A DNA stretch of 64,000 nt. Source: Sphingomonas horti (lineage in GTDB: Bacteria; Pseudomonadota; Alphaproteobacteria; Sphingomonadales; Sphingomonadaceae). The notes under the pieces are model-generated. The model was given only the letters and a program-made list of their open reading frames with translations. It did no database searches and was not told where the DNA came from. Position 1 is the first letter of the stretch. Each line of letters begins with the position of its first letter. The stretch lies in contig NZ_WQMS01000016.1 of the NCBI RefSeq assembly GCF_009753715.1, forward strand, positions 310,001-374,000. The letters run 5' to 3'. A program made the position numbers and the translations under genes. This document shows, piece after piece, positions 1-64,000 of this stretch.

Positions 1-1
1 G

Positions 2-574
2 CGGGCGCGCCATGACTATCTGTTCACCACCGGCGGCATTGGCCCGACCCATGACGACATCACCGTCGATGCGATCGCCGAGGCGGTGGGCGTGCCGGTG
101 GTCGTGCACTCGCGCGCGCGGGCGATGCTGGAGCGCTATTACATCAGTCGCGGCGGCATCACCGACGCGCGCCTGCGGATGGCGCGGGTACCCGAAGGCG
201 CGGAGCTGATCGAGAACCGCATGTCGGGCGCGCCCGGCATCCGCTGGGGCAATATCTTCATCATGGCGGGCGTCCCCGCCATCACCGCGATGATGCTCGA
301 TGCGCTGTCCGGCACGCTGGAAGGGGGGCGGCCGCTGCTTTCCGAGACGATCGGCTGCTGGGTGGCGGAGAGCGAAGTGGCGGACCTGCTCGGCGCGACC
401 GAGAAGGCACATCCCGGCTGCCAGATCGGTAGCTATCCATTTTTCCGCGAAGGCAGGACGGGCGCCAATTTCGTGATCCGGTCCACCGACGCCGCCACGC
501 TCGGCGCCTGCCGCGCCGATTTGGCCGCTCGTCTCATGGCCGCTGGCCGCGAAACCGTCGACGGCGGCATCTGA
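2..574 (+). CDS. CinA-type molybdopterin-binding domain protein (5' truncated)
   Basis: The reading frame is open from the first bases of the window, so the start codon lies upstream. The visible 190 residues contain FTTGGIGPTHDD near the left edge, the signature of the MoCF/MoeA-like molybdopterin-binding fold of competence/damage-inducible protein A. The protein ends with this domain: the C-terminal CinA nicotinamide-nucleotide amidase domain is absent, as in stand-alone alphaproteobacterial homologues. The family includes nucleotide pyrophosphatase-like enzymes, but the substrate cannot be read from this fragment. A glycosyltransferase gene follows 4 bases downstream, so the two are probably cotranscribed. 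Confidence 0.85.
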   Translation, partial: RARHDYLFTTGGIGPTHDDITVDAIAEAVGVPVVVHSRARAMLERYYISRGGITDARLRMARVPEGAELIENRMSGAPGIRWGNIFIMAGVPAITAMMLDALSGTLEGGRPLLSETIGCWVAESEVADLLGATEKAHPGCQIGSYPFFREGRTGANFVIRSTDAATLGACRADLAARLMAAGRETVDGGI

Positions 575-578
575 GCCG

Positions 579-1748
579 ATGGCGAAATACCTGCTGGGCT
601 GGGAGCTTGGGGCGAATCGCGGCCATCTGGTGCGGATGGCCGATGTGGCTCGGCGCCTGGCTGCGGAGGGGCATGAGGTTGTCCTGGCCGCTCAGCGCCT
701 GAGCCGGGATTTCGACCTGCCGCCGAACGTGCAGCTCTGGCAGGCGCCGATCTGGCCGCGCCTGCTCGGCAATGTCGGCGCGCTGGGCGGGCCGATGCCG
801 AACACGATGGGCGACATCCTGGTTCGAGTCGGGCTCGACATTCCGGGAACGTTGCCGGTGCTTGTCGAGGCCTGGCGCCGAATGCTCGACGCAGTGCTGC
901 CGGATGCGGTCGCCGCCGACTTCGCGCCTGCCTTGCTGTGCGCGGCGCGCGGCCGGGTCCCGACGCTCGCCATGGGCCTGGCGTTCGATTCGGTGCCGGG
1001 GCACCTGGCCGAATTCCCCAGCCTGACCGGCCAGCCGGCGGCCTATGGCGAAGCCGGCGTACTCGCTGCGGTCAATGCGTCGATGGCGGCGACGGGGCTG
1101 GATCCGCTTGCGCACCTGCCCCAGATGTTCGCCGCCGATCACGCGCTCGCCGGCACGTTCGTGGAGCTGGACGTTTATGCGAAGTGGCGGCGCGAGCCGG
1201 TGGTCGCGCCGTCCGTCGCCCATCCTGTCGGCGAGGCCGCGGCCGGGGACGAAGTCTTCCTCTATGCGGATGCGGCATTGCTGCGCACGCCGGCGCTCTG
1301 GGACGGGCTGGCGCGATCGGGCCTGCCAGTTCGCGTCCATGCGCAGGGTGCGTCGCAGGCGCAGCAGGCGGAGCTCGCACGCCTGGGCTTCGCGGTCGAG
1401 CCGGCGCCGATCCCCTTCGCCCGGATCGCCGAGCGCTCCCGCGTCGTGATGACCTATGGCGGGCTCGGCTTCGTCAGCAGCGCGCTGGCCGCTGGCGTCC
1501 CGGTGGTGGTCGTCCATTATGACCTGGAAAAGGCGCTGACCGGCCAAGCCATCACGCGGATGCAACTGGGCGGTCATGTCTATGCCGGCTCCGTCCAGCC
1601 CGAGGCCTTCGCGACCTCGCTGCGCCAGCTCTACCAGAATGACAGCTTCCAGCGCCGCGCTCGCGAGCTCGCGCCCGGCTTCCGCGCCCGGCTGAGCCCG
1701 AGCCAGGAGGAATTGGCCGCGCGGTGGCTGGTCGAAGCGGTCCGCTGA
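579..1748 (+). CDS. GT-B fold glycosyltransferase (UGT/MGT-like)
   Basis: This 389-residue protein starts with a glycine-rich N-terminal segment followed by HLVRMADVARRLAAEGHEV, typical of the acceptor-side Rossmann domain of GT-B glycosyltransferases that use nucleotide sugars. Near residue 290 the motif MTYGGLGFVSSALAAGVPV matches the donor-binding region of UDP-glucuronosyl/macrolide glycosyltransferases, with the usual catalytic-region His replaced by Tyr-Gly-Gly. There is no signal peptide or membrane segment, so it should act in the cytoplasm. The acceptor is unknown. It lies 4 bases after the CinA-like gene and 16 bases before phzF, suggesting one transcript without revealing a pathway. 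Confidence 0.75.
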   Translation: MAKYLLGWELGANRGHLVRMADVARRLAAEGHEVVLAAQRLSRDFDLPPNVQLWQAPIWPRLLGNVGALGGPMPNTMGDILVRVGLDIPGTLPVLVEAWRRMLDAVLPDAVAADFAPALLCAARGRVPTLAMGLAFDSVPGHLAEFPSLTGQPAAYGEAGVLAAVNASMAATGLDPLAHLPQMFAADHALAGTFVELDVYAKWRREPVVAPSVAHPVGEAAAGDEVFLYADAALLRTPALWDGLARSGLPVRVHAQGASQAQQAELARLGFAVEPAPIPFARIAERSRVVMTYGGLGFVSSALAAGVPVVVVHYDLEKALTGQAITRMQLGGHVYAGSVQPEAFATSLRQLYQNDSFQRRARELAPGFRARLSPSQEELAARWLVEAVR

Positions 1749-1764
1749 GCGAAGGAGCGACGCA

Positions 1765-2598
1765 ATGGATTTCAGCCTGGTCGATGTGTTCGGAGTGGCC
1801 GACTTCAGCGGCAACCCGGTCGCGGTGGTGCACGACGCGGCCGGTCTCGACGCGGTCCAGATGCAGCGCATCACCCGCTGGCTGAACCTGTCCGAGACGA
1901 CATTCCTGCTGCCGCCCGCCCACCCGGAGGCCGATTACCGCGTCCGCATATTCACCTTGGACCGCGAGATGCCGTTCGCCGGCCACCCGACGCTTGGCAC
2001 CGCGCATGCGTGGCTGGAAGCGGGCGGCACGCCGCGCGACCTGGACAGGATCGTGCAGGAATGCGGCGCGGGCCTGGTGCCGATCCGCCGCGCCGGCGGG
2101 CGGCTCGCTTTCGCGGCGCCCCCGCTGATCCGCTCCGGCCCGGTGGACGAGGGCAAGCTCGCCCAGATTGCCGGCGTGCTGGGCATCGCGCGCAACCGCA
2201 TCGTCGATGCGGCCTGGGCGGACAATGGCCCCGGGTGGGCGGCAGTACTGGTCGGCTCGGCCGAGGAAGCGCTGTCGCTCGAACCGGCGCGCCACCATCC
2301 GTCGCGCATGGAGATCGGCGTCATCGGGCCGTACCCGCCGGGTCATGACGCGGCCTATGAGGTCCGGGCGATCTTCAGCGACCCGTTCGGCGGCCTGCTT
2401 GAGGACCCGGTGACCGGAAGCCTGAACGCCTCGGTCGCGCAGTGGATGCTGGAGAGCGGCCGCGTCGCCGCCCCCTATGTCGCCGCCCAAGGCACGCGCC
2501 TGGGCCGCACCGGCCGCGTCGCGGTCGAACAGGCGGACGGCCAGGTCTGGATCGGCGGCGCGACAAAGACCCTGTTCCGGGGCAGCGCGACGTTCTGA
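1765..2598 (+). CDS. PhzF family epimerase/isomerase
   Basis: The 277-residue protein has the features of the PhzF/diaminopimelate-epimerase-like fold: an N-terminal DVFGVADFSGNPVAVV segment, LNLSETTFLLPP with the conserved catalytic Glu near residue 44, EMPFAGHPTLGTAHAWL near residue 72, and EDPVTGSLNASVAQW in the second half. PhzF itself isomerises a dihydro-hydroxyanthranilate in phenazine synthesis, but no other phenazine genes are present, so this is one of the many PhzF-like enzymes of unknown substrate. It follows the glycosyltransferase closely and ends a few bases before a tRNA on the other strand. Confidence 0.88.
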   Translation: MDFSLVDVFGVADFSGNPVAVVHDAAGLDAVQMQRITRWLNLSETTFLLPPAHPEADYRVRIFTLDREMPFAGHPTLGTAHAWLEAGGTPRDLDRIVQECGAGLVPIRRAGGRLAFAAPPLIRSGPVDEGKLAQIAGVLGIARNRIVDAAWADNGPGWAAVLVGSAEEALSLEPARHHPSRMEIGVIGPYPPGHDAAYEVRAIFSDPFGGLLEDPVTGSLNASVAQWMLESGRVAAPYVAAQGTRLGRTGRVAVEQADGQVWIGGATKTLFRGSATF

Positions 2599-2603
2599 AG
2601 GGC

Positions 2604-2677
2604 TGGAGCGGGTAACGGGAATCGAACCCGTGTATTCAGCTTGGAAGGCTGATGTTCTACCATTGAACTATACCCGC
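2604..2677 (-). tRNA. tRNA-Gly (TCC)
   Basis: The minus strand folds as a complete tRNA: 7-bp acceptor stem GCGGGTA/TACCCGC, D arm with TTCAATGGTAGAA, anticodon stem TCAGC/GCTGA around loop CTTCCAA giving anticodon TCC, and T arm with GGTTCGATTCC. The discriminator base is T, as expected for bacterial glycine tRNA, and the CCA end is encoded (2604-2606). It reads GGA/GGG glycine codons. Confidence 0.97.
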
Positions 2678-2757
2678 TTGGGTGGGCGGCCCAGTGCCAT
2701 GCCGGCGCCTCGGTCGTCAACACGCGGCGGCAGGACGGCGATAGAAAGGGCGAGACG

Positions 2758-3696
2758 ATGGACGAAGCCTGGCCCCGGCTTGACTATGCCAGCTGGAGGG
2801 ACACCGCCGCGACATTGCAGCTTTGGACGCAGATCGTCGGCAAGGTTCGGCTGGCGCTGACACCGTGGCTGAACCATAGCTGGCAGGTGCCGCTGTACCT
2901 CTCCGCGCGCGGGCTCACGACTTCGGCGATTCCGGCCGGCGATCAGGCGATCGACATCGAGTTCGACTTTCTGGATCATCGGCTCGTCTGCCGTAGCAGC
3001 GGAGGGGGCGTGGAAATGGTCGCGCTGCGGCCGAAAACGGTCGCGCAGTTCCATGACGAGGTGATGAGCGCGATGGCCTTGCTTGGCGTCAAGGTGACAA
3101 TCCACGCCGTGCCGAACGAAGTCGCCGACCCGATCCCCTTCGCGCAAGATCGGCTGCATGCGAGCTACGATGCCGATGCCGCCCGGCGCTTCTGGCGGGC
3201 GCTCGTCCAGGCCGGTCGCGTGTTCAGGCTGTTCCGCAGCGGCTTTATCGGCAAGGCAAGCCCGGTCCATTTCTTCTGGGGCAGCTTCGACCTGGCGGCG
3301 ACGCGCTTCTCCGGCCGCACGGCGCCGCTCCATCCGGGCGGCGTGCCTGGCCTCCCGGACCGCATCACCCGCGAAGCCTATTCGCACGAGGTCAGCAGCG
3401 CCGGTTTCTGGCCGGGGAACGACGCATATCCGCACGCCGCCTTCTATTCCTACGCTTATCCGGAACCGTCCGGCTTCCGGGGCCAGCCGATGCCGGCTGG
3501 GGCGGCGTTCGACGAGACGTTCGGCGAGTTCATTCTGCTGTACGAGACCGTCAGAAGCGCGCCCGATCCGGAGGCGATGCTGATGGATTTCCTCCAGGCC
3601 AGCTATGAGGCAGCCGCGGATTGCGGGAATTGGGACCGCGCGGCGCTCGAATGTCCGTTCGGCCGGCCCGGTGTCCCGCGGCCGCTGCACGGCTGA
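2758..3696 (+). CDS. DUF5996 family protein
   Basis: This 312-residue cytoplasmic protein begins with WPRLDYASWRDTAATLQLW, the characteristic opening of DUF5996 proteins, followed by WLNHSWQVPLYLSARGLTT. The remainder is rich in conserved aromatic residues (HFFWGSFDLAATRFSGR near residue 175; SHEVSSAGFWPG near residue 215). The function of this family is not established. There are no membrane segments. A GGGCGAGACG sequence just before the ATG is a weak ribosome binding site. It stands between tRNA-Gly and the threonine-synthase-like gene. Confidence 0.85.
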   Translation: MDEAWPRLDYASWRDTAATLQLWTQIVGKVRLALTPWLNHSWQVPLYLSARGLTTSAIPAGDQAIDIEFDFLDHRLVCRSSGGGVEMVALRPKTVAQFHDEVMSAMALLGVKVTIHAVPNEVADPIPFAQDRLHASYDADAARRFWRALVQAGRVFRLFRSGFIGKASPVHFFWGSFDLAATRFSGRTAPLHPGGVPGLPDRITREAYSHEVSSAGFWPGNDAYPHAAFYSYAYPEPSGFRGQPMPAGAAFDETFGEFILLYETVRSAPDPEAMLMDFLQASYEAAADCGNWDRAALECPFGRPGVPRPLHG

Positions 3697-3736
3697 ACCG
3701 CTTGCGCGAGCCGCACGGCGTCGTCAAAGCAGCCCG

Positions 3737-4966
3737 ATGCGTAGCGATGTGAACCTGACCGCCGAGCGGCCGACCTATGTCACTCATCTCGAATGCTCAG
3801 CGAGGGGGGAGCGCTATCCGGCCGACACGCTCCACCAGCTGTCGCGGGCGGGCAAGCCGTTGCTGGTCCGCTACGATCTGGCGCGGCTGGCGCGCGACTG
3901 GTCGCGCGACGACGCGGAGGCGCGGCCGGCGGACCTCTGGCGCTGGCGTGAGCTGCTGCCGGTGCGCCGCACTGGCGACATCGTCAGTCTCGGCGAAATC
4001 GAGACCCCGCTGATCCCGATCCCGCGCGCCGGCGGTGCGCGGGTGCTGGTCAAGGACGAAGGGCGGCTGCCGACCGGATCGTTCAAGGCGCGCGGGCTGG
4101 TGATGGCGGTGTCGATGGCGAAGGCGCTGGGCGTCACGCGGATCGCGATGCCGACCAACGGCAATGCCGGCGCCGCGCTCGCTGCCTATGCCAGCCGCGC
4201 CGGGATCGAGACGGTGATCCTCTGCCCGGAGGACACGCCCGAGGCCAATGTCCGCGAGATCGCGCTGCAGGGCGGCCGCGTCTGGCGCGTCAACGGGCTG
4301 ATCGACGAATGCGGCGCGATCGTCGCCGAGGGCACGCGCCAGGGCCGCTGGTTCGACCTGTCGACGCTGAAGGAGCCGTACCGGATCGAAGGCAAGAAGA
4401 CGATGGGGCTGGAGCTGGCACTGCAGCTCGGATGGCGACTCCCCGATGCGATCTTCTACCCGACCGGCGGCGGCACCGGCCTGATCGGCATGTGGAAGGC
4501 CTTCGACGAGCTGGAAGCGCTCGGCTGGATCGGTCCGGAGCGGCCGAAGATGTTCGCGGTTCAGGCGGCCGGCTGCGCGCCGATCGTCAAGGCGTTCGAC
4601 GAGGGCGCCGACCATGCCGAGCGCTGGGAGAATGCCCATACGATCGCCGCCGGCATCCGCGTGCCCAAGGCGCTGGGCGACTTCCTGATCCTCGACGCAG
4701 TGCGCAAGAGCGGCGGTCGCGCCATCGCCGTGGAGGACGAGGCGACGCTGCAGGCCGTCTCCGACGCGGCCGGGCAGGACGGGCTGCTGCTCTGCCCCGA
4801 AGGCGGCGCGACCCTCGCCGCCTACCGTCAGGCGCTGGCGGAGGGCTGGGTCGGCGCCGGCAACGAATGCGTGCTGTTCAACTGCGCCACCGGCCTCAAA
4901 TATCCCATGCCCTCCGTTACGCGTGCCCTTGACCGGCACCAGCCGATCGATTTCGACGCGCTCTGA
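3737..4966 (+). CDS. Threonine synthase-like PLP-dependent enzyme
   Basis: A 409-residue fold-type II PLP enzyme. The motif GSFKARG holds the lysine (about residue 117) that forms the Schiff base with PLP, and the glycine-rich PTGGGTGLIG near residue 241 binds the cofactor phosphate. The N-terminus (THLECSARGERYPADTLHQL) resembles the leading segment of archaeal-type threonine synthases, which convert O-phosphohomoserine to threonine. No hom or thrB gene is nearby, and related enzymes act on other hydroxy-amino acids, so the exact substrate is inferred. I chose the ATG at 3737, because a longer frame from 3605 would run through the end of the DUF5996 gene. Confidence 0.8.
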   Translation: MRSDVNLTAERPTYVTHLECSARGERYPADTLHQLSRAGKPLLVRYDLARLARDWSRDDAEARPADLWRWRELLPVRRTGDIVSLGEIETPLIPIPRAGGARVLVKDEGRLPTGSFKARGLVMAVSMAKALGVTRIAMPTNGNAGAALAAYASRAGIETVILCPEDTPEANVREIALQGGRVWRVNGLIDECGAIVAEGTRQGRWFDLSTLKEPYRIEGKKTMGLELALQLGWRLPDAIFYPTGGGTGLIGMWKAFDELEALGWIGPERPKMFAVQAAGCAPIVKAFDEGADHAERWENAHTIAAGIRVPKALGDFLILDAVRKSGGRAIAVEDEATLQAVSDAAGQDGLLLCPEGGATLAAYRQALAEGWVGAGNECVLFNCATGLKYPMPSVTRALDRHQPIDFDAL

Positions 4967-4969
4967 TCC

Positions 4970-7021
4970 TCACCAGATCCGCGCCCGCTTGTCCGGGCTC
5001 AGGTACAGCGCGTCGCCCGGCTTGACCCCGAAGGCGGCATACCAGGCGTCGATGTTCCGGACCGGGCCGTTCACGCGGAACTTGCGGAAGCTGTGCGGGT
5101 CGCTGACGGTCATCTGCCGGATTGCCTCGGGCGTCATCTTGCCCGCCCAGGCCTGCGCCCAGCCCAGGAAAACGCGCTGGTCGCCGGTCAGGCCGCCGAT
5201 CACCGGCGCCGGCTTGCCGTTCAGCGACGCGTGATAGGCGTCGAGCGCGATCGCGAGGCCGCCCAGATCGGCGATATTCTCGCCCATCGTCAGGCCCGGA
5301 TTGATATGGAAACCGGGCACCGGCTCGAACTGCGCATATTGGTCGCCCAGCATCTTCGCGCGCGCCTTGAACGCTTCGGCGTCGGCGGCGGTCCACCAGT
5401 CGCGGAGCGCACCGGCGGCGTCGATGGTGCGGCCCTGGTCATCGAAGCCGTGGGTCAGCTCGTGCCCGATCACGCCGCCGATCGCGCCATAATTGATCGC
5501 CGGATCGGCATCGGCGTCGAAGATCGGCGCCTGCAGGATGCCGGCCGGAAACACGATGTCGCGGAGCGATCCGTTATAGGCGTCGTTGGTCTGCGGCGTC
5601 ATCTGCCAGGCGCCGTGGTCAACCGGTCCAGCGCTGCGCTTGAGCACGAACGCCCAGTCGTTCGCCGCCGCGCGCCGGACGTTGCCGAGCAGGTCGTCGC
5701 GGCGGATCACCACGCCGGAATAGTCGCGCTGCGGCGTGTCGGGATAGCCGACCTTGATCGTGTAAGTGTCGAGCTTCTTCAGCGCCTCCGCCTTGGTCTC
5801 AGGGCCCATCCAGTCGAGCCGCTCGATCCGGCCGCGCATCGCCAGCTTCAGGTTGCCGACCAACTCGGTCACCTTGGCCTTGGTCTCGGGCGGGAAATAG
5901 CGCGCCGCATAAAGCTCGCCGACCGCCCAGTTGAGCGTGCCGAAGCAGCTTGCCGGCTCCGCGCCGCAATCGCCGCCGGCGACCGCGCGTACGCCCCGCT
6001 TCCAGCGCGGTTGCGGCGCCGCCTGTCCGGTCAGTTCCTTCAGCCGGAAATCGAAATGCGTGTCCACGAACGGCTTGGCCAGATAGGGCGCGGCCGCGTC
6101 GGCGACGCGAAAGGCGAGCCACGCCTTCAACGTGTCGATCGGCGTGTCGGCATAGATCGCGGCCAGCCTCGGGAACGCGGACTTCTCGGCCACCACCAGC
6201 ATCGGCTTGCCCGCGATTCCGGCGCGGTCGAGGAAAGGCGTCCAGTCGAAGCCCGGGGCGAAGCTCGCCAGCGCGGACGGCGCCATCGGGTTGTACTGGG
6301 TGGTCAGGTCGCGTTGCTGCACCTTGGTCCAGCTTGCCTCCGCGACGCGGGTTTCGAAGGCGACCAGCGCGTCGGCCGCCTTAGCCGGATCCGGCCAGCC
6401 CGCGAGCGCCAGCAGCCGCGCCGCATAGGCGCGATAGGCGTCCTTCTTCGCCGCCAGCTCCGGCTTCAGATAATAATCGCGGTCGGGCAGGCCGAGGCCG
6501 GACTGGCCCAGATACACGGCGTAGCGGCTCGGGTCCTTCAGGTCGCTGTCGATGAAGACGCCGAACAGGCTGGGGTAAAGGCCGCTCGGCGCCTGGCCCA
6601 TCAGCCGGGCGAGCGCGGCGCGGTCGGCGGCGGCGCGGATCGCGTCCAGCTCCGGCTTCAGCGGCGCCGCCCCCAGCCGGTCGGCCTGCGCCTCGTCCAT
6701 GAAGGCCGCGTAAAAGGTGCCGACCTTCCCCCGGTCGGTGCGCGGGGAAGCCGACGCGCTTCCCGCCGCCTCGTCGAGCAGCTGGCGCAGATTGGCCTCC
6801 ATCCGGTCGGTCATTTCGAGCCGCCGGCTCTGCGCCGGCCGGTCGGCGGGGATGGTGGTGCGGGCGAGATAGGCGCCGTTCGCATATTCGAAGAAATCGT
6901 CCCCCGGCTTCACACTCTTGTCGAACGCGGTCAGGTCCAGGCCGAACGGCGGATATAGCGGCGCGGCAATGACGGGGACCGCCAACGCGGCTGCTGCCGC
7001 AATCACCAGCTTTTTGGTCAA
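4970..7021 (-). CDS. M13 family zinc metallopeptidase (PepO/neprilysin-like)
   Basis: A secreted endopeptidase of about 683 residues. The zinc site IGHELTHGFDDQG lies near residue 518 and ENIADLGGL, holding the third ligand, near 580; the chain ends ARIW, with the C-terminal tryptophan typical of M13 enzymes. The N-terminus KKLVIAAAAALAVPVIAAPLY is a signal peptide, so it acts in the periplasm on oligopeptides. A TTG at 7021 preceded by GAGGGAGGG at good spacing is the likely start; the GTG at 7039 would translate through that ribosome binding site. A palindromic repeat begins only 14 bases upstream. It converges with the threonine-synthase-like gene across a 3-base gap. Confidence 0.93.
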   Translation of the reverse strand: MTKKLVIAAAAALAVPVIAAPLYPPFGLDLTAFDKSVKPGDDFFEYANGAYLARTTIPADRPAQSRRLEMTDRMEANLRQLLDEAAGSASASPRTDRGKVGTFYAAFMDEAQADRLGAAPLKPELDAIRAAADRAALARLMGQAPSGLYPSLFGVFIDSDLKDPSRYAVYLGQSGLGLPDRDYYLKPELAAKKDAYRAYAARLLALAGWPDPAKAADALVAFETRVAEASWTKVQQRDLTTQYNPMAPSALASFAPGFDWTPFLDRAGIAGKPMLVVAEKSAFPRLAAIYADTPIDTLKAWLAFRVADAAAPYLAKPFVDTHFDFRLKELTGQAAPQPRWKRGVRAVAGGDCGAEPASCFGTLNWAVGELYAARYFPPETKAKVTELVGNLKLAMRGRIERLDWMGPETKAEALKKLDTYTIKVGYPDTPQRDYSGVVIRRDDLLGNVRRAAANDWAFVLKRSAGPVDHGAWQMTPQTNDAYNGSLRDIVFPAGILQAPIFDADADPAINYGAIGGVIGHELTHGFDDQGRTIDAAGALRDWWTAADAEAFKARAKMLGDQYAQFEPVPGFHINPGLTMGENIADLGGLAIALDAYHASLNGKPAPVIGGLTGDQRVFLGWAQAWAGKMTPEAIRQMTVSDPHSFRKFRVNGPVRNIDAWYAAFGVKPGDALYLSPDKRARIW

Positions 7022-7034
7022 TCGGCCCTCCCTC

Positions 7035-7133
7035 GTCACCCCGGACTTGATCCGGGGCCCACCTTGCTCTTCTGTCGCAATTCAGAAGAAGGTGGGGCCC
7101 GGGTCAAGCCTGTCCTGAGCTTGTCGAAGAACC
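7035..7133. repeat. Palindromic repeat, CTTGA-loop family (composite)
   Basis: The left half holds the hairpin core CCCCGGA-CTTGA-TCCGGGG (7039-7057), then CCCACCTT, a variable middle, and AAGGTGGGGCCCGGGTCAAG returning towards a mirror image. The right end continues into the CTGAGCTTGTCGAAG motif of a second repeat family. It occupies the start-proximal space between the M13 peptidase and the divergent histidine kinase gene, so either 5' leader may carry its hairpin. Confidence 0.85.
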
Positions 7134-7298
7134 CGGCTGACGGAGAGGGAGGGGCAGGATGGTTCAATCACAGGCGAAACTGGCTCTCGGAGTCATTCTC
7201 GTCGCCCGGAATGTCGCTTTTGTCCCATCGCTGTGGCGTTCGGCACAGTCGCGCGACAGCCTTGACCGTTATCAGTTTTCGAGTGAGGCAGGCGCGTT

Positions 7299-8435
7299 TT
7301 GGCAACAGTGCTGCAGGCTGACTGGATGTCGCTGATCGCATCCGCGCCGTCTGCCGAGGCCCAGGTCCAGCCCACCATGCGCGAAGCAGGGTGGCGCGAG
7401 GCGATCTCGCTTACCGTCGCGCTTTGGTCGTTCGTGGCGCTCATTTACCTGCCGATCTTCCTTGAGCGGCACGCCGGCGAAGGCTGGACCAGCGTCGCGC
7501 TCGACGAAGTGACGCTGATCGTCTCGATGGTGCTGGCGCTGCCGCTGTTCGCGGTGTTCCGCGCCTCGCGGGACTGGAACCTGGTGCCGCGTACGCTGGT
7601 GCTTGCCGCGTCGGTCCTCGCGGTCTCGGTGATCCAGGTAACGTTCGACCTGATCTATACCGGCTTCATCGCCAACCGGATCGACACGGCCTGGGAAAAC
7701 CTGCCGACCGACCTCAGCCGCGCGTATCGCGCGACGTTCAATTATGTCTGCGTCTTCGGCGTCAACGTCGCGCTGTTTCACCTGGTCAGCTCGCGCCGGC
7801 ATGACGTGCTGCAGGCGCAGGAGCTGGCGCGGGCGCTGTCGGCAGCGCAGCACGCGCAGCTGGCGGCGCTTCGCTACCAGCTCAACCCGCATTTCCTCTT
7901 CAACACGCTGAACGCGATCTCCGCGATGATCGTCACCCGGCGGAACGAGGAAGCCGAGCTGATGACCGACAAATTGTCGAGCTTCCTGCGCGCCTCGCTG
8001 GCCTCGGACCCGACCGAGCTGGTCCCGCTCGACCAGGAGCTGGCGCTAATCGACGATTATCTGGAGATCGAATCGATCCGCTTCGGCGACCGTCTCCATG
8101 TCGAGATCGACTGCGCGAGCGACGCCTGCCACGTGCCGATCCCGAGCTTTCTGCTTCAGCCGCTGATCGAGAATGCGATCAAATACGGCGTCGCGCCCTC
8201 GCTGGAGCCGGTCGTGATCCGCGTGACCGGCCGACGCGAGGACGACGAGCTGGTCGTGACGGTCGAGGATGACGGCCGCGCCAGCGGCAATGCCGTCGCG
8301 GGGGTCGGAACCGGCGTCGGCCTACAGAATGTCCGGCAGCGGCTGAGCGCGCTGTACGGCGACGCGGCCTCGCTTGTCAGCGCAGCCCGCGACCGCGGCT
8401 TCGCAGCCACGATCCGCCTTCCCGCAAGGGCTTGA
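7299..8435 (+). CDS. LytS-like sensor histidine kinase
   Basis: A 378-residue inner-membrane kinase. Residues 20-165 contain four hydrophobic helices. Then LRYQLNPHFLFNTLNAIS holds the phospho-accepting His (about 198) of the His_kinase/LytS class, and the HATPase domain shows PLIENAIKYG, EDDGR and GVGLQNVRQRL. It should phosphorylate the LytTR response regulator encoded 52 bases downstream. The sensed signal is unknown, since no periplasmic domain of any size is visible. The start may be TTG at 7299 (GAGGCAGG upstream) or ATG at 7326; both precede the first helix. Confidence 0.9.
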   Translation: MATVLQADWMSLIASAPSAEAQVQPTMREAGWREAISLTVALWSFVALIYLPIFLERHAGEGWTSVALDEVTLIVSMVLALPLFAVFRASRDWNLVPRTLVLAASVLAVSVIQVTFDLIYTGFIANRIDTAWENLPTDLSRAYRATFNYVCVFGVNVALFHLVSSRRHDVLQAQELARALSAAQHAQLAALRYQLNPHFLFNTLNAISAMIVTRRNEEAELMTDKLSSFLRASLASDPTELVPLDQELALIDDYLEIESIRFGDRLHVEIDCASDACHVPIPSFLLQPLIENAIKYGVAPSLEPVVIRVTGRREDDELVVTVEDDGRASGNAVAGVGTGVGLQNVRQRLSALYGDAASLVSAARDRGFAATIRLPARA

Positions 8436-8487
8436 GCCTGATCCGCTCCTGATCGATAAGGTCGCCAAAGCATTGGGGGTTGCGGGC

Positions 8488-9252
8488 ATGCGGGTGTTGG
8501 TCGTCGACGACGAGGCGCTGGCGCTGGATCGGCTGCGCACATTGTTCGCGGACATCGACGAGGTCGACGTGGTCGGTCAGGCCACCGACGGCGACATGGC
8601 GCTGGAACAGATCGAGAAGCTTCAGCCCGACCTGGTGATCCTCGATATCCAGATGCCGGGCCGCAACGGCCTGCGCACCGCCGCGGCGCTCGAGCCGGAC
8701 AAGCGGCCGGAAATCATCTTCGTCACCGCGCACGAACATTATGCGCCCGACGCGTTCGAGGTCGATGCGGCCGATTACCTGCTGAAGCCGGTGCGTTTCG
8801 ACCGGTTGCGCCAGGCCGTGACACGCGCCCGGCGCCGCCGCGAGCTGCGCGAACAGGCGGAACAGAGCGGCAAGCTGCTGGAGGAAGTGGAGAGCCTGCG
8901 CGCCAGGGGCGGCGCGGCCCGCAGCGACGAGGGATTCTGGGTGCCGGAGCGGCACGGGCAGCGCTGGGTTCCGACCGACTCGATCGGCTGGATCGAGGCG
9001 GCGCGCGACTATGTGCTGCTGCATACCGAAACGCGCAGCCACATGCTGCGGGCGACGATGTCGGCCCTGGAAGAGAAGCTTGAGGGGACGGGGCTGATGC
9101 GGGTGCATCGCTCGGCCTTCGTGCGGCCGGAAAAGGTGGCGGAAGTCCGCCGCGCCAATCGGAGCCTCACGTTGGTGCTCGACGATGGCGCCCATGTGCA
9201 GGTGGGGCCCAGCTATATCGATACGCTGACCGAAAAGCTGGGCCTGCCCTGA
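8488..9252 (+). CDS. LytTR family response regulator
   Basis: A 254-residue DNA-binding response regulator. The receiver domain starts MRVLVVDDEALALDRL, with phospho-acceptor Asp about residue 53 (LVILDIQMPG) and the conserved Lys in YLLKPVRFDRL. A charged linker (residues 112-140) leads to a LytTR domain (about 145-254: WIEAARDYVLLHTE, LMRVHRSAFVR). It is paired with the kinase just upstream. LytTR regulators bind direct repeats upstream of targets, but none could be assigned here. The frame extends upstream to 8374 inside the kinase gene; the receiver-domain start at 8488 is preferred. Confidence 0.9.
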   Translation: MRVLVVDDEALALDRLRTLFADIDEVDVVGQATDGDMALEQIEKLQPDLVILDIQMPGRNGLRTAAALEPDKRPEIIFVTAHEHYAPDAFEVDAADYLLKPVRFDRLRQAVTRARRRRELREQAEQSGKLLEEVESLRARGGAARSDEGFWVPERHGQRWVPTDSIGWIEAARDYVLLHTETRSHMLRATMSALEEKLEGTGLMRVHRSAFVRPEKVAEVRRANRSLTLVLDDGAHVQVGPSYIDTLTEKLGLP

Positions 9253-9262
9253 GCCGCCATTC

Positions 9263-9364
9263 TCAGGCGATGCCCGCGAACGAGGTGGTCGCGGCGACCA
9301 ACATCGTGCCGACGAACATGGCGGCGAGCCAGGTCGCCGTGCTGCGGAGATAATCTGCCTTCAT
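9263..9364 (-). CDS. Small single-span membrane protein, 33 aa
   Basis: This short frame encodes 33 residues with start ATG and AAGGGA about 8 bases upstream. The protein has a polar head (MKADYLRST) followed by one hydrophobic stretch (WLAAMFVGTMLVAATTSFAG), so it looks like a single-span membrane peptide or a signal peptide with almost no mature part. It converges with the LytTR regulator gene. No family is recognised; coding status rests on the ribosome binding site and the clean hydrophobic profile. Confidence 0.55.
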   Translation of the reverse strand: MKADYLRSTATWLAAMFVGTMLVAATTSFAGIA

Positions 9365-9595
9365 CGCGTGTTTCCCTTGCGATTCGCCGCTGCCCATTCA
9401 GCGGCGGACCGGCCCATAGGGCGGAAATCCGCGCGTGCACCGGCGCCTCGACGGCGGTGGCGGAAAAGCCGATCAACGTGCCGGCGCATCGACGAAGCCG
9501 CGCCGCGATGCGACCAACTGCGGACGTCGCCTTGTTGATCCGGTAACGCTCTGCCGGTAATCGACCCCGACAACGGGTACGCATACAGGTAAAAC
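9365..9595. promoter_or_regulatory. Divergent intergenic region between two small membrane-protein genes
   Basis: These 231 bases have no supported gene. They separate two divergent small ORFs and should hold both promoters. A short direct repeat, CCGGTAA (9540-9546 and 9554-9560), lies near the plus-strand gene. No confident -35/-10 pair was identified. Confidence 0.4.
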
Positions 9596-9739
9596 GTGGA
9601 AGAATCGGTTCTGCTTGTCCTCGCTCTGGTCGCCGGAGGTGCGGTCGCCCTTGGCGGCGCCATCTATTACGAGACCGGCTGGAAGACCCGCCGCCGCCGC
9701 CGCATCGAGCGCGAGCACGCGCGCAGCAAATTGCGCTAA
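9596..9739 (+). CDS. Small single-span membrane protein with Arg-rich tail, 47 aa
   Basis: A GTG start with AGGT six bases upstream opens a 47-residue frame ending in TAA. Residues 5-25 (VLLVLALVAGGAVALGGAI) form one membrane helix, followed by YYETGWKTRRRRR and a charged tail. By the positive-inside rule the basic tail would be cytoplasmic. No family is recognised. It is divergent from the 33-aa gene and is followed by a palindromic repeat that separates it from convergent dapD. Confidence 0.5.
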   Translation: MEESVLLVLALVAGGAVALGGAIYYETGWKTRRRRRIEREHARSKLR

Positions 9740-9765
9740 AACTCACATAGTGATGGATTCCCCAT

Positions 9766-9848
9766 CGTCATCCCGGCCTTGAGCCGGGATCCCGCTTCTT
9801 CTTTCTGGCAAAAGGCAGCGGGACCCCGGCTCAAGGCCGGGGTGACGA
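9766..9848. repeat. Palindromic repeat, CTTGA-loop family
   Basis: A near-perfect long palindrome. The left arm has GTCATCCCGGCCTTGAGCCGGG (core CCCGGC-CTTGA-GCCGGG, 9772-9788), the right arm the mirror image ending GGCCGGGGTGAC. It fills the gap between the convergent 47-aa gene and dapD, so it could act as a bidirectional terminator, though no T-run follows. Confidence 0.9.
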
Positions 9849-9880
9849 ATGTTTGGTAATAAGTCGCCGACCTGCCCCCT

Positions 9881-10729
9881 TCAGTCCCGCAGTAGCTCGT
9901 TGATCGCCGTCTTGGCGCGCGTCTGCGCGTCGACGCGCTTGACGATCACCGCGCAATAGAGCGACGGACCCGGCGTGCCGTCGGGGAGCGGCTTGCCCGG
10001 AAGCGTGCCTGGCACGACCACGGCATAAGGCGGCACGCGGCCGATGAACGTCTCCCCGGTGGCGCGGTCGACGATTTTGGTCGATGCCCCGAGATAGACG
10101 CCCATCGACAGCACCGCGCCTTCGCCGACCACGACGCCTTCGGCGACTTCGGAGCGCGCGCCGATGAACACCCCGTCCTCGATGATGACAGGGCCGGCCT
10201 GCAACGGCTCCAGCACGCCGCCGATCCCGGCGCCGCCGGAGATATGGACGTTCCGGCCGATCTGAGCGCAGCTGCCGACCGTCGCCCAGGTGTCGACCAT
10301 CGTCCCCTCGCCAACATGCGCGCCGATGTTCACGAAGCTCGGCATCAGCACCGCGCCCCGGCCGACATAGGCGCCGTGGCGAACGACCGCGCCCGGTACC
10401 GCGCGGAAGCCCGCCGCGCGGAAGTCGGCCGCGCTCCAGCCGGAGAATTTGCTCGGCACCTTGTCCCACCAGCTGGCGGTGCCCGGGCCGCCGGGAATCA
10501 GCTCCATGTCGTGCAGCCGGAACGACAGCAGTACCGCCTTTTTCAGCCACTGGTTGACGCGCCAGCCGCCCTGGCCGTCGGGCTCGGCGACCCGCGCCTC
10601 GCCGCGATCGAGCAGCTTCAGCGCTTCGGCAATGGCGGCGCGCACGTCGCCGACGGTCTGGGGGCCCACCTGGTCGCGGCTTTCCCAGGCAGCCTCGATC
10701 GTGTCGGTCAGCGCCGCGCGCTCGGTCAT
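9881..10729 (-). CDS. dapD: 2,3,4,5-tetrahydropyridine-2,6-dicarboxylate N-succinyltransferase
   Basis: DapD transfers succinyl from succinyl-CoA to tetrahydrodipicolinate in the lysine/diaminopimelate pathway. The 282-residue protein has the N-terminal helical domain ([18 protein letters not shown]), the substrate-binding [17 protein letters not shown], and then the left-handed beta-helix of hexapeptide repeats ([36 protein letters not shown]). The ATG at 10729 has GGGAGA upstream and overlaps the stop of the HAD phosphatase gene by 4 bases (ATGA), so the two are translationally coupled. Confidence 0.96.
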
Positions 10730-11397
10730 GCTTCGTCTCCCAGAATCTCGTGCAACCACGCGCCGAGGTCCGTTGTTTCGTAGTCGACATAGGCGCGATC
10801 GTCCGGCTCGCGCCCCTGTTCGGAGCCATTGTTGACCCAGACCGTCGTCATCCCGATCGCCTTGGCGGGCTTCAGGTTGCGCGCCATGTCCTCGACGAAC
10901 AGCGATCGGGCGGGGTCGATGCCGAAACCGTGGGCCATCGCGCGATAGGCCTGCGGGTGCGGCTTGGGCGTATAGGCACAGGCATGGATGTCATGGATCG
11001 CCTCAAAGCTCTCCCCCAGCCCCAGACGGGCCAGCACGCGTCCCGCATAATCGGCGTCGCCGTTGGTGAAGATCAACTTGCGGCCGGGCAGCCGCGCGAC
11101 CGCCTCGACCAGCCACCGGTCCTCGGTCAGCACGTCCATCTCGATATCGTGGACATAGGACAGGAACCGGTGCGGATCGACGCCATGCTCGGCCATCAGG
11201 CCAGACAGGGTAGTGCCGTGGGCGTGGAAATAGTCCTTCTGCAGCGTCCGCGCGGCGGTCCAGTCGAGTCCCAGCAGCTCCTGGATGAATTCGGTCATGC
11301 GCTGGTCGATCAGGCCGAACAGGTCCGCCGACGCCGGGTACAGCGTATTGTCGAGATCGAAGATCCAGTTGCGGATATGGGCAAGCGCCGGCAGCAT
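10726..11397 (-). CDS. Pyrimidine 5'-nucleotidase (HAD superfamily, SDT1-like)
   Basis: A 223-residue HAD hydrolase. [12 protein letters not shown] near the N-terminus carries the nucleophile and acid Asp (about 14 and 16); [16 protein letters not shown] is motif [12 protein letters not shown] supplies the Lys and [11 protein letters not shown] motif IV. The Asp-Asn-Thr-Leu-Tyr-Pro variant is typical of the pyrimidine 5'-nucleotidase subgroup. It overlaps dapD by 4 bases. I chose ATG 11397; a TTG at 11433 in the same frame would add twelve residues. Confidence 0.85.
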
Positions 11398-11510
11398 CGC
11401 GAGCGCCCTAGCCGCCGCCCCGGGCGGCCGCAAATTGCCACGCGCGTGTTAACCACAAGGCAAGCGCCGCCGCGCTACCGCGGAGGCGATCGGATCAGGG
11501 GTGTTTCCGT

Positions 11511-13784
11511 ATGAGCAAGCGTGTCGCGCACGGGCCATCGGGCCTCGTCCTGTCTGTGCTGCTGCTGGGCGGCTGCGGCGGGGGCGGAAGCGTCACCCCG
11601 ATTCCGGCGCCGCCTCCGGCGCCCACGCCGACGCCGACGCCCGTCCCGACGCCGACCCCCACTCCCACGCCGCCGCCGGTCAATTTCCGAACCGCTGAAT
11701 ATCAGCGATCGAGCGGCCTCGAGCTCGCCAACGCGATCCCCGCCTACCAAGCCGGCGCGACTGGCGCCGGCGTCGTCGCGGCGGTCATCGACAGCGGCGT
11801 CAATCCGAGCAGCCCGGAATTCGCCGGCCGCATCTCGGCCGCGTCGCAGGACGTCGCCGGCTCGCGCGGGCTGGGCGACGATGACGGCCATGGCACCGCG
11901 GTCTCGGCGGTCCTGCTCGCGGCCAAGAACGATGCCGAGATCCACGGCATGGCCTTCAACGCCACGCTGCTGGCGCTGCGCAGCGACACGCCGGGAAGCT
12001 GCGCGAGCGATTGCACCCATAGCGACAGCGCGATCGCGCGAGGGCTGGACATTGCGGTCGCCCAAGGCGCCCGCGTCGCCAACATCTCGCTCGGCGGCGA
12101 AGCCGCGAACCTGACCCTGCGCAACGCGATCGATCGCGCGACCGCGGCCGGCATGGTGATCGTGATCTCGGCCGGCAACGATAGCGCCGCCAACCCGACC
12201 GACCTCGCGCAGGTCGCGGCCGAGGGCATTGCGCGCGGGCAGGTGATCGTCGTCGGCGCCTATGACGCCAACCGCAACATCGCCAGCTTCTCGAATCGCG
12301 CCGGCATCACCGCCAACACCTATCTGACCGCGCTCGGCGTCGAGGTGCGCTCGTTCGACCAGACCGGGCGGGCCTTCCTTTACGACGGCACGTCCTTTTC
12401 CGCTCCCTATGTGGCGGGGGCGGTGGCACTGCTCGCCCAGGCCTTCCCGAACCTGACCGGCGCGCAGATCGTGCAATTGCTGTTCGACAGCGCCGACGAT
12501 CTCGGCGCCGCGGGCACCGATCCGGTCTATGGCCGCGGCGGACTCGATGTCGGCCGCGCTTTCGCCCCGCGCGGCGCGACGTCGCTGGCCGGCGCCAAGG
12601 TCGCGGTCGATCTCGCCGGGTCCAGCGCGGCCCTGTCGCCGGCGATGGGCGACGCCGCGCAGACCGGTATGGGCGCCATCGTTCTGGACAGCTTCAGCCG
12701 CGCCTATGCGGTCGACCTCGCCCAAGCGGTCCGGCGCGCGCAGCCGCGCTCGAGCCTCGCCGCCACGCTCGGCCAGTCGTTCCGCGGTGCATCGCTCTCC
12801 GCCGACGGCGCGATCGTTGCAGTGTCGATCGCCGACACGCCCGGCGGCGCGGCCGTGCGCCGGCTGTCGCTCAGCCAGAACGACGCGATCCGCGCCCGCG
12901 CGACCGCCGGCATGATCGCCAGCCGCATCGATCCCCGGACCAGCATCGCTTTCGGCTTCGGCCAGAGCGGCGCCAGCGTCGCCGGCCAGCTGACCGGCCA
13001 GACCGAGCCCGCCTTCCTGGTCGCGCGCGGCCCGGGCGACGCGCTCGGCTTCGACCGCACCGGCCAGCGCGCGGCGACGCTGCGGCACAGCTTCGGCCAG
13101 TTGGGCGTCACTGCCGGCGCGGAAAGCGGGGAAGGGCTGCTTTACCAGGGCCTGCCCGGCGTGCGCGATCCCTGGTTCCGCTCGCGCTATTCGCTGGTCA
13201 GCCTCGGCGCCGACCGGCGCTTCGGCGCGCTTCGGCTCAGCGGCGGCATGACCCGGCTGACCGAGGATCGCACGTTGCTCGGCGCACATTTCGGGCCGCT
13301 GTTCGGCGGCGGCGGCTCGTCGAGCTGGTTCGCCGATCTTCGCGCCGACTGGCAGGCCGGCGGCGGCTGGTCGCTCGCCGCCGCCGCGCGCCAGGGCTGG
13401 ACCAGCGCGCCCGCCGCCGGGCTGATGACCGGACGCGCCACGATCCGCAGCAACGCGTTCAGCCTCGACATCGCCAAGACCGGAATCTTCGGATCAGGCG
13501 ACCGGTTCGGCTTCCGCCTCGCCCAACCGCTCCGCGTCGCCAGCGGTGGGCTCGGCCTGCGTCTGCCGGTCAGCTATGACTATGAAAGCGGCGCCGTCGG
13601 CTATGCGAACCAGCGGCTGAACCTCGCCCCCACCGGCCGCGAGATCGACGTGGAAGCGAGCTATGCGCGGATGCTGCTGGGCGGCCGCATGGACGCGAAC
13701 CTGTTCTGGCGTCGCGACCCCGGCAACTTCGCCGCCGCCCCGGACGATATGGGTGCCGCCTTCAGGTGGCGGGTGGGGTTCTAA
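11511..13784 (+). CDS. S8 subtilisin-like serine protease, lipoprotein with C-terminal barrel-like region
   Basis: A 757-residue exported protease. The signal peptide ends in a lipobox (LLLGGC, Cys about 22), followed by a Gly patch and a Pro-Thr linker of repeated PTPTP units to about residue 60. The catalytic triad is visible: Asp94 in AAVIDSGVN, His127 in DDGHGTAVSA, Ser295 in DGTSFSAPYVAG. From about residue 480 to the end the sequence alternates polar and hydrophobic residues and finishes RWRVGF, with a C-terminal Phe, as in autotransporter outer-membrane barrels. The combination of lipid anchor and barrel is unusual. The natural substrate is unknown. Confidence 0.88.
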   Translation: MSKRVAHGPSGLVLSVLLLGGCGGGGSVTPIPAPPPAPTPTPTPVPTPTPTPTPPPVNFRTAEYQRSSGLELANAIPAYQAGATGAGVVAAVIDSGVNPSSPEFAGRISAASQDVAGSRGLGDDDGHGTAVSAVLLAAKNDAEIHGMAFNATLLALRSDTPGSCASDCTHSDSAIARGLDIAVAQGARVANISLGGEAANLTLRNAIDRATAAGMVIVISAGNDSAANPTDLAQVAAEGIARGQVIVVGAYDANRNIASFSNRAGITANTYLTALGVEVRSFDQTGRAFLYDGTSFSAPYVAGAVALLAQAFPNLTGAQIVQLLFDSADDLGAAGTDPVYGRGGLDVGRAFAPRGATSLAGAKVAVDLAGSSAALSPAMGDAAQTGMGAIVLDSFSRAYAVDLAQAVRRAQPRSSLAATLGQSFRGASLSADGAIVAVSIADTPGGAAVRRLSLSQNDAIRARATAGMIASRIDPRTSIAFGFGQSGASVAGQLTGQTEPAFLVARGPGDALGFDRTGQRAATLRHSFGQLGVTAGAESGEGLLYQGLPGVRDPWFRSRYSLVSLGADRRFGALRLSGGMTRLTEDRTLLGAHFGPLFGGGGSSSWFADLRADWQAGGGWSLAAAARQGWTSAPAAGLMTGRATIRSNAFSLDIAKTGIFGSGDRFGFRLAQPLRVASGGLGLRLPVSYDYESGAVGYANQRLNLAPTGREIDVEASYARMLLGGRMDANLFWRRDPGNFAAAPDDMGAAFRWRVGF

Positions 13785-13785
13785 A

Positions 13786-13940
13786 TCCTCCCTTCGCAAA
13801 GCGAGGGGAGGGGGACCGCTCGGTGAAGCCGAGTGGTGGAGGGGCTGAGCGCGCAGCGCGAAGTAGACCCTCCGCTTCGCTTCGGGCCCCTCCACCATGC
13901 TTCGCATGGTCCCCCTCCCCTGCAAGAGCAGGGGAGGATT
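13786..13940. repeat. Compound palindromic repeat between convergent genes
   Basis: The element starts ATCCTCCCTTCGCAAAGCGAGG and ends GAGCAGGGGAGGATTTT, with several nested hairpins between (for example CGCTCGGTGAAGCCGAG and CCATGCTTCGCATGG). It completely fills the space between the protease stop and the sufA-like stop. A related copy lies at 20399-20560. It may terminate transcription from both sides. Confidence 0.85.
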
Positions 13941-14300
13941 TTAAACGGTAAAGCTCTCACCGCAGCCGCAGCTGCCCTTGGCGTTGGGGTTCTGGAACAC
14001 GAAGCCGGCGGTGAAATCGTCTTCTACCCAGTCCATCCGGCTGCCGATCAGGTACAGCAGCGACGCGCCGTCGACGAACAAGGTGCCCCCCGGCGTCTCG
14101 ATACGCTCGTCGAGCGGCTTGGCCTCGGTCACATAGTCGACCGAATAGGCGAGGCCGGAACAGCCGCGCCTGGGCGTCGACAGCTTGACGCCGATCGCCC
14201 CTTCCGGCGCCTTCGCCATCAGCGCCGCGATCCGCGCCTCGGCACCGGCGGTCAGGATCAGCGCCTGCGGGCGGGGACGGGTGGTAGTGACGGTCCCCAT
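13941..14300 (-). CDS. HesB/IscA/SufA-type Fe-S carrier protein
   Basis: A 119-residue A-type carrier that would receive Fe-S clusters from the SufBCD scaffold and pass them to apoproteins. The three conserved cysteines are present: Cys in RRGCSGLAYSVDY and the C-terminal CGCGESFTV. It is the last gene of the suf operon and its ATG overlaps the stop of the sufT-like gene by one base (TGATG). A GTG three bases earlier is an alternative start. Confidence 0.93.
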   Translation of the reverse strand: MGTVTTTRPRPQALILTAGAEARIAALMAKAPEGAIGVKLSTPRRGCSGLAYSVDYVTEAKPLDERIETPGGTLFVDGASLLYLIGSRMDWVEDDFTAGFVFQNPNAKGSCGCGESFTV

Positions 14301-14767
14301 CACAACATTCCCAATTCCAGTTTCGCCTCGTCCGACATCTGCGCCGGGTTCCAGGGCGGGTCCCAGACCAGGCTGACCTCGACATCGCCGATCCCTGGCA
14401 CCGCGCCGACGCGCAGCTCGACTTCGCCCGGCATCGATTCCGCGACCGGGCAGTGCGGCGTGGTCAGCGTCATCGTGATCGCGGTGTGCCCGTCGGGCGA
14501 GATGTCGACGCCATAGATCAGCCCCAGATCGTAGATGTTCACCGGAATCTCGGGGTCGTAGATTTCCTTCAGCGACTGGATCACCGCTTCGTACAGCTCG
14601 CCGCCCGGCTCATGCCCCGACAGCTCGGCCGGCTTCTCGCTGAGGAACCCGGCGAGATAGTCCCTCTTGCGCTCAAACCCGTCGCGCGCCGCATCCTCGA
14701 CCCGCGCCTTGGGCGGCGGGGAAACCGCGTCCACTTCCTCGACTCTGATCCGGCTCTGCTCGTTCAT
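14300..14767 (-). CDS. SufT-like MIP18/DUF59 family Fe-S assembly protein
   Basis: A 155-residue protein with a variable, charged N-terminus and the DUF59 domain in the second half (LKEIYDPEIPVNIYDLGLIY, then TTPHCPVAESMPGEV with its conserved Cys). SufT proteins assist Fe-S cluster maturation, mainly under high Fe-S demand. It is bracketed by sufS, overlapped by 4 bases (ATGA), and the A-type carrier gene. The function is assigned from family and operon context. Confidence 0.9.
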   Translation of the reverse strand: MNEQSRIRVEEVDAVSPPPKARVEDAARDGFERKRDYLAGFLSEKPAELSGHEPGGELYEAVIQSLKEIYDPEIPVNIYDLGLIYGVDISPDGHTAITMTLTTPHCPVAESMPGEVELRVGAVPGIGDVEVSLVWDPPWNPAQMSDEAKLELGML

Positions 14768-16038
14768 CCGAAAATCCTCGTCACGCGCTCGATCCCGCGC
14801 GCGAGCGCGTCCACGTCGGCGGCGCTGTTATAGACCCCGAAGCTCGCCCGCGCGGTGGCGGGGACGCCCAGCGCGTCCATCAGCGGCTGCGCGCAATGAT
14901 GCCCAGCGCGGATCGCGACGCGTTCCTCGTCCAATATGGTGCCGACGTCGTGCGGATGCACCCCCTCGATCGCGAAGCTGACGATGCCGGCGCTGTCGTC
15001 CGGCCCGAACAGCCGCACGGAGTTGATCGCCCCCAGCCGCTCGCGCGTCATCCGCACCAAAGCCGATTCGTGCGCGTGGATGGCGTCCAGCCCGATCGCC
15101 TCGACATAGTCGATCGCCGCATGCAGCCCCAGGGCGCCGACGATATGCGGCGTCCCCGCCTCGAACCGCGCCGGCGCGGGCATATAGGTCGTCCGCTCGA
15201 ACGTGGCGCGATCGATCATCGCGCCGCCGCCCTGCCACGGCGGCATCGCATCGAGGATCTCGCCCCGTGCCCAGAGCACGCCGAACCCGGTCGGCCCGTA
15301 GAGCTTGTGCGCAGAAAACACGTAGAAGTCGCAGCCGATCTCGGCCACATCGACCGCCATCCGCGGCACCGCCTGGCAGCCATCGAGCAGCAATTTCGCC
15401 CCGACCCGATGCGCCATCGCCGCCGCCCGCTTCGCGTCCAGCACCGATCCGAGCACGTTCGACACATGCGCCAGCGCCACGAGCTTGTGCCGCTCGGTCA
15501 GCATCGCCTCGGCCGCGTCCAGGTCGATCCGCCCGTCGCCGGTCAACGGCGCCACGTCGATCTCGATGCCGGTGCGGTCCCGCAGCAGCTGCCACGGCAC
15601 GATGTTCGAATGATGCTCCAGGGTTGAAAGCAGGATGCGGTCGCCTGCCTTCAGCTGCGACCCGCCCCAGCTCTCGGCGACCAGGTTGATCCCTTCGGTC
15701 GCCCCGCGCACGAACACGATCTCGTCCGCAGACGCAGCCCCGATGAACCGCGCCACTCGCTTGCGCGCCGCTTCATAGGCCAGCGTCATGTCGGCGGAGC
15801 GCTGGTACACGCCGCGGTGCACCGTCGCGTAAGTGGTGTCGTAGGCGCGCGCGATCGCGTCGATCACCGCCTGCGGTTTCTGCGCGGTCGCGGCCGTGTC
15901 GAGATACGCCCAGCCGCCGGGAATCGCGGGGAAGTCGGCGAGCAAGTCTAAGGCTTCAGCCCCTCTCCCGTTTCGGGAGAGGGAGGGGCCCATTGCGTCA
16001 GCAATGGGAGGGTGAGGGTCTGTGAGCGGATGATCCAT
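14764..16038 (-). CDS. sufS: Cysteine desulfurase SufS with repeat-derived N-terminus
   Basis: SufS removes sulfur from cysteine, using PLP, for Fe-S cluster assembly. The PLP Lys is about residue 245 (SAHKLYGPTG) and the persulfide-forming Cys about 382 (RAGHHCAQPL). The native fold begins at about residue 30 (LLADFPAIPGGWAYLD); the residues before it (MDHPLTDPHPPIADAMGPSL and on) come from a palindromic repeat that spans the sufD-sufS junction. The usable ATG at 16038 is itself inside the repeat, 5 bases after the sufD stop. Whether the extra segment is translated in full needs protein evidence. Confidence 0.93.
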   Translation of the reverse strand: MDHPLTDPHPPIADAMGPSLSRNGRGAEALDLLADFPAIPGGWAYLDTAATAQKPQAVIDAIARAYDTTYATVHRGVYQRSADMTLAYEAARKRVARFIGAASADEIVFVRGATEGINLVAESWGGSQLKAGDRILLSTLEHHSNIVPWQLLRDRTGIEIDVAPLTGDGRIDLDAAEAMLTERHKLVALAHVSNVLGSVLDAKRAAAMAHRVGAKLLLDGCQAVPRMAVDVAEIGCDFYVFSAHKLYGPTGFGVLWARGEILDAMPPWQGGGAMIDRATFERTTYMPAPARFEAGTPHIVGALGLHAAIDYVEAIGLDAIHAHESALVRMTRERLGAINSVRLFGPDDSAGIVSFAIEGVHPHDVGTILDEERVAIRAGHHCAQPLMDALGVPATARASFGVYNSAADVDALARGIERVTRIFG

Positions 16039-16102
16039 TGCCCTCACCCTCCCAAGCCTTCGGCTTGGGCCCCTCCCTCTCCCCGCTGGGGAGAGGGGCT
16101 CG
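15958..16102. repeat. Palindromic repeat across the sufD-sufS junction
   Basis: The element has outer arms CCCCTCTCCCGTTTCGGGAG and CTCCCCGCTGGGGAGAGGGG, and inner arms CCCATTGC.GCAATGGG and CCAAGCCTTCGGCTTGG. It contains the last 18 or so codons and stop of sufD, the 5-base spacer, and the first codons of sufS, so two operon genes have their ends rewritten by one insertion. Confidence 0.85.
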
Positions 16103-17168
16103 AAAGCCACGCATCCGCCTCGGCCGCAAACCCCTCCCGCACTTCGTCCACCCCGATCCGCTCCAGCGCATCCGCCACGAACGCCCGCGTCAGCAGCGCC
16201 CGCGCTTCGGCCGGCGGCACGCCGCGGCTCGCAAGATAGAACAACGCCCGCGCATCCAGCTCGCCGACGGTCGCCCCGTGCGCGCATTTCACGTCGTCGG
16301 CGAAGATCTCCAGCTCCGGCTTCAAATTCACCGTTGCCGCGCGCCTCAGCAGCAGGCCGCGCAGCGATTGCTCGGCATCCGTCTTCTGCGCCACGCGCGC
16401 GACTTCCACCCGCGCCGCAAGGCTCGCGACGGCCGTGTCGTCGGCGACCGCGCGCCAGGTCTGGCGGCTCATGCAGCCCTCGGCCTCGTGCCGCAGCACG
16501 ACCGCCGCTTCGTGCCTTTGCTCGCCCCGCGTCAGCAGCGCACCGCCCATTTCCGCGAATGCCGCATCGCCGGTCAGCCGCAGATGCCCGTCGATCCGGC
16601 TCCCCGCGCCGCCTTCGGCCAGCACGGTCGTGACCAGGCTCGCCCCGGTCGCGATCTCCGCCTCGTCGCGCAGGGACTGAAAGCCACTCGTCTGCGCCAG
16701 CCGCACCGCCCGCATCAGCCGCGCTGACCGCCCGAGCCGGATGGCCGTCAGCCGGTTCGCCCAGCCATCGCCGACGAAGGTCTCGACGATCGCGGCCTGC
16801 GCGTCGTCCTCCAGCGCGATCAGCCCTGGCACATGGCTGGCGCCGCCGGTCCCGACATGCACGATCTCGACCAACCCCGGCGCCGAATGGTCCCGCCCGA
16901 GCCGCAGCGCCCAGCCGGCGCCGGTCGCCAGCCTGCCCAGCGGATGCTCCGACCGCACGTCGACCGCACCCACTTCAAGCGGTCCGACCTTGCTCCGCGC
17001 CGCATCGAGCCGCCCGTCGACAAACACCAGCCGAGGCCCATCCCCCAGCGCCGCAGGCACTTCCACGCCCGCCCCGCTCGGCCCCTGATCGGCAAGCGCC
17101 GGCAGCACGGTCAAATCCGCCCACCGCCACGCCTCTTCACGGCTGGAAGGAAGGGAAAGGGCAGTCAC
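16044..17168 (-). CDS. sufD: Fe-S cluster assembly protein SufD with repeat-derived C-terminus
   Basis: SufD partners SufB and the ATPase SufC in the SufBC2D scaffold. The 374-residue protein shows the SufD/SufB beta-helix core and the conserved end region (DVKCAHGATVGELDARALFY, SRGVPPAEARALLTRAFV). After ...AADAWLS the chain continues with SPSPQRGEGGAQAEGLGG, which is encoded by a palindromic repeat and is not part of the family. The start is GTG at 17168 with GAGGGAG upstream, at the edge of a perfect inverted repeat. Confidence 0.92.
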   Translation of the reverse strand: MTALSLPSSREEAWRWADLTVLPALADQGPSGAGVEVPAALGDGPRLVFVDGRLDAARSKVGPLEVGAVDVRSEHPLGRLATGAGWALRLGRDHSAPGLVEIVHVGTGGASHVPGLIALEDDAQAAIVETFVGDGWANRLTAIRLGRSARLMRAVRLAQTSGFQSLRDEAEIATGASLVTTVLAEGGAGSRIDGHLRLTGDAAFAEMGGALLTRGEQRHEAAVVLRHEAEGCMSRQTWRAVADDTAVASLAARVEVARVAQKTDAEQSLRGLLLRRAATVNLKPELEIFADDVKCAHGATVGELDARALFYLASRGVPPAEARALLTRAFVADALERIGVDEVREGFAAEADAWLSSPSPQRGEGGAQAEGLGG

Positions 17169-17179
17169 GCCAGCGCTCC

Positions 17180-17245
17180 CTCTGCGCCTCTGCGCCTCTG
17201 CGCGAACTGCAATTTAGGTTCGCGCAGAGGCGCAGAGGCGCAGAG
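17180..17245. repeat. Perfect 28-bp inverted repeat between sufC and sufD
   Basis: The arms 17180-17207 and 17218-17245 are exact reverse complements, built from the unit CTCTGCGC, with a 10-base loop TGCAATTTAG. It lies between the sufC stop and the sufD start. A 28-bp stem in the polycistronic RNA could halt exonucleases, attenuate readthrough or regulate sufD translation, because its edge abuts the sufD ribosome binding site. Confidence 0.95.
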
Positions 17246-17268
17246 AAGGAAAGGAGTGCCTGCGGCGC

Positions 17269-18110
<842 letters not shown>

Positions 18111-18111
<1 letters not shown>

Positions 18112-18460
18112 TACAGGCCGTTCCGTTCCTTGAAATCCCGATTGTATTGCTCAAGTGAAACCCGAAGAATCCTGTCATACGACGATGTCGGGCAGCTTTG
18201 CTTGTACTCATCAGACAACGCCCGAAGTGGGTCTGATGCAATGTCCGCCACTCCTGCTTTCACCATGAACGGTCTGGGTCCGGTGTATCCGCCTAAGCGA
18301 TTCTTCGAATTCACCAAGCCACAGGTGACATCGCCCTTCGAGCCAACAGCATCGAACTGGGCCGATGAGGGATCTACGAGAGCGTCTTTCACAGCTGCCT
18401 TGGCAGACTGAGCTTGGCAGCCAGAGACAAAAGGCAAGGCAAGCAACAAGGCCAGCGATC

Positions 18461-18464
<4 letters not shown>
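18111..18464 (-). CDS. Putative lipoprotein inserted in the suf operon
   Basis: A 117-residue protein with a signal peptide and lipobox ([11 protein letters not shown]), then [18 protein letters not shown], resembling small proteobacterial lipoproteins and secreted proteins with a DPxSAQF motif, and two further Cys ([17 protein letters not shown]). No role in Fe-S assembly is known to me. It is coupled on both sides: its GTG overlaps the sufB stop by 4 bases and its stop overlaps the sufC ATG by 1. Its base composition is clearly lower in GC than its neighbours, with unusual codons for this genome, suggesting transfer into the operon. Confidence 0.75.
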
Positions 18465-19929
<1,465 letters not shown>

Positions 19930-19930
<1 letters not shown>

Positions 19931-20337
19931 CAATGCACTCCACTCAAACTCGCCAGGCTCACGCCCGAAAGCGCGCCGCGGATCGCGTTGTTCACCACGC
20001 TCCATTGCGGACGGACCTGGCAGGCCTCCTCGAGTGCGCAGCATTGCCGGCCTTCATCGACGCAGGTCGTCATCGCGATCGGCCCTTCGACTGCCTCGAC
20101 GACATCGGCCAGGCTGATCTCGCCCGGCCCGCGCGTCAGCACGAAGCCGCCGCCGCCGCCGCGCGCCGACCGGAACAGGCCTGCAGCCGCAAGCTTGCCC
20201 AGCAGCTTCTGCGTCGTCGGCAGCGGAATGCCCGTCTCCTCCGCCAGCACCGTCGCCGACAGCCGCGCGCCGTGCCCTGCCCGCGCGGCGGCGGACATGA
20301 TCACGACGGCATAGTCGGCAAGGTTGGACAGGCGCAT
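19930..20337 (-). CDS. Rrf2 family Fe-S-sensing regulator of the suf operon
   Basis: A 135-residue Rrf2/IscR-type protein: [18 protein letters not shown] starts the winged helix, [19 protein letters not shown] is the recognition region, and the C-terminal half carries Cys92, Cys99/100 and Cys106 ([17 protein letters not shown]), the pattern that binds an Fe-S cluster. As first gene of the suf operon it should repress suf when cofactor is present. The start codon lies only 5 bases from a palindrome likely to be its operator, with no Shine-Dalgarno between, so the mRNA may be leaderless or poorly translated. Confidence 0.92.
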
Positions 20338-20342
20338 GGTTC

Positions 20343-20365
20343 AATCGGACTAAACTGGTCGGATT
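20343..20365 (-). promoter_or_regulatory. Candidate Rrf2-family operator upstream of suf
   Basis: AATCGGAC-TAAACTG-GTCGGATT is an 8-bp inverted repeat with one mismatch, 5 bases before the regulator ATG. Its position fits autoregulation of the whole suf operon by the encoded Rrf2 protein. That this protein binds it is inferred from position and symmetry only. Confidence 0.55.
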
Positions 20366-20398
20366 GCCATGTGGGGGAGGGAACGGGCCGAGTCAACC

Positions 20399-20560
20399 AA
20401 ATCCTCCCCTGCATTTGCAGGGGAGGGGGACCATGCGAAGCATGGCGGAGGGGCCCGGACCCCGGCCTTGAGCCGGGGGAGGGTGTTCCCGCCCGCTCCG
20501 CGGTCGGCCCTCCACCGCGCTACGCGCGGTCCCCCTCCCGGAGCAAGCTCGGGGAGGATT
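20399..20560. repeat. Compound palindromic repeat with nested CTTGA-loop core
   Basis: It opens AATCCTCCCCTGCATTTGC and closes AGCTCGGGGAGGATT, like the copy at 13786-13940. Inside it lies the hairpin CCCCGGC-CTTGA-GCCGGGG (20460-20478), which is the core of another repeat family. The right edge overlaps the stop codon of the dehydrogenase gene at 20559-20561. Confidence 0.85.
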
Positions 20561-21428
20561 ATCTGGTCGCCACCGGCTCCGCGCCCGAATAATCGTAAAA
20601 CCCCCGCCCGGTCTTCCGCCCCAGCCACCCGGCCTCGACATACTTCACCAGCAGCGGCGCCGGCCGGAATTTCGGATCGCCCGTCCCGTCGAACAGCACC
20701 CGCGTGATCGACAGGCACGTGTCCAGCCCGATGAAGTCGGCGAGCGTCAGCGGCCCCATCGGGTGGTTGAGGCCCAGCTGGCAGGCGGCGTCGATATCGG
20801 GGATCGTCGCCACGCCTTCGCCGAGCGCGAAGCACGCCTCGTTCAGCATCGGCATCAGCACGCGGTTGACGATGAAGCCCGGCGCATCGTTCGCATGCAC
20901 GATCCGCTTGCCGAGCGTCTGCCCGAACGCCTCCACCTTCGCGACCGTCTCGTCCGAAGTGGCAAGACCGCGGATCACTTCGATCAGCCCCATGACCGGC
21001 ACCGGATTGAAGAAATGCACGCCGATGAAGCGCTCGGGGTCCGGCGCCGCCTGCGCCAGCCGCGTGATCGGGATCGACGAGGTGTTGGAGGCCAGCACCG
21101 CATCCGCCGCCAGCACCTTGCCCGCGCCCTCGAAAATCTTGCGCTTGATAGCTTCGTTCTCGGTCGCCGCCTCGACGATCAGCCCTGCCTCGGCCATCGG
21201 CGCATAGTCCGCCACCGGCTCGATCAGCGCCAGCGCCGCGTCGCGGGCTTCGGCGTCGATCTTCTCCTTGGCGATCAGCCGGTCGAGCTGCTTCGCGATC
21301 CCCGCTTTCGATTTCTCCGCGACCTCTTGGCTGACGTCGGCGAGGAACACCCGATACCCCGCCTGCGCCGAGACCTGCGCGATCCCCGCGCCCATCTGCC
21401 CGGCCCCGATGACGCCGACTGACTGCAT
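20559..21428 (-). CDS. 3-hydroxybutyryl-CoA dehydrogenase
   Basis: A 289-residue NAD-dependent dehydrogenase interconverting acetoacetyl-CoA and 3-hydroxybutyryl-CoA. The start [19 protein letters not shown] is the NAD-binding Rossmann loop; [15 protein letters not shown] and [17 protein letters not shown] contain the conserved catalytic-region Ser and His; the C-terminal domain has [16 protein letters not shown] and [12 protein letters not shown] 21428 is preceded by AGGGA. Its stop codon is at the edge of a palindromic repeat. Confidence 0.95.
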
Positions 21429-21498
21429 GTCCCTGCCCTTCGCTAATTCGATTCGGAGGCGCTCTTGCCGCCGCGCTCGCGCCGCCGCAACCGCCATG

Positions 21499-22473
21499 TC
21501 AGCGCTGCCGGCCCGCCTCGATCTGCGTGAAGCTGGCGGTGCCGATCGGGTAATCCGCCCAGTCGCGATAGTCGAAATGCCACCATTCGCTGTCGTACAC
21601 GGCAAAGCCCTGGCGCTCCATCGCGGCGCGGAGCAGGGCGCGGTTCGCCCGCTCCGCATCGGTGCCGCCCGCATAATCGGCATGAGCGCGCGCGGACATT
21701 TCGTCATAGCGGCTCGGCATCGGCGAGACGGCGCCGGTCTTCAGGTCGTAGAGGCCAAGATCGACCGCACAGCCGCGATTGTGGCGCGAGCCCTTGGCCG
21801 GATCGGCGACAAAGACATGCTTGTCCGCGGGCACGATGTCCCAGAACAGCTTGGTCGCGAACCAGGGGCGATAGCCGTCATACACGATCAGGCCATAGCC
21901 CTTCTGGGCAAGCTCTTTCGCGACCCGCGCCAGCGCTTGCGCGGCGGGCCGCTGGAGATAGGCGCCGGCGCGCTCGTAAATGGGCTGGCCGGTGAAGTTG
22001 TTCGTGCTCGCGTAGCGCGTGTCGATCCGCACGTGCGGCACCAGACCGGCGAGCGAGACCAGGTCGCTTGCGCGTTGCGCCGGGGGCTCGGCCGGCGGCG
22101 TGGCCGCGAGCGCCGCCTGGCGAAGCGCGGCGCCATCGCGGCGAACGGTGGCGCGGATCGACGCCTCGGTCTCCGCCCCGTAATCGCGGCGCACGAGGGT
22201 ACGGCCGTCGAAGGTCAGGCCGTTGGCGGTAACGACAGCCACGGCCGATCCGGCCCGATAGCGCCCGGAGCCGAGCGGCTTGAGCGGTTCGTCCGCGAGG
22301 TCCTTGCGGGCCAGGAACAGCCCGCCGTCGCGCTCGAAGATCGTCGCATCTCCCTCGGCCGCGCCGTAGCTGCCGACAAGCGAGAGATCGGGGCCATGCG
22401 CGGGCGGCCTGGCGCTTACGGCCGCTCCCATCATCAGAAGCGCAATCGCCCACGCGCGCAGCAGGGTCATCAT
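21499..22473 (-). CDS. D-alanyl-D-alanine dipeptidase (VanX/DdpX family)
   Basis: A 324-residue exported zinc dipeptidase. The N-terminus [18 protein letters not shown] is a signal peptide. The catalytic domain is in the C-terminal half: [16 protein letters not shown] provides His and Asp zinc ligands, and SEWWHFDY the Glu and third His. Such enzymes recycle D-Ala-D-Ala from peptidoglycan. About 110 residues of unrecognised sequence precede the catalytic domain. Its start overlaps the egtD stop (ATGA), so it belongs to the ergothioneine transcript. Confidence 0.88.
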
Positions 22474-23432
22474 GGCGCCGTTCCCGGGGGCTGGGCTTCG
22501 GCAAGGATCAGCGCGAAATTGTCGTCGGGGTCGGTCCACTCCGTGATCGGCGTCCAGGCCCCGGCGCGGAGCAGGAGGCGCGCGTCGCGGGGGCCGTATT
22601 TATGGCTGTTCTCGGTGTGGATCGTCTCGCCCGCGGCCATGGTGAAGCGCTCGCCTTCTATCGTGAACGCCATGTCGCGCACCGCGTCCAGGTGCATTTC
22701 GACCCGCGCATATCGGTCGTTCCAGATCGCCCGGTGGCGGAAGGCGTCGACGGGAATGTCGGCGTCCAGCTCGCGATTGATGCGGTGGAGCAGGTTCAGG
22801 TTGAACGCCGCCGTCACGCCCTGCGCATCGTCATAGGCGCGGGTCAGCACGTCCACGTCCTTGATCCGGTCCATGCCGATCAGCAGCATCGATCCGACGC
22901 CCAGCGTCTCCACCATCGCGCGCAGCAGGTTGACCGCGGTCCGCGCCACCATGTTGCCGATCGTGGAGCCGGGGAAGAAGCCGAGCTTCGGCAGGCTCGC
23001 GATCTCTGCCGGCGGCGCGATCGGGTGCATGAAGTCGGCTTCGACCGGCAGGATCGACAGCTTCGGAAAATCGGAGGCGAGCGCGGCGGCGCTTTCGCGC
23101 AGGAATTCGCCGGAAATGTCGATCGGAACATAGGCGGCGGGGGCGATCGCCTCCAGCAAATGCGGCGTCTTGATCGACGATCCCGAACCGAACTCGACCA
23201 CGGCGCGCCCCGGTCCCACCATCGCGGCGACTTCGGGCGCGATCCGCTCCAGCAGCGCGGTCTCCACTCGCGTCGGATAATAGTCGGGCAGCCGGGTGAT
23301 CCGCTCGAACAACTCGGAGCCCGCGCGATCATAGAACCAGCGCGCAGGGATCGCCCGCCTGGCCATGCGGAACCCCGCCAGCACATCGGCGCGGAATGCG
23401 GGGTCGACCCGGCTGGGGGCAAGCAGGTTCAC
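22470..23432 (-). CDS. egtD: L-histidine N-alpha-methyltransferase EgtD
   Basis: EgtD trimethylates histidine to hercynine, the first step in ergothioneine synthesis. The 320-residue protein has RWFYDRAGSELFERITRLP and PDYYPTRVE, the SAM-binding VVEFGSGSSIKTPHLLEA, FFPGSTIGN, and the C-terminal FTIEGERFTMAAGETIHTE. Gene order egtB-egtD with a 4-base overlap supports the assignment. No egtA, egtC or egtE is present, which is common in proteobacteria using the short pathway. Confidence 0.94.
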   Translation of the reverse strand: MNLLAPSRVDPAFRADVLAGFRMARRAIPARWFYDRAGSELFERITRLPDYYPTRVETALLERIAPEVAAMVGPGRAVVEFGSGSSIKTPHLLEAIAPAAYVPIDISGEFLRESAAALASDFPKLSILPVEADFMHPIAPPAEIASLPKLGFFPGSTIGNMVARTAVNLLRAMVETLGVGSMLLIGMDRIKDVDVLTRAYDDAQGVTAAFNLNLLHRINRELDADIPVDAFRHRAIWNDRYARVEMHLDAVRDMAFTIEGERFTMAAGETIHTENSHKYGPRDARLLLRAGAWTPITEWTDPDDNFALILAEAQPPGTAP

Positions 23433-24685
23433 AGGTCCCGCGCCAGGCGCACGCCGGTGAATTGCCAGCGCTGGTGCGGGTAGAAGAAATTGCGATAGCT
23501 CGCCCGCACATGCCTGCGCGGCGTCGCGCAGCTGCCGCCTTTCAGCACGAACTGCCCGCTCATGAACTTGCCATTATACTCGCCGACCGCGCCTTCGGCC
23601 GCCCGAAAGCCCGGATAGGGGCGATAGGCGCTGCCGGTCCATTCCCAGACGCCGCCGAATAGGCCGTGGCCCTGCGGCCGCACCGGCCCGGCAGCGTCGA
23701 GGAACTGTCCCTCATCGGGATCGAGCCCCGCTGCGGCATGCTCCCATTCCGCTTCAGTCGGCAGCCGCATCCCGGCCCACGCGGCATAGGCGTCCGCCTC
23801 GTAAAAGCTGACATGCGTGACCGGCGCGGCCGGATCGACCGGCCGCTGCCCGTCAAGGCCGAAGCTGGTCCAGCCTGCCCCGTCGCGCTCCCAATAGAGC
23901 GGCGCTTCGATGCCCTCGCGCTGGACCCAGGTCCAGCCGTCGGACAGCCACCAGCGCGGCTCGCGATAGCCGCCGTTCTGGATGAATGCGATCCAGTCGC
24001 CGTTGGTCACCGGCCGGTCCGCCAGCGCGTAGGGTTGGAGCAGCACCGAATGACGCGGTCCCTCGCAATCGAAGGCGAAGCCCGGCCCGGCATGGCCGAT
24101 CTCGACCGCACCGCTCTCGTATTCGGTCCACCCTGGCCCGCTTGGAACGAGCGCGAGCGGCCGCGCAGGCTCTGCGGGCCACATCGCCGGCCTCAGCGGA
24201 TTCTGCGCGAACAGGTGAAGGATGTCGGTCAGCAGCAATTCCTGGTGCTGCTGCTCGTGGTGGCAGCCGAGCTCGACCAGCGCCCGCGCCTCCGCGTCCA
24301 GCCCCGGCAGCGCGCCGGCAAGCGCCGCATCGACATGCGCGCGATACGCCCGCACTTCGTCCAGGCTCGGCCGCGTCAGCATGCCCCGCCGCGGCCGGGC
24401 ATGGCGCGGCCCTTCCGCCTCGTAATAGCTGTTGAACAGGTACGCGTAGGCCGGATCGAACGGCTCGTATCCCGCCAGCTCGCGCAGCACGAACGTCTCG
24501 AAGAACCAGCTCGTATGCGCCAGATGCCATTTGGCGGGCGAGGCGTCGTCCATCGACTGCACGGTGGCGTCGGCGTCGGACAGCGGCGCCGCCAGGTCCA
24601 GGCTCAGCCCCCGCACGCGCGCGAACAGCGCGGCCAGCGGGTCGGTTTTCCCCAGATGCGCAACAGGCGTCATCCGTGCCATCAT
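23429..24685 (-). CDS. egtB: Ergothioneine biosynthesis sulfoxide synthase EgtB
   Basis: EgtB is the non-heme iron enzyme that joins hercynine to a thiol donor. The DinB-like N-terminal domain has AHTSWFFETFVLRE with one iron His, and CHHEQQHQELLLTDI with the HX3HXE ligand motif. The C-terminal FGE-sulfatase domain shows LPTEAEWEHAAAG, FGGVWEWTGSAY and FVLKGGSCATPRRHVRASYR. At 418 residues it is of normal length. Several ATGs are close together at the start (24685, 24682, 24673). Confidence 0.94.
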   Translation of the reverse strand: MMARMTPVAHLGKTDPLAALFARVRGLSLDLAAPLSDADATVQSMDDASPAKWHLAHTSWFFETFVLRELAGYEPFDPAYAYLFNSYYEAEGPRHARPRRGMLTRPSLDEVRAYRAHVDAALAGALPGLDAEARALVELGCHHEQQHQELLLTDILHLFAQNPLRPAMWPAEPARPLALVPSGPGWTEYESGAVEIGHAGPGFAFDCEGPRHSVLLQPYALADRPVTNGDWIAFIQNGGYREPRWWLSDGWTWVQREGIEAPLYWERDGAGWTSFGLDGQRPVDPAAPVTHVSFYEADAYAAWAGMRLPTEAEWEHAAAGLDPDEGQFLDAAGPVRPQGHGLFGGVWEWTGSAYRPYPGFRAAEGAVGEYNGKFMSGQFVLKGGSCATPRRHVRASYRNFFYPHQRWQFTGVRLARDL

Positions 24686-24716
24686 AGGCGCAGTTCGCGA
24701 CTTTGTCGTTACGCGA

Positions 24717-25286
24717 TCAGCGCGAGGCGCCCGGCACCCACAGCACGTCGCCGCCGGACCGGCTCGCGACCAGCCGTGCCGCCACGAACAGATGGTCGGA
24801 CAGCCGGTTCAGATAGGCGAGCGCGGCCGGGTTGAGTGCGATCTCGCCCGCCGCGCGGACGGCCGTCCGTTCGGCCCGCCGCACGACCGAGCGCGCCAGG
24901 TGCAGCGCCGCGACCGCCGGCGTCCCGCCCGGCAGGATGAAGGAGCGGAGCGGCGCCAGCCCTTCGTTCATCGCGTCGATCTCGCGCTCCAGCCGTTCGA
25001 CCTGCGCTTGCACGATGCGGAGCGTCATCTCGGACGGCGCGAAATCCTCGCCCGGAGTCGCGACATCGGCGCCCAGGTCGAACAGGTCGTTCTGGATGCG
25101 CGCCAGGTCGCGCGCCAGCGGATCGCCGTCCAATGCCGCAACCGCCACCCCCAGCGCGCTGTTCGCCTCGTCGACATCTCCGATCAGCGCCATCCGCGCA
25201 TCGGCCTTGGACACGCGCGATCCGTCGACCAGCCCGGTCGTCCCGCCGTCGCCCTTGCGCGTGTAGATCTTGTTGAGCTTGACCAT
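24717..25286 (-). CDS. Cob(I)yrinic acid a,c-diamide adenosyltransferase (PduO type)
   Basis: A 189-residue enzyme that adds the 5'-deoxyadenosyl group from ATP to cobalamin. The ATP-binding N-terminus IYTRKGDGGTTGLVDGSRVS, GDVDEANSALGVAVAA, and the C-terminal RSVVRRAERTAVR with YLNRLSDHLFVAAR are diagnostic of the PduO family. It is tandem with egtB but separated by 31 bases. A repeat lies directly upstream of its start. No other cobalamin genes are in the window. Confidence 0.94.
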   Translation of the reverse strand: MVKLNKIYTRKGDGGTTGLVDGSRVSKADARMALIGDVDEANSALGVAVAALDGDPLARDLARIQNDLFDLGADVATPGEDFAPSEMTLRIVQAQVERLEREIDAMNEGLAPLRSFILPGGTPAVAALHLARSVVRRAERTAVRAAGEIALNPAALAYLNRLSDHLFVAARLVASRSGGDVLWVPGASR

Positions 25287-25428
25287 CCTTCGATACGGCC
25301 CTCGATACGCGCCTGGGGCGCTACTCGGTCCTACTCAGGACGAGCGTCAGAAAAAGTAAACCGTTCATCCTGAGTAGCTGTCGAGTAGCGCGCTTGCGGG
25401 CGTATCGAGACAGCGTATCGAAGGATCA
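25284..25428. repeat. Imperfect palindrome, CCTTCGATACG family
   Basis: The outer arms CATCCTTCGATACGG and GCGTATCGAAGGATC face each other; inner arms are CTACTCAGGACGA and TCATCCTGAGTAG. It spans the space between the adenosyltransferase start and the HIG1-type gene stop and overlaps both gene edges slightly. No similarity to the CTTGA-loop family was seen. Confidence 0.8.
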
Positions 25429-25653
25429 GCGCATCAGCAGCATCAGCAGCGCGGCGATGAACACCGCCAGCGCCTGGAAGAAGATGCGGCCCATCATCAT
25501 CCGGTTCTGCTTCAGTCCCGACGCGCTGGGGCCGGCGCCGCCCGATTTCAGATCCGCCTCGGTCGTCTTTAGGAACGTGACGACGCCGCGGATCAGCATC
25601 ACCAGCGCGGCGATCGCGGCGGCGATCATCAGGATCCAAAGGAAGGTGGTCAT
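25426..25653 (-). CDS. HIG1 domain twin-transmembrane small protein
   Basis: A 75-residue membrane protein with two helices (LWILMIAAAIAALVMLIRGV and FQALAVFIAALLMLLM) joined by a loop with LKQNRMMMGRIFFQ, the conserved HIG1 motif. HIG1-domain proteins associate with respiratory supercomplexes in mitochondria; the bacterial role is not settled. It overlaps the repeat by 3 bases at its stop. It lies 8 bases before the end of gluQRS on the same strand. Confidence 0.85.
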   Translation of the reverse strand: MTTFLWILMIAAAIAALVMLIRGVVTFLKTTEADLKSGGAGPSASGLKQNRMMMGRIFFQALAVFIAALLMLLMR

Positions 25654-25661
25654 GCCCCCAT

Positions 25662-26513
25662 CTAGTCGCCTGAAAGTCGGAATCCAAGCGGTGCGCGACC
25701 TTCGTGGAGGGCCGCGACGATCTCTTTCGGATCGACGCCTTGGGCGCGAAGGTCGGCCAGCGCCATCGCTCCGTGGCGCTTGGCGAGCCGCTCGCCGTCC
25801 GTCCCGATCAGCAGCGCGTGGTGGTGATAATCGGGCGTCGGCAGGGTCAGCAGGTCCTGCAGCAGCCGGTGGACGTGGGTAGCTGCGAACAGGTCCCGAC
25901 CGCGGATCACGTCCGTCACGCCTTGCGCAGCGTCGTCGACGGTCACCGCCAGGTGATAGCTGACCGGCGCGTCCTTGCGCGCCAATACCACGTCGCCCAG
26001 CAGGTCCGGCCGCGCCGTGACAATGCCGGCCTGCTCGTCATACCATTCGAGCGGCCCGGCCAGCGCCATCGCTTTCACCATGTCGAGCCGCCAGGCATGC
26101 GGCCGGTCGAGATCGGGAGCGGCCAGCCCGCGGCAGGTGCCGGGATAGAGCGGCCCCTCCGGCCCGTGCGGCGCGGTCGCGCTGCGGGCGATGTCGGCGC
26201 GGGTGCAGAAGCAGGGATAGATCAGCCCGCGCTGCTTCAGCCGCTCGAGCGCCTCGCTATACAGCGCCAGCCGCCGCGATTGCCGCACTGCCGGCCCGTC
26301 CCAAAGCAGCCCGAGCCAGCACAGATCCTCTTCGATCCCGGCGATATGCTCCTCGCGCGCACGGCCCGAATCTATGTCCTCGATGCGCAGCAGGAACCGC
26401 CCGCCCCGCGCTCGCGCGAAGTCGTGGGACAGGACCGCGCTCATCGCATGGCCCAGGTGCAGCCGTCCGGTCGGGCTCGGAGCAAATCGTGTTGTGGATA
26501 AGGCTAGGGACAA
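25662..26513 (-). CDS. gluQ: Glutamyl-Q tRNA(Asp) synthetase
   Basis: GluQRS adds glutamate to the queuosine of tRNA-Asp. The 283-residue protein is the catalytic half of a GluRS without an anticodon-binding domain. It shows TRFAPSPTGRLHLGHAMSAV (HIGH class I motif), RIEDIDSGRAREEH, the zinc-like YPCFCTRADI region, RGRDLFAATHVHRLLQDLL, and RLAKRHGAMALADL (KMSKS equivalent). The start is probably TTG 26513; no ATG lies before the motif. Confidence 0.93.
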   Translation of the reverse strand: MSLALSTTRFAPSPTGRLHLGHAMSAVLSHDFARARGGRFLLRIEDIDSGRAREEHIAGIEEDLCWLGLLWDGPAVRQSRRLALYSEALERLKQRGLIYPCFCTRADIARSATAPHGPEGPLYPGTCRGLAAPDLDRPHAWRLDMVKAMALAGPLEWYDEQAGIVTARPDLLGDVVLARKDAPVSYHLAVTVDDAAQGVTDVIRGRDLFAATHVHRLLQDLLTLPTPDYHHHALLIGTDGERLAKRHGAMALADLRAQGVDPKEIVAALHEGRAPLGFRLSGD

Positions 26514-26609
26514 AATCGTGGATCGGGTTGACGGGGAGTCGGGCGCAATGTCATTTCCTCGTCATTCGCTCGCGGCACAAGCCCCGGGCGAGGGAAAGGG
26601 GAGAGGCGT

Positions 26610-27176
26610 TTGTACCATCCCGATCTGATCCGGCATCCGGACAGCTGCCCGGCCCTGGTGCTGAACGCCGACTATACGCCGCTCAGCTACTATCCGCTGA
26701 GCCTCTGGCCCTGGCAGACCGCGATCAAGGCCGTGTTCCTGGACCGGGTCGACATCATCGAATCCTATGAACGGGAAGTCCGAAGTCCCACCAGCGCGAT
26801 GAAGCTGCCGTCCGTCATCGCGCTCAAGCAATATGTGCGGCCTTCGCAATATCCCGCCTTCACCCGATTCAACCTGTTCCTGCGCGATCGCTTCACCTGC
26901 CAATATTGCGGCACCGGGCGCGATCTCACCTTCGATCATGTCGTCCCCCGCGCCTATGGCGGGCGCACCACCTGGGAAAACGTCTCGACCGCCTGCGCGC
27001 CGTGCAACCTGAAAAAGGGCGGCCGCACCCCCGCCGAAGCACATATGTCGCTGCACGAGCAGCCCTATCGCCCGACCAGCTGGCAGCTCCAGGATCATGG
27101 CCGCGCCTTCCCGCCGAACTATCTGCACGAAACCTGGCGCGACTGGCTCTACTGGGACGTCGAGCTGCAGGCGTAA
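26610..27176 (+). CDS. HNH endonuclease family protein
   Basis: A 188-residue protein. The HNH domain is in the second half: FTCQYCGTGRDLTFDHVVPR, then WENVSTACAPCNLKKGGRTP, with two CxxC pairs for zinc and the central His in DHV. The N-terminal half (ALVLNADYTPLSYYPLSLW) is conserved in proteobacterial stand-alone HNH proteins whose role is not known. There is no sign of a restriction system or phage around it. The start is TTG 26610 with GGGGAGAGG just upstream; the next ATG would cut into the conserved N-terminus. Confidence 0.9.
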   Translation: MYHPDLIRHPDSCPALVLNADYTPLSYYPLSLWPWQTAIKAVFLDRVDIIESYEREVRSPTSAMKLPSVIALKQYVRPSQYPAFTRFNLFLRDRFTCQYCGTGRDLTFDHVVPRAYGGRTTWENVSTACAPCNLKKGGRTPAEAHMSLHEQPYRPTSWQLQDHGRAFPPNYLHETWRDWLYWDVELQA

Positions 27177-27186
27177 CGCCCAATAT

Positions 27187-27269
27187 CGTCATCCCGGGCT
27201 TGACCCGGGACCCACCTTCTTCCTTCGCACCAAAGGCAGGTAGGCCCCGGGTCAAGCCCGGGGTGACGA
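27187..27269. repeat. Palindromic repeat, CTTGA-loop family
   Basis: Core CCCGGG-CTTGA-CCCGGG at 27193-27209 and mirror GCCCCGGGTCAAGCCCGGGG on the right, with CCCACCTTCTTC in between. It fills the gap between the convergent HNH and DUF3035 genes. Confidence 0.9.
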
Positions 27270-27273
27270 TGCG

Positions 27274-27723
27274 TTAGTTCTGCGGTGTCGGAGAGGGCGA
27301 GGGCGCTGGAGCCGGCGTCACTGCCGTGGTCGCTGCCCGCGCGTCCTGGCCATCGCCCTCGGGCGCGGCGATGATGTCGCGGGTGACGGCGCCCTTGTCG
27401 ACCGCCGTCGTCTCGGGCGAGCCGACTTCGGAGCGAATGCCGGGCACGGCGCGGGCGGCGCCGGCATTGCCAAGCGCCGCCTGCTCCGGCGCGCTGCGTG
27501 GGGCGGGGCCGCCGAACATCGCTTCCAGCGCCTGGGTGGAGCTGTCGGCTTCCTGCGGACGCGGCGCGCCCGGGGTCGGCGGCGCCAGCGCGAAGTCGGG
27601 CGGCACCACCAAGGGCGCGCGGCGCGCGACCGCGAACTCGTCCGGCCGCGCGCGGTTCAGTCCGCCGCCGCCGCAACCCGCGAGCGTCAGCCCGGCGGCT
27701 GCCAGCACAATCACGTTACGCAT
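27274..27723 (-). CDS. DUF3035 lipoprotein (possible BamF-like)
   Basis: A 149-residue lipoprotein: signal peptide and lipobox LTLAGC, a Gly run, then RARPDEFAVARRAPLVVPPD, the signature of DUF3035. From memory, the same DEFxVxxRAPL motif was described for BamF, an alphaproteobacterial subunit of the outer-membrane assembly complex, and for the N-terminus of BamC; that link is inference here. The rest is a low-complexity Ala/Pro-rich tail ending SPTPQN. Its start overlaps the lspA stop by 8 bases, so both belong to the ileS-lspA transcript. Confidence 0.85.
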   Translation of the reverse strand: MRNVIVLAAAGLTLAGCGGGGLNRARPDEFAVARRAPLVVPPDFALAPPTPGAPRPQEADSSTQALEAMFGGPAPRSAPEQAALGNAGAARAVPGIRSEVGSPETTAVDKGAVTRDIIAAPEGDGQDARAATTAVTPAPAPSPSPTPQN

Positions 27724-28219
27724 TCACATTCTCCGCGGGTTCGTTTGCCTGGCGCGCGAGCAGCGCGCGCCCGAGCAGGATCAGGACACCGATGGTAATC
27801 GCGGCGTCGGCGACATTGAAGACCAAAAACGGGCGGAAGTCGCCGAAATGCAGGTCGAGGAAGTCGACGACATAGCCGAACCGCACCCGGTCGAGGATAT
27901 TGCCGGCGGCCCCGCCCAGCACCAGCCCCAGCGCGGCGACGTCGAACCGGTTCCGCTCACGCCACAGCCAGACCAGCACGCCGGTGCCGATCGCCGCGGT
28001 CAGCGCGACCAGCGCCCAGCGCATCGTCTCGGAACCGGCGGTCAGGAAGCCCATCGACACGCCGTAATTCGGCACGAAGTGGAAGCGGAAGATCGGCAGC
28101 AGCTCGATCGTGCCGACCGTCAGCAGGTCGAGCGGCCCGGTCATGATCCATTTGACCAGCTGGTCGAGGATGAAGATCGCGAGCGCGATCAGCAGCCCAA
28201 GGCGGCGGGTAGCGGTCAT
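27716..28219 (-). CDS. lspA: Lipoprotein signal peptidase
   Basis: LspA cleaves prolipoprotein signal peptides after lipid attachment. The 167-residue protein has four hydrophobic helices and both catalytic Asp motifs (GGAAGNILDRVRFGYVVDF and FNVADAAITIG). It follows ileS, the common gene order. Its ribosome binding site GGAGGGG lies 3 bases before the ATG and is part of the palindromic repeat filling the ileS-lspA spacer. The frame continues upstream into the repeat, but the ATG at 28219 is preferred. Confidence 0.95.
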   Translation of the reverse strand: MTATRRLGLLIALAIFILDQLVKWIMTGPLDLLTVGTIELLPIFRFHFVPNYGVSMGFLTAGSETMRWALVALTAAIGTGVLVWLWRERNRFDVAALGLVLGGAAGNILDRVRFGYVVDFLDLHFGDFRPFLVFNVADAAITIGVLILLGRALLARQANEPAENVNA

Positions 28220-28220
28220 A

Positions 28221-28324
28221 TTCCCCTCCCGCTCGCGGGAGGGGTTAGGGGAGGGCAAGCCTCACCCGAAAGGCGCGTGGCGGAAGGGCCCTCCCCCGGC
28301 CCCTTCCGCAAGCGGGAGGGGAGA
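28221..28324. repeat. Palindromic repeat filling the ileS-lspA spacer
   Basis: Arms CCCCTCCCGCTCGCGGGAGG and CCCTTCCGCAAGCGGGAGGG surround a variable centre. It starts at the base after the ileS stop codon and ends just before the lspA ATG, providing the lspA ribosome binding site. It belongs to the same family as the coding copies in sufC and ileS. Confidence 0.92.
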
Positions 28325-31213
<2,889 letters not shown>

Positions 31214-31245
31214 AAGTGCGGCGCGATTAGCCGAAGTTTTCTCCA

Positions 31246-31328
31246 TCGTCACCCCGGCCTTGAGCCGGGGCCTACCTTCTTTTGGTGCGGCATAGAAAGG
31301 TGGGTCCTGGGTCAAGCCCGGGATGGCG
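31246..31328. repeat. Palindromic repeat, CTTGA-loop family
   Basis: Core CCCCGGC-CTTGA-GCCGGGG at 31252-31270, CCTACCTTCTTT in the middle, and right arm GGGTCAAGCCCGGGATGGCG. It lies between the GT4 stop and the ileS start on the same strand, so it precedes the ileS coding region, where it may separate the two transcription units. Confidence 0.88.
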
Positions 31329-31334
31329 ACTGGG

Positions 31335-32516
31335 TCAAGGCACCGGCCCCATGCGCGGAATGGTGCCGCCGGCGGCACGTTGGCGGAGGACGCGCAGGTA
31401 TGTGTCGACCAACGCCTGGTTGACCTGGTCCCAGCCGAAGCGCTCCGCCGCCTTCTCGCCCGCCTCGCCCGCCGCGCGCCGGGCACCGGCGTCGGTCGCA
31501 TAGACCTGCAGCGCGTCGGCAAAGCCCTCGATCCAGCCCGGCCGCACCAGCCGGCCGGTGACGCCATCGCGCACCAGGCTCTCGCTGCCGGTCGCGATCG
31601 CCGCCACAACGGGCACCGCGCAGGCCATCGCCTCCAGCGTCACATTGCCGAACGTCTCGGTGACGGAGGGGTTGAACAGCACGTCCATGCTGGCGACGGC
31701 GCGGCCCAGGTCCGCGCCGCTCTGCAGTCCCACGAATAGCGCGTCGGGCAGCCGCCGCTCGAACCAGTCGCGCGCCGGCCCGTCGCCGACGACCAGCACG
31801 CGGTGCTTCACGCCGCGCCGCGCCAGCGCGTCGATCGTGTCCGAAAACACGTCGAGACCCTTTTCCATCACCAGCCGGCCGAGGAAGCCGATCGCCACCT
31901 CACCGTCGCCGATGCCGAGCCCGCGCCGCCAGCTTAGGTCGCGCCGGCCGGGATGGAAGATCTCCCGGTCCACGCCACGCGTCCAGATGCCGACGTCATA
32001 GCTCATCCGCTGCTCGCGCAGCAGCTGCGCCATCGAATTGGATGGCGCCACGATCGCGTCGCAGCGGCGGTAGAAGCGGCGCAGGATGCCCTCGATCACC
32101 GGCTCCAGGAAAGCGAGCCCGTAATAGCGCGGATAGGTCTCGAACCGGGTGTGCACCGACGCGACCACGGGCAGGTCGCGGCGCCGCGCGAAGGCCAGCG
32201 CGCGGTGCCCCAGCACGTCGGGCGCGGCGACATGGAACAGGTTCGGCCGGAAGTCCGCAAGGTCCTGGCGCAGCCGCGCCGGCAGCCCGGTCGAGAAGCG
32301 ATATTCCGGCCGCCCCGGAAAGGCGAAGCTGGGCGCGGAGACCAGCTCGCCCTTCGGCTCGAACGCCGGCGTGTCGGTGGTGGGCGAATAGATGCGCACC
32401 TGCGAGCCTTGGCGCAGCAGGTAATCGACCAGCCGGTTCAATGCCTGGTTGGCGCCGTCGCGGACATAATTATAGTTGCCGCTGAACATGGCGATGCGAA
32501 GGTCGCTGGCTTGCAT
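31335..32516 (-). CDS. Family 4 glycosyltransferase
   Basis: A 393-residue GT-B glycosyltransferase. The N-terminal domain begins RIAMFSGNYNYVRDGANQAL; the donor domain shows GFLGRLVMEKGLDVF, VLVVGDGPARDWFERRL and NPSVTETFGNVTLEAMACAV with the conserved EX7E that binds the nucleotide-sugar phosphates. This matches GT4 mannosyltransferases acting on phosphatidylinositol-like or other lipids, but the acceptor cannot be decided here. The ATG at 32516 was chosen from alignment to the conserved start. A GDPD gene is divergent, 72 bases away. Confidence 0.9.
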   Translation of the reverse strand: MQASDLRIAMFSGNYNYVRDGANQALNRLVDYLLRQGSQVRIYSPTTDTPAFEPKGELVSAPSFAFPGRPEYRFSTGLPARLRQDLADFRPNLFHVAAPDVLGHRALAFARRRDLPVVASVHTRFETYPRYYGLAFLEPVIEGILRRFYRRCDAIVAPSNSMAQLLREQRMSYDVGIWTRGVDREIFHPGRRDLSWRRGLGIGDGEVAIGFLGRLVMEKGLDVFSDTIDALARRGVKHRVLVVGDGPARDWFERRLPDALFVGLQSGADLGRAVASMDVLFNPSVTETFGNVTLEAMACAVPVVAAIATGSESLVRDGVTGRLVRPGWIEGFADALQVYATDAGARRAAGEAGEKAAERFGWDQVNQALVDTYLRVLRQRAAGGTIPRMGPVP

Positions 32517-32588
32517 CGGCGTGCTGTTAGTCGCGTGGTGCGGGGTTCTCAACTCCGCGATCTCCACAATGGCGAGAAGGGGGAAGCA

Positions 32589-33563
32589 ATGGGAAAGCCC
32601 TTCATCATCGGCCATCGCGGCGCTTCAGGCGAGCGGCCGGAGCACACGCTCGCCGCCTATGCGCTCGCTTTCGACCAGGGCGCGGACTTCGTCGAGCCCG
32701 ATGTGGTGCCGACAAAGGACGGCCATCTCGTCGCCCGGCACGAGAACGAGATTTCCGGCACGACCGACGTCGCCGATCATCCCGAATTCGCCCACCGCCG
32801 AACGACCAGGACGATCGACGGCCAGACGCTGACCGGCTGGTTTACCGAGGACTTCACGCTGGCCGAGCTGAGCACCCTGCGCGCCCGCGAGCGGCTGCTG
32901 CAGCTGCGCCCGGCAAATACCGCGTGGAAGGACGAGCCGATCGTCACGCTGGACGCGCTGATCGGCTATGCGCGGGAGCGCGGCCGCGGCGTCGTCGCCG
33001 AGATCAAGCATTCGAGCTATTTCGCCTCGATCGGCTTGGCCCTCGAGGAGAAGCTGGTGGCGCTCTTTGCCCGACACGGCTGGACCCGCCGCACCGATCC
33101 GGTCTGGATCGAGAGTTTCGAGGTCGCCAACCTGAAGGCGCTCCGCGCCGCGAGCGACCTGAAACTAGTCCAGCTACTGGAAGAAAAGGGCGCGCCCGCC
33201 GACGGCAGCGCCGAAAGCTATGCCGCAATGGCCACGCCCGCGGGGCTGAAGGCGATCGCCGGCTATGCCGATGCGATCGGCCCCGCCAAGGCGCTGATCG
33301 TGCCCCGCGACGCCGATGGCCGCTCGCTGCCGCCCACGCGGCTGGTCGACGACGCCCACGCCGCCGGCCTGAAGGTCATCCCCTGGACCTTCCGCTCCGA
33401 AAACCTGTTCCTCCCCGCCGAGCTGCGCGAAGGTGCCGATCCGCGAGAACATGGCCGCGCGGCGGACGAGCTGCGGATGTTCGCGGCGGCGGGGGTGGAC
33501 GGGCTGTTCACGGATTTTCCGGGGGAGGCGGTGACGGTGTTTGAATCGTCACCCCGGCCTTGA
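32589..33563 (+). CDS. Glycerophosphodiester phosphodiesterase
   Basis: A 324-residue enzyme hydrolysing glycerophosphodiesters to glycerol-3-phosphate and alcohol. The active-site segment FIIGHRGASGERPEHTLAAY provides both catalytic His and Glu, and FVEPDVVPTKDGHLVARHE gives metal ligands; the C-terminus has GLKVIPWTFR and AGVDGLFTDFPG. No signal peptide is visible, unlike E. coli GlpQ. The native family end is near DFPGEAVTVF; the last residues (ESSPRP) and the TGA come from a palindromic repeat. Confidence 0.92.
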   Translation: MGKPFIIGHRGASGERPEHTLAAYALAFDQGADFVEPDVVPTKDGHLVARHENEISGTTDVADHPEFAHRRTTRTIDGQTLTGWFTEDFTLAELSTLRARERLLQLRPANTAWKDEPIVTLDALIGYARERGRGVVAEIKHSSYFASIGLALEEKLVALFARHGWTRRTDPVWIESFEVANLKALRAASDLKLVQLLEEKGAPADGSAESYAAMATPAGLKAIAGYADAIGPAKALIVPRDADGRSLPPTRLVDDAHAAGLKVIPWTFRSENLFLPAELREGADPREHGRAADELRMFAAAGVDGLFTDFPGEAVTVFESSPRP

Positions 33564-33629
33564 GCCGGGGCCCACCTTCTTGTGCCGTGAGCGAAGAAGG
33601 TGGGTCCCGGGTCAAGCCCGGGATGACGA
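33547..33629. repeat. Palindromic repeat, CTTGA-loop family, supplies a stop codon
   Basis: Core CCCCGGC-CTTGA-GCCGGGG at 33552-33570; right arm GGGTCCCGGGTCAAGCCCGG. The TGA inside the CTTGA loop is the stop codon of the GDPD gene. It fills the convergent gap between GDPD and the fasciclin gene. Confidence 0.92.
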
Positions 33630-33635
33630 AACCGC

Positions 33636-34190
33636 TCACGGCATCAGCACCGTATCCACCACATGGATCACGCCGTTCGATTGCATCACATCCTTGATGG
33701 TCACGTCGCTGTTGCCGCCCTTGGCATCGGTCAGCACCAGCGTGCCCCCTTTCATCCAGACGGTCAGCGGCTCGCCTTCGACGGTGGTCAGCGTGGTCTT
33801 GCCGCCGCCGGCCTTGATCTTCGCCATAAGGTCCTTCGCCGTCATCCGGCCCGGCACGACGTGATAGGTCAGCACCTTGGTCAGCGTGTCCTTGTTCTCC
33901 GGCATCACCAGCGTGTCGACGGTGCCGGCCGGCAGCTTGGCGAAGGCGGCGTTGGTCGGCGCGAACACGGTGAACGGCCCCGGCCCCTGCAGCGTATCGA
34001 CCAGGCCGGCAGCTTTGACGGCCGCGACCAGTGTCGTGTGATCCTTCGAGTTCACTGCATTGTCGACGATCGTCTTCGACGGGTACATGGCCGCGCCGCC
34101 GACCATCACCGTCTTTTCGCCGGCATGAGCGCCGGCCGCCACGAACGCGAGCGAAAGGGCCGCGGCTGCGGCCTTCAGAGTGGCTTTCAT
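33636..34190 (-). CDS. Secreted fasciclin (FAS1) domain protein
   Basis: A 184-residue exported protein with signal peptide (LKAAAAALSLAFVAAGAHA) and one FAS1 domain: DHTTLVAAVKAAGLVDTLQG, FTVFAPTNAAFAKLPAGTVD, LTYHVVPGRMTAKDL and GVIHVVDTVLMP at the end. FAS1 domains serve in adhesion. It follows the ECF sigma and anti-sigma genes on the same strand, separated by 96 bases, and is a likely member of their regulon. Confidence 0.93.
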   Translation of the reverse strand: MKATLKAAAAALSLAFVAAGAHAGEKTVMVGGAAMYPSKTIVDNAVNSKDHTTLVAAVKAAGLVDTLQGPGPFTVFAPTNAAFAKLPAGTVDTLVMPENKDTLTKVLTYHVVPGRMTAKDLMAKIKAGGGKTTLTTVEGEPLTVWMKGGTLVLTDAKGGNSDVTIKDVMQSNGVIHVVDTVLMP

Positions 34191-34286
34191 CGATTGTCCC
34201 TTTGCTGATCCGCGGCATCCTCCCGATCGCCGCTGAACCGAGCTACGAAGGGACAGATGGCCCGGATGCGTCGCCGGGCCAAAATA

Positions 34287-34961
34287 TCAGACTGCGGACA
34301 TGGTCCCGGTCATCACCACCGGCCCGGTCGGCTGGCCGGTCGGCGATCCGCCTTCCGGCTCCAGCGACAGCGCCAGCGTCACGCCCTCGGCCAGCATTGC
34401 GCGATGCTCGGGCCTGACCGTCATCGCCGCCGCCGCCTTCTCAGGCACGACGCCCAGCGATCGCGGCCTGCCGTCGGCCGGAATCACCCATAGCTCAGGC
34501 GTCCTGCCGCGCGCGTCCATGCCCATAGGGTTGATGACCATCCGGCCTGCGCTCTTGTCATAGGTGATGCTGAGCGCGCCTTTGCCCTCCTTGGGCGTCA
34601 GCGCCGCGACCATCATCCGGGCGGGCGCGGTCGCGGCGACCTGCGGGGCAGGCGCGGGCGCTTCGCCGGCCGGACGCGCGACCAGCAGCCCCAGCAGCAG
34701 CACCGCCGCCGCCGCGCTCGCCGCGAAGGTGGCGACGCGCCAGCGCCGGGCCGGGTCGGCAGTGTCGTTGGCCGGCAGCCGGGCCGAGATCCGTTCCCAC
34801 AGCTCGGCCGGCGGCGCGCGCTCCGGCCCCAGCATCGGGTCGAGCCGCGCCCGCCAGGCGTCGACCGCAGCGGCGAACGCGGGATCGCTCGCCTCGCGCG
34901 CGCTCGCATCGGCCAGGCCGAGCGCGTGCTCCGCGGCCAGCAGATCGTCGTCGTCGGTCAT
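34287..34961 (-). CDS. Anti-sigma factor (RskA/ChrR-like, DUF-type extracytoplasmic domain)
   Basis: A 224-residue membrane protein. Residues 1-70 (DDLLAAEHALGLADASAREA) resemble the sigma-binding domain of RskA; one helix (ATFAASAAAAVLLLGLLVA) spans the membrane near residue 90; the periplasmic part (MMVAALTPKEGKGALSITYD, PELWVIPADGRPRSLGV) is the anti-sigma-K C-terminal domain. It overlaps the sigma gene by 4 bases. It should hold the sigma factor inactive at the membrane until proteolysis. Confidence 0.92.
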   Translation of the reverse strand: MTDDDDLLAAEHALGLADASAREASDPAFAAAVDAWRARLDPMLGPERAPPAELWERISARLPANDTADPARRWRVATFAASAAAAVLLLGLLVARPAGEAPAPAPQVAATAPARMMVAALTPKEGKGALSITYDKSAGRMVINPMGMDARGRTPELWVIPADGRPRSLGVVPEKAAAAMTVRPEHRAMLAEGVTLALSLEPEGGSPTGQPTGPVVMTGTMSAV

Positions 34962-35539
34962 CGGCACAAGCACTCTCGCAGCTTGATCAGCGCGCGGCGG
35001 ATGCGGCTCTTGATCGTGCCCAGCGGCTCGCCGGCCCGTGCGGCCAGCTCGGGATAGCTCGCGCCTTCCAGGAAGGCGGTGCGGATCAGCGCCGCCTCGC
35101 CGCCGCCCAGCTCGCCCAGGCAGCCGTGCAGCCGGCGCGCGTCGCTCGCCTGCTCCATCAGCGTGTCCGCCAAGGGCGCGGCATCGGCGATGTCGAAGGC
35201 TTCCTCGATCGGGGCGGCGCTGCGGCTGCCCCGCGCGCGCAGCCGGTCGATCGCGGCGTTGCGGGCGATCGCCGCCAGCCAGGTGATCGGGCTCGCGCGC
35301 GACGCATCGAAGCGGTCGGCGCGCCGCCAGACATTGGCATAGGCTTCCTGCAACGCGTCCTCCGCATCCTGCCCCTCGCCCAAGATACGGCAGCAGACCC
35401 CGTAAAGTTTCGCCGAGCTGCGCTGGTAGAGCTCGTGAAACGCGCGCCGGTCGCCGGCCGCGACGGCGGCAATCGCGGCCACCAGCCGCTCCCGCGCCGC
35501 GTCGCCGTCCGAGCGCGCTACCGTCCGCACAAGCTCCAT
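34958..35539 (-). CDS. ECF sigma factor (SigK-like)
   Basis: A 193-residue sigma-70 of the ECF group. Region 2 contains FHELYQRSSAKLYGVCCRIL, DAEDALQEAYANVWRRADRF and SPITWLAAIARNAAIDRLR; region 4 has ALIRTAFLEGASYPELAARA with GTIKSRIRRALIKLRECL. Short linker, no region 1 or 3. It is cotranscribed with its anti-sigma factor and likely controls the downstream fasciclin gene. No promoter motif could be defined with confidence. Confidence 0.94.
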   Translation of the reverse strand: MELVRTVARSDGDAARERLVAAIAAVAAGDRRAFHELYQRSSAKLYGVCCRILGEGQDAEDALQEAYANVWRRADRFDASRASPITWLAAIARNAAIDRLRARGSRSAAPIEEAFDIADAAPLADTLMEQASDARRLHGCLGELGGGEAALIRTAFLEGASYPELAARAGEPLGTIKSRIRRALIKLRECLCR

Positions 35540-35604
35540 GCGCGTCCCATCCTCAGCGAATCGCGGTCCGGGAGCCTAGCCGATGCCGCGCCGGGCGCAA
35601 CGGA

Positions 35605-36531
35605 TCAGGCGGCGCGCGGGGCCGCAGGCTGCGCCAGCCGCTCCTCGACCGCCTTCAGATGCGCATGCAGCCGCTCGCCCAGGAAGTCCATGACGATGCG
35701 CACGCGCGGCGTGTGGCGCAGCCGCTCGTGAGTAAGCAGCCAGATCTGCCGCGACTCGGCGCTGGCCGGGGGCAGGCAGCGCACCAGCTCCGGATCCGTC
35801 TCCGCGATCGCGCAGGGCAGCGCCGCCAGGCCGAGGCCGGAGCGCACCGCCGAGAGCAGGCCGCTCACCGATCCGTGCTGCATCGCGATCGATCCCTCCA
35901 ACCCGTTCTGCCGCAGCCAGGCGCCGTAATAGCGGCCGATCGCGCCGCCGCCGCCGCTGATCAGCGGATGCGCGGCCAGTTCGCGGCGGTTGCGCGGGAC
36001 CGAATGCACATCGGCATAGGCGCGGCTGCAATAGACCGTCCACAGATCGTCGCCGATCCGGCGGCCGACCAGCCCGGCCGCGTCCAGCTTCTTGCTGATG
36101 CGGATCGCCACGTCGGCATGGCCGGCGGCAAGGTCGCGGACCTCCTCGCTGGCGTCGAGCTCGATGATCAGGTCGGGATGGAGCTCGCGCAGGCCGCGCA
36201 GCATCGGCGGCAGCACGCCGACGATGAACGATTCCTCCGCTGTCAGCCGCACCGTGCCGCCGCCGGCCCGCTTCTGCGATGCCGCCGTTTCCGCCAGCGC
36301 CGCTGCCGAGGCCTCGACCGCGCGCGCGTCGGCCAGCAGCGTTTCGCCGGCCGGCGTCAGCACATATCCGGCGCGACGCTTGTCGAACAGGGTCAGGCCC
36401 AGCGCGTCCTCCAGCGCCGCGATCCGCCGTGCGACCGTGGTCTGGCTGACGTGCAGCGCCCGCGCGGCGGAAAGCGTGCTGCCGCTCTCGGCCACCGCCA
36501 GGAAATAGCGCGCGTCGTTCCAGTCGAACAT
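35605..36531 (-). CDS. LysR family transcriptional regulator
   Basis: A 308-residue regulator. The N-terminal winged helix is FDWNDARYFLAVAESGSTLS with the recognition part HVSQTTVARRIAALEDALG; the remainder is the LysR substrate-binding domain (ESFIVGVLPPMLRGLRELHP). The ATG at 36531 is just downstream of a strong palindrome that is likely its operator. It is divergent from a UrcA gene, which may be its target. The inducer is unknown. A frame extending to 36972 crosses urcA and is not used. Confidence 0.93.
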   Translation of the reverse strand: MFDWNDARYFLAVAESGSTLSAARALHVSQTTVARRIAALEDALGLTLFDKRRAGYVLTPAGETLLADARAVEASAAALAETAASQKRAGGGTVRLTAEESFIVGVLPPMLRGLRELHPDLIIELDASEEVRDLAAGHADVAIRISKKLDAAGLVGRRIGDDLWTVYCSRAYADVHSVPRNRRELAAHPLISGGGGAIGRYYGAWLRQNGLEGSIAMQHGSVSGLLSAVRSGLGLAALPCAIAETDPELVRCLPPASAESRQIWLLTHERLRHTPRVRIVMDFLGERLHAHLKAVEERLAQPAAPRAA

Positions 36532-36537
36532 GCCGCC

Positions 36538-36576
36538 ATTCTGCACTTTTGCAGAATGAGTCTGCAACATCGTTGC
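36538..36576. promoter_or_regulatory. Candidate LysR operator with two palindromes
   Basis: ATTCTGCA-CTTT-TGCAGAAT (36538-36557) is a perfect 8-bp inverted repeat, and GCAAC-ATC-GTTGC (36564-36576) a second perfect one 6 bases further. They lie 6 bases upstream of the lysR ATG in the divergent lysR-urcA region, the usual position for LysR autoregulatory sites. Confidence 0.65.
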
Positions 36577-36657
36577 TAACAATGCGGCCGGCCCGGGCGT
36601 AAATATCCTCTCACGTTGGCGCCGACGGATCCCCTTTCGACTCTTAGGAGACCCGTC

Positions 36658-36975
36658 ATGAAGACTCTCATTCTGCTGCCGCTCGCGCTGCTTGGCCTTG
36701 CGAGCCCCTCCATCGCCCAGCCGGCTGATGGCCGGGTCGCGGTCAGCACCGCCGGGCTCGATCTCGCCACGCCCGCCGGCGTGCGGGCGCTCGACCTGCG
36801 CATCCTCCACGCGGCCTCCGCGGTTTGCGGAACGCCGTCCTCGGCCGATCCCCAGGGTCGGGCGCGCGCCGACCGGTGCCGGGACGATGCCCGCGCCGCC
36901 GCGGCGTCCGAACGCGACCGGCTGGTCCGCATCGCCGCCAACGATCGCGCGGTCGTGGTTGCATCCAAACAATAA
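36658..36975 (+). CDS. UrcA family protein
   Basis: A 105-residue exported protein: signal peptide MKTLILLPLALLGLASPSIA, then VAVSTAGLDLATPAGVRALD and the paired cysteines (SAVCGTPS, ADRCRDDA), the pattern of UrcA proteins, which are common in Sphingomonadales and Caulobacterales and of unknown function. AGGAG lies 6 bases before the ATG. It is divergent from the LysR gene, whose operator-like palindromes lie between. Confidence 0.9.
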   Translation: MKTLILLPLALLGLASPSIAQPADGRVAVSTAGLDLATPAGVRALDLRILHAASAVCGTPSSADPQGRARADRCRDDARAAAASERDRLVRIAANDRAVVVASKQ

Positions 36976-37142
36976 TCCGGACGACCAGCAGGGGCGGCGC
37001 AGCGTTCAGTTGCGGCCGCCCCGCCATGTTGCACGCCCGGAACAAGTAAACGGTTAATCGTGGACAAATCTCGTCCGGCCGTTGCCGGAACGAAACTTTC
37101 CGTTTAGCGGCGTGTTCAATTCGGCGGGACCAGCTGCGGGCC

Positions 37143-37895
37143 ATGTATTCGCGGCGGCCGCTCGGGAGAACGGGTCGCATGCGCGTGGGTTACGCGAGAC
37201 CGCCGAAAGGCGGGCACAGTCTTGTCGTCGACAGTCGCGGCCGCGCGCGTCTGGCGCGCGCCGCGATCGTGTCGCCCAAGGCGATGGGATTCGCGGCTGC
37301 CTGCGCATTGCTGGCCATCGCTCCGGAAACCGGCCCCGGCGCCCGGCTGCTCGCGTCCGGCCAGTCGGCGGTGAAGAGCGCGGCCGACTATATCCGCGCC
37401 CGCTCGCCGGGCGTTCGCCAGCGCGCCGATCTGGTCAAGGTCAAGCATCCGCGCGCCGCGGTCCGGCCGGTCGCGCGGGCCGCGCCCCGCTATCGCCGGC
37501 CGGCGCCCCGCGCGCTGCTCGCGCCGCCGCCGCCGGCGGTGCCGCTCACCTTCGACACGGCCGCGCTCGCGCCCGTTTACCAGCCGGTCTTCGCAGGCCC
37601 GCCGCTGCTGTTCGCGGAAACGCCCGGCGGGGTGCCGTGCTGCTTCGAGACTTTCAACCCGCCGCTGACGACGGTTGGCGGCGGCTTCACGATCGGCGGT
37701 GGCGGCGGCGGCCCCGGCGGAACCGTCCCCACGCCGCCCGCGGTGCCGGAGCCGTCGACCTGGATGCTGATGATCCTGGGCTTCGGCGCGATCGGCGTCG
37801 CCTGGCGCCGCCGCCGCGCGCTGCTGCGGGCGGTGCAGGCCTTGCCCCGGCTGGTGCACAGGCGCATGCTCCTCCTCACCGATGCGCGTGACTAG
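37143..37895 (+). CDS. PEPxxWA-CTERM sorting domain protein
   Basis: A 250-residue protein with a C-terminal sorting signal: PEPSTWMLMILGFGAIGVAW followed by RRRR, recognised by exosortase-type enzymes in Gram-negative bacteria. The body is Pro/Ala/Gly-rich with no recognised domain, and GGGFTIGGGGGGPGG precedes the signal. The N-terminus is uncertain: ATG 37143 or 37179, with a hydrophobic stretch near AMGFAAACALLAIAP. Its last 14 bases overlap the L,D-transpeptidase gene in another frame. No exosortase gene is in the window. Confidence 0.82.
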   Translation: MYSRRPLGRTGRMRVGYARPPKGGHSLVVDSRGRARLARAAIVSPKAMGFAAACALLAIAPETGPGARLLASGQSAVKSAADYIRARSPGVRQRADLVKVKHPRAAVRPVARAAPRYRRPAPRALLAPPPPAVPLTFDTAALAPVYQPVFAGPPLLFAETPGGVPCCFETFNPPLTTVGGGFTIGGGGGGPGGTVPTPPAVPEPSTWMLMILGFGAIGVAWRRRRALLRAVQALPRLVHRRMLLLTDARD

Positions 37896-38466
37896 CCTTG
37901 CCCGCTGGACCTCTCGCGGTGCCGCCGCCGCGCTGATCTTCGTCGGCGTCGCGGTGCTGGATGCCGATCCCGCCGCGACGCGCTTCATCGCCCCCGCCAC
38001 GCGCATCGTCGCCACGCCCGGGCAGCCGCTGCCGCTGGAGGGCGCGGCGCTGCCCGTCGCCAGCCTGCTCGCCGTCTCCGGGCCGATGCGTTACGGGGAG
38101 TTCGTCTGGGACGATTCCGGCGTCGCCGGCGGCCCGCTCTGGGTGCGGATCGACCGCGAGGCGCAGCTGATCTCGGTCTTTCGCGGCGGCGACGAGATCG
38201 GCACTGCCGTCATCCTCTACGGCGCGCCGGACAAGCCGACGCCGGCCGGCCGCTACCCGATCCTGGCGAAGCGCCGCGACCACCGCTCCAGCCTTTATGA
38301 TGCAGAGATGCCCTTCACGCTGCGGCTGACGGGCGACGGCGTCTCGATCCATGCCAGCGACGTCCGGGAAGGCCGCGCCACCCATGGCTGCATCGGCCTG
38401 CCCGAGCCCTTCGCGCGCAAGCTGTTCGACCAGGCAAAGGTCGGCGATCCGGTCGTGATCGTCTGA
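37882..38466 (+). CDS. L,D-transpeptidase (YkuD) family protein
   Basis: A 194-residue exported protein with an N-terminal signal/anchor (GAAAALIFVGVAVLDADPAA) and a YkuD domain in the second half: LWVRIDREAQLISVFRGGD at its start and the active site SIHASDVREGRATHGCIGLP with catalytic Cys and two His. Such enzymes make 3-3 peptidoglycan cross-links or attach proteins to peptidoglycan. Its start overlaps the end of the PEP-CTERM gene by 14 bases, so the two are coupled. Confidence 0.92.
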   Translation: MRVTSLARWTSRGAAAALIFVGVAVLDADPAATRFIAPATRIVATPGQPLPLEGAALPVASLLAVSGPMRYGEFVWDDSGVAGGPLWVRIDREAQLISVFRGGDEIGTAVILYGAPDKPTPAGRYPILAKRRDHRSSLYDAEMPFTLRLTGDGVSIHASDVREGRATHGCIGLPEPFARKLFDQAKVGDPVVIV

Positions 38467-38479
38467 TCCAGCGACGCTC

Positions 38480-39184
38480 TCAGCGAATCCGCTTCACGAA
38501 CATGCCGTTGTCGCGCCGTTCGGCGATAAAATTGGGCAGCGCCTCGATCAGCTCCGACAGCCGCGCATAGCCATAGGTCCGCGCGTCGAACGACGATCGC
38601 GCGCTCGCCCGTTGCCCGACTTCGGACAGGCTCGCGAAGCCGCGCTCGTCGCGCTTCGACGCTTTCACCGCGTCCCCCAGCAGCTCGACCAGCTGCGCGT
38701 CGACGGCCGGCTTCTCGGCGGGCGCGGCGTCCTGCGCCTCTGCGGTCAGCGCGCCGACGTCGATGAACCGGGTGCAGGCCTGGCGGAAGCTCTCGGGCGT
38801 CTTGGCGGTGCCGAAGCCATAGACGGGCAACCCGTCCTGCCGGATCCGCATCGCCAGCGGCATGAAGTCGCTGTCGCTGGACATGATGCCGAAGCCCTGG
38901 ACGTGGCCGCGGTGCAGCATGTCCATCGCGTCGATCACCATCCGCATGTCGGTTGCGCTCTTGCCCTTGGTGACGTCGAACTGCTGCTGCGGGTCGAGCG
39001 CATGGGCATGCGTCATCGCGGCCCAGCCCTTCAGCGACGCCTTGTTCCAGTTCCCGTACACCCGCCGCACATTGACCGCGCCCAGCTCGGCCAGCACGGT
39101 CAGCACCCCGTCCAGGCTGTCCGGCGAGGCATTGTCGGCGTCGATCAGGAGGGCGATGTTGGCGGCTGGCGAAGCGGCGGTCAT
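38480..39184 (-). CDS. NYN domain protein with LOTUS/OST-HTH C-terminus
   Basis: A 234-residue protein. The N-terminal NYN (LabA-like, PIN-fold) domain shows IALLIDADNASPDSLDGVL, TDMRMVIDAMDMLHRGHVQG and IMSSDSDFMPLAMRIRQDG with clustered Asp for metal-dependent RNA cleavage. The C-terminal 70 residues (GFASLSEVGQRASARSSF, YGYARLSELIEALPNF) look like an OST-HTH/LOTUS RNA-binding domain. Substrate unknown. It converges with the transpeptidase gene across 13 bases. Confidence 0.9.
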   Translation of the reverse strand: MTAASPAANIALLIDADNASPDSLDGVLTVLAELGAVNVRRVYGNWNKASLKGWAAMTHAHALDPQQQFDVTKGKSATDMRMVIDAMDMLHRGHVQGFGIMSSDSDFMPLAMRIRQDGLPVYGFGTAKTPESFRQACTRFIDVGALTAEAQDAAPAEKPAVDAQLVELLGDAVKASKRDERGFASLSEVGQRASARSSFDARTYGYARLSELIEALPNFIAERRDNGMFVKRIR

Positions 39185-39223
39185 GCGACAGCCTTCGCAT
39201 CCGGCGCGGCGCCGGGCAACTGA

Positions 39224-40207
39224 TCAGTTCGGGCGCAGGATTCGGATCTCGGCCGGTGCTGCGGCCGCTGCCCGTACAGCAACATAGAGCCGATCGCGTT
39301 CAGGCACGAACAGCGCGGTTCGCGCGCCCGCGCGCGTGGCCACCGTGCCGAGCGACCGCGGACTGCCCGTGCCGCGCGCAAACACCTCAACCTTGCCGGT
39401 CCCGCAGCTGACCATGATTCGATCGCGGCGCATATCGAAGAACACGTCGTCCGCGTCGCCGCAGGTGGCGACGTCGCTTGCGACAGCACCGGTCCCGGCA
39501 TCGAAGATCACCAGCCGCGCCGGCCAGCGATAGACGGTCGCCGCCCTGTTCGATGCCGGATCGAACGCCATCGGAAAATTAAGGCGATGCGTCGCGCGCC
39601 AGCCGGCTTCGGTGGCGCCGGTCGCGATGTTTCCCTTCACGACCGTGCGGTGATCGGGGACGTTGATCAACGCCGTGTCGTCCGTCAGCCTGAATCCTTC
39701 AGGGTGCCCGGGCAGCATCAGCCGCCCCACGACCGTTCGCGTGGCGGGATCGATGACCGCCAGCGCGCCCGATCCATAGCCGGCCACCAGCCGGCCGTTC
39801 CGCGGATCGACGCGCAGATTGTCGGCATCCTCGCCGAGCTGCACGATGCCGGCCGGAACTGCGTCCGCGCCGCGATAGAAGCGCACGGTCCCGTCGCCGC
39901 CGCTCGCGACCGCCAATTCGTCGCGATCGGGCAGATAGGCTACGCCTTGCGGTTCCTTGAATCCCGTGATGCGATGCGCGACGATTCCGCGGGCAAGGTC
40001 GACCATGTCGACGCTACCGTTGCCCAGCTCCGCGACGAACAGCCGGTCATGCTTCAGATCGATCGCGAGATGGTCGATCCGGCCGGAGACGTTCGGGAGG
40101 GTGATCGTCCGCTCGAGCGTGAGCGCCGCCGGTTCCTTGCCGGGGGAGCCGCCGCATGACGCCATCGCCGCCAAAACAAGCAGAAGGACAGTCGGTCGGC
40201 CCTGCAT
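39224..40207 (-). CDS. YncE-like beta-propeller lipoprotein
   Basis: A 327-residue exported protein, probably a lipoprotein (LLLVLAAMASCGGS). Repeats of about 40 residues with D/N-x-x-x-x-LFVAELGN, DELAVASGGDGTVRFY, NGRLVAGYGSGALAVID and DRIMVSCGTGKVEVF form a seven-bladed YncE/lactonase-like propeller. Functions in this family vary and none is assigned here. It lies 39 bases downstream of the NYN gene's start on the same strand, and upstream of it is cytochrome b561. Confidence 0.85.
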   Translation of the reverse strand: MQGRPTVLLLVLAAMASCGGSPGKEPAALTLERTITLPNVSGRIDHLAIDLKHDRLFVAELGNGSVDMVDLARGIVAHRITGFKEPQGVAYLPDRDELAVASGGDGTVRFYRGADAVPAGIVQLGEDADNLRVDPRNGRLVAGYGSGALAVIDPATRTVVGRLMLPGHPEGFRLTDDTALINVPDHRTVVKGNIATGATEAGWRATHRLNFPMAFDPASNRAATVYRWPARLVIFDAGTGAVASDVATCGDADDVFFDMRRDRIMVSCGTGKVEVFARGTGSPRSLGTVATRAGARTALFVPERDRLYVAVRAAAAAPAEIRILRPN

Positions 40208-40289
40208 GTCCCGGCCCTAAGGGCTGCAGTGGGGGTGAGTGATCGCGTCCATCAGATTCTCCGTCCGGATCTTCTAAGCCGGGCAGCTA

Positions 40290-40892
40290 TCAGTCCAGCA
40301 CCGCGACCGGCTCGCCGTCCGGGGTCTGGAACGGCGGCATCCGCCCGGACGCACGCGCATGGTCGACGAATTGGTGCTTCAGGGCCGCGCCGACATGCAG
40401 CACCACCAGCGCGATCGTCACGAACACCAGGACGATGTGGGCATCGCCCAGCCCGTCGCCGGCGCTTTCGGGCAGCCCGGGGATCAGCGGCAGCGGGATG
40501 CCGCCCGCCAGCTTCGTCACCCCCGAATGGCCGGCCGAAATCGTGGCAAGCCCGGTCAATGGCAGCAGGATCAGCAGCAGGTAGAAGGCGCGATGGTTCC
40601 ACACCGCCGCGATCCGCTCCCAGCGCGGCAGGCTCTCGGGAAAGGGCGGCGGCTTGTGCATCAGCCGCCAGCCGAGCCGGATCAGGCTCAGGACGAGGAT
40701 CGTCGCGCCCACCGTCTTGTGCCAGGTGAACAGCTCGCTGCGCGCCGGCCCGCGCTCCATATTGTCGAAGGTGAAGCCCAGATACAGCTGGGTCAGCACC
40801 AGCAGCACGGTCAGCCAGTGCAGCGCCACCGCGCCGTTGTCGTAGCGCAGCAACGCGCGGTGCTGATCGGTCGCCTCAGGTACGCTCGCCAT
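40290..40892 (-). CDS. Cytochrome b561 family protein
   Basis: A 200-residue membrane protein with four helices (VALHWLTVLLVLTQLYLGF, FTWHKTVGATILVLSLIRL, AFYLLLILLPLTGLATISA, HIVLVFVTIALVVLHVGAAL) and His residues placed to bind two b-type hemes (HW, WHK, DAH, VLH). Such proteins carry electrons across the inner membrane. There is no YceI gene beside it, which often accompanies this family. Confidence 0.9.
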   Translation of the reverse strand: MASVPEATDQHRALLRYDNGAVALHWLTVLLVLTQLYLGFTFDNMERGPARSELFTWHKTVGATILVLSLIRLGWRLMHKPPPFPESLPRWERIAAVWNHRAFYLLLILLPLTGLATISAGHSGVTKLAGGIPLPLIPGLPESAGDGLGDAHIVLVFVTIALVVLHVGAALKHQFVDHARASGRMPPFQTPDGEPVAVLD

Positions 40893-41266
40893 GCTCGTCC
40901 TCCCTCGCCCACGCCCGTCGCTTCATTCCGTCAACGCAACGGCTCCGCAAATGTTGCAGCTGCCTGGTCGGGTTGGATGCCGGAGAGGCAGAGCAGGTTC
41001 CCGCGGGTTCCCGGTTACATCAGCCGGGGCGGACAGCGCCCGACAGGGGTGGTTAGCGGCTGTTTCCCCTCTCCCCTTGCGGGAGAGGGCGACTCGCCCC
41101 GGACTTGATCCGGGGCGAGAGGGGAGAGGGGGCGAGCCGCAGGCTCGCGCGGCGCAAAGCGCCGCACCCCTCTCTAAGCTTTGCTAGGCAGCAAGCTGCC
41201 AACCAAAGCTATTCTCTCCCGCACGGGGAGAGAAGCTCAGGTCCGCAATGGGTCGATAGCCGCCCC
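40893..41266. other. Gene-free interval occupied by repeats
   Basis: The 374 bases between cytochrome b561 and the ScfR-type regulator hold no supported gene. The first 170 bases should contain the cytochrome promoter; the rest is a compound palindromic repeat. Confidence 0.7.
41064..41235. repeat. Compound palindromic repeat with nested CTTGA-loop core
   Basis: Outer hairpin material CCCCTCTCCCCTTGCGGGAG and CTCTCCCGCACGGGGAGAG frames several hairpins: a perfect 10-bp stem TCGCCCCGGA-CTTGA-TCCGGGGCGA (41094-41118), GGCGAGCCGCAGGCTCGC and GGCGCAAAGCGCC. The CTTGA-loop hairpin is the core of another family, here inserted in this one. Confidence 0.85.
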
Positions 41267-42646
41267 TCAATCCTCGACAAAGCTGAACGCGCTCAGCCCG
41301 CGCTCGCGTTCGTTGAACAGCAGCGCGCGCCCGGCGGGTGGGGCGCTGCGCTGCGGGCATTGGGGGCGGGTGCAGGATCGGCAGCCAAGGCCGATCGGGG
41401 TGGCGGCGCCGGTCAGGTCGAGCCCGCGCGCCAGCGCCAGGCTGCCGGCCAGCTCGGCCGACACGCCCAGGCCCACCACGAACTCCGCCGAGACCTGCCC
41501 GGCGCGCGCGCCCTGCGGATGGACGGTGCGGGCGAGGGTGAACCAGCGCTCGCCTGACTGTAGCTCGACCAGGTCGCGTTCGATCCGCCCCGGCCGGTCG
41601 AAGGCGTTGTGCAGCCGCCACAAGGGGCAGCGCCCGTCCGCCTCCACCAGCACCGCGCCGCTCGCGCCGGCGTAGCGCTTGCTCGCCTGCCCGGCACGGT
41701 CGATCCGGATCATGAAGAAGGGCAGGCCGCGCGCGCCGACGCGTTGCAGGGTCGTCAGCCGGTGCGCGACCTGCTCGTATCCGGCGCCGAACCGGCGCTG
41801 CAGCAGCTCGAGGTCATAGCCGGTTGCCTCGCACGCACGCAGGAAACGCGCATAGGGCATCATCACCGCCGCCGCGAAATAGGACGAGAGGTGCCGGCGG
41901 TAGAGCCGTTCCGCCGCGCGCTCGGACAAGCCGGCGCCCTTCACCAGCGCGTCGATCTCCGCACGCGCCTCGATCGCGCCCAGCTGGAACGCCGCCTGAA
42001 ACGTGCGCGATGCGGGGTCGAGCATCTCCGACAGCTGGAGCTGGCGCGCATGCAGGTCGAGCCGCCTCAGCGCGTCGGGCAGCACTTCGACGGGCAGCAC
42101 GCGAATGGTCAGGCTGTGCTTGACCCGCAGCCGCTCGGCGATCGCGGCATACAGGTCCCCGGCCGATAACCGCAGCTCGTCGGCCAGCGTCTCGGCGGCG
42201 GCATCGAGATCGGGGAAATGGTTGCGCCAGCGCTCCACCTCGCGCCGCACCGCCGCGAGCGGATCTTCGGCGCCCGCCGCCACGCCGCCGCCTCCGCCGA
42301 TCCGGTCATAGGCGCGCGCAAAGGCTTCCGCGCCGCCCGGGGCGACCGCCAGCCATTCCTCCAGCTCGGTCCGGTCGACTTCCAGGTCGGCGAACATCGG
42401 GTCGCCCAGCCGCCGCCGGATCGCGTCCGCGCCGCCGCCCGGCGCCGCCGCGGCGAGTGCGCGGGGGTCGAAGTCGAACAGCTCTGTCAGCCGCACCAGC
42501 AGCGCTGCGGTCAGCGGCCGCTGGTTGCGCTCGATCAGGTTCAGATAGCTTGGCGAAATGCCCAGCTGCTCGGCCATTGCCGCCTGGCTCAGCGCCGATT
42601 GCCGCCGCGCCTTTCGCACCTGATGTCCGGCGATCAGCTTCGCCAT
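41267..42646 (-). CDS. ScfR/RamB-type XRE regulator with DUF2083 domain
   Basis: A 459-residue regulator. The HTH is KARRQSALSQAAMAEQLGIS with PSYLNLIERNQRPL; an IrrE-like middle domain follows; the C-terminal DUF2083 region has GLGCRSCTRPQCPQRSA with Cys that may bind metal. Related proteins (RamB in corynebacteria, PccR in Rhodobacter) sense acyl-CoA status and control glyoxylate-cycle or propionyl-CoA genes. It is divergent from isocitrate lyase, its probable target, with 195 bases between. Confidence 0.92.
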   Translation of the reverse strand: MAKLIAGHQVRKARRQSALSQAAMAEQLGISPSYLNLIERNQRPLTAALLVRLTELFDFDPRALAAAAPGGGADAIRRRLGDPMFADLEVDRTELEEWLAVAPGGAEAFARAYDRIGGGGGVAAGAEDPLAAVRREVERWRNHFPDLDAAAETLADELRLSAGDLYAAIAERLRVKHSLTIRVLPVEVLPDALRRLDLHARQLQLSEMLDPASRTFQAAFQLGAIEARAEIDALVKGAGLSERAAERLYRRHLSSYFAAAVMMPYARFLRACEATGYDLELLQRRFGAGYEQVAHRLTTLQRVGARGLPFFMIRIDRAGQASKRYAGASGAVLVEADGRCPLWRLHNAFDRPGRIERDLVELQSGERWFTLARTVHPQGARAGQVSAEFVVGLGVSAELAGSLALARGLDLTGAATPIGLGCRSCTRPQCPQRSAPPAGRALLFNERERGLSAFSFVED

Positions 42647-42708
42647 GCTGTCCTACACCCTTCGTTCCTGCTATGTTCTTATCGTAACAAGGCTCCAGGC
42701 GTGTCAAT

Positions 42709-42718
42709 ACTTTACAAA
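42709..42718 (+). promoter_or_regulatory. Candidate RamB/ScfR-like binding site upstream of aceA
   Basis: ACTTTACAAA matches, at nine of ten bases, the ACTTTGCAAA core I recall for RamB-type regulators. It lies in the divergent region between the regulator and aceA, and TTTGTAA recurs near the aceA ribosome binding site. Function is inferred. Confidence 0.4.
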
Positions 42719-42841
42719 ACGACAGACCACAAACGGCGTGAGTCGACAGGATAACGCAGAAGTCGGGCGGTTCCACCTATCGTCTGCGCGACCATTCGTG
42801 AACATTGGGCAGGTAGTCAGCTTGATTTGTAAGGATTGCAC

Positions 42842-44122
42842 ATGACCGACTTCGCTCATCTCGTCGCCGCGCCCGAAGGCCGCTTCGACGGCATCCGCCG
42901 CGCCTACACCGCCGCCGACGTCGAGCGGCTGCGCGGCTCGGTGCCGATCGAGCACACGCTTGCCCGCCGCGGCGCGCTGAAGCTGTGGGAGCTGCTGAAG
43001 TCGGAAGACTATATCAACGCGCTCGGCGCTCTCAGCGGCAACCAGGCGATGCAGATGGTGCGCGCCGGGCTGAAGGCGATCTATCTCTCCGGCTGGCAGG
43101 TCGCGGCCGACGCCAACACCGCGGGCGCCATGTATCCGGACCAGTCGCTCTACCCCGCCAATGCCGGGCCGGAGCTGTGCCGGCGGATCAACCGTACGCT
43201 CCAGCGTGCCGACCAGATCGAGCATTCGGAAGGCGGCGCGACGCGCGACTGGTTCGCGCCGATCGTTGCCGATGCGGAAGCCGGATTCGGCGGGCCGCTG
43301 AACTGCTTCGAGATCATGAAGGCCTATATCGAGGCGGGCGCGGCCGGCGTGCATTTCGAGGACCAGCTCGCCTCGGAAAAGAAGTGCGGCCATCTCGGCG
43401 GCAAGGTGCTGATCCCCACCCAGGCGCATATCCGCAACCTCAATGCCGCACGCCTTGCCGCCGACGTCTGCGGCGTGCCGACGGTGCTCGTCGCCCGCAC
43501 CGACGCGGAGTCGGCGAAGCTGATCACGTCCGATGTGGACGAGCGCGATCATGAGTTCCTGACGGGCGAGCGCACGCCCGAGGGCTTTTTCCGCCTGAAG
43601 GAAGGCACCGGCGTCGATCACTGCATCAAGCGCGGCATCGCCTTTGCCGAGCATGCCGATCTCTTGTGGTGGGAAACAAGCCACCCGAACCTTGAGGATG
43701 CCAGACGGTTCGCCGAGGCTGTGCAGAAAGCGCACCCGGGCAAGATGATGGCTTACAATTGCTCGCCCAGCTTCAACTGGGAAGCGAAGCTCGACAAGGA
43801 CACGATCGCGAAGTTCCAGCGCGAGCTCGGCGCGATGGGCTATAAATTCCAGTTCGTGACGCTGGCGGGCTTCCACCAGCTCAACCACGGCATGTTCGAG
43901 CTCGCCCGCGGCTACAGGGATCGCGGCATGGCTGCCTATTCGGAGCTCCAGCAGGCCGAGTTCGCGTCCGAAGCCGCCGGCTACACCGCCACCCGCCATC
44001 AGCGCGAGGTCGGCACCGGCTATTTCGACCTGGTCGCTCAGGCGGTCTCGGGCGGCGCGGCCAGCACGACGGCCTTGGCGGAAAGCACCGAGGCCGCCCA
44101 GTTCAACAAGGACGCGGCGTGA
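42842..44122 (+). CDS. aceA: Isocitrate lyase
   Basis: Cleaves isocitrate to succinate and glyoxylate in the glyoxylate bypass. The 426-residue protein has the catalytic loop [17 protein letters not shown] with Cys about residue 182, the substrate segment [16 protein letters not shown], and the end region [19 protein letters not shown] stands 7 bases before the ATG. Malate synthase is not adjacent. Expression is probably set by the divergent ScfR/RamB-type regulator. Confidence 0.97.
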
Positions 44123-44148
44123 GGATTGCTCGAACCGTCGCCCTGAAC

Positions 44149-44236
44149 TCCGGCTTGGCTGAGCTTGTCGAAGCCCTCCCTTCTTCTTTCCTGACGGCAG
44201 AAGGAAAGGCCTTCGACAGGCTCAGGCAAGCCGGTG
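44149..44236. repeat. Palindromic repeat, CTTGTCGAAG family
   Basis: Left arm CCGGCTTGGCTGAGCTTGTC and right arm GACAGGCTCAGGCAAGCCGG form an imperfect palindrome with a CTTCTTTC/GAAGGAAAG core. It lies between aceA and the permease gene on the same strand. Related sequence occurs at 7112-7127 and 63731-63824. Confidence 0.85.
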
Positions 44237-44292
44237 GGGACCGGCTTAGAAGGGACTGTCCTACACTGCCCGATCCTGCTTAGAAGGCAGGA

Positions 44293-45570
44293 ATGCCCGC
44301 TCACCCCCACCGCCTCCGTTCCATCCTTGGCGGCTCGGCGGGGAACCTGGTCGAATGGTATGACTGGTACGCCTACAGTGCCTTCACCCTCTATTTCGCC
44401 CACGCCTTCTTCCCGGCGGAAGACCGCACCGCCCAGCTGCTGAGCGCGGCGGCCGTGTTCGCGGTCGGCTTCCTGATGCGCCCGATCGGCGGCTGGCTGA
44501 TGGGCATCTATGCCGATCGCAAGGGGCGCAAGGCGGGCCTGACGCTCTCGGTCTCGCTGATGTGCACGGGCTCGCTCGCGATCGCGCTGACGCCCACCTA
44601 TGCGCAGATCGGCCCGGTTGCGCCGCTGGTCCTGGTCGTCGCCCGCATGGTCCAGGGCCTCAGCCTCGGCGGCGAATATGGCGCCAGCGCCACCTACCTG
44701 TCCGAAATGGCCGGGCGGAGACATCGCGGCTTCTGGTCCAGCTTCCAGTACGTGACGCTGATCGCCGGCCAGCTCACCGCGCTCGCGCTGCTGCTGTTGC
44801 TCCAGGCAGTGCTGACCGAAGCGCAGATCGACGCCTGGGGCTGGCGCATCCCGTTCGCGATCGGTGGCGTGCTCGCGGTGATCGTCTTCTGGATCCGCCG
44901 CCGCCTGGCCGAGACGGAATCATTCGAGAACGCGCAGGCGGCGGACGCGCCGCGCTCCGGTGCGCTCGCCCTGTTCCGCGATCATCCCCGCGAGGCGCTG
45001 ACGGTGATGGGGCTGACCGCCGGCGGCACGCTCGCCTTCTATGCCTATTCGATCTACCTCCAGAAATTCCTCGCCAACACCTCCGGTTTCACCCGCGAGA
45101 CCGCGAGCACGATCATGACCGCGGCGCTGTTCCTTTTCATGTGCGCCCAGCCGCTCGCCGGCGCGCTGTCGGACCGGATCGGCCGCAAGCCGCTGATGGT
45201 CGGCTTCGGCGTACTCGGCCTCGTTTTCACCTGGCCGATCTTCACGACGCTGGAGACGGTGCGCGATCCCTGGACGGCCTTCGCGATCGTCTGCGCCGCG
45301 CTGCTGATCGTGACCGGCTACACTTCGATCAACGCGGTGGTGAAGGCAGAGCTCTTCCCCGCCCATATCCGCGCGCTGGGCGTCGCCTTCCCCTATGCGC
45401 TCGCGAACACGATCTTCGGCGGCACCGCCGAGGCGGTCGCGCTCTGGCTCAAGGACCACGGTCTCGAACGCGGCTTCTACGCCTATGTCGCAGCGCTGAT
45501 CGGCCTGTCTCTGATCGTCTATCTCCGCATGCCCGAAACCCGCGACCAAAGCAGGATCGTCGAGGATTAG
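44293..45570 (+). CDS. MFS transporter of the metabolite:H+ symporter family (KgtP-like)
   Basis: A 425-residue permease with 12 hydrophobic helices. SAGNLVEWYDWYAYSAF near the start and DRKGRKAGLT between helices 2 and 3 are typical of the MHS family, which takes up dicarboxylates such as 2-oxoglutarate; GGEYGASATYLSEMAGRRHR after helix 4 is also diagnostic. The position after isocitrate lyase fits organic acid uptake, but the substrate is inferred. AAGGCAGGA precedes the ATG. Confidence 0.88.
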   Translation: MPAHPHRLRSILGGSAGNLVEWYDWYAYSAFTLYFAHAFFPAEDRTAQLLSAAAVFAVGFLMRPIGGWLMGIYADRKGRKAGLTLSVSLMCTGSLAIALTPTYAQIGPVAPLVLVVARMVQGLSLGGEYGASATYLSEMAGRRHRGFWSSFQYVTLIAGQLTALALLLLLQAVLTEAQIDAWGWRIPFAIGGVLAVIVFWIRRRLAETESFENAQAADAPRSGALALFRDHPREALTVMGLTAGGTLAFYAYSIYLQKFLANTSGFTRETASTIMTAALFLFMCAQPLAGALSDRIGRKPLMVGFGVLGLVFTWPIFTTLETVRDPWTAFAIVCAALLIVTGYTSINAVVKAELFPAHIRALGVAFPYALANTIFGGTAEAVALWLKDHGLERGFYAYVAALIGLSLIVYLRMPETRDQSRIVED

Positions 45571-45632
45571 GCGAGGTGCGGCTAAACTCTTCCCACAGGC
45601 GCGGAAATCGACGGACGCCAGCCGGTTCCGGA

Positions 45633-45827
45633 TCAGCCTCTGACCGGACTCGCCAAGATGGATTTGGTGCCGCCGGCTGCGTTCCGCATGGAGAGCTTGA
45701 GACCCGTCGGGGTAATCGAAGCCGCCAGTTCATCGCCGAGCTTTGCGCCCAGCCAGTCAAGAGCTTCGGGTGGCAGGATCAGTCCAACCTCGGCGCCGAC
45801 TTGCACAAATTTCGACATTACTGCCAT
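45633..45827 (-). CDS. Possible SpoVT/AbrB-like small protein
   Basis: A 64-residue frame from ATG 45827 (or 45818). FVQVGAEVGLILPPEALDWL followed by GAKLGDELAASITPTG resembles the swapped-hairpin AbrB/MazE DNA-binding fold, with GxxxLPPEAL at the turn. No toxin gene is adjacent. No clear ribosome binding site precedes the ATG, and the frame could be extended upstream only across the hairpin at 45849-45878. Confidence is limited. Confidence 0.5.
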   Translation of the reverse strand: MAVMSKFVQVGAEVGLILPPEALDWLGAKLGDELAASITPTGLKLSMRNAAGGTKSILASPVRG

Positions 45828-45848
45828 CGGCGCCCGGGATAACAGGAA

Positions 45849-45878
45849 GGGCGGCGCCCGTTCAAACAGACGCCGCCC
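45849..45878 (-). terminator. Hairpin downstream of clpA
   Basis: Stem GGGCGGCG/CGCCGCCC (8 bp) with a 14-base loop, followed on the minus strand by TTCCTGTT. It lies 26 bases after the clpA stop, so it is a plausible clpA terminator, with only a weak T-tract. Confidence 0.55.
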
Positions 45879-45903
45879 CAATTTCATCCGTTACGGAGGA
45901 AAA

Positions 45904-48225
45904 CTACGCCTTCACGTCCGCCTTGGTCTGGCCGCCCTTCTTCTTCGGGCGTTTCGGCGGGGCGCCGACGATCTCGAAGGCGAGGGCGTCGTCCTTCAGA
46001 TGGACCTTCACTTCGCCGCCATGGACGAGCTTGCCGAACAGCAGCTCCTCCGCCAGCGGCTGCTTGACCTTCTCCTGAATCAGCCGGCCCATCGGGCGGG
46101 CGCCGTACAGCTTGTCATAGCCCTTGGCGGTCAGCCACTTCTTGGCGTCGTCGTCGAGCTGGATGTGGACGTCGCGGTCGGCCAGCTGCAGCTCCAACTG
46201 CAGGATGAACTTGTCGACCACGCGGGCGACCACTTCCGGCGGCAGATAGCCGAACGGCACGATCGCATCGAGCCGGTTGCGGAACTCCGGCGTGAACATC
46301 CGCTTGACCGCTTCCTCGTCCTCGCCCTCGCGGCTGGAGACCCCGAAGCCGAGCGCCTCGCGCGCCATGTCGGACGCGCCGGCATTGGTCGTCATGATCA
46401 GGATTACGTTCCTGAAATCGACCGTCTTGCCGTGGTGATCGGTCAGCTTGCCGTTGTCCATCACCTGCAACAGGATGTTGAACAGGTCCGGATGCGCCTT
46501 CTCGATCTCGTCGAGCAGCAGCACCGAGTGCGGCTGCTGGTCGACTGCGTCGGTCAAAAGACCGCCCTGGTCATAGCCGACATAGCCCGGCGGCGCGCCG
46601 ATCAGCCGGCTGACCGAGTGGCGCTCCATATACTCCGACATGTCGAACCGCTGCAGCGGGATGCCCATGATCGAGGCGAGCTGGCGCGCGACCTCGGTCT
46701 TGCCGACACCGGTCGGGCCGGTGAACAGATAGTTGCCGATCGGCTTGTCGGGATCGCGCAGGCCGGCGCGGCTGAGCTTGATCGCCGAGGCGAGCTTCTC
46801 GATCGCGATGTCCTGCCCGAACACGACCCGCTTCAGGTCGGTCTCCAGGCTTTCCAGCGATTTCTTGTCGTCGGACGAGACGCTCTTCGGCGGGATGCGC
46901 GCCATCGTCGCGATCACCGCCTCGATCTCCTTGGGCGTGATCACTTTCTTGCGCTTCGACGGCGGCACCAGCATCTGCATCGCGCCGACCTCGTCGATCA
47001 CGTCGATCGCCTTGTCGGGCAGCTTGCGATCGTTGATGTAGCGCGCCGACAGTTCCACCGCCGACTTGATCGCGTCGGGCGTGTACTTGACGCTGTGATG
47101 TCCTTCAAAGGCGGAGCGCAGGCCGGCGAGGATCTTGATCGTGTCCTCGACCGTCGGCTCGTTCACGTCGATCTTCTGGAAGCGGCGCAGCAGCGCGCGG
47201 TCCTTCTCGAAGTGATTGCGGAACTCCTTGTAGGTCGTCGACCCGATGCAGCGGATCACGCCGCCCGACAGCGCCGGCTTCAGCAGGTTCGACGCATCCA
47301 TCGCGCCGCCGGAGGTCGCGCCGGCGCCGATCACCGTGTGGATCTCGTCGATGAACAGGATCGCGTGCGGCAGCTTCTCGAGCTCGGAGACGACCGCCTT
47401 CAGCCGCTCTTCGAAATCGCCGCGATAGCGCGTGCCGGCGAGCAGCGCGCCCATGTCGAGCGCATAGATCACAGCCGGCTTCAGCACGTCCGGCACATCG
47501 CCTTCGACGATCTTGCGCGCCAGGCCTTCCGCGATCGCGGTCTTGCCGACGCCCGGATCGCCCACATAGAGGGGGTTGTTCTTCGATCGCCGGCACAGGA
47601 TCTGGATCGTGCGGTCCACTTCGGGGCCGCGGCCGATCAGCGGATCGACCTTGCCCTCCTTGGCCTTGGCATTAAGATCGACGCAGAACTGCTTCAGCGC
47701 GCTTTCGCTCTTCTGCTTGCCATCGGCCTTCTGAGACGATTTCTCCTCCTCGGCGCCCTTCACTTCGCGGGTTTCCGGCGCAGTGCCGCCCTTGCCGACC
47801 CCGTGGCTGATATAGCTGACCGCATCGAGACGGCTCATGTCCTGCTGCTGGAGAAAATAGACGGCGTAGCTTTCGCGCTCGGAGAACAGCGCCACGAGCA
47901 CGTTGGCACCGGTCACTTCGTCGCGGCCGGACGACTGCACGTGCAGGATCGCGCGCTGGACGACGCGCTGGAAGCCGCTGGTCGGCGACGGGTCGGTCTC
48001 GCCCTCGACGCGCAGCGCTTCCAGCTCGGTGTCGAGATAGTGGGTGACCGCGTCCTTCAGCTCGCCCAGGTCGACGCCGCAGGCGACCATCACCTTAGAA
48101 GCGTCGGCATCGTCGGTCAGCGCGAGGAGAAGATGCTCGAGCGTCGCATATTCGTGGCGGCGGCTGGACGCCTGCGTCAGCGCCTTGTGCAGCGTGGTCT
48201 CGAGCGCGGGGGCAAAAGAGGGCAT
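45904..48225 (-). CDS. clpA: ATP-dependent Clp protease ATP-binding subunit ClpA
   Basis: ClpA unfolds substrates for ClpP. The 773-residue protein has the Clp N domain (YATLEHLLLALTDDADASKV), the first AAA+ module with Walker A GDPGVGKTAI, and the second with GPTGVGKTEVA, then MSEYMERHSVSRLIGAPPGY. The C-terminus is Lys-rich. The adaptor gene clpS, often placed before clpA, is not present; a DUF1192 gene lies upstream. Confidence 0.96.
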   Translation of the reverse strand: MPSFAPALETTLHKALTQASSRRHEYATLEHLLLALTDDADASKVMVACGVDLGELKDAVTHYLDTELEALRVEGETDPSPTSGFQRVVQRAILHVQSSGRDEVTGANVLVALFSERESYAVYFLQQQDMSRLDAVSYISHGVGKGGTAPETREVKGAEEEKSSQKADGKQKSESALKQFCVDLNAKAKEGKVDPLIGRGPEVDRTIQILCRRSKNNPLYVGDPGVGKTAIAEGLARKIVEGDVPDVLKPAVIYALDMGALLAGTRYRGDFEERLKAVVSELEKLPHAILFIDEIHTVIGAGATSGGAMDASNLLKPALSGGVIRCIGSTTYKEFRNHFEKDRALLRRFQKIDVNEPTVEDTIKILAGLRSAFEGHHSVKYTPDAIKSAVELSARYINDRKLPDKAIDVIDEVGAMQMLVPPSKRKKVITPKEIEAVIATMARIPPKSVSSDDKKSLESLETDLKRVVFGQDIAIEKLASAIKLSRAGLRDPDKPIGNYLFTGPTGVGKTEVARQLASIMGIPLQRFDMSEYMERHSVSRLIGAPPGYVGYDQGGLLTDAVDQQPHSVLLLDEIEKAHPDLFNILLQVMDNGKLTDHHGKTVDFRNVILIMTTNAGASDMAREALGFGVSSREGEDEEAVKRMFTPEFRNRLDAIVPFGYLPPEVVARVVDKFILQLELQLADRDVHIQLDDDAKKWLTAKGYDKLYGARPMGRLIQEKVKQPLAEELLFGKLVHGGEVKVHLKDDALAFEIVGAPPKRPKKKGGQTKADVKA

Positions 48226-48361
48226 TCAGGTTACTCCTGGGGCCCGGCGGGTGCCGGGCACCGCTTCTGTCCTAATGTCGGAGACGGCCTCCAGTTCATC
48301 AACCCCGGCATATTACCGCCTCCATCGGCTCGGCCGCTGTGATGGCAGGCACGGCGCCGAG

Positions 48362-48559
48362 TCATCGCTTGAATAGAGCGTCAGCGCTTGCGCGGTGGTT
48401 AACCGCGCGTTCGATCTTGCCCTTCGCGCGCACAATCTCGCCTTCCAGCGCGGCGATCCGGGCCTGCAGTTCCTCGACCGACATGGGATCGAGGTCCTGC
48501 TTCAGCAGCAGCACCAGCGGATCCCCCGGGTTCTTCGGCAGGATGTCGTCCAGATCCAT
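48362..48559 (-). CDS. DUF1192 family protein
   Basis: A 65-residue protein starting MDLDDILPKNPGDPLVLLLK, then LDPMSVEELQARIAALEGEI, a short coiled coil. DUF1192 is widespread in alphaproteobacteria and uncharacterised. The ATG at 48559 matches the conserved start. It lies on the same strand as clpA and is divergent from the quinone oxidoreductase. Confidence 0.9.
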   Translation of the reverse strand: MDLDDILPKNPGDPLVLLLKQDLDPMSVEELQARIAALEGEIVRAKGKIERAVNHRASADALFKR

Positions 48560-48618
48560 GACCCGAACGTTGACCCGCTGCGCCCTCAAGTCAATTAGGG
48601 CGCTGACGCTTTCTGGGG

Positions 48619-49623
48619 ATGACAGTGATCGATCTGCCCGCAACCATGACCGCGATCGACCCCGAAACGCCGGGTGGACCCGAGGTCTTGAAGCCGGTCG
48701 CGCGGCCGGTGCCGCGTCCGGCGGACGGCGAAGTGCTGATCAAGGTCGCGGCGGCCGGCGTCAATCGCCCGGACGTGTTGCAGCGCAAGGGCGGCTATCC
48801 GCCGCCGCCGGGCGCGCCCTCTATTCCGGGATTGGAAGTCGCCGGACAGGTGATCGCCGCGAACGGGCTCGCGGAGGAAGCGCTGATCGGCCAGCCGGTC
48901 TGCGCACTGGTCGCGGGCGGCGGCTATGCCGAATATGCGGTCGCGCCCGCCGGCTCCTGCCTGATCGTGCCGGAGGCGCTGTCGATGATCGAAGCCGCGG
49001 CGATGCCCGAGACTCTGTTCACCGTCTGGGTCAATCTGTTCGAGCGCGCCTTCGTCGGCGACGGGGACTCGGTACTGCTCCACGGCGGCACCAGCGGCAT
49101 CGGCACGATGGCAATCGGGCTGGCGAAGCTGTTTGGCCTGCGCATGATCGTCACCTGCGGGTCCGACGAGAAATGCGCCCGCGCGAGGGGACTGGGGGCG
49201 GCAGTCGCGATCAACTACAAGACGCAGGACTTCGTCGCCGAGGTGAAGGCCGCGACCGGGGGCGCCGGCGTGCAGGCGGTGATCGACATGGTCGGGGGCG
49301 ACTATTTCCCCCGCAACCTCCAGTGCCTGGCGGAGGAAGGCCGCCACGTGTCGATCGCGGTGCAGCGCGGGGCGACCGCCGAAATCCCCATCTTCGACAT
49401 CATGCGCCGCCGCCTGACGCTCACCGGCTCCACGCTTCGCCCCCGCTCCAAGGAGTTCAAGCAGCTTGTCGCCGACGAACTCGACCGCATGGTCTGGCCT
49501 CACGTCCGCGAAGGGCGGCTGAAGCCGGTGATCGATTCGACCTTTCCTCTCGCCGACGCCGCGTCGGCGCATGCGCGAATGGAGTCGGGCGACCATGTCG
49601 GGAAGATCGTGCTGACGGTCTGA
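48619..49623 (+). CDS. NAD(P)H-quinone oxidoreductase (zinc-free MDR family)
   Basis: A 334-residue medium-chain reductase. The GroES-like N-terminal domain has EVLIKVAAAGVNRPDVLQRK with G-x-N-R-P-D; the Rossmann domain has VLLHGGTSGIGTMAIGLAKL for NADPH. It lacks the zinc ligands of alcohol dehydrogenases. It reduces quinones or enones by one-step hydride transfer. ATG 48619 is only a few bases from TCTGGGG, so ATG 48646 (MTAIDPETPGGP) could be the real start. Confidence 0.92.
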   Translation: MTVIDLPATMTAIDPETPGGPEVLKPVARPVPRPADGEVLIKVAAAGVNRPDVLQRKGGYPPPPGAPSIPGLEVAGQVIAANGLAEEALIGQPVCALVAGGGYAEYAVAPAGSCLIVPEALSMIEAAAMPETLFTVWVNLFERAFVGDGDSVLLHGGTSGIGTMAIGLAKLFGLRMIVTCGSDEKCARARGLGAAVAINYKTQDFVAEVKAATGGAGVQAVIDMVGGDYFPRNLQCLAEEGRHVSIAVQRGATAEIPIFDIMRRRLTLTGSTLRPRSKEFKQLVADELDRMVWPHVREGRLKPVIDSTFPLADAASAHARMESGDHVGKIVLTV

Positions 49624-49728
49624 GGATCGAGCCGCGGCGGCGGATAAGCCGGGCTTATCGGCGGTTCGTCGAAACTGATTGGCGCGGCCGCGCGCCGCGT
49701 GACAGCGCTTCTCCGAACGGAGGACGGC

Positions 49729-50367
49729 ATGGACGGACAATTGATCCTTCACGAGGACGCACGCTCGGGCAATTGCTACAAGATCAGGCTGACCGCCGCG
49801 CATCTGGACGTGCCGCTCACCCGGCACAATTACGACATCATGAAGGGCGAAACGCGCACCCCCGCTTTCCTCGAACGCGTCAACGCGAATGGCCGCATTC
49901 CGGTTCTCCAGGTCGGCGACCGGTTCCTGCCGGAAAGCAATGCCGCCTGTTTCTGGCTCGCCGACGGCACGCACCTGATCCCCCACGACCGCTTCGCCCG
50001 GGCCGACATGCTGCGCTGGATGTTCTGGGAGCAGTATAACCACGAGCCCAACATCGCGACGCTCCGATTCTGGCGCCTGTTCCTGGGCGAGGAGCGGCTG
50101 AGCGACGTGCAGCGCGCGCAGCTTCCGGCCAAGCAGGCGGCCGGCGAAGCCGCGCTTCGGCTGATGGACGAGCATCTCGCCCGCCATGTCTGGCTTGCCG
50201 GCGACGCGTTCAGCCTCGCCGATATCTGCCTCTATGCCTACACCCATGTCGCCGAGGCAGGCGGGTTCGAGCTGCGGCCGTATCCGAACCTTGTCCGCTG
50301 GCTGGGCGACGTGGCGGCGCTGCCCGGCCATGTCGTGATGGAGCCGGAGCCGGCGCTCGCCGCCTAG
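49729..50367 (+). CDS. Glutathione S-transferase family protein
   Basis: A 212-residue GST. The thioredoxin-like N-terminal domain shows LILHEDARSGNCYKIRLTAA with Ser/Cys near the usual catalytic position, and NGRIPVLQVGDRFLPESNAA with the cis-Pro and glutathione-binding ES pair; the C-terminal domain is helical (DAFSLADICLYAYTHVAEAG). GGAGG is placed well before the ATG. Its stop codon TAG overlaps the ribF stop on the other strand (CTAG). Confidence 0.92.
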   Translation: MDGQLILHEDARSGNCYKIRLTAAHLDVPLTRHNYDIMKGETRTPAFLERVNANGRIPVLQVGDRFLPESNAACFWLADGTHLIPHDRFARADMLRWMFWEQYNHEPNIATLRFWRLFLGEERLSDVQRAQLPAKQAAGEAALRLMDEHLARHVWLAGDAFSLADICLYAYTHVAEAGGFELRPYPNLVRWLGDVAALPGHVVMEPEPALAA

Positions 50368-51287
50368 CCGAGGACCGTCCTCGCTTCATCGCAGTCGTGC
50401 TGGATCTGCGCCTTCAGCGCGTCGAGACCGTCGAACTTCATCTCCGGCCGCAGCCAGCGGTGGAGCTCGACCTCGATGACCCGGCCGTAGAGGTCGCCTG
50501 GATCGCCGAAGAAATACGGCTCCAGCAATTCCTTGGGCGGGTCGAAGCTCGGGCGGATGCCCAGATTCGCGGCGCCGCCCAGCACGCGTCCGTCCGGCAT
50601 GCGGCCGCGCACTGCATAGACTCCGTAGCGGGGCCGCAGATAGCGATCGAGGTCGATATTGGCGGTCGGAAAGCCGATCGTCCGGCCGAGCTTGTCGCCG
50701 TGCTGCACGGCGCCTTCGATCGCGAAGGGCCGCGTCAGCAGCCGCGCGGCAGTGGCGCAGTCGCCGGCCTGCAGCGCCTCGCGGATACGGCTTGACGACA
50801 CCGGCTCGCCGTCCAGCGCGACCGGCGCGACCGCCTCGGCGACGATGCCGTGCCGGACGGCGAGCTCGGCGAGCACCGCGGCATTGCCCGAGCGGCCCCT
50901 GCCGAAGGTGAAGTCCTCGCCCGTCACCACGCCTGCCGCCCCGAGCAGGGCGACGAGCCGCTCCGCCACGAACGCCTCGGCGGACAGCCCCGCCAGCGCT
51001 CCGTCGAAGTGGAAGACGACCATCGCATCCGCGCCCGCCGCCGCGAACAGGCGCTCACGCTGGTCGAGCGTGGTCAGCCGGAACGGTGGCGCGTCGGGCT
51101 TGAAGAAGCGCACCGGGTGCGGATCGAACGTCGCGACCAGCGCCGGGCGTCCTTCGGCGCGCGCGCGCGCGATCGCGCGCCCGACAACCGCTTGATGGCC
51201 AAGGTGAAACCCGTCGAAATTGCCGAGCGCGACAATTCCGCCGCTGAAGCGGGCCGGAACCGCCGAGCCGCCGTCCAGCCGCTCCAT
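50364..51287 (-). CDS. ribF: Bifunctional riboflavin kinase/FAD synthetase
   Basis: RibF makes FMN and FAD from riboflavin. The 307-residue protein has the nucleotidyltransferase half (IVALGNFDGFHLGHQAVVGR, GEDFTFGRGRSGN, SSSRIREALQAGDCATAARL) and the kinase half (GRTIGFPTANIDLDRYLRPR, YGVYAVRG, EVELHRWLRPEMKFDGLD). Length is normal. It is divergent from a CHAP protein across a 186-base region with no recognised riboswitch. Confidence 0.95.
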   Translation of the reverse strand: MERLDGGSAVPARFSGGIVALGNFDGFHLGHQAVVGRAIARARAEGRPALVATFDPHPVRFFKPDAPPFRLTTLDQRERLFAAAGADAMVVFHFDGALAGLSAEAFVAERLVALLGAAGVVTGEDFTFGRGRSGNAAVLAELAVRHGIVAEAVAPVALDGEPVSSSRIREALQAGDCATAARLLTRPFAIEGAVQHGDKLGRTIGFPTANIDLDRYLRPRYGVYAVRGRMPDGRVLGGAANLGIRPSFDPPKELLEPYFFGDPGDLYGRVIEVELHRWLRPEMKFDGLDALKAQIQHDCDEARTVLG

Positions 51288-51473
51288 GGCGCCGGGCTAT
51301 AGTGATTCGGCCGCCAGGTTGGAAGCAGCGCCGACGAGTCGAAGCGCACGGCCGACGAGCCGAAAAGTTCCCGCCATTCATCGGAAGTTGGCTTCGAGTC
51401 GCCGCACGGCGGATGACTCGAAAACCGACCGTTCCCTACAGGCGAGTCAGCGAGAGCGGGGACACTCTTCACA

Positions 51474-51986
51474 ATGAAATTCGGTCGCAGCGCCGTGTTC
51501 GGCGCCTTTTTGTTGTTTGCCTCGATGTTTGGGATCACGCCGGCCAGCGCTCAATTCTGGCAGTGCGCGCCCTATGCGCGGATGATCTCCGGCATCGACA
51601 TCTACGGCAATGCGGGCACCTGGTGGGGCCAGGCGGCGGGCCGCTATGATCGCGGCCACGCGCCGGAAGTCGGCAGCGTGATGGTGCTGAAGCCGCACGG
51701 CAAGATGACGATCGGCCATGTCGCGATGGTCAGCGGCATCGTCTCCGACCGCGAAATCACCGTCACCCACGCCAATTGGTCGCGGCCCGGCCGCATCGAA
51801 AAGGACGTCCGCGTGGTCGATGTCTCGCCCGAGGGCGACTGGAGCGAAGTGAAGGTCTGGTACGCAGGCGCCGGGGATCTCGGCGGCACCACCTATCCGA
51901 CGTTCGGCTTCATCTATCCCAAGGCTGCCCCGCTGCAGTTCGCCGACGCCTCCACGGGCGGATCGCGCCAGGTGGCGGTGAACTAA
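51474..51986 (+). CDS. Secreted CHAP domain protein
   Basis: A 170-residue exported protein. The signal peptide is FGAFLLFASMFGITPASA; the CHAP domain begins QFWQCAPYARMISGIDIYG with catalytic Cys about residue 31 and the His in TIGHVAMVSG about 81, then EITVTHANWSRPGRIEKD. CHAP enzymes cut peptidoglycan amide bonds. Its length is close to a lone domain. Its stop overlaps the next gene's stop on the other strand (CTAA). Confidence 0.9.
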   Translation: MKFGRSAVFGAFLLFASMFGITPASAQFWQCAPYARMISGIDIYGNAGTWWGQAAGRYDRGHAPEVGSVMVLKPHGKMTIGHVAMVSGIVSDREITVTHANWSRPGRIEKDVRVVDVSPEGDWSEVKVWYAGAGDLGGTTYPTFGFIYPKAAPLQFADASTGGSRQVAVN

Positions 51987-52936
51987 GGCTTCAGTCCGGC
52001 GATATAGTCGCTGACCAGGGCGACGCCTTCGGTGTGCACCATCGCGCGTCCGAGCTCCGGCATCGCGACGCCCGGCTCGGTGCTTTTCATCCGGTAAAGC
52101 AGGATCGACAGGTCGGGCCGGCCCGGCGCGATCGCGACGTCCAGCCCGCCGCTGCCGCGCCCGGCCGCGACCGGCGTCTTGCCGATGCCGCGCGCGACCG
52201 GGTCGGCTTCCTCCCAGGTCAAATAAAGCCCGCTGTTGCTCGCGGAGCCGGCGCGGTTGTGACAATGACCGCAATTGACGTCGAGATAGGCGCGCGCCCG
52301 CGCCGCTACGGGTGCCTTCGGGTCGTCCCAGTGCGGCAGCCTGGCTATGGCGGGCGCACGGTCGAGCATGCCGGCCTTCACCAGATCGCCCAGCAGTGAC
52401 TGACTCAGGTTTCGCGCCTTGGGCCCGATCGGCTCGATCGCGCCGCTTAGCTGATGGCATTCCTTGCACTGGTTCTGGTTCGGCACGGCGTAGCTGATCT
52501 GCTGGCCGTGCACCTCGACCGGAATCCGCGTGCCGCCGCGGCGCAGCTCGGCATCCTTGCCGTCCCAGACATATGGCAGCGCGACCCAGCCGCTCGCGCG
52601 CCGCATCAGCACGCGGGTCTCCAGCGTGCGACCGGGATAGCCGAACGTCTTGATCAGCGCCGAACCGACCGGGAAGTCGAGCGGCCCGCCGCCGCGATAC
52701 ATGATCCGTTTGCCGGCGGGCACGTAGATGAAGCGCTCCTTCTCGGCATAATCGGAAAAGAGCGGCGTGTTCAGCGTATAGGGGTGCACGCGCGCGCTGG
52801 GCCTGCCGTTCGTGAAGAAGCCGAAGTCGGACAGCTTCGGCGGCAGCGTGTCGCCGCTGATCAGCGCATCGTTGACGCCCGGCGGAGCGGCGCTCGCAAC
52901 CAGCATCCAGCCTGCAAGGCAGGCGAGCAGCCTCAC
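51983..52936 (-). CDS. SO2930 family diheme c-type cytochrome
   Basis: A 317-residue exported protein with signal peptide (LLACLAGWMLVASAAP) and two heme-binding motifs: CKECH (NQNQCKECHQLSG, about residue 157) and CGHCH (DVNCGHCHNRAG, about 224). The conserved start LSDFGFFTNGRPSARVHPY is characteristic of the TIGR03806-type family. Function unknown. It overlaps the parallel beta-helix gene by 4 bases, a pairing that recurs in many bacteria. Confidence 0.9.
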   Translation of the reverse strand: MRLLACLAGWMLVASAAPPGVNDALISGDTLPPKLSDFGFFTNGRPSARVHPYTLNTPLFSDYAEKERFIYVPAGKRIMYRGGGPLDFPVGSALIKTFGYPGRTLETRVLMRRASGWVALPYVWDGKDAELRRGGTRIPVEVHGQQISYAVPNQNQCKECHQLSGAIEPIGPKARNLSQSLLGDLVKAGMLDRAPAIARLPHWDDPKAPVAARARAYLDVNCGHCHNRAGSASNSGLYLTWEEADPVARGIGKTPVAAGRGSGGLDVAIAPGRPDLSILLYRMKSTEPGVAMPELGRAMVHTEGVALVSDYIAGLKP

Positions 52937-54117
52937 TTGATCGCCGCCTCCATCGAGGCGGGCAGCACCACCGGCTTGGGCTCCGGCGGAACCGGGCCAT
53001 CGGGGAAGTTCGCCGGCGCCGGTTTCGCCTGGTCGACCGAGGCTTCAGGGCTTGGCAGGTTCAGGCTCAGCGCCGGCACCGCGTCCTTGACGATCACGCC
53101 GGTGCCGGTCCCGTCCCAGAAGATCGGCGGTAGCGAGCCGCCCATTGCGGCGGCGATCTCGCTGCCGCCCGGAAAGCTCGGCGCGAAGCCGGCGCGGCCA
53201 TGCTTGTTGTCGCGTACCACCACGCCGCGGAGCAGCGGGTTGTAGCTCTTGTCGGTGAAGGGTCGCTTGTAGCCGATCAGCATCACGTTGGTGTTGCCGT
53301 TATCGGCGAACATGTTGCCGAACACGAAGACGTCGGCATTCGCCATCACCATCACGCCGGTTCCCGTGGGAACGCTCGCGACGATATTGCCTTTGGGCGC
53401 GAAATTGGGCGTGTCGTTCTCGACCACCTGGTTTTCGAACACGCGAATGGCATGGCCGCCCATCTGCGGCAGGTTGGGCAGGTCGAACACCAGGATCCCG
53501 CCCGCATTCTTGCGCGCCGTGTTGCCGTACACATCGGCGTTGTGGCTGTTCTCGATCTCGATGCCCGCCACGTTGAACTCGGCGGTCGAGTTGCGGACGA
53601 TGATGTTCTTCGATTGCCCGACATAGATGCCGGCATCCGACGCGCCGCGCACCGTCACCCGGTCGACCAGCACGTCGGTCGAGCTGACCGGATAGACGCC
53701 GTAGGCCCCGTTCTTCTCGTTCGGCCCGCCGGTCCATTCGACCCGGACATTGTGGTAGACGATGCGGTCGGCGCCCTTGGACTTGATACCGTCGCCTCTC
53801 GTGTCCTCGACGCCGAAATCGCGCAGCACCACGTCGTCCGAGGTGACGAGCAGCCCTTCGCCGGCCCCCTGCTGGTTCTTGAAGCTCAGCACCGTCGCGT
53901 CGGGGCCGGCGCCCTTGACCGTCACCTTGTCCACGTCGAGCGAGAGACCGTCGGTCAGCTCGTACCGCCCGGCGGCGATCTGGACGGTATCGCCCGGCTG
54001 CACCTCGATCAGCGCCGCCTGCAGGCGCTCCTGCGCGTCGGGACCCGGCGCGACGGTGACGGTCTTGGCGGCGAGCGGGGCCGCCGTGGCGAGAAGGGCG
54101 AGGGCGAGCGCTTTCAT
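52933..54117 (-). CDS. Parallel beta-helix repeat protein (partner of SO2930-type cytochrome)
   Basis: A 394-residue exported protein with signal peptide KALALALLATAAPLAA and right-handed parallel beta-helix repeats of about 22 residues (DTVQIAAGRYELTDGLSLDV, VRNSTAEFNVAGIEIENSHN, DVYGNTARKNAGG, VFVFGNMFADNGNTNVML). The family (TIGR03805-like) is nearly always beside the diheme cytochrome. The C-terminal part is Pro/Ala-rich, with no anchor. The fold suggests carbohydrate binding or cleavage, but no catalytic residues are recognised. Confidence 0.88.
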   Translation of the reverse strand: MKALALALLATAAPLAAKTVTVAPGPDAQERLQAALIEVQPGDTVQIAAGRYELTDGLSLDVDKVTVKGAGPDATVLSFKNQQGAGEGLLVTSDDVVLRDFGVEDTRGDGIKSKGADRIVYHNVRVEWTGGPNEKNGAYGVYPVSSTDVLVDRVTVRGASDAGIYVGQSKNIIVRNSTAEFNVAGIEIENSHNADVYGNTARKNAGGILVFDLPNLPQMGGHAIRVFENQVVENDTPNFAPKGNIVASVPTGTGVMVMANADVFVFGNMFADNGNTNVMLIGYKRPFTDKSYNPLLRGVVVRDNKHGRAGFAPSFPGGSEIAAAMGGSLPPIFWDGTGTGVIVKDAVPALSLNLPSPEASVDQAKPAPANFPDGPVPPEPKPVVLPASMEAAIK

Positions 54118-54170
54118 GGGTGGGAGGCTAGCGCTTGACAGCCGTGTCAGCAACGGCGCAGCCAAACACA

Positions 54171-54575
54171 ATGAAAGCGCCCGTTCTCGCCCTTGCGCTG
54201 GTCGCGATGCCTGTGTTCGCGGCCCAGCCGGTAACCGGCGCCTGGCTGACAGATGCCAGGGACGGCATTGTCGAGATCGCGCCCTGCGGGGACAAGCTGT
54301 GCGGCCGTCTCGCGAAGATGCTTGTCGCGCCGAAAGGCTCCCCGACCGACCGCAACAATCCCGATCCGGCCTTGCGCGATCGCCCGCTGGTCGGATTGGC
54401 GGTGCTGACCGGCTTCGCGCCCGACGGCGAGGTGTGGCGCGGCACCGGCTACGATCCGAAGGCGGGCAAGAGCTATGCGACCACGCTCCAGCGGCTCGGC
54501 CCCGATACGCTGAAGGTAAAGGGCTGCGTGATGGGCTTTCTCTGCCGCTCCGCCATCTGGACGCGGGCCCAATAG
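54171..54575 (+). CDS. DUF2147 family protein
   Basis: A 134-residue exported protein: signal peptide MKAPVLALALVAMPVFA, then VTGAWLTDARDGIVEIAPC and GDKLCGRLAKMLVAP, and at the end LKVKGCVMGFLCRSAIWTR. The paired Cys and WxT/DxxxGxVxI pattern are those of DUF2147, whose function is unknown. It starts 53 bases from the divergent beta-helix gene; a TGACAGCCGTGTCA palindrome lies in that gap. Confidence 0.9.
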   Translation: MKAPVLALALVAMPVFAAQPVTGAWLTDARDGIVEIAPCGDKLCGRLAKMLVAPKGSPTDRNNPDPALRDRPLVGLAVLTGFAPDGEVWRGTGYDPKAGKSYATTLQRLGPDTLKVKGCVMGFLCRSAIWTRAQ

Positions 54576-54643
54576 GGTAGTCCTAGGCCTTTGACTCTGG
54601 CGCTTCGCCCGCTAACGAGCGCCGCAACCAGACGGAGGCACGA

Positions 54644-55198
54644 GTGGGGGAAATCGCGTCGCGTTCGCAAATCGGTTTTTCGCTGTTTCGGCGGGCGGTC
54701 ATCGCGATCCCGCTGGTGCTGCTGCTCGGCATAGCGTCGGGCCGGCTGGCGGGTTCGGGATACGACAACAGCTGGTTCGCGGTGCTGCACAAGCCGGCGG
54801 CGATGCCGCCGGGCGCGGTGTTCGGCATCGCCTGGACTTTGCTCTACATTCTCCAGGGTCTGGCGTTCGCGATCGTGCTCAATGCGCGCGGGAACCGGCT
54901 GCGCGCGCTCGCAATCACCCTGTTCGTGCTCCAATTGGGGCTGAACCTGACATGGTCGCCGATCTTCTTCGCGCTGCACCAGGTCACGGCAGCCTTCTGG
55001 CTGATCGTCGGGATCATCGTCGCTGCCCTGGCGGCCACCGTCGTGTTCGCTCAGGTCAGGCCGGTCGCGGGGTGGCTGATGGTACCCTATGTCGCCTGGC
55101 TCTGCTTCGCGGCCGCTCTCAATCATGACGTCGCACGGATGAACCCGGATGCGGAACGGCTTGTCCCCGGCGCATCCAGCACCCAAATAGACGACTGA
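54644..55198 (+). CDS. TspO/MBR family (tryptophan-rich sensory) protein
   Basis: A 184-residue membrane protein with five helices and the conserved WFAVLHKPAAMPPGAVFGIA, WTLLYILQGLAFAIVL and LNLTWSPIFFALHQV. TspO binds porphyrins and cholesterol-like ligands. The GTG start at 54644 has GGAGGCAC upstream. It precedes the ubiK-like gene by 12 bases. Confidence 0.93.
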   Translation: MGEIASRSQIGFSLFRRAVIAIPLVLLLGIASGRLAGSGYDNSWFAVLHKPAAMPPGAVFGIAWTLLYILQGLAFAIVLNARGNRLRALAITLFVLQLGLNLTWSPIFFALHQVTAAFWLIVGIIVAALAATVVFAQVRPVAGWLMVPYVAWLCFAAALNHDVARMNPDAERLVPGASSTQIDD

Positions 55199-55210
55199 TC
55201 AGGAGCGACC

Positions 55211-55483
55211 ATGCAGACCGAGAACCGTTTTTTCGACGATTTCGCGAAGATGCTGAACGGCGTTGCCGGCACCTTTGCGGGAATGGGCCGCGAGGCCGAG
55301 GCGTCGATGAAGGAGCGGATGCGCGAATGGATCGGCGGCATGGATTTCGTCAGCCGCGACGAGTTCGAGGCGGTGAAGGCGATGGCGGCCGCCGCGCGCG
55401 ACGAGGCGGATGCGCTGCGCGCGCGCCTGGAGAAGCTTGAGGCGGCGGGGACCGGCGGGGCCAAGAAGCCGCCGAAGATTTGA
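55211..55483 (+). CDS. UbiK family accessory factor (BMFP)
   Basis: A 90-residue protein: FFDDFAKMLNGVAGTFAGMG, REAEASMKERMREWIGGMDF, then VSRDEFEAVKAMAAAARDEA leading to a C-terminal coiled coil (LRARLEKLEA). UbiK-type proteins help ubiquinone synthesis and bind fatty-acid membranes. AGGAGCGACC precedes the ATG. Confidence 0.93.
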   Translation: MQTENRFFDDFAKMLNGVAGTFAGMGREAEASMKERMREWIGGMDFVSRDEFEAVKAMAAAARDEADALRARLEKLEAAGTGGAKKPPKI

Positions 55484-55601
55484 ACAACCTGTCCCATTTC
55501 AATCCACAGCTTTATGAACTCGCCCACAGCGGGCCGCTTGTCGCGCAGACTCCGCGCTGCGATCATGCAGCGCAACAAACGGTCGCGACCGGGGAACGGC
55601 C

Positions 55602-56114
55602 ATGATGACGCTTGAAGACTTCGAAGAAGCCGAAGGTGAATCGGCCGCGCCGATCGAAATGCTGGAGAATTACTTCTCCGCGCACGGCTGGGCCTATGAA
55701 CGGGGGGCCGACGACGAGATCGTCGCCAACGTCAAGGGCAGCTGGACCGAGTATGAGCTGCGTGGCGTCTGGCGGGACGAGGACCGCGTGCTGCAGTTCC
55801 TGGCGCTGCCCGATATCAAGGTGGCCGAGGACAAGCGCGCCGCCATCTACGAGGCGATCGGGCTGGTCAACGAGCAGCTGTGGATCGGCCATTTCGAGCT
55901 ATGGTCGTCGAGCGGCATCGTGCTGTTCCGCCATGCGGCGCTCCTGGAAGGCGACGAGCCGATCATGTCGCTGTCGCAGACGGAGACGCTGATCGAGTCC
56001 GCGATCGACGAATGCGAGCGCTATTACCCGGTGTTCCAGTTCGTGCTGTGGGGCGGCAAGACCCCGCGCGAGGCGATCGCCGCCGCCCTGATCGAGACGC
56101 AAGGCGAGGCTTGA
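55602..56114 (+). CDS. YbjN domain-containing protein
   Basis: A 170-residue cytoplasmic protein with the YbjN sensory-like fold: MLENYFSAHGWAYERGADDE, VKGSWTEYELRGVWRDEDRV, AIYEAIGLVNEQLWIGHFEL and HAALLEGDEPIMSLSQTETL. YbjN proteins are linked to stress and motility phenotypes in enterobacteria; the mechanism is unknown. The next ORF converges across 25 bases. An ATG at 55605 is an alternative start. Confidence 0.92.
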   Translation: MMTLEDFEEAEGESAAPIEMLENYFSAHGWAYERGADDEIVANVKGSWTEYELRGVWRDEDRVLQFLALPDIKVAEDKRAAIYEAIGLVNEQLWIGHFELWSSSGIVLFRHAALLEGDEPIMSLSQTETLIESAIDECERYYPVFQFVLWGGKTPREAIAAALIETQGEA

Positions 56115-56139
56115 TGTCCACTCCCGCTTAGGAAGCGGG

Positions 56140-57303
56140 TTACTCTCCCAGAACAACCACCCTGTTCCGGCCTTCGCGCTTGGCGCGGTACAGGGCCTGG
56201 TCCGCGGCGCGGAGCATCTGGCGGCCATTGTCCTTGGGGCCGAGCGAGGCGACGCCGGCCGAGAAGCTGACCTGGCCGATCGGCTCGCCCGATTGTTTGG
56301 CGACGAGCCGGCGGTCCTCCAGGTCAGCGCGAACTTCGTTGACTATTCGCCCGGCCGCCTCGGCGCTTGAGCCTTCGAAAAGCATCACGAATTCCTCGCC
56401 GCCGTGGCGGGCGACGAAGCAATTATTGCCCGAAGCGGAAGCCAGCCGCTGGGCGACGAACTTCAGGATACGGTCGCCCACGTCGTGGCCGTGGGTGTCG
56501 TTGATGACCTTGAAATGGTCGATGTCGCAAAAGGCGAGGGCGAGCGGCTTGGCGGTCTCGCGTGCCTGCAGCACCGCGCGGCGCAGCTTGTTCTCGAACG
56601 CACGGCGGTTGGCGAGGCCGGTTAGCGCGTCGCTCTCCGCGATCCGCCGCGCCTCGGCCAGGCTGCCGCGCAGCTGCGTCATCTGCTTGCCGGCGTCGCG
56701 GAGCTGCTGCTCGGCCGCCTTGGTGCGCGCGATCATAGAGCTGGTGAGCTGGACCAGGGCCTTGACCGCTTCCTCGCTGCCGCCGCCCTGCAGGTCCGCG
56801 ACCTTGCTTTCGAGCGCCTGGCCATAGGCCTGGGCGTCGGCGCCCGACTGTTTGGCGAGACCGGCAATCTGGCTGAGCCCCGCCTGCGCCTTGTCGACCA
56901 GGTTGGCGAGGAACTCGGCCGACATGTCGGTGCGCACCTCCGCGAGGATCAGCTCGGCCGCCTCGGCGGTCAGCAGCCCTTCGCGCATGATCGCCCGGTC
57001 GACGGCATCGACGAGGCGCCGGTCCGTTTCGAGGATATAGCCATAGACGAGCTCGTAGTGGGCAGGCGTCGGCTCCAACAGGTTCTGCTGCAGGAAGGCG
57101 CCGACCCGCTGGAAGATCGACGGCTCCGGCCGGCCGGCTTCCGGCGTGCTGCTTTCCTCTTCGCGACCGCCGAACCAGCTCTTGACGGCCTGGGTCAGGC
57201 GATTGCCGCGCTGCCGCGCATCGTCGCGCGGACTCGCCCGCCGGTCCTGCCCCGGAATGCCGTCGACGGGAACCAGGCGTGCGGAGGAGGAAGCGTCGCT
57301 CAT
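56140..57303 (-). CDS. Diguanylate cyclase (GGDEF) protein
   Basis: A 387-residue protein. The C-terminal GGDEF domain has DALTGLANRRAFENKLRR, FCDIDHFKVINDTHGHDVGD and RHGGEEFVMLFEG, with the intact GGEEF motif near residue 300, so it should make c-di-GMP. No RxxD inhibitory site is visible before GGEEF. The N-terminal 220 residues are helical and unrecognised, with no membrane helix. The ATG at 57303 was chosen; a longer frame would cross proC. Confidence 0.93.
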   Translation of the reverse strand: MSDASSSARLVPVDGIPGQDRRASPRDDARQRGNRLTQAVKSWFGGREEESSTPEAGRPEPSIFQRVGAFLQQNLLEPTPAHYELVYGYILETDRRLVDAVDRAIMREGLLTAEAAELILAEVRTDMSAEFLANLVDKAQAGLSQIAGLAKQSGADAQAYGQALESKVADLQGGGSEEAVKALVQLTSSMIARTKAAEQQLRDAGKQMTQLRGSLAEARRIAESDALTGLANRRAFENKLRRAVLQARETAKPLALAFCDIDHFKVINDTHGHDVGDRILKFVAQRLASASGNNCFVARHGGEEFVMLFEGSSAEAAGRIVNEVRADLEDRRLVAKQSGEPIGQVSFSAGVASLGPKDNGRQMLRAADQALYRAKREGRNRVVVLGE

Positions 57304-57394
57304 GCGATGGTAAACGGCAGGGCGGCCGATTTCTTGACCCGCGGCCATGAAAAAATTGCGGCGCAGGAGCCGCGGGCGCGATAGGCGGGAGCGC

Positions 57395-58207
57395 ATGGAC
57401 GCGGAATTCTCGGATTTGGGGCCGATCTGGCTGGTCGGCTGCGGCAACATGGCGGGCGCGATGCTGAAACGCTGGCTCGACGCGGGGCTGCCGCCGGAGC
57501 GGGTAACGGTCATCCGCCCGAGCGGCGTGTCGCCCGCCAAGGGCGTGCGCACGGTGCGCCAAGTGCCCCGTGGCGAGGCGCCGCCGCGCGTCCTTCTGCT
57601 CGGCGTCAAGCCGCAAAAGCTGGGCGAGGTCGCTGATTCGGTGGCGGCGGCGATCGGCGGGGAGACGATGCTGGTCTCGATCCTTGCCGGCGTCGAGCTG
57701 GCGACCCTCAGCGCGCGATTTTCCAAGGCGGGCGCGGTCGTACGCGCCATGCCCAACACGCCGGTCGCCCTCGGCCGCGGCGTCGTCGCCCTTTATGGTG
57801 AGGTCGGCAGCCGCAAGAAGGAGCTGGAGGCGCTGATGCGTCCGCTCGGCCTGGTGGAATGGGCCGCGAACGAGGAGCAGTTCGGCCAGATGGCGGCGCT
57901 GGCCGGCTGCGGTCCGGCGTTCCTGTTCCGCTTCATCGACGCTGTCGCTGCGGCGGGGACGGCGCTCGGCCTGCCCGCGGATCAGGCCCTCCGGCTCGCG
58001 ACCGCGATGGTCGACGGCGCGGCGGGCCTGGCAGCCGGTTCCGACGAGAGCCCCGCGGTGCTGGCCGATCGCGTGGCGAGCCCCGGCGGCATGACACGCA
58101 AGGGGCTGGACGTGCTGGACGACGGCGCCGCGCTGCGCGACCTGCTGACCCGAACGCTGGCCGCCGCCGATCGCCGCGGCCGCGAGATGGCGGCGGAAAC
58201 GCGCTAG
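57395..58207 (+). CDS. proC: Pyrroline-5-carboxylate reductase
   Basis: ProC reduces pyrroline-5-carboxylate to proline. The 270-residue protein starts with the NADPH-binding WLVGCGNMAGAMLKRWLDAG; RAMPNTPVALGRGVVALYGE is the core motif, and the C-terminal helices have GCGPAFLFRFIDAVAAAGTA and LADRVASPGGMTRKGLDVL. ATG 57395 follows GGCGGGAGC. It is divergent from the GGDEF gene; its TAG overlaps the marR stop. Confidence 0.95.
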   Translation: MDAEFSDLGPIWLVGCGNMAGAMLKRWLDAGLPPERVTVIRPSGVSPAKGVRTVRQVPRGEAPPRVLLLGVKPQKLGEVADSVAAAIGGETMLVSILAGVELATLSARFSKAGAVVRAMPNTPVALGRGVVALYGEVGSRKKELEALMRPLGLVEWAANEEQFGQMAALAGCGPAFLFRFIDAVAAAGTALGLPADQALRLATAMVDGAAGLAAGSDESPAVLADRVASPGGMTRKGLDVLDDGAALRDLLTRTLAAADRRGREMAAETR

Positions 58208-58656
58208 GCCAGGCCTTCCAGCACCGTCCAGAAGCCGCCCACCGCGTGCTGCCCCGCCTGGGCGTAGGCAGAGGCCATGCGCGCCCGCATCGCCTCGAAC
58301 AGCTCCGCCTCCAGCGCCTTGCCGTCGTCGGTCAGGCGCAGCAGACGCTGGCGGCGATCGTCGCGTCCGGTGCGGACCTCGACCAGCCCGCGCGCGGTCA
58401 ACTCGCTCAGCACGCGGTTCAGCGCCTGCTTGGTGACGCCGAGCCGCCGAAGCAGCGCGCCAACCGTCAGGTCCGGCTGGCGGCCGATGAAGTAGAGCGC
58501 CCGCTGGTGTGCACGGCCGAGACGTGCCGCCGCCAGGATCGGCAGAATCGCGCGGGCGATCTCCGCCTGGGCGTCGAACATCAGCTCGAGCCCGCGCCGC
58601 ACTTCGGCTTCGCGCAGGAACAGGGCAGTCGGGAAGCTTGCCATTGCACTTGCCAT
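58204..58656 (-). CDS. MarR family transcriptional regulator
   Basis: A 150-residue MarR dimer protein. LGRAHQRALYFIGRQPDLTV, GALLRRLGVTKQALNRVLSE and LTARGLVEVRTGRDDRRQRL, with the DxRxxR wing, form the winged helix. Its target is probably ilvE, divergent 41 bases away. ATG 58656 and 58644 are both possible; the start at 58656 is used. Confidence 0.92.
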   Translation of the reverse strand: MASAMASFPTALFLREAEVRRGLELMFDAQAEIARAILPILAAARLGRAHQRALYFIGRQPDLTVGALLRRLGVTKQALNRVLSELTARGLVEVRTGRDDRRQRLLRLTDDGKALEAELFEAMRARMASAYAQAGQHAVGGFWTVLEGLA

Positions 58657-58697
58657 GCCATTCGCCCTAGGCGGTCTGCAAGTTTGCGAGGGGAGCC

Positions 58698-59783
58698 ATG
58701 AGCCTGACGTTCGAGTTCCATCCCAATGCCGCGCCGCTGGCAACCGGCGAGCGCGACGCGCTTCTCGCGGATCCCGGCTTCGGCCGTGTCTTTACCGACC
58801 ACATGGCGGTGGTGCGCTACACGGAAGGCCAGGGCTGGCATTCGGCGCGCATCCAGCCGCGCGAGCCGATCGCGACCGATCCCGCCTCGTCGGTGCTCCA
58901 TTATGCCCAGGAGATTTTCGAGGGATTGAAAGCGTATCGCCAGCCGGACGGGGCCGTCGCGCTGTTCCGCCCGGACGCCAATGCAAGGCGCCTGCGCGAG
59001 TCGGCGAAGCGGATGGCGATGCCCGAGCTGCCGGAGGAGGTCTTCATCGATTCCGTCCGGGCGCTGGTCAGCACCGACAAGGATTGGGTGCCGAGCATCT
59101 CCGACGGCGCGCTCTACCTGCGCCCGTTCGTTTTCGCGAGCGAAGTGTTCCTGGGGGTGAAGCCCTCGTCCGAATATATCTACGCGGTGATCGCTTCGTC
59201 CGTCGGCTCTTATTGGAAAGGCGGCGTCAAGGCGATCTCGCTCTGGGCCTCGCAAAGCTACACCCGGGCGGCGCCGGGCGGCACCGGGGCTGCCAAGTGC
59301 GGCGGCAATTACGCCGCCAGCCTGATCGCGCTGGCCGAGGCCGGCCGCCAAGGCTGCGAGCAGGTCGTGTTCCTGGACGCGGTCGAGCGCCGCTGGGTCG
59401 AGGAGCTGGGCGGCATGAACATCTTCTTCGTCTTTGCCGACGGCACGCTGCGCACGCCGCCGCTGGGCGGCACGATTCTCGCCGGCATCACCCGCGACTC
59501 GCTGATCCGGCTCGCCCGGGACCAGGGGTTGAGCGTCGAGGAAGCGCCCTACGGCATTGACCAGTGGCAGGAGGACGCGAAGGGCGGCAGGCTGGTCGAG
59601 GCGTTCGCCTGCGGCACTGCTGCGGTCGTGACGCCGATCGGTCGCGTGAAAGGCGAGGGGTTCGACGTGACGATCGGCAGCGGCGGCCCCGGCCAGCTGA
59701 CCGAGAGCCTGCGCCGTCAGCTGACCGACATCCAGTTCGGCCGCGCGCCCGACCCCCACGGCTGGATGATGCGCGTCGCCTGA
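58698..59783 (+). CDS. ilvE: Branched-chain amino acid aminotransferase
   Basis: IlvE makes leucine, isoleucine and valine from their keto acids using PLP. The 361-residue protein has YAQEIFEGLKAYRQPDGAV, LYLRPFVFASEVFLGVKPSS, the PLP-lysine segment GTGAAKCGGNYAASLIALAE, and ELGGMNIFFVFADG. The length and the start FEFHPNAAPLATGERDALLA fit the longer bacterial/eukaryotic-like type. GAGGGG precedes the ATG. Confidence 0.96.
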   Translation: MSLTFEFHPNAAPLATGERDALLADPGFGRVFTDHMAVVRYTEGQGWHSARIQPREPIATDPASSVLHYAQEIFEGLKAYRQPDGAVALFRPDANARRLRESAKRMAMPELPEEVFIDSVRALVSTDKDWVPSISDGALYLRPFVFASEVFLGVKPSSEYIYAVIASSVGSYWKGGVKAISLWASQSYTRAAPGGTGAAKCGGNYAASLIALAEAGRQGCEQVVFLDAVERRWVEELGGMNIFFVFADGTLRTPPLGGTILAGITRDSLIRLARDQGLSVEEAPYGIDQWQEDAKGGRLVEAFACGTAAVVTPIGRVKGEGFDVTIGSGGPGQLTESLRRQLTDIQFGRAPDPHGWMMRVA

Positions 59784-59839
59784 CGGGGCTTTTAGGGCTT
59801 CCGCCCGCCCGAGCCGCCGCTATAGAGGCGCCCGCCTGC

Positions 59840-59914
59840 TGGGGCGTCGCCAAGTGGTAAGGCACCGGTTTTTGGTACCGGCATTCGCAGGTTCGAATCC
59901 TGCCGCCCCAGCCA
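59840..59914 (+). tRNA. tRNA-Gln (TTG)
   Basis: TGGGGCG/CGCCCCA form the acceptor stem, with D arm GCCAAGTGGTAAGGC, anticodon stem CCGGT/ACCGG around loop TTTTGGT (anticodon TTG), T arm GGTTCGAATCC, discriminator G and encoded CCA. It ends 6 bases before the convergent permease gene. Confidence 0.97.
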
Positions 59915-59920
59915 GACTGC

Positions 59921-61387
59921 TCACGCCGACCTCGTGCCCAGGTGCGGTTCCTGGGCGCGGCTGCGGGCGAGGCCGTAGGTCAGATAGATCAGCAGCCCGA
60001 TGCCGTTCCAGACGAAGAAGCTCTCCTGCGTCACCGTCTGGAGGCTGGTGAACAGGTACAGGCAGCCGAGGATCGCGGCGGGCGCGATGATCCACACCGC
60101 CGGCGTGCGGAACGGACGCCGCCGGTCCGGGTCGCGCCGCCGCATCACCAGCACGCAGACGGCAACGGCGACGAAGGCGCAGAGCGTGCCGGCGTTCGCC
60201 AGCGACGCGATCAGGTCCAAGGGCGTCACTGCGGCGATGAAGGCGACGAACACCGCCGTTACCGCCGTGATCGTCGCCGGCGTGCCCCGCTTTGAAACCC
60301 GGGCTAGGCCAGTCGGCAGGAAGCCGTCGCGCGCCATAACCATGAAGATGCGCGTCTGCCCGTAAAGGAAGGCGAGCAGCACCGTCGGCAACGCGATCGC
60401 CGCTGCGGCCGCGACGATGGTGGAGACGCCCGGCTGGCCGATCCCGCGCAGGATCAGCGCCAGCGGCTCGGGGCTGTTCGCGAACGCGGTATAATGGAGC
60501 GCGCCGACGGCGGCCGCCGCCACGATCATGTAGATCGCGGTGCAGGCGATCATCGATCCGACGATGCCGATCGCAAGGTCGCGCTCCGGGTTTTTCGCTT
60601 CCTCGGCCGCGGTCGAGATCGCGTCGAAGCCGTAAAAAGCGAAGAAGATGATCGCGGCGGCGCCCATCATGCCGTATTTGACGCCGTCCGCCCCCGCCGC
60701 GCTGCCATAGCCGAGCGGTGCGAACGGCTTCAGGTTGGCAGGGTCGAAATGCGGCAGCGCGACGGCGACGAACAGCGCCAGCGTCACGATCTTCAGCACC
60801 ACCAGAGCCGTATTCACGGTCGCGCTTTCCTTGGTGCCGAGCATCAGCAGGCCGGCAACTACCGCGATAATGAAGATGGCGGGCAGGTTCACGCCGCTCG
60901 CGGTCAGATGGAAGGTCCCGTCCATCAGGCTGCCCGCCGCCGCCGGCCCGTGCGTCAGCGCGTCGGGCAGATGGATGCCGAGCCCGTGCAGGAACGCGAC
61001 CGCATAGCCGGACCAGCCCACCGCCACCGTGGCTACGACCAGCGAATATTCGAGGATCAGGCTCCACCCGACCACCCAGGCGAACACTTCACCCAGCACC
61101 GAATAGCTGTAGGTATAGGCGCTGCCGGACGCCGGGATCATCGTCGCCATCTCGGCGTAGCACAGCGCAGCGCAGGCGCAGATCGCGCCGGCGACGGCGA
61201 AGCTGACCAGCACTGCCGGCCCGGCGCGGTCCGCGCCGACGCCGATCAGCGTCAGGATGCCGGTGCCGACGATCGCGCCGACGCCCAGCGCGACCAGGTG
61301 CGGCCAGGACAGCGTGCGCGCGAGCCGGTGCTCCGCCGGCTGCGCATCCCCGGTCACGATCGCCTTGCGGCGCAATAGCTTGCTCAT
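59921..61387 (-). CDS. APC family amino acid permease
   Basis: A 488-residue transporter with about 12-14 hydrophobic helices. The start RTLSWPHLVALGVGAIVGTG with GILTLIGVGADRAGPAVLVS is the conserved APC helix 1, including the GIVGTGI-like substrate motif, and FFAFYGFDAISTAAEEAKNP marks helix 6 of cationic amino acid transporters. The substrate is likely an amino acid; which one is unknown. Confidence 0.92.
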   Translation of the reverse strand: MSKLLRRKAIVTGDAQPAEHRLARTLSWPHLVALGVGAIVGTGILTLIGVGADRAGPAVLVSFAVAGAICACAALCYAEMATMIPASGSAYTYSYSVLGEVFAWVVGWSLILEYSLVVATVAVGWSGYAVAFLHGLGIHLPDALTHGPAAAGSLMDGTFHLTASGVNLPAIFIIAVVAGLLMLGTKESATVNTALVVLKIVTLALFVAVALPHFDPANLKPFAPLGYGSAAGADGVKYGMMGAAAIIFFAFYGFDAISTAAEEAKNPERDLAIGIVGSMIACTAIYMIVAAAAVGALHYTAFANSPEPLALILRGIGQPGVSTIVAAAAAIALPTVLLAFLYGQTRIFMVMARDGFLPTGLARVSKRGTPATITAVTAVFVAFIAAVTPLDLIASLANAGTLCAFVAVAVCVLVMRRRDPDRRRPFRTPAVWIIAPAAILGCLYLFTSLQTVTQESFFVWNGIGLLIYLTYGLARSRAQEPHLGTRSA

Positions 61388-61397
61388 CGCCCCTCCA

Positions 61398-61484
61398 CGT
61401 CATCCCGGCGAAAGCCGGAACCCACCTTCTTTAGACCGCACGGGAGAAGAAGGAAGGTGCGCCCCGGGTCAAGCCCGGGACGAC
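61398..61484. repeat. Palindromic repeat, CTTGA-loop family variant with GAAA loop
   Basis: Left arm CATCCCGGCGAAAGCCGG has the stem CCGGC/GCCGG closed by a GAAA loop; the right arm is GCCCCGGGTCAAGCCCGGG. CCCACCTTCTTT lies between. It separates the enoyl-CoA hydratase stop from the permease start. Confidence 0.87.
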
Positions 61485-61487
61485 GGT

Positions 61488-62393
61488 TCAACGATAATCC
61501 GGATCGTGGAGCAGGTCCCCGAAATCCGGGAAGTCCGCCGACACGCGGTCCGGGAATGTGGCCTCGCGCTTGTCCAGAAAGCTCTGCACGCCCTCGCGCG
61601 CATCGCCGCTCTGGCCGCGCGACCAGATGCCGCGACTGTCCAGCCGGTGCGCGAGCATCGGATGCTCCGCGCCCAACATCCGCCACATCATCTGCCGGGT
61701 GAGCGCGACCGAGACCGGCGCGCTATGGTCGGTCAGCGCGTGCGCGAGCGCGCGGGCGGCGGGGATCAGGTCCTCGGGCGCGTGCAGCGAGCGGACCAGG
61801 CCGCCTTTCAGTGCCTCGGCCGCGTCGAACACGCGCGCCGAATAGCACCAGTCGAGCGCCTGCGAGATGCCGACGAGCCGCGGCAGGAACCAGCTCGACG
61901 CCGCTTCGGGCACGATGCCGCGCCTGGCGAAAACAAAGCCGAACCGCGCGGCCTCGCTCGCCAGGCGGAAGTCGAAGGGCAGCGTCATCGTCACGCCGAT
62001 GCCGACCGCCGGCCCGTTGATCGCGCCGATCACCGGCTTGTTCGAGTTGAAGATGCGGAGCGCCAGCCGGCCACCGCCGTCGCGGACGCCGGGGTGCGAA
62101 TAGTCGACTGATCCGTCCTCCCGAACCGGGGAGCCTTGCTCCAGCCGGTCGGGCCGCTTCGCATAGTCGAAGGTGGCGCCGCCCGCGCCCAGATCCGCGC
62201 CGGCGCAATAGGCGCGGCCCGCGCCGGTCATGATCACCGCGCGCACCGCATCGTCGGCATCGGCCTCGTCGAACGCGGCGATCAGCTCCTTCATCATCTG
62301 CGGCGTGAACGCGTTCAGCCGATCGGGCCGGTTGAGCGTGATGGTGAGAATGCCGTCCTGAGCTTCGGTCAGGATGGTCTCGAACCTGCTCAC
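61488..62393 (-). CDS. Enoyl-CoA hydratase/isomerase family protein
   Basis: A 301-residue crotonase-fold enzyme: ILTITLNRPDRLNAFTPQMM, then the oxyanion-hole segment GAGRAYCAGADLGAGGATFD and GAINGPAVGIGVTMTLPFDF, followed by GIVPEAASSWFLPRLVGISQ with the catalytic-region Glu. It hydrates enoyl-CoAs in beta-oxidation or a related step. The start GTG 62393 overlaps the M20 stop (GTGA). Confidence 0.93.
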   Translation of the reverse strand: MSRFETILTEAQDGILTITLNRPDRLNAFTPQMMKELIAAFDEADADDAVRAVIMTGAGRAYCAGADLGAGGATFDYAKRPDRLEQGSPVREDGSVDYSHPGVRDGGGRLALRIFNSNKPVIGAINGPAVGIGVTMTLPFDFRLASEAARFGFVFARRGIVPEAASSWFLPRLVGISQALDWCYSARVFDAAEALKGGLVRSLHAPEDLIPAARALAHALTDHSAPVSVALTRQMMWRMLGAEHPMLAHRLDSRGIWSRGQSGDAREGVQSFLDKREATFPDRVSADFPDFGDLLHDPDYR

Positions 62394-63706
62394 GGCTTCT
62401 TGCTCAGCAGGTCCATCGCGGCCGTGACCATCGCCTCGGCGCCGGTGGCGATCACTGCCTCCGCGTCCGGCGCCCAGAAGGGGCTGTGCAGCGACGGCAG
62501 CTTCGCCGGGTCGCCGCCCGCCTCCTGCCATTTCGCCTGCGGCACGCCGCCGACCCAGAAGATCGTCGACTGGATGTGCTGGGGATCGACCTCGCGATAT
62601 TCGGGGAAGTCCTCGCTGACCATCACCGGCTTCGCTTGGCTCACCCGCTCCGCGCCGAAGCGCGCCTTGAACGCCGCGCCCAGCCGGTTGGTCAGCGGCT
62701 CGTCATTATAGGTGGAAATGCCGGACGTGCCGAAGGTGGAGACGACCGGCATCAGTTCCTCGGGCATCCCCGCCGCGATCGCCTCGCCGCGCGCGATCCG
62801 CCTGATGCCGTCCAGCAGGTGCGCCCGCGTTTCCTTCGAATAGCTGCGCACGGTCAGCTGCATTTTCACTTCAAACGGGATGATGTTGTGCTTGCTGCCG
62901 CCATGGATCGAGCCAACCGTGACGACCACCGCGTCCTGCGGGTCGATCTCTCGGGCAGCGAGCGTCTGCAGCGAGGTGACGATGCGCGCGGCAAGCACGA
63001 TCGGGTCCTTGGTCGTGGCCGGGGCGGCGCCGTGGCCGCCGACGCCCTTCACCAGGATATCAACCGAATCGACCGCGGCCATCGCATAGCCCGGCGTGTA
63101 GCCGATCGTGCCCGCGGGTCCGGACGCGGAATCGTGGAAGGCGACGACATATTGCGGCTTCGGAAAGCGGGTGAAGAGCCCGTCCTTCAGCATGGCCGAG
63201 GCGCCGGCATTTATCTCCTCGGCAGGCTGGCCGATCATGATCAACGTGCCCGACCAGCGATCCTTCATCGCAGCCATGCGCCGCACGGTCTCGATCCAGG
63301 CAGTCATGTGCGTGTCGTGGCCGCAGGCGTGCATCACCGGCGTTTCCTGTCCGTCAATGCCGATCGCCTTGACCTTGCTGGCAAAGGGGAGCCCGGTCTG
63401 CTCGGCGACCGGCAGCGCGTCCATGTCGGCGCGCAGCATCACCACCGGGCCGGGACCGTTCTTCATCACCGCGACGACGCCATAGCCGCCGACGCCGGTG
63501 GTCACCTCGAACCCGGCCTTCTTCGCTTCCGCCGCGAGGATGGCGGAGGTCCGCTTCTCCTGCCCCGACAGCTCCGGGTTGGCGTGCAGGTCGCGGTAGA
63601 TGGTGATCAGGCCGGGCATGTCCCGGGCGATATCGGCGCGAAGGCTGTCGGGCTGGGCCAGGGCAGGGGAGGCGAAGAGCAGGGGGAGCAGGATCAAGGC
63701 GCGCAC
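62390..63706 (-). CDS. M20 family amidohydrolase (exported)
   Basis: A 438-residue zinc hydrolase with signal peptide RALILLPLLFASPALA. The M20D pattern is present: LHANPELSGQEKRTSAIL, VVMLRADMDALPVAEQTGLP, HACGHDTHMTAWIETV with the metal Cys/His, and QPAEEINAGASAMLKDGLF with the catalytic Glu. It removes acyl groups from amino acids or peptides. GTG 63706 with GGAG upstream is the likely start; another GTG at 63727 is in frame. Confidence 0.92.
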   Translation of the reverse strand: MRALILLPLLFASPALAQPDSLRADIARDMPGLITIYRDLHANPELSGQEKRTSAILAAEAKKAGFEVTTGVGGYGVVAVMKNGPGPVVMLRADMDALPVAEQTGLPFASKVKAIGIDGQETPVMHACGHDTHMTAWIETVRRMAAMKDRWSGTLIMIGQPAEEINAGASAMLKDGLFTRFPKPQYVVAFHDSASGPAGTIGYTPGYAMAAVDSVDILVKGVGGHGAAPATTKDPIVLAARIVTSLQTLAAREIDPQDAVVVTVGSIHGGSKHNIIPFEVKMQLTVRSYSKETRAHLLDGIRRIARGEAIAAGMPEELMPVVSTFGTSGISTYNDEPLTNRLGAAFKARFGAERVSQAKPVMVSEDFPEYREVDPQHIQSTIFWVGGVPQAKWQEAGGDPAKLPSLHSPFWAPDAEAVIATGAEAMVTAAMDLLSKKP

Positions 63707-63730
63707 GAGATTCTCCAGAATGACCACTCA

Positions 63731-63824
63731 CCCGGTTCGGGCTGAGCTAGTCGAAGCTGTCCCTTTCTTTCCGGCATTGAACAAAAGAACAAGGGGAGGC
63801 CTTCGACAGGCCCGGGCCGAACGG
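63731..63824. repeat. Palindromic repeat, CTTGTCGAAG family
   Basis: Left arm CCCGGTTCGGGCTGAGCTAG and right arm GACAGGCCCGGGCCGAACGG enclose CCCTTTCTTT. It resembles the element at 44149-44236 and lies between the M20 start and the stop of the next gene. Confidence 0.82.
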
Positions 63825-63827
63825 AGA

Positions 63828-64000
63828 TTAAGAGCCCGTCTTGCCGACAGGCACCAGTTCGATCACGTCCATCAGGCTTTCGTAGCGCGGATAGGGCAGG
63901 ATCAGCCGCCAGCGCCCGTCGCCCAGGCTTTCCACGGCGCCGATCATGTCGCGGTCGGCGTCGCGGCCATAATCGATCGCTCGCTTCTCGTCCCCCAGCA
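63828..64000 (-). CDS. Hypothetical protein, possibly DUF4893 (5' truncated)
   Basis: The last 56 codons of a gene on the minus strand, open to the right edge. The C-terminal sequence has DGRWRLILPYPRYESLMDVI followed by ELVPVGKTGS. This resembles the end of DUF4893 proteins of sphingomonads, but the fragment is too short to be sure. Confidence 0.6.
   Translation of the reverse strand, partial: LGDEKRAIDYGRDADRDMIGAVESLGDGRWRLILPYPRYESLMDVIELVPVGKTGS

Follow-up and report, generated by a model that had tools for sequence, protein, structure and literature searches.

Palindromic repeats at the sufD-sufS junction of Sphingomonas horti and its relatives: a probable source of gene ends

INTRODUCTION

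Rickettsia provides the best-known cases of selfish palindromes that lie within protein genes. Sphingomonads carry palindromes in the iron-sulfur cluster assembly operon at two repeatable sites. Each occurrence is a natural replicate, and with many of them one can ask where proteins and operons tolerate insertion and whether a working junction between two genes can come from a mobile repeat. Where repeats can supply gene ends, as they can in such genomes, start-site annotation is affected. A preliminary description of the sufD-sufS locus of Sphingomonas horti had proposed that a palindromic element lying across the junction between the two genes provides the last residues and the stop codon of SufD together with the first 30 or so residues of SufS, and that both coding ends evolved by capturing repeat sequence. 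Here, we analysed this junction in the host genome and in its relatives. All coordinates refer to the window, the 64,000-nucleotide stretch of contig NZ_WQMS01000016.1 that was analysed.

RESULTS AND DISCUSSION

An inverted pair of repeat units spans the sufD-sufS junction

The suf genes are on the minus strand of the window in the order sufB, a small ORF, sufC, sufD, sufS, a SUF_assoc gene and a sufA-like gene (Table 1). The small ORF between sufB and sufC (18111-18464) has a lipoprotein-like start and no Pfam match. The palindromic element is present where the preliminary description had located it, except that it ends at 16100 and not at 16102. It is 143 nt long, with outer arms of 35 nt (15958-15992 and 16066-16100; 86% complementary) and inner arms of 14 nt (16005-16018 and 16041-16054; 100% complementary). 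Each of its two units, hereafter family A, is ordered as AGCCCCTCTCCC, a short loop, GGGAGAGGGAGGGGCCC, a variable stem-loop and the tail GGGAGGGTGAGGG, and the two tails point inward on either side of the loop between the units. The coding-strand RNA of the element folds at -120.6 kcal/mol, compared with -71.2 +/- 4.4 for shuffled controls that preserve base composition only (z = -11.2; 0/200 as good). An Rfam search of the window gave no RNA family at the element above gathering score, the only matches being two tRNAs, and a terminator and promoter scan of the sufD-sufS junction found neither.

Table 1. Features of the suf region, in window coordinates
Feature	Position	Strand	Description
sufS	14764..16038	-	424 aa; TIGR01979 above cut-off; first 27 residues element-derived
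Family A palindromic element	15958..16100	.	Inverted pair of two ~62-nt units across the sufD-sufS junction
Unit 1	15958..16018	+	Hairpin CCCCTCTCCC/GGGAGAGGG; variable stem ATTGC/GCAAT; tail GGGAGGGTGAGGG at 16006-16018
Loop between units	16019..16040	-	22 nt; contains the sufS ATG
Probable sufS start ATG	16036..16038	-	5 nt past the sufD stop
Shine-Dalgarno-like GGGAGGGTGAGGG before sufS	16041..16053	-	Duplex with assumed anti-SD CACCUCCUU, -10.7 kcal/mol
Unit 2	16041..16100	-	Layout as unit 1; variable stem AAGCC/GGCTT; tail GGGAGGGTGAGGG at 16041-16053
sufD stop TGA	16044..16046	-	Within GGGTGAGGG of unit 2
sufD	16044..17168	-	374 aa; SUFBD_core; best NCBIfam match TIGR01981, under its cut-off; last 18 residues element-derived
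Third palindrome, unlike families A and B	17180..17245	.	GTTCGCGCAGAGGCGCAGAGGCGCAGAG; perfect 28-nt arms, 10-nt loop; non-coding, between sufC and sufD
sufC	17269-18111	-	Carries an in-frame palindrome insert
Family B palindrome (CCCCTCCCGCTTGCGGGAGGGG type)	17818..17925	-	In frame in sufC after residue 62; +36 residues

Family A is dispersed in the host genome

Allowing one mismatch at most, a search of the host genome (3.35 Mb) returned 15 copies of the unit core GGGAGAGGGAGGGGCCC and none of its reversed control, indicating that this is a repeat and not a chance palindrome. A covariance model found 26 units in the host genome and matches in 33 of 101 genomes of the bacterial family, with a patchy spread. 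The units measure about 61-72 nt and contain two hairpins each; the 17 that were aligned start with (A/T/G)GCCCC or near and end with GGGTGAGGG and 3-4 variable bases. Pairs of units occur in the host in both arrangements. The second stem is paired in 15 of the 16 units parsed, yet 12 different stem strings were counted (one unpaired unit included), suggesting that pairing rather than sequence is conserved there. These figures come from a per-unit check, used instead of RNAalifold on a MAFFT alignment, which missed the second stem since variable stems do not align.

This dispersal suggests that family A is mobile. The RAYT transposase (Y1_Tnp, PF01797) gave no match in the host genome, in a search that detected its positive controls, and was present in 15 of the 61 genomes searched. 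By eye, no direct repeat was seen in the flanks of the junction copy.

Other family A copies are also found in coding sequences of the host. Two are in frame in the interdomain linkers of E2 acyltransferases of 2-oxoacid dehydrogenases (L015:631-1952 and L002:1623-3016), and another supplies the C-terminus of a DUF815 ATPase gene (L010). Such locations fit an element that inserts in many places and survives at the tolerant ones. At a further site (L001:1887-1954), the tail GGGAGGGTGAGGG stands just before an ATG (GGGCCTATGGCC) as a possible repeat-supplied ribosome site.

The element encodes the end of SufD and, probably, the start of SufS

The SufD frame enters the element at 16100, after ...AEADAWLS, and continues with SPSPQRGEGGAQAEGLGG, that is 18 residues, up to the TGA; unit 2 thus codes the C-terminus and the stop of SufD, as had been proposed. 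From the ATG, the SufS frame reads MDHPLTDPHPPIADAMGPSLSRNGRGA up to the end of the element and then EALDLLADFP, so that 27 residues, close to the earlier estimate, are element-coded and end two codons before the conserved LDLLADFP. Unit 1, read on the minus strand, accounts for SufS residues ~8-27. Judged from the sequence, both tails are probably translated in the host. Disorder is predicted for that of SufS, where pLDDT stays under 50 across the first 27 modelled residues.

The ATG at 16036-16038 is probably the start in use. An alternative in-frame GTG (16045-16047) would overlap the sufD stop by 4 nt (GTGA), and the only other in-frame ATG has no Shine-Dalgarno (SD) sequence (+0.7 kcal/mol). 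The SD-like sequence and the start are located within a perfect 14-bp stem or between its two arms, and the local folding energy (-40.8) ranks close to the 5th percentile among relatives. Initiation may therefore be poor unless the terminating ribosome opens this stem. Translation of sufS is probably coupled to that of sufD.

The N-terminal tail could instead be an annotation artefact, the element being effectively extragenic, a spacer hairpin past which SufS starts. Passages of PMC3733652 warn that N-terminal residues encoded by REPs may mostly reflect wrongly annotated starts. In the host, however, just two starts are available from unit 1 onward, the SD-less ATG and a TTG (computed SD energy, -7.7) 4 residues before the F of the SufS ADFP motif. 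A tail-less SufS beginning at this TTG is conceivable here, but it would begin later than the SufS of nearly all relatives (5th percentile, 8.4 residues before F). Moreover, the SufD tail and stop are in the element whatever the SufS start.

The junction before insertion

The state of the junction before insertion was deduced from 151 species of the same family, each represented by one genome, host included. The SufD tail is nearly constant across them: the residues past conserved residue 330 have a median of 29 (5-95%: 26-34), compared with 44 in the host. From SufD residue 330 to the SufS F, the median is 131 nt, compared with 245 nt in the host. The host junction is longer by a net 114 nt (some 15 residues added to SufD and 20 to SufS). 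This gain is smaller than the element, indicating that roughly 29 nt of the old junction were lost and that the old ends were replaced and not merely extended. In the palindrome-free junctions (n = 129), the distance from SufD stop to sufS start was -4 nt from the 5th to the 75th percentiles, with sufS typically starting about 15 residues ahead of F; these overlap figures are estimates, as the relatives' sufS start was chosen by SD energy. As a control, insertions in the SufD core were 12-14-residue indels only, none repeat-like by eye. A genome of the same genus (G005; rated 100% complete) had no close SufS match, its best hit showing 33% identity. The comparison across the 151 genomes supports the proposal that the two coding ends captured repeat sequence, and a search for similar tails among the palindrome-free relatives compared found none.

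We consider it probable that a non-autonomous multicopy palindrome, REP- or MITE-like, inserted at the sufD-sufS junction and replaced it, its tail serving as a ready-made junction. The palindrome would have entered a tightly coupled junction, typically with the 4-nt overlap of palindrome-free relatives. Its tail GGGAGGGTGAGGG would offer the SufD stop (TGA) in one frame, a Shine-Dalgarno-like sequence and then a start, either the GTG overlapping the stop or the ATG 5 nt further on, and the remainder of the element, open in the SufS frame, would become an unstructured N-terminal tail. We propose that the insertion survived because this tail restores stop, SD and start.

Different palindrome families were captured at the same junction in relatives

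A long inverted repeat was found at 19 of 146 sufD-sufS junctions, compared with 0 of 146 when shuffled with base composition alone preserved. With 18 more genomes from genus g77, the count rose to 26 of 164; as g77 was sampled for its family A match, this second figure is biased as a frequency and the first is nearer to unbiased. At 5 of the 19 junctions, the SufD stop is inside or after the element. The stretch from palindrome to SufS core has no start codon at 13 of the 19, and for several of these there is none inside the palindrome either; SufS there must contain repeat-derived residues, if made at all. L237, L182 and L273 have no start inside or past the palindrome, which would have to be read through. 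By contrast, a good sufS start follows the palindrome in L099, L126, L129 and L179, as expected if the element were extragenic. Taken together with the host's own poor choice of later starts, the 13 junctions make the extragenic reading improbable for the host, and we retain the ready-made junction as the better account.

The junction palindromes belong to at least five sequence families by pattern-based labels: A, B (CTCCCGCnnGCGGGAG), C (GAGCGAAGTCGAG), D (TTCGACAAGCTCAG) and others, e.g. CCCCTCCCCTTCAGGGGAGGGG. When the junction was treated as a multistate character, parsimony on a FastTree tree (SufD and part of SufS) called for 25 or more changes of state. The 'one repeat' of the preliminary description holds for the host junction, but it is one of many, with other palindrome families captured in other lineages. 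Two genus-mates of the host, L126 and L129, carry families C and D at the junction and its other nearest relatives carry none.

Family A is at the junction in three genomes of genus g77, G157 (L180, the same place as L307), G430 (L301) and G434 (L303). All three have an ATG/SD layout like that of the host, with an SD energy of -10.7 kcal/mol each; the host SufD frame is common to L180 and L303, and L301 uses another frame. We hold with moderate confidence that the host and g77 insertions were separate captures. Shared inheritance of family A with g77 was considered as the main story and is not favoured, the nearest relatives of the host having other elements or none. The G157 half-element is identical to that of the host outside three wildcard positions, the sole such pair among 401 genomes, and for these two insertions common descent could still apply.

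The recurrence at one junction, the very stable fold, and a hairpin enclosing both SD and start, the sufD stop being on the 5' side, could also mean that the palindrome is kept for regulation, the mRNA fold setting the SufS:SufD ratio by attenuation, RNase III processing or strict translational coupling. In E. coli, a REP that lies no further than 15 nt from a stop reduces translation of the upstream gene (PMC12306157). This explanation is compatible with the insertion of a ready-made junction, but we regard it as unlikely: 138 of the 164 scored genomes have no palindrome, the elements vary in sequence, size and position, some being wholly within the SufS frame, and the junction has no terminator-like site.

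SufC carries inserts at a single site

The second repeatable site is in sufC. Among 133 genomes with a near-complete SufC, 9, including the host, have in-frame inserts of 27-37 residues, all at one residue, after VTxGSVxF. E. coli SufC aligns in two blocks with the break exactly at this site. The inserts derive from family B (host), D, C, CCGGCGAAAGCCGGGG and the CGTCATTGCGAGG type, and the eight other genomes mostly do not share the host's family. Six of the 9 genomes also have a sufD-sufS palindrome (Fisher p = 1.5e-4, kinship uncorrected). Elsewhere in the window, a family B palindrome is in frame in ileS (isoleucine-tRNA ligase, TIGR00392; 29778-29873), with a peptide like PLPPSRLREGPGEGTSGSAAFEAGPPLTPPASGRG.

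Adoption of the SufS tail or the SufC insert for a protein function would be one way to account for the four genomes with similar family A SufS tails (HPP(I/F)A...LS..GRG). However, the DNA that these tails share accounts for their similarity; the sequences of tails from other families are unrelated, and both the SufS tail and the SufC insert are predicted to be disordered, which leaves such a function very improbable. Most likely, the insertions would be passengers retained where they are least harmful, and the tails appear to be neutral ones. Tentatively, we suggest that the sufD-sufS overlap and one SufC loop are recurrent landing or tolerance sites for unrelated families, and that the family A tail may act as a portable stop-SD-start cassette that rebuilds coupling.

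Comparison with known repeat systems

In the open-access literature, we found nothing on sphingomonad suf operons or on the family A unit, and we found no description of a single element that rebuilt a coupled junction on both sides, or of repeated capture by different families at fixed suf sites. The main-text passages of PMC3733652 give no suf gene as a REP site.

MITEs such as RUP, Correia/NEMIS and ERIC resemble the host element in their ~100-200 bp, their inverted-repeat ends and some in-frame gene fusions (PMC2229807), but no target-site duplication or parent transposase was recognised for it. With REPs (GTAG and CGTC) and BIMEs, it has in common short hairpin units, multiple copies and inverted pairs near gene ends. 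Unlike REPs, its unit has no GTAG or CGTC tag at either end, is a ~62-nt double hairpin and not a 20-40 bp single palindrome, and occurs in a genome in which no RAYT was found. According to passages of PMC3733652, GTAG REPs often supply the stop codon of the flanking gene, intragenic REPs occur in tRNA synthetases and TruB of E. lithoralis and S. alaskensis (species as named there), and the CGTC-1 class is said to include RPE-6. By eye, the L179 sufC insert (CGTCATTGCGAGG...) resembles a CGTC-1 dimer.

The nearest precedents of the junction element are stop-supplying REPs and the Rickettsia palindromic elements (RPEs; Ogata et al. 2000, 2002). As reviewed in PMC10969869 and PMC2229807, RPEs are of ~100-150 bp, with several families per genome, and add peptides to conserved proteins by lying in frame in their genes. 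The palindromes of the host, also an alphaproteobacterium, are likewise in frame in conserved genes, at the sufD and sufS ends, in the E2 linkers and in the DUF815 gene. In contrast to RPEs, to which it is likened by description and not by sequence, the junction element spans two genes and supplies a stop, an SD-like site and a start. By analogy, it would work like RPEs and like the stop-supplying REPs, a likeness in behaviour that we do not extend to membership in either group.

Follow-up and report, generated by a model that had tools for sequence, protein, structure and literature searches.

The suf operon of Sphingomonas horti poses the question of whether a long hairpin lying between two of its genes is a control element that sets the ratio of their products, or a dispersed repeat that landed in the operon and was tolerated there. 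The window analyzed here, the whole 64,000-nucleotide stretch of DNA, carries on its minus strand the order Rrf2, sufB, a 117-aa ORF, sufC, the palindrome, sufD, sufS, a sufT-like gene and sufA, with Rrf2, sufB, sufS, sufT and sufA named by reading their sequences rather than by family search. The 117-aa ORF (18111-18464, minus strand), between sufB and sufC, has a lipoprotein-like start and no Pfam match. The features of the junction are as follows:

16044..17168, minus strand: sufD (SUFBD core, PF01458), GTG start
17176..17182, minus strand: likely sufD Shine-Dalgarno GAGGGAG, read from the sequence, straddling the hairpin edge
17180..17207: left arm, (CTCTGCGC)3 GAAC, a Y-type octamer array with its outer (GAAC) end towards the loop
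17208..17217: spacer or loop, 10 nt
17218..17245: right arm, GTTC(GCGCAGAG)3, an R-type octamer array equal to the left end of the L095 GxxExxY module
17246..17256: purine tract AAGGAAAGGAG, 3′ of the R array, read by eye
17269..18111, minus strand: sufC (ABC ATPase, PF00005)

A sequence-only reading of this DNA had described a perfect 28-bp inverted repeat between sufC and sufD, with arms made of a repeated unit and one edge at the sufD ribosome binding site, and all three points are borne out. The two 28-nt arms (17180-17245) are 100% complementary across the 10-nt spacer, each consists of three octamers plus GAAC, and the likely Shine-Dalgarno sequence (17182-17176) takes in the final three bases of the arm. 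On the mRNA strand the stem begins ~23 nt downstream of the sufC stop, and the 3′ arm ends 11 nt upstream of the sufD GTG, which is the sole possible start because the reading frame is closed upstream by an in-frame stop. Allowing loops of up to 60, this is the longest perfect inverted repeat of the whole window, compared with longest arms of 11-15 in 20 first-order Markov sequences of equal length, and its folding z-score on the mRNA-sense strand is -9.2. At gathering score, Rfam returned two tRNAs only for the window and nothing at the palindrome, and a known RNA family was rejected on this basis.

Other palindromes occur in the window. An in-frame insert of SufC (17821-17923, within sufC) is a translated palindromic repeat with arms TCCCCTCCCGCTTGCGGGAGGGG; of 20 relatives examined, G081 and G053 have two other, unrelated repeat-like inserts at this place in the protein and 17 have none. 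A second copy of the CCCCTCCCGCTTGCGGGAGGGG palindrome of sufC lies at 29778-29873, and related-looking palindromes with 36-nt loops, CCCGGGCTTGACCCGGG and CCCGGCCTTGAGCCGGG, lie at 27193-27262 and 9772-9841.

The same reading had proposed that the hairpin affects RNA decay or sufD translation and through this the SufC:SufD ratio; the homologues speak against an evolved control of that ratio. Of 119 family genomes, 117 have a SufD match, and within the genus 5 of 6 genomes do; the junction was compared at 30 SufD loci listed from the family, one of them the window's own. At 22 of these 30 junctions the sufC stop and the sufD start overlap or adjoin, with no spacer. A spacer is present in the other 8; six of them, the window's among these, hold an inverted repeat with arms of at least 11, each of a different sequence, and the spacers of L054 and L065 hold no inverted repeat with arms of that length. 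Among congeners, G276 and G241 keep the overlap, and G081 and G149 carry palindromes at sufC-sufD that are unrelated to the window's and to each other (G149 by eye). When palindromes were mapped in 20 suf operons (arms of at least 13), sufC-sufD carried one in five operons, sufT-sufA in three and sufD-sufS in one, and the other junctions had none. The hairpin is thus not conserved: overlap in most relatives, together with unrelated palindromes or none in the spacers, fits a dispersed insertion rather than evolved control. These junctions also indicate that the hairpin is new in the window lineage and that the junction tolerates unrelated inserts.

The arms belong to a repeat class with the unit RCRCRRAG, headed by (G)TTC. 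Judged on its letters, the window palindrome is best read as a gene-less member of the octamer class associated with GxxExxY genes, with its outward ends facing each other: it consists of RCRCRRAG-type tandem octamers led by (G)TTC in an inverted pair, and its sequence is that of an array at a GxxExxY locus. The 28-mer of the arm is identical (28/28) to the left array of GxxExxY module L095, from another genus, and also makes up an arm of L087, a back-to-back palindrome. Two octamer units in a row, the 16-mer CTCTGCGCCTCTGCGC, are present exactly in 27 of 298 family genomes, the window genome included, and have no second exact occurrence in the 3.35-Mb window genome. There, a degenerate octamer pair with 1 mismatch is found 30 times, vs 32 for the reversed control, which is no enrichment; two more exact degenerate pairs lie at C22:385514 and C24:163790. 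With pairs at the level of the control and one clear copy, current dispersal is not visible in the window genome, and a dispersed family within it was rejected. The purine tract beyond the R array recurs in other copies (by eye, e.g. L001, L020 and L084). A comparison of ATGAGCGCC on the left with GTGACTGCC on the right as a target-site duplication gave 6 of 9 matching positions by eye and is not convincing.

Layout was counted at 28 of the 30 loci listed for this 16-mer, leaving out the window's own (L022) and a duplicate (L028). The usual arrangement runs R-to-Y, (G)TTC(RCGCRRAG)n ... (CTYYGCGY)nGAA(C), with some pairs in nested shells. Pairs of this kind within 250 bp number 16, vs 2 (L001 and L024) with the window's back-to-back Y-to-R layout, and this minority standing counts against an insertion. 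In named genomes the back-to-back core was found in seven stretches, six of which contain arrays by eye (L081 is without); the six come from Sphingomonas, Sphingomonadales and a Verrucomicrobiales MAG, and back-to-back arrays elsewhere have differing spacers and imperfect arms. Phage carriage was rejected, as viral contigs scanned at the protein level yielded no relative; the octamer pattern occurs in 30 viral stretches.

The small ORF inside several R-to-Y pairs is GxxExxY (TIGR04256; PF13366, PD-(D/E)XK superfamily; two proteins scanned). Such genes are present in 65 of 296 family genomes. The window genome has 0 matches, neither between the arms nor elsewhere, and so the palindrome is not an autonomous module. 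Bracketing was assessed by matching the left flank to the reverse complement of the right flank (score at least 15) at 90 GxxExxY loci, where split matches of one gene were merged, L048 (G017, below cut-off) was left out, and L225 and L226 stand in for L090 and L104 (the same genes). Inverted octamer arrays bracket 79 of the 90 genes, compared with 2 of 90 in direct orientation and 0 of 86 for flanks 400-555 bp away; the flanks of different loci match in 20%, because the repeat type is common to them. A stricter fixed octamer pattern places arrays near 21 of 32 loci (two of the 32 misplaced), on both sides in 20. In a phylum sample, GxxExxY matches occur in 57 of 299 genomes, with inverted arrays of 8-9-mers in a similar style at 18 of the 28 uncut loci among 30 listed. 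Five of eight matches on named plasmids were inspected: arrays are clear and inverted in Bacteroides and Bernardetia and one-sided in Gemmatirosa, Treponema has an 11-bp match only, and Sphingomonas has the left array only, its annotated gene end lying beyond the expected right array.

Protein and array distances are correlated (Spearman Mantel r 0.41, 0 of 2000 permutations; 79 loci, selected on array score). In genomes with several copies, mean array distance is 0.31 to the nearest protein relative elsewhere vs 0.58 to same-genome paralogues (34 elements). Among 84 locus pairs whose proteins are at least 72% identical, 64 share neighboring genes, so that much of the agreement between array and protein reflects common descent; that similar proteins sit mostly at homologous junctions argues for slow, mostly vertical spread. 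Genome G108 has eight copies (L088, L167-L173) with mostly different octamer spellings; the proteins of its L170 and L171 are 84% identical while their flanks are not homologous, the best hint of movement within a genome. Catalytic-type D...ExK spacing is present in 73 of 79 GxxExxY proteins, the GPGLLExxY motif in 67 of 79, and D69, E79 and K81 are invariant in an alignment of 12 proteins. Among solved structures, the GxxExxY profile found no match at E up to 1.

The module behaves as a clean presence/absence unit. The gap between fabD and fabG is 10 bp in the window genome vs 469 bp in congener G081, where it holds GxxExxY with octamer ends. Among 30 fabD-fabG loci listed, three have the module and five have other palindromes (arms of at least 12), and the junction is tight in most other genomes; the order fabD-GxxExxY-fabG is also found in a Sphingomonas record.

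We consider it probable that the palindrome stems from a dispersed octamer inverted repeat that entered a formerly overlapping junction by lineage-specific insertion, was probably tolerated there and may affect sufD. As far as sequence comparison reaches, its insertion relative to relatives, the identity of the repeat and the association with GxxExxY are demonstrated. In the proposed course of events, the ancestral sufC-sufD junction would have overlapped (ATGA/GTGA), and the repeat would have broken the overlap on insertion, bringing two GxxExxY-type array ends back to back without a gene between them. A GxxExxY-type activity, which congeners possess and the window genome lacks, may have spread or maintained the palindrome. 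In RNA, the perfect 28-bp stem would be a likely RNase III substrate, and an occluded Shine-Dalgarno would leave sufD partly uncoupled from sufC. The insertion was probably tolerated rather than selected.

Partition-function folding illustrates what the stem might do to sufD. The probability that the Shine-Dalgarno stretch is unpaired is 0.08 in context, 0.20 after removal of the 5′ part and 0.93 without both arms, and the difference between 0.08 and 0.93 makes an effect on sufD physically plausible; in silico the stem is very stable and the Shine-Dalgarno region is paired. Since the ancestral junction overlapped, the insertion probably removed coupling. RNase III cutting and reduced sufD translation are plausible. 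In the Coxiella 23S rRNA intervening sequence (IVS), RNase III cleaves the 28-bp stem around the insert in vitro (PMC4990558), which makes processing of the sufC-sufD stem a fair expectation, not a result. The hairpin probably does not act as a dedicated switch, yet it may disturb the second gene, sufD.

The insertion may also be without measurable effect on expression, a possibility we hold to be real if the lesser one, with ribosomes exiting sufC melting the stem base so that sufD starts normally. The stem lies close enough to terminating ribosomes, ~23 nt past the sufC stop, and many different inserts are tolerated at the junction in relatives, but the Shine-Dalgarno is predicted to be nearly fully paired and 28 bp make a long perfect duplex. 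That the palindrome arose through template switching that locally duplicated one octamer array in inverted orientation, or as an assembly artefact, is unlikely. Identity of the arms over 28 bp and the single copy in the window genome would suit such an origin, whereas other genomes have back-to-back arrays with differing spacers and imperfect arms, and the palindrome is internal to a 533-kb contig, which argues against an artefact. Template switching from one inserted array would in any case be compatible with the insertion that we favor.

We regard it as decidedly unlikely that the hairpin is a dedicated cis-regulatory element through which the SufC:SufD ratio is set via RNA decay or sufD translation. 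Its location at the sufD ribosome binding site and its strong folding favor such an element, and the recurrence of differing palindromes at sufC-sufD in several lineages could mean convergent use. However, the hairpin is missing in most relatives, where sufC and sufD overlap, the palindromes at the junction are unrelated in sequence, and similar unrelated palindromes are found at fabD-fabG (5/30) and sufT-sufA (3/20). Mobilization as a REPIN by a RAYT (Y1) transposase is very improbable: hairpin-forming inverted pairs that are extragenic and dispersed across genomes agree with REPINs as described (PMC3116915), but Y1_Tnp (PF01797) has 0 matches in the window genome, on which ground the candidate was rejected, and the arms are tandem octamers that track GxxExxY proteins instead. 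An intrinsic terminator or attenuator can be dismissed almost entirely, given that the strong GC-rich stem is followed by no T run on either strand, that a terminator scan was negative at the palindrome, and that termination here would cut off sufD, sufS, sufT and sufA.

Several known systems resemble the inserted repeat in part. It shares octamer type, orientation of the pairs and an identical 28-mer with the flanks of GxxExxY genes (TIGR04256 / PF13366 PDDEXK_3), but it encloses no gene, and its outer array ends point towards one another, with the loop between them, rather than apart. Rickettsia palindromic elements and other MITE-like repeats are likewise palindromes that were inserted within genes or in the gaps between them in particular lineages; the palindrome differs from them in being built of octamers and is intergenic here. 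Like REP/REPIN sequences, it is a short, extragenic, hairpin-forming inverted pair linked elsewhere to a nuclease-type gene. Unlike them, it has tandem octamers and a PD-(D/E)XK partner rather than a Y1 transposase (no Y1_Tnp in the window genome), and it is present in a single copy in that genome, not in many. The 23S rRNA IVS also has terminal inverted repeats, which form a long stem and enclose a small ORF (PMC4990558), while the palindrome lies within an mRNA between sufC and sufD, not in rRNA, and holds no ORF.

A parallel arrangement was observed at four-helix-bundle (TIGR02436) genes (L320-L348), which have inverted tandem 7-mer arrays on both sides, e.g. GTAGGCA, with bracketing at a score of at least 15 in 16 of the 29 uncut loci among 30 listed. 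In the literature searched, mainly outside subscription journals, we found no description of these 7-mer arrays, of the octamer repeats or of the pairing of GxxExxY with octamers. The pairing of GxxExxY genes with inverted octamer arrays is the most novel point of this work, and the octamer class with its tie to GxxExxY, along with the parallel 7-mer arrays, is the part worth pursuing. More tentatively, we propose a two-part selfish system of wide occurrence in which the small GxxExxY PD-(D/E)XK protein would recognize inverted tandem-octamer arrays, as palindromic DNA or as an RNA stem, with an own spelling for each protein lineage; gene-less palindromes would be its non-autonomous offspring, and the four-helix-bundle genes with their 7-mers a parallel system.

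The palindrome represents an event of an ordinary kind, the arrival of a repeat within an operon, and sufC-sufD provides an example of a junction between operon genes where the stop-start overlap is lost and unrelated palindromes gather. GxxExxY is a common and functionally unexplained nuclease family, for which the pairing with arrays offers a directly testable candidate substrate, and one class of intergenic hairpins may have originated from its arrays. If the proposal holds, the GxxExxY system would be organized like REPINs, but around a different enzyme.
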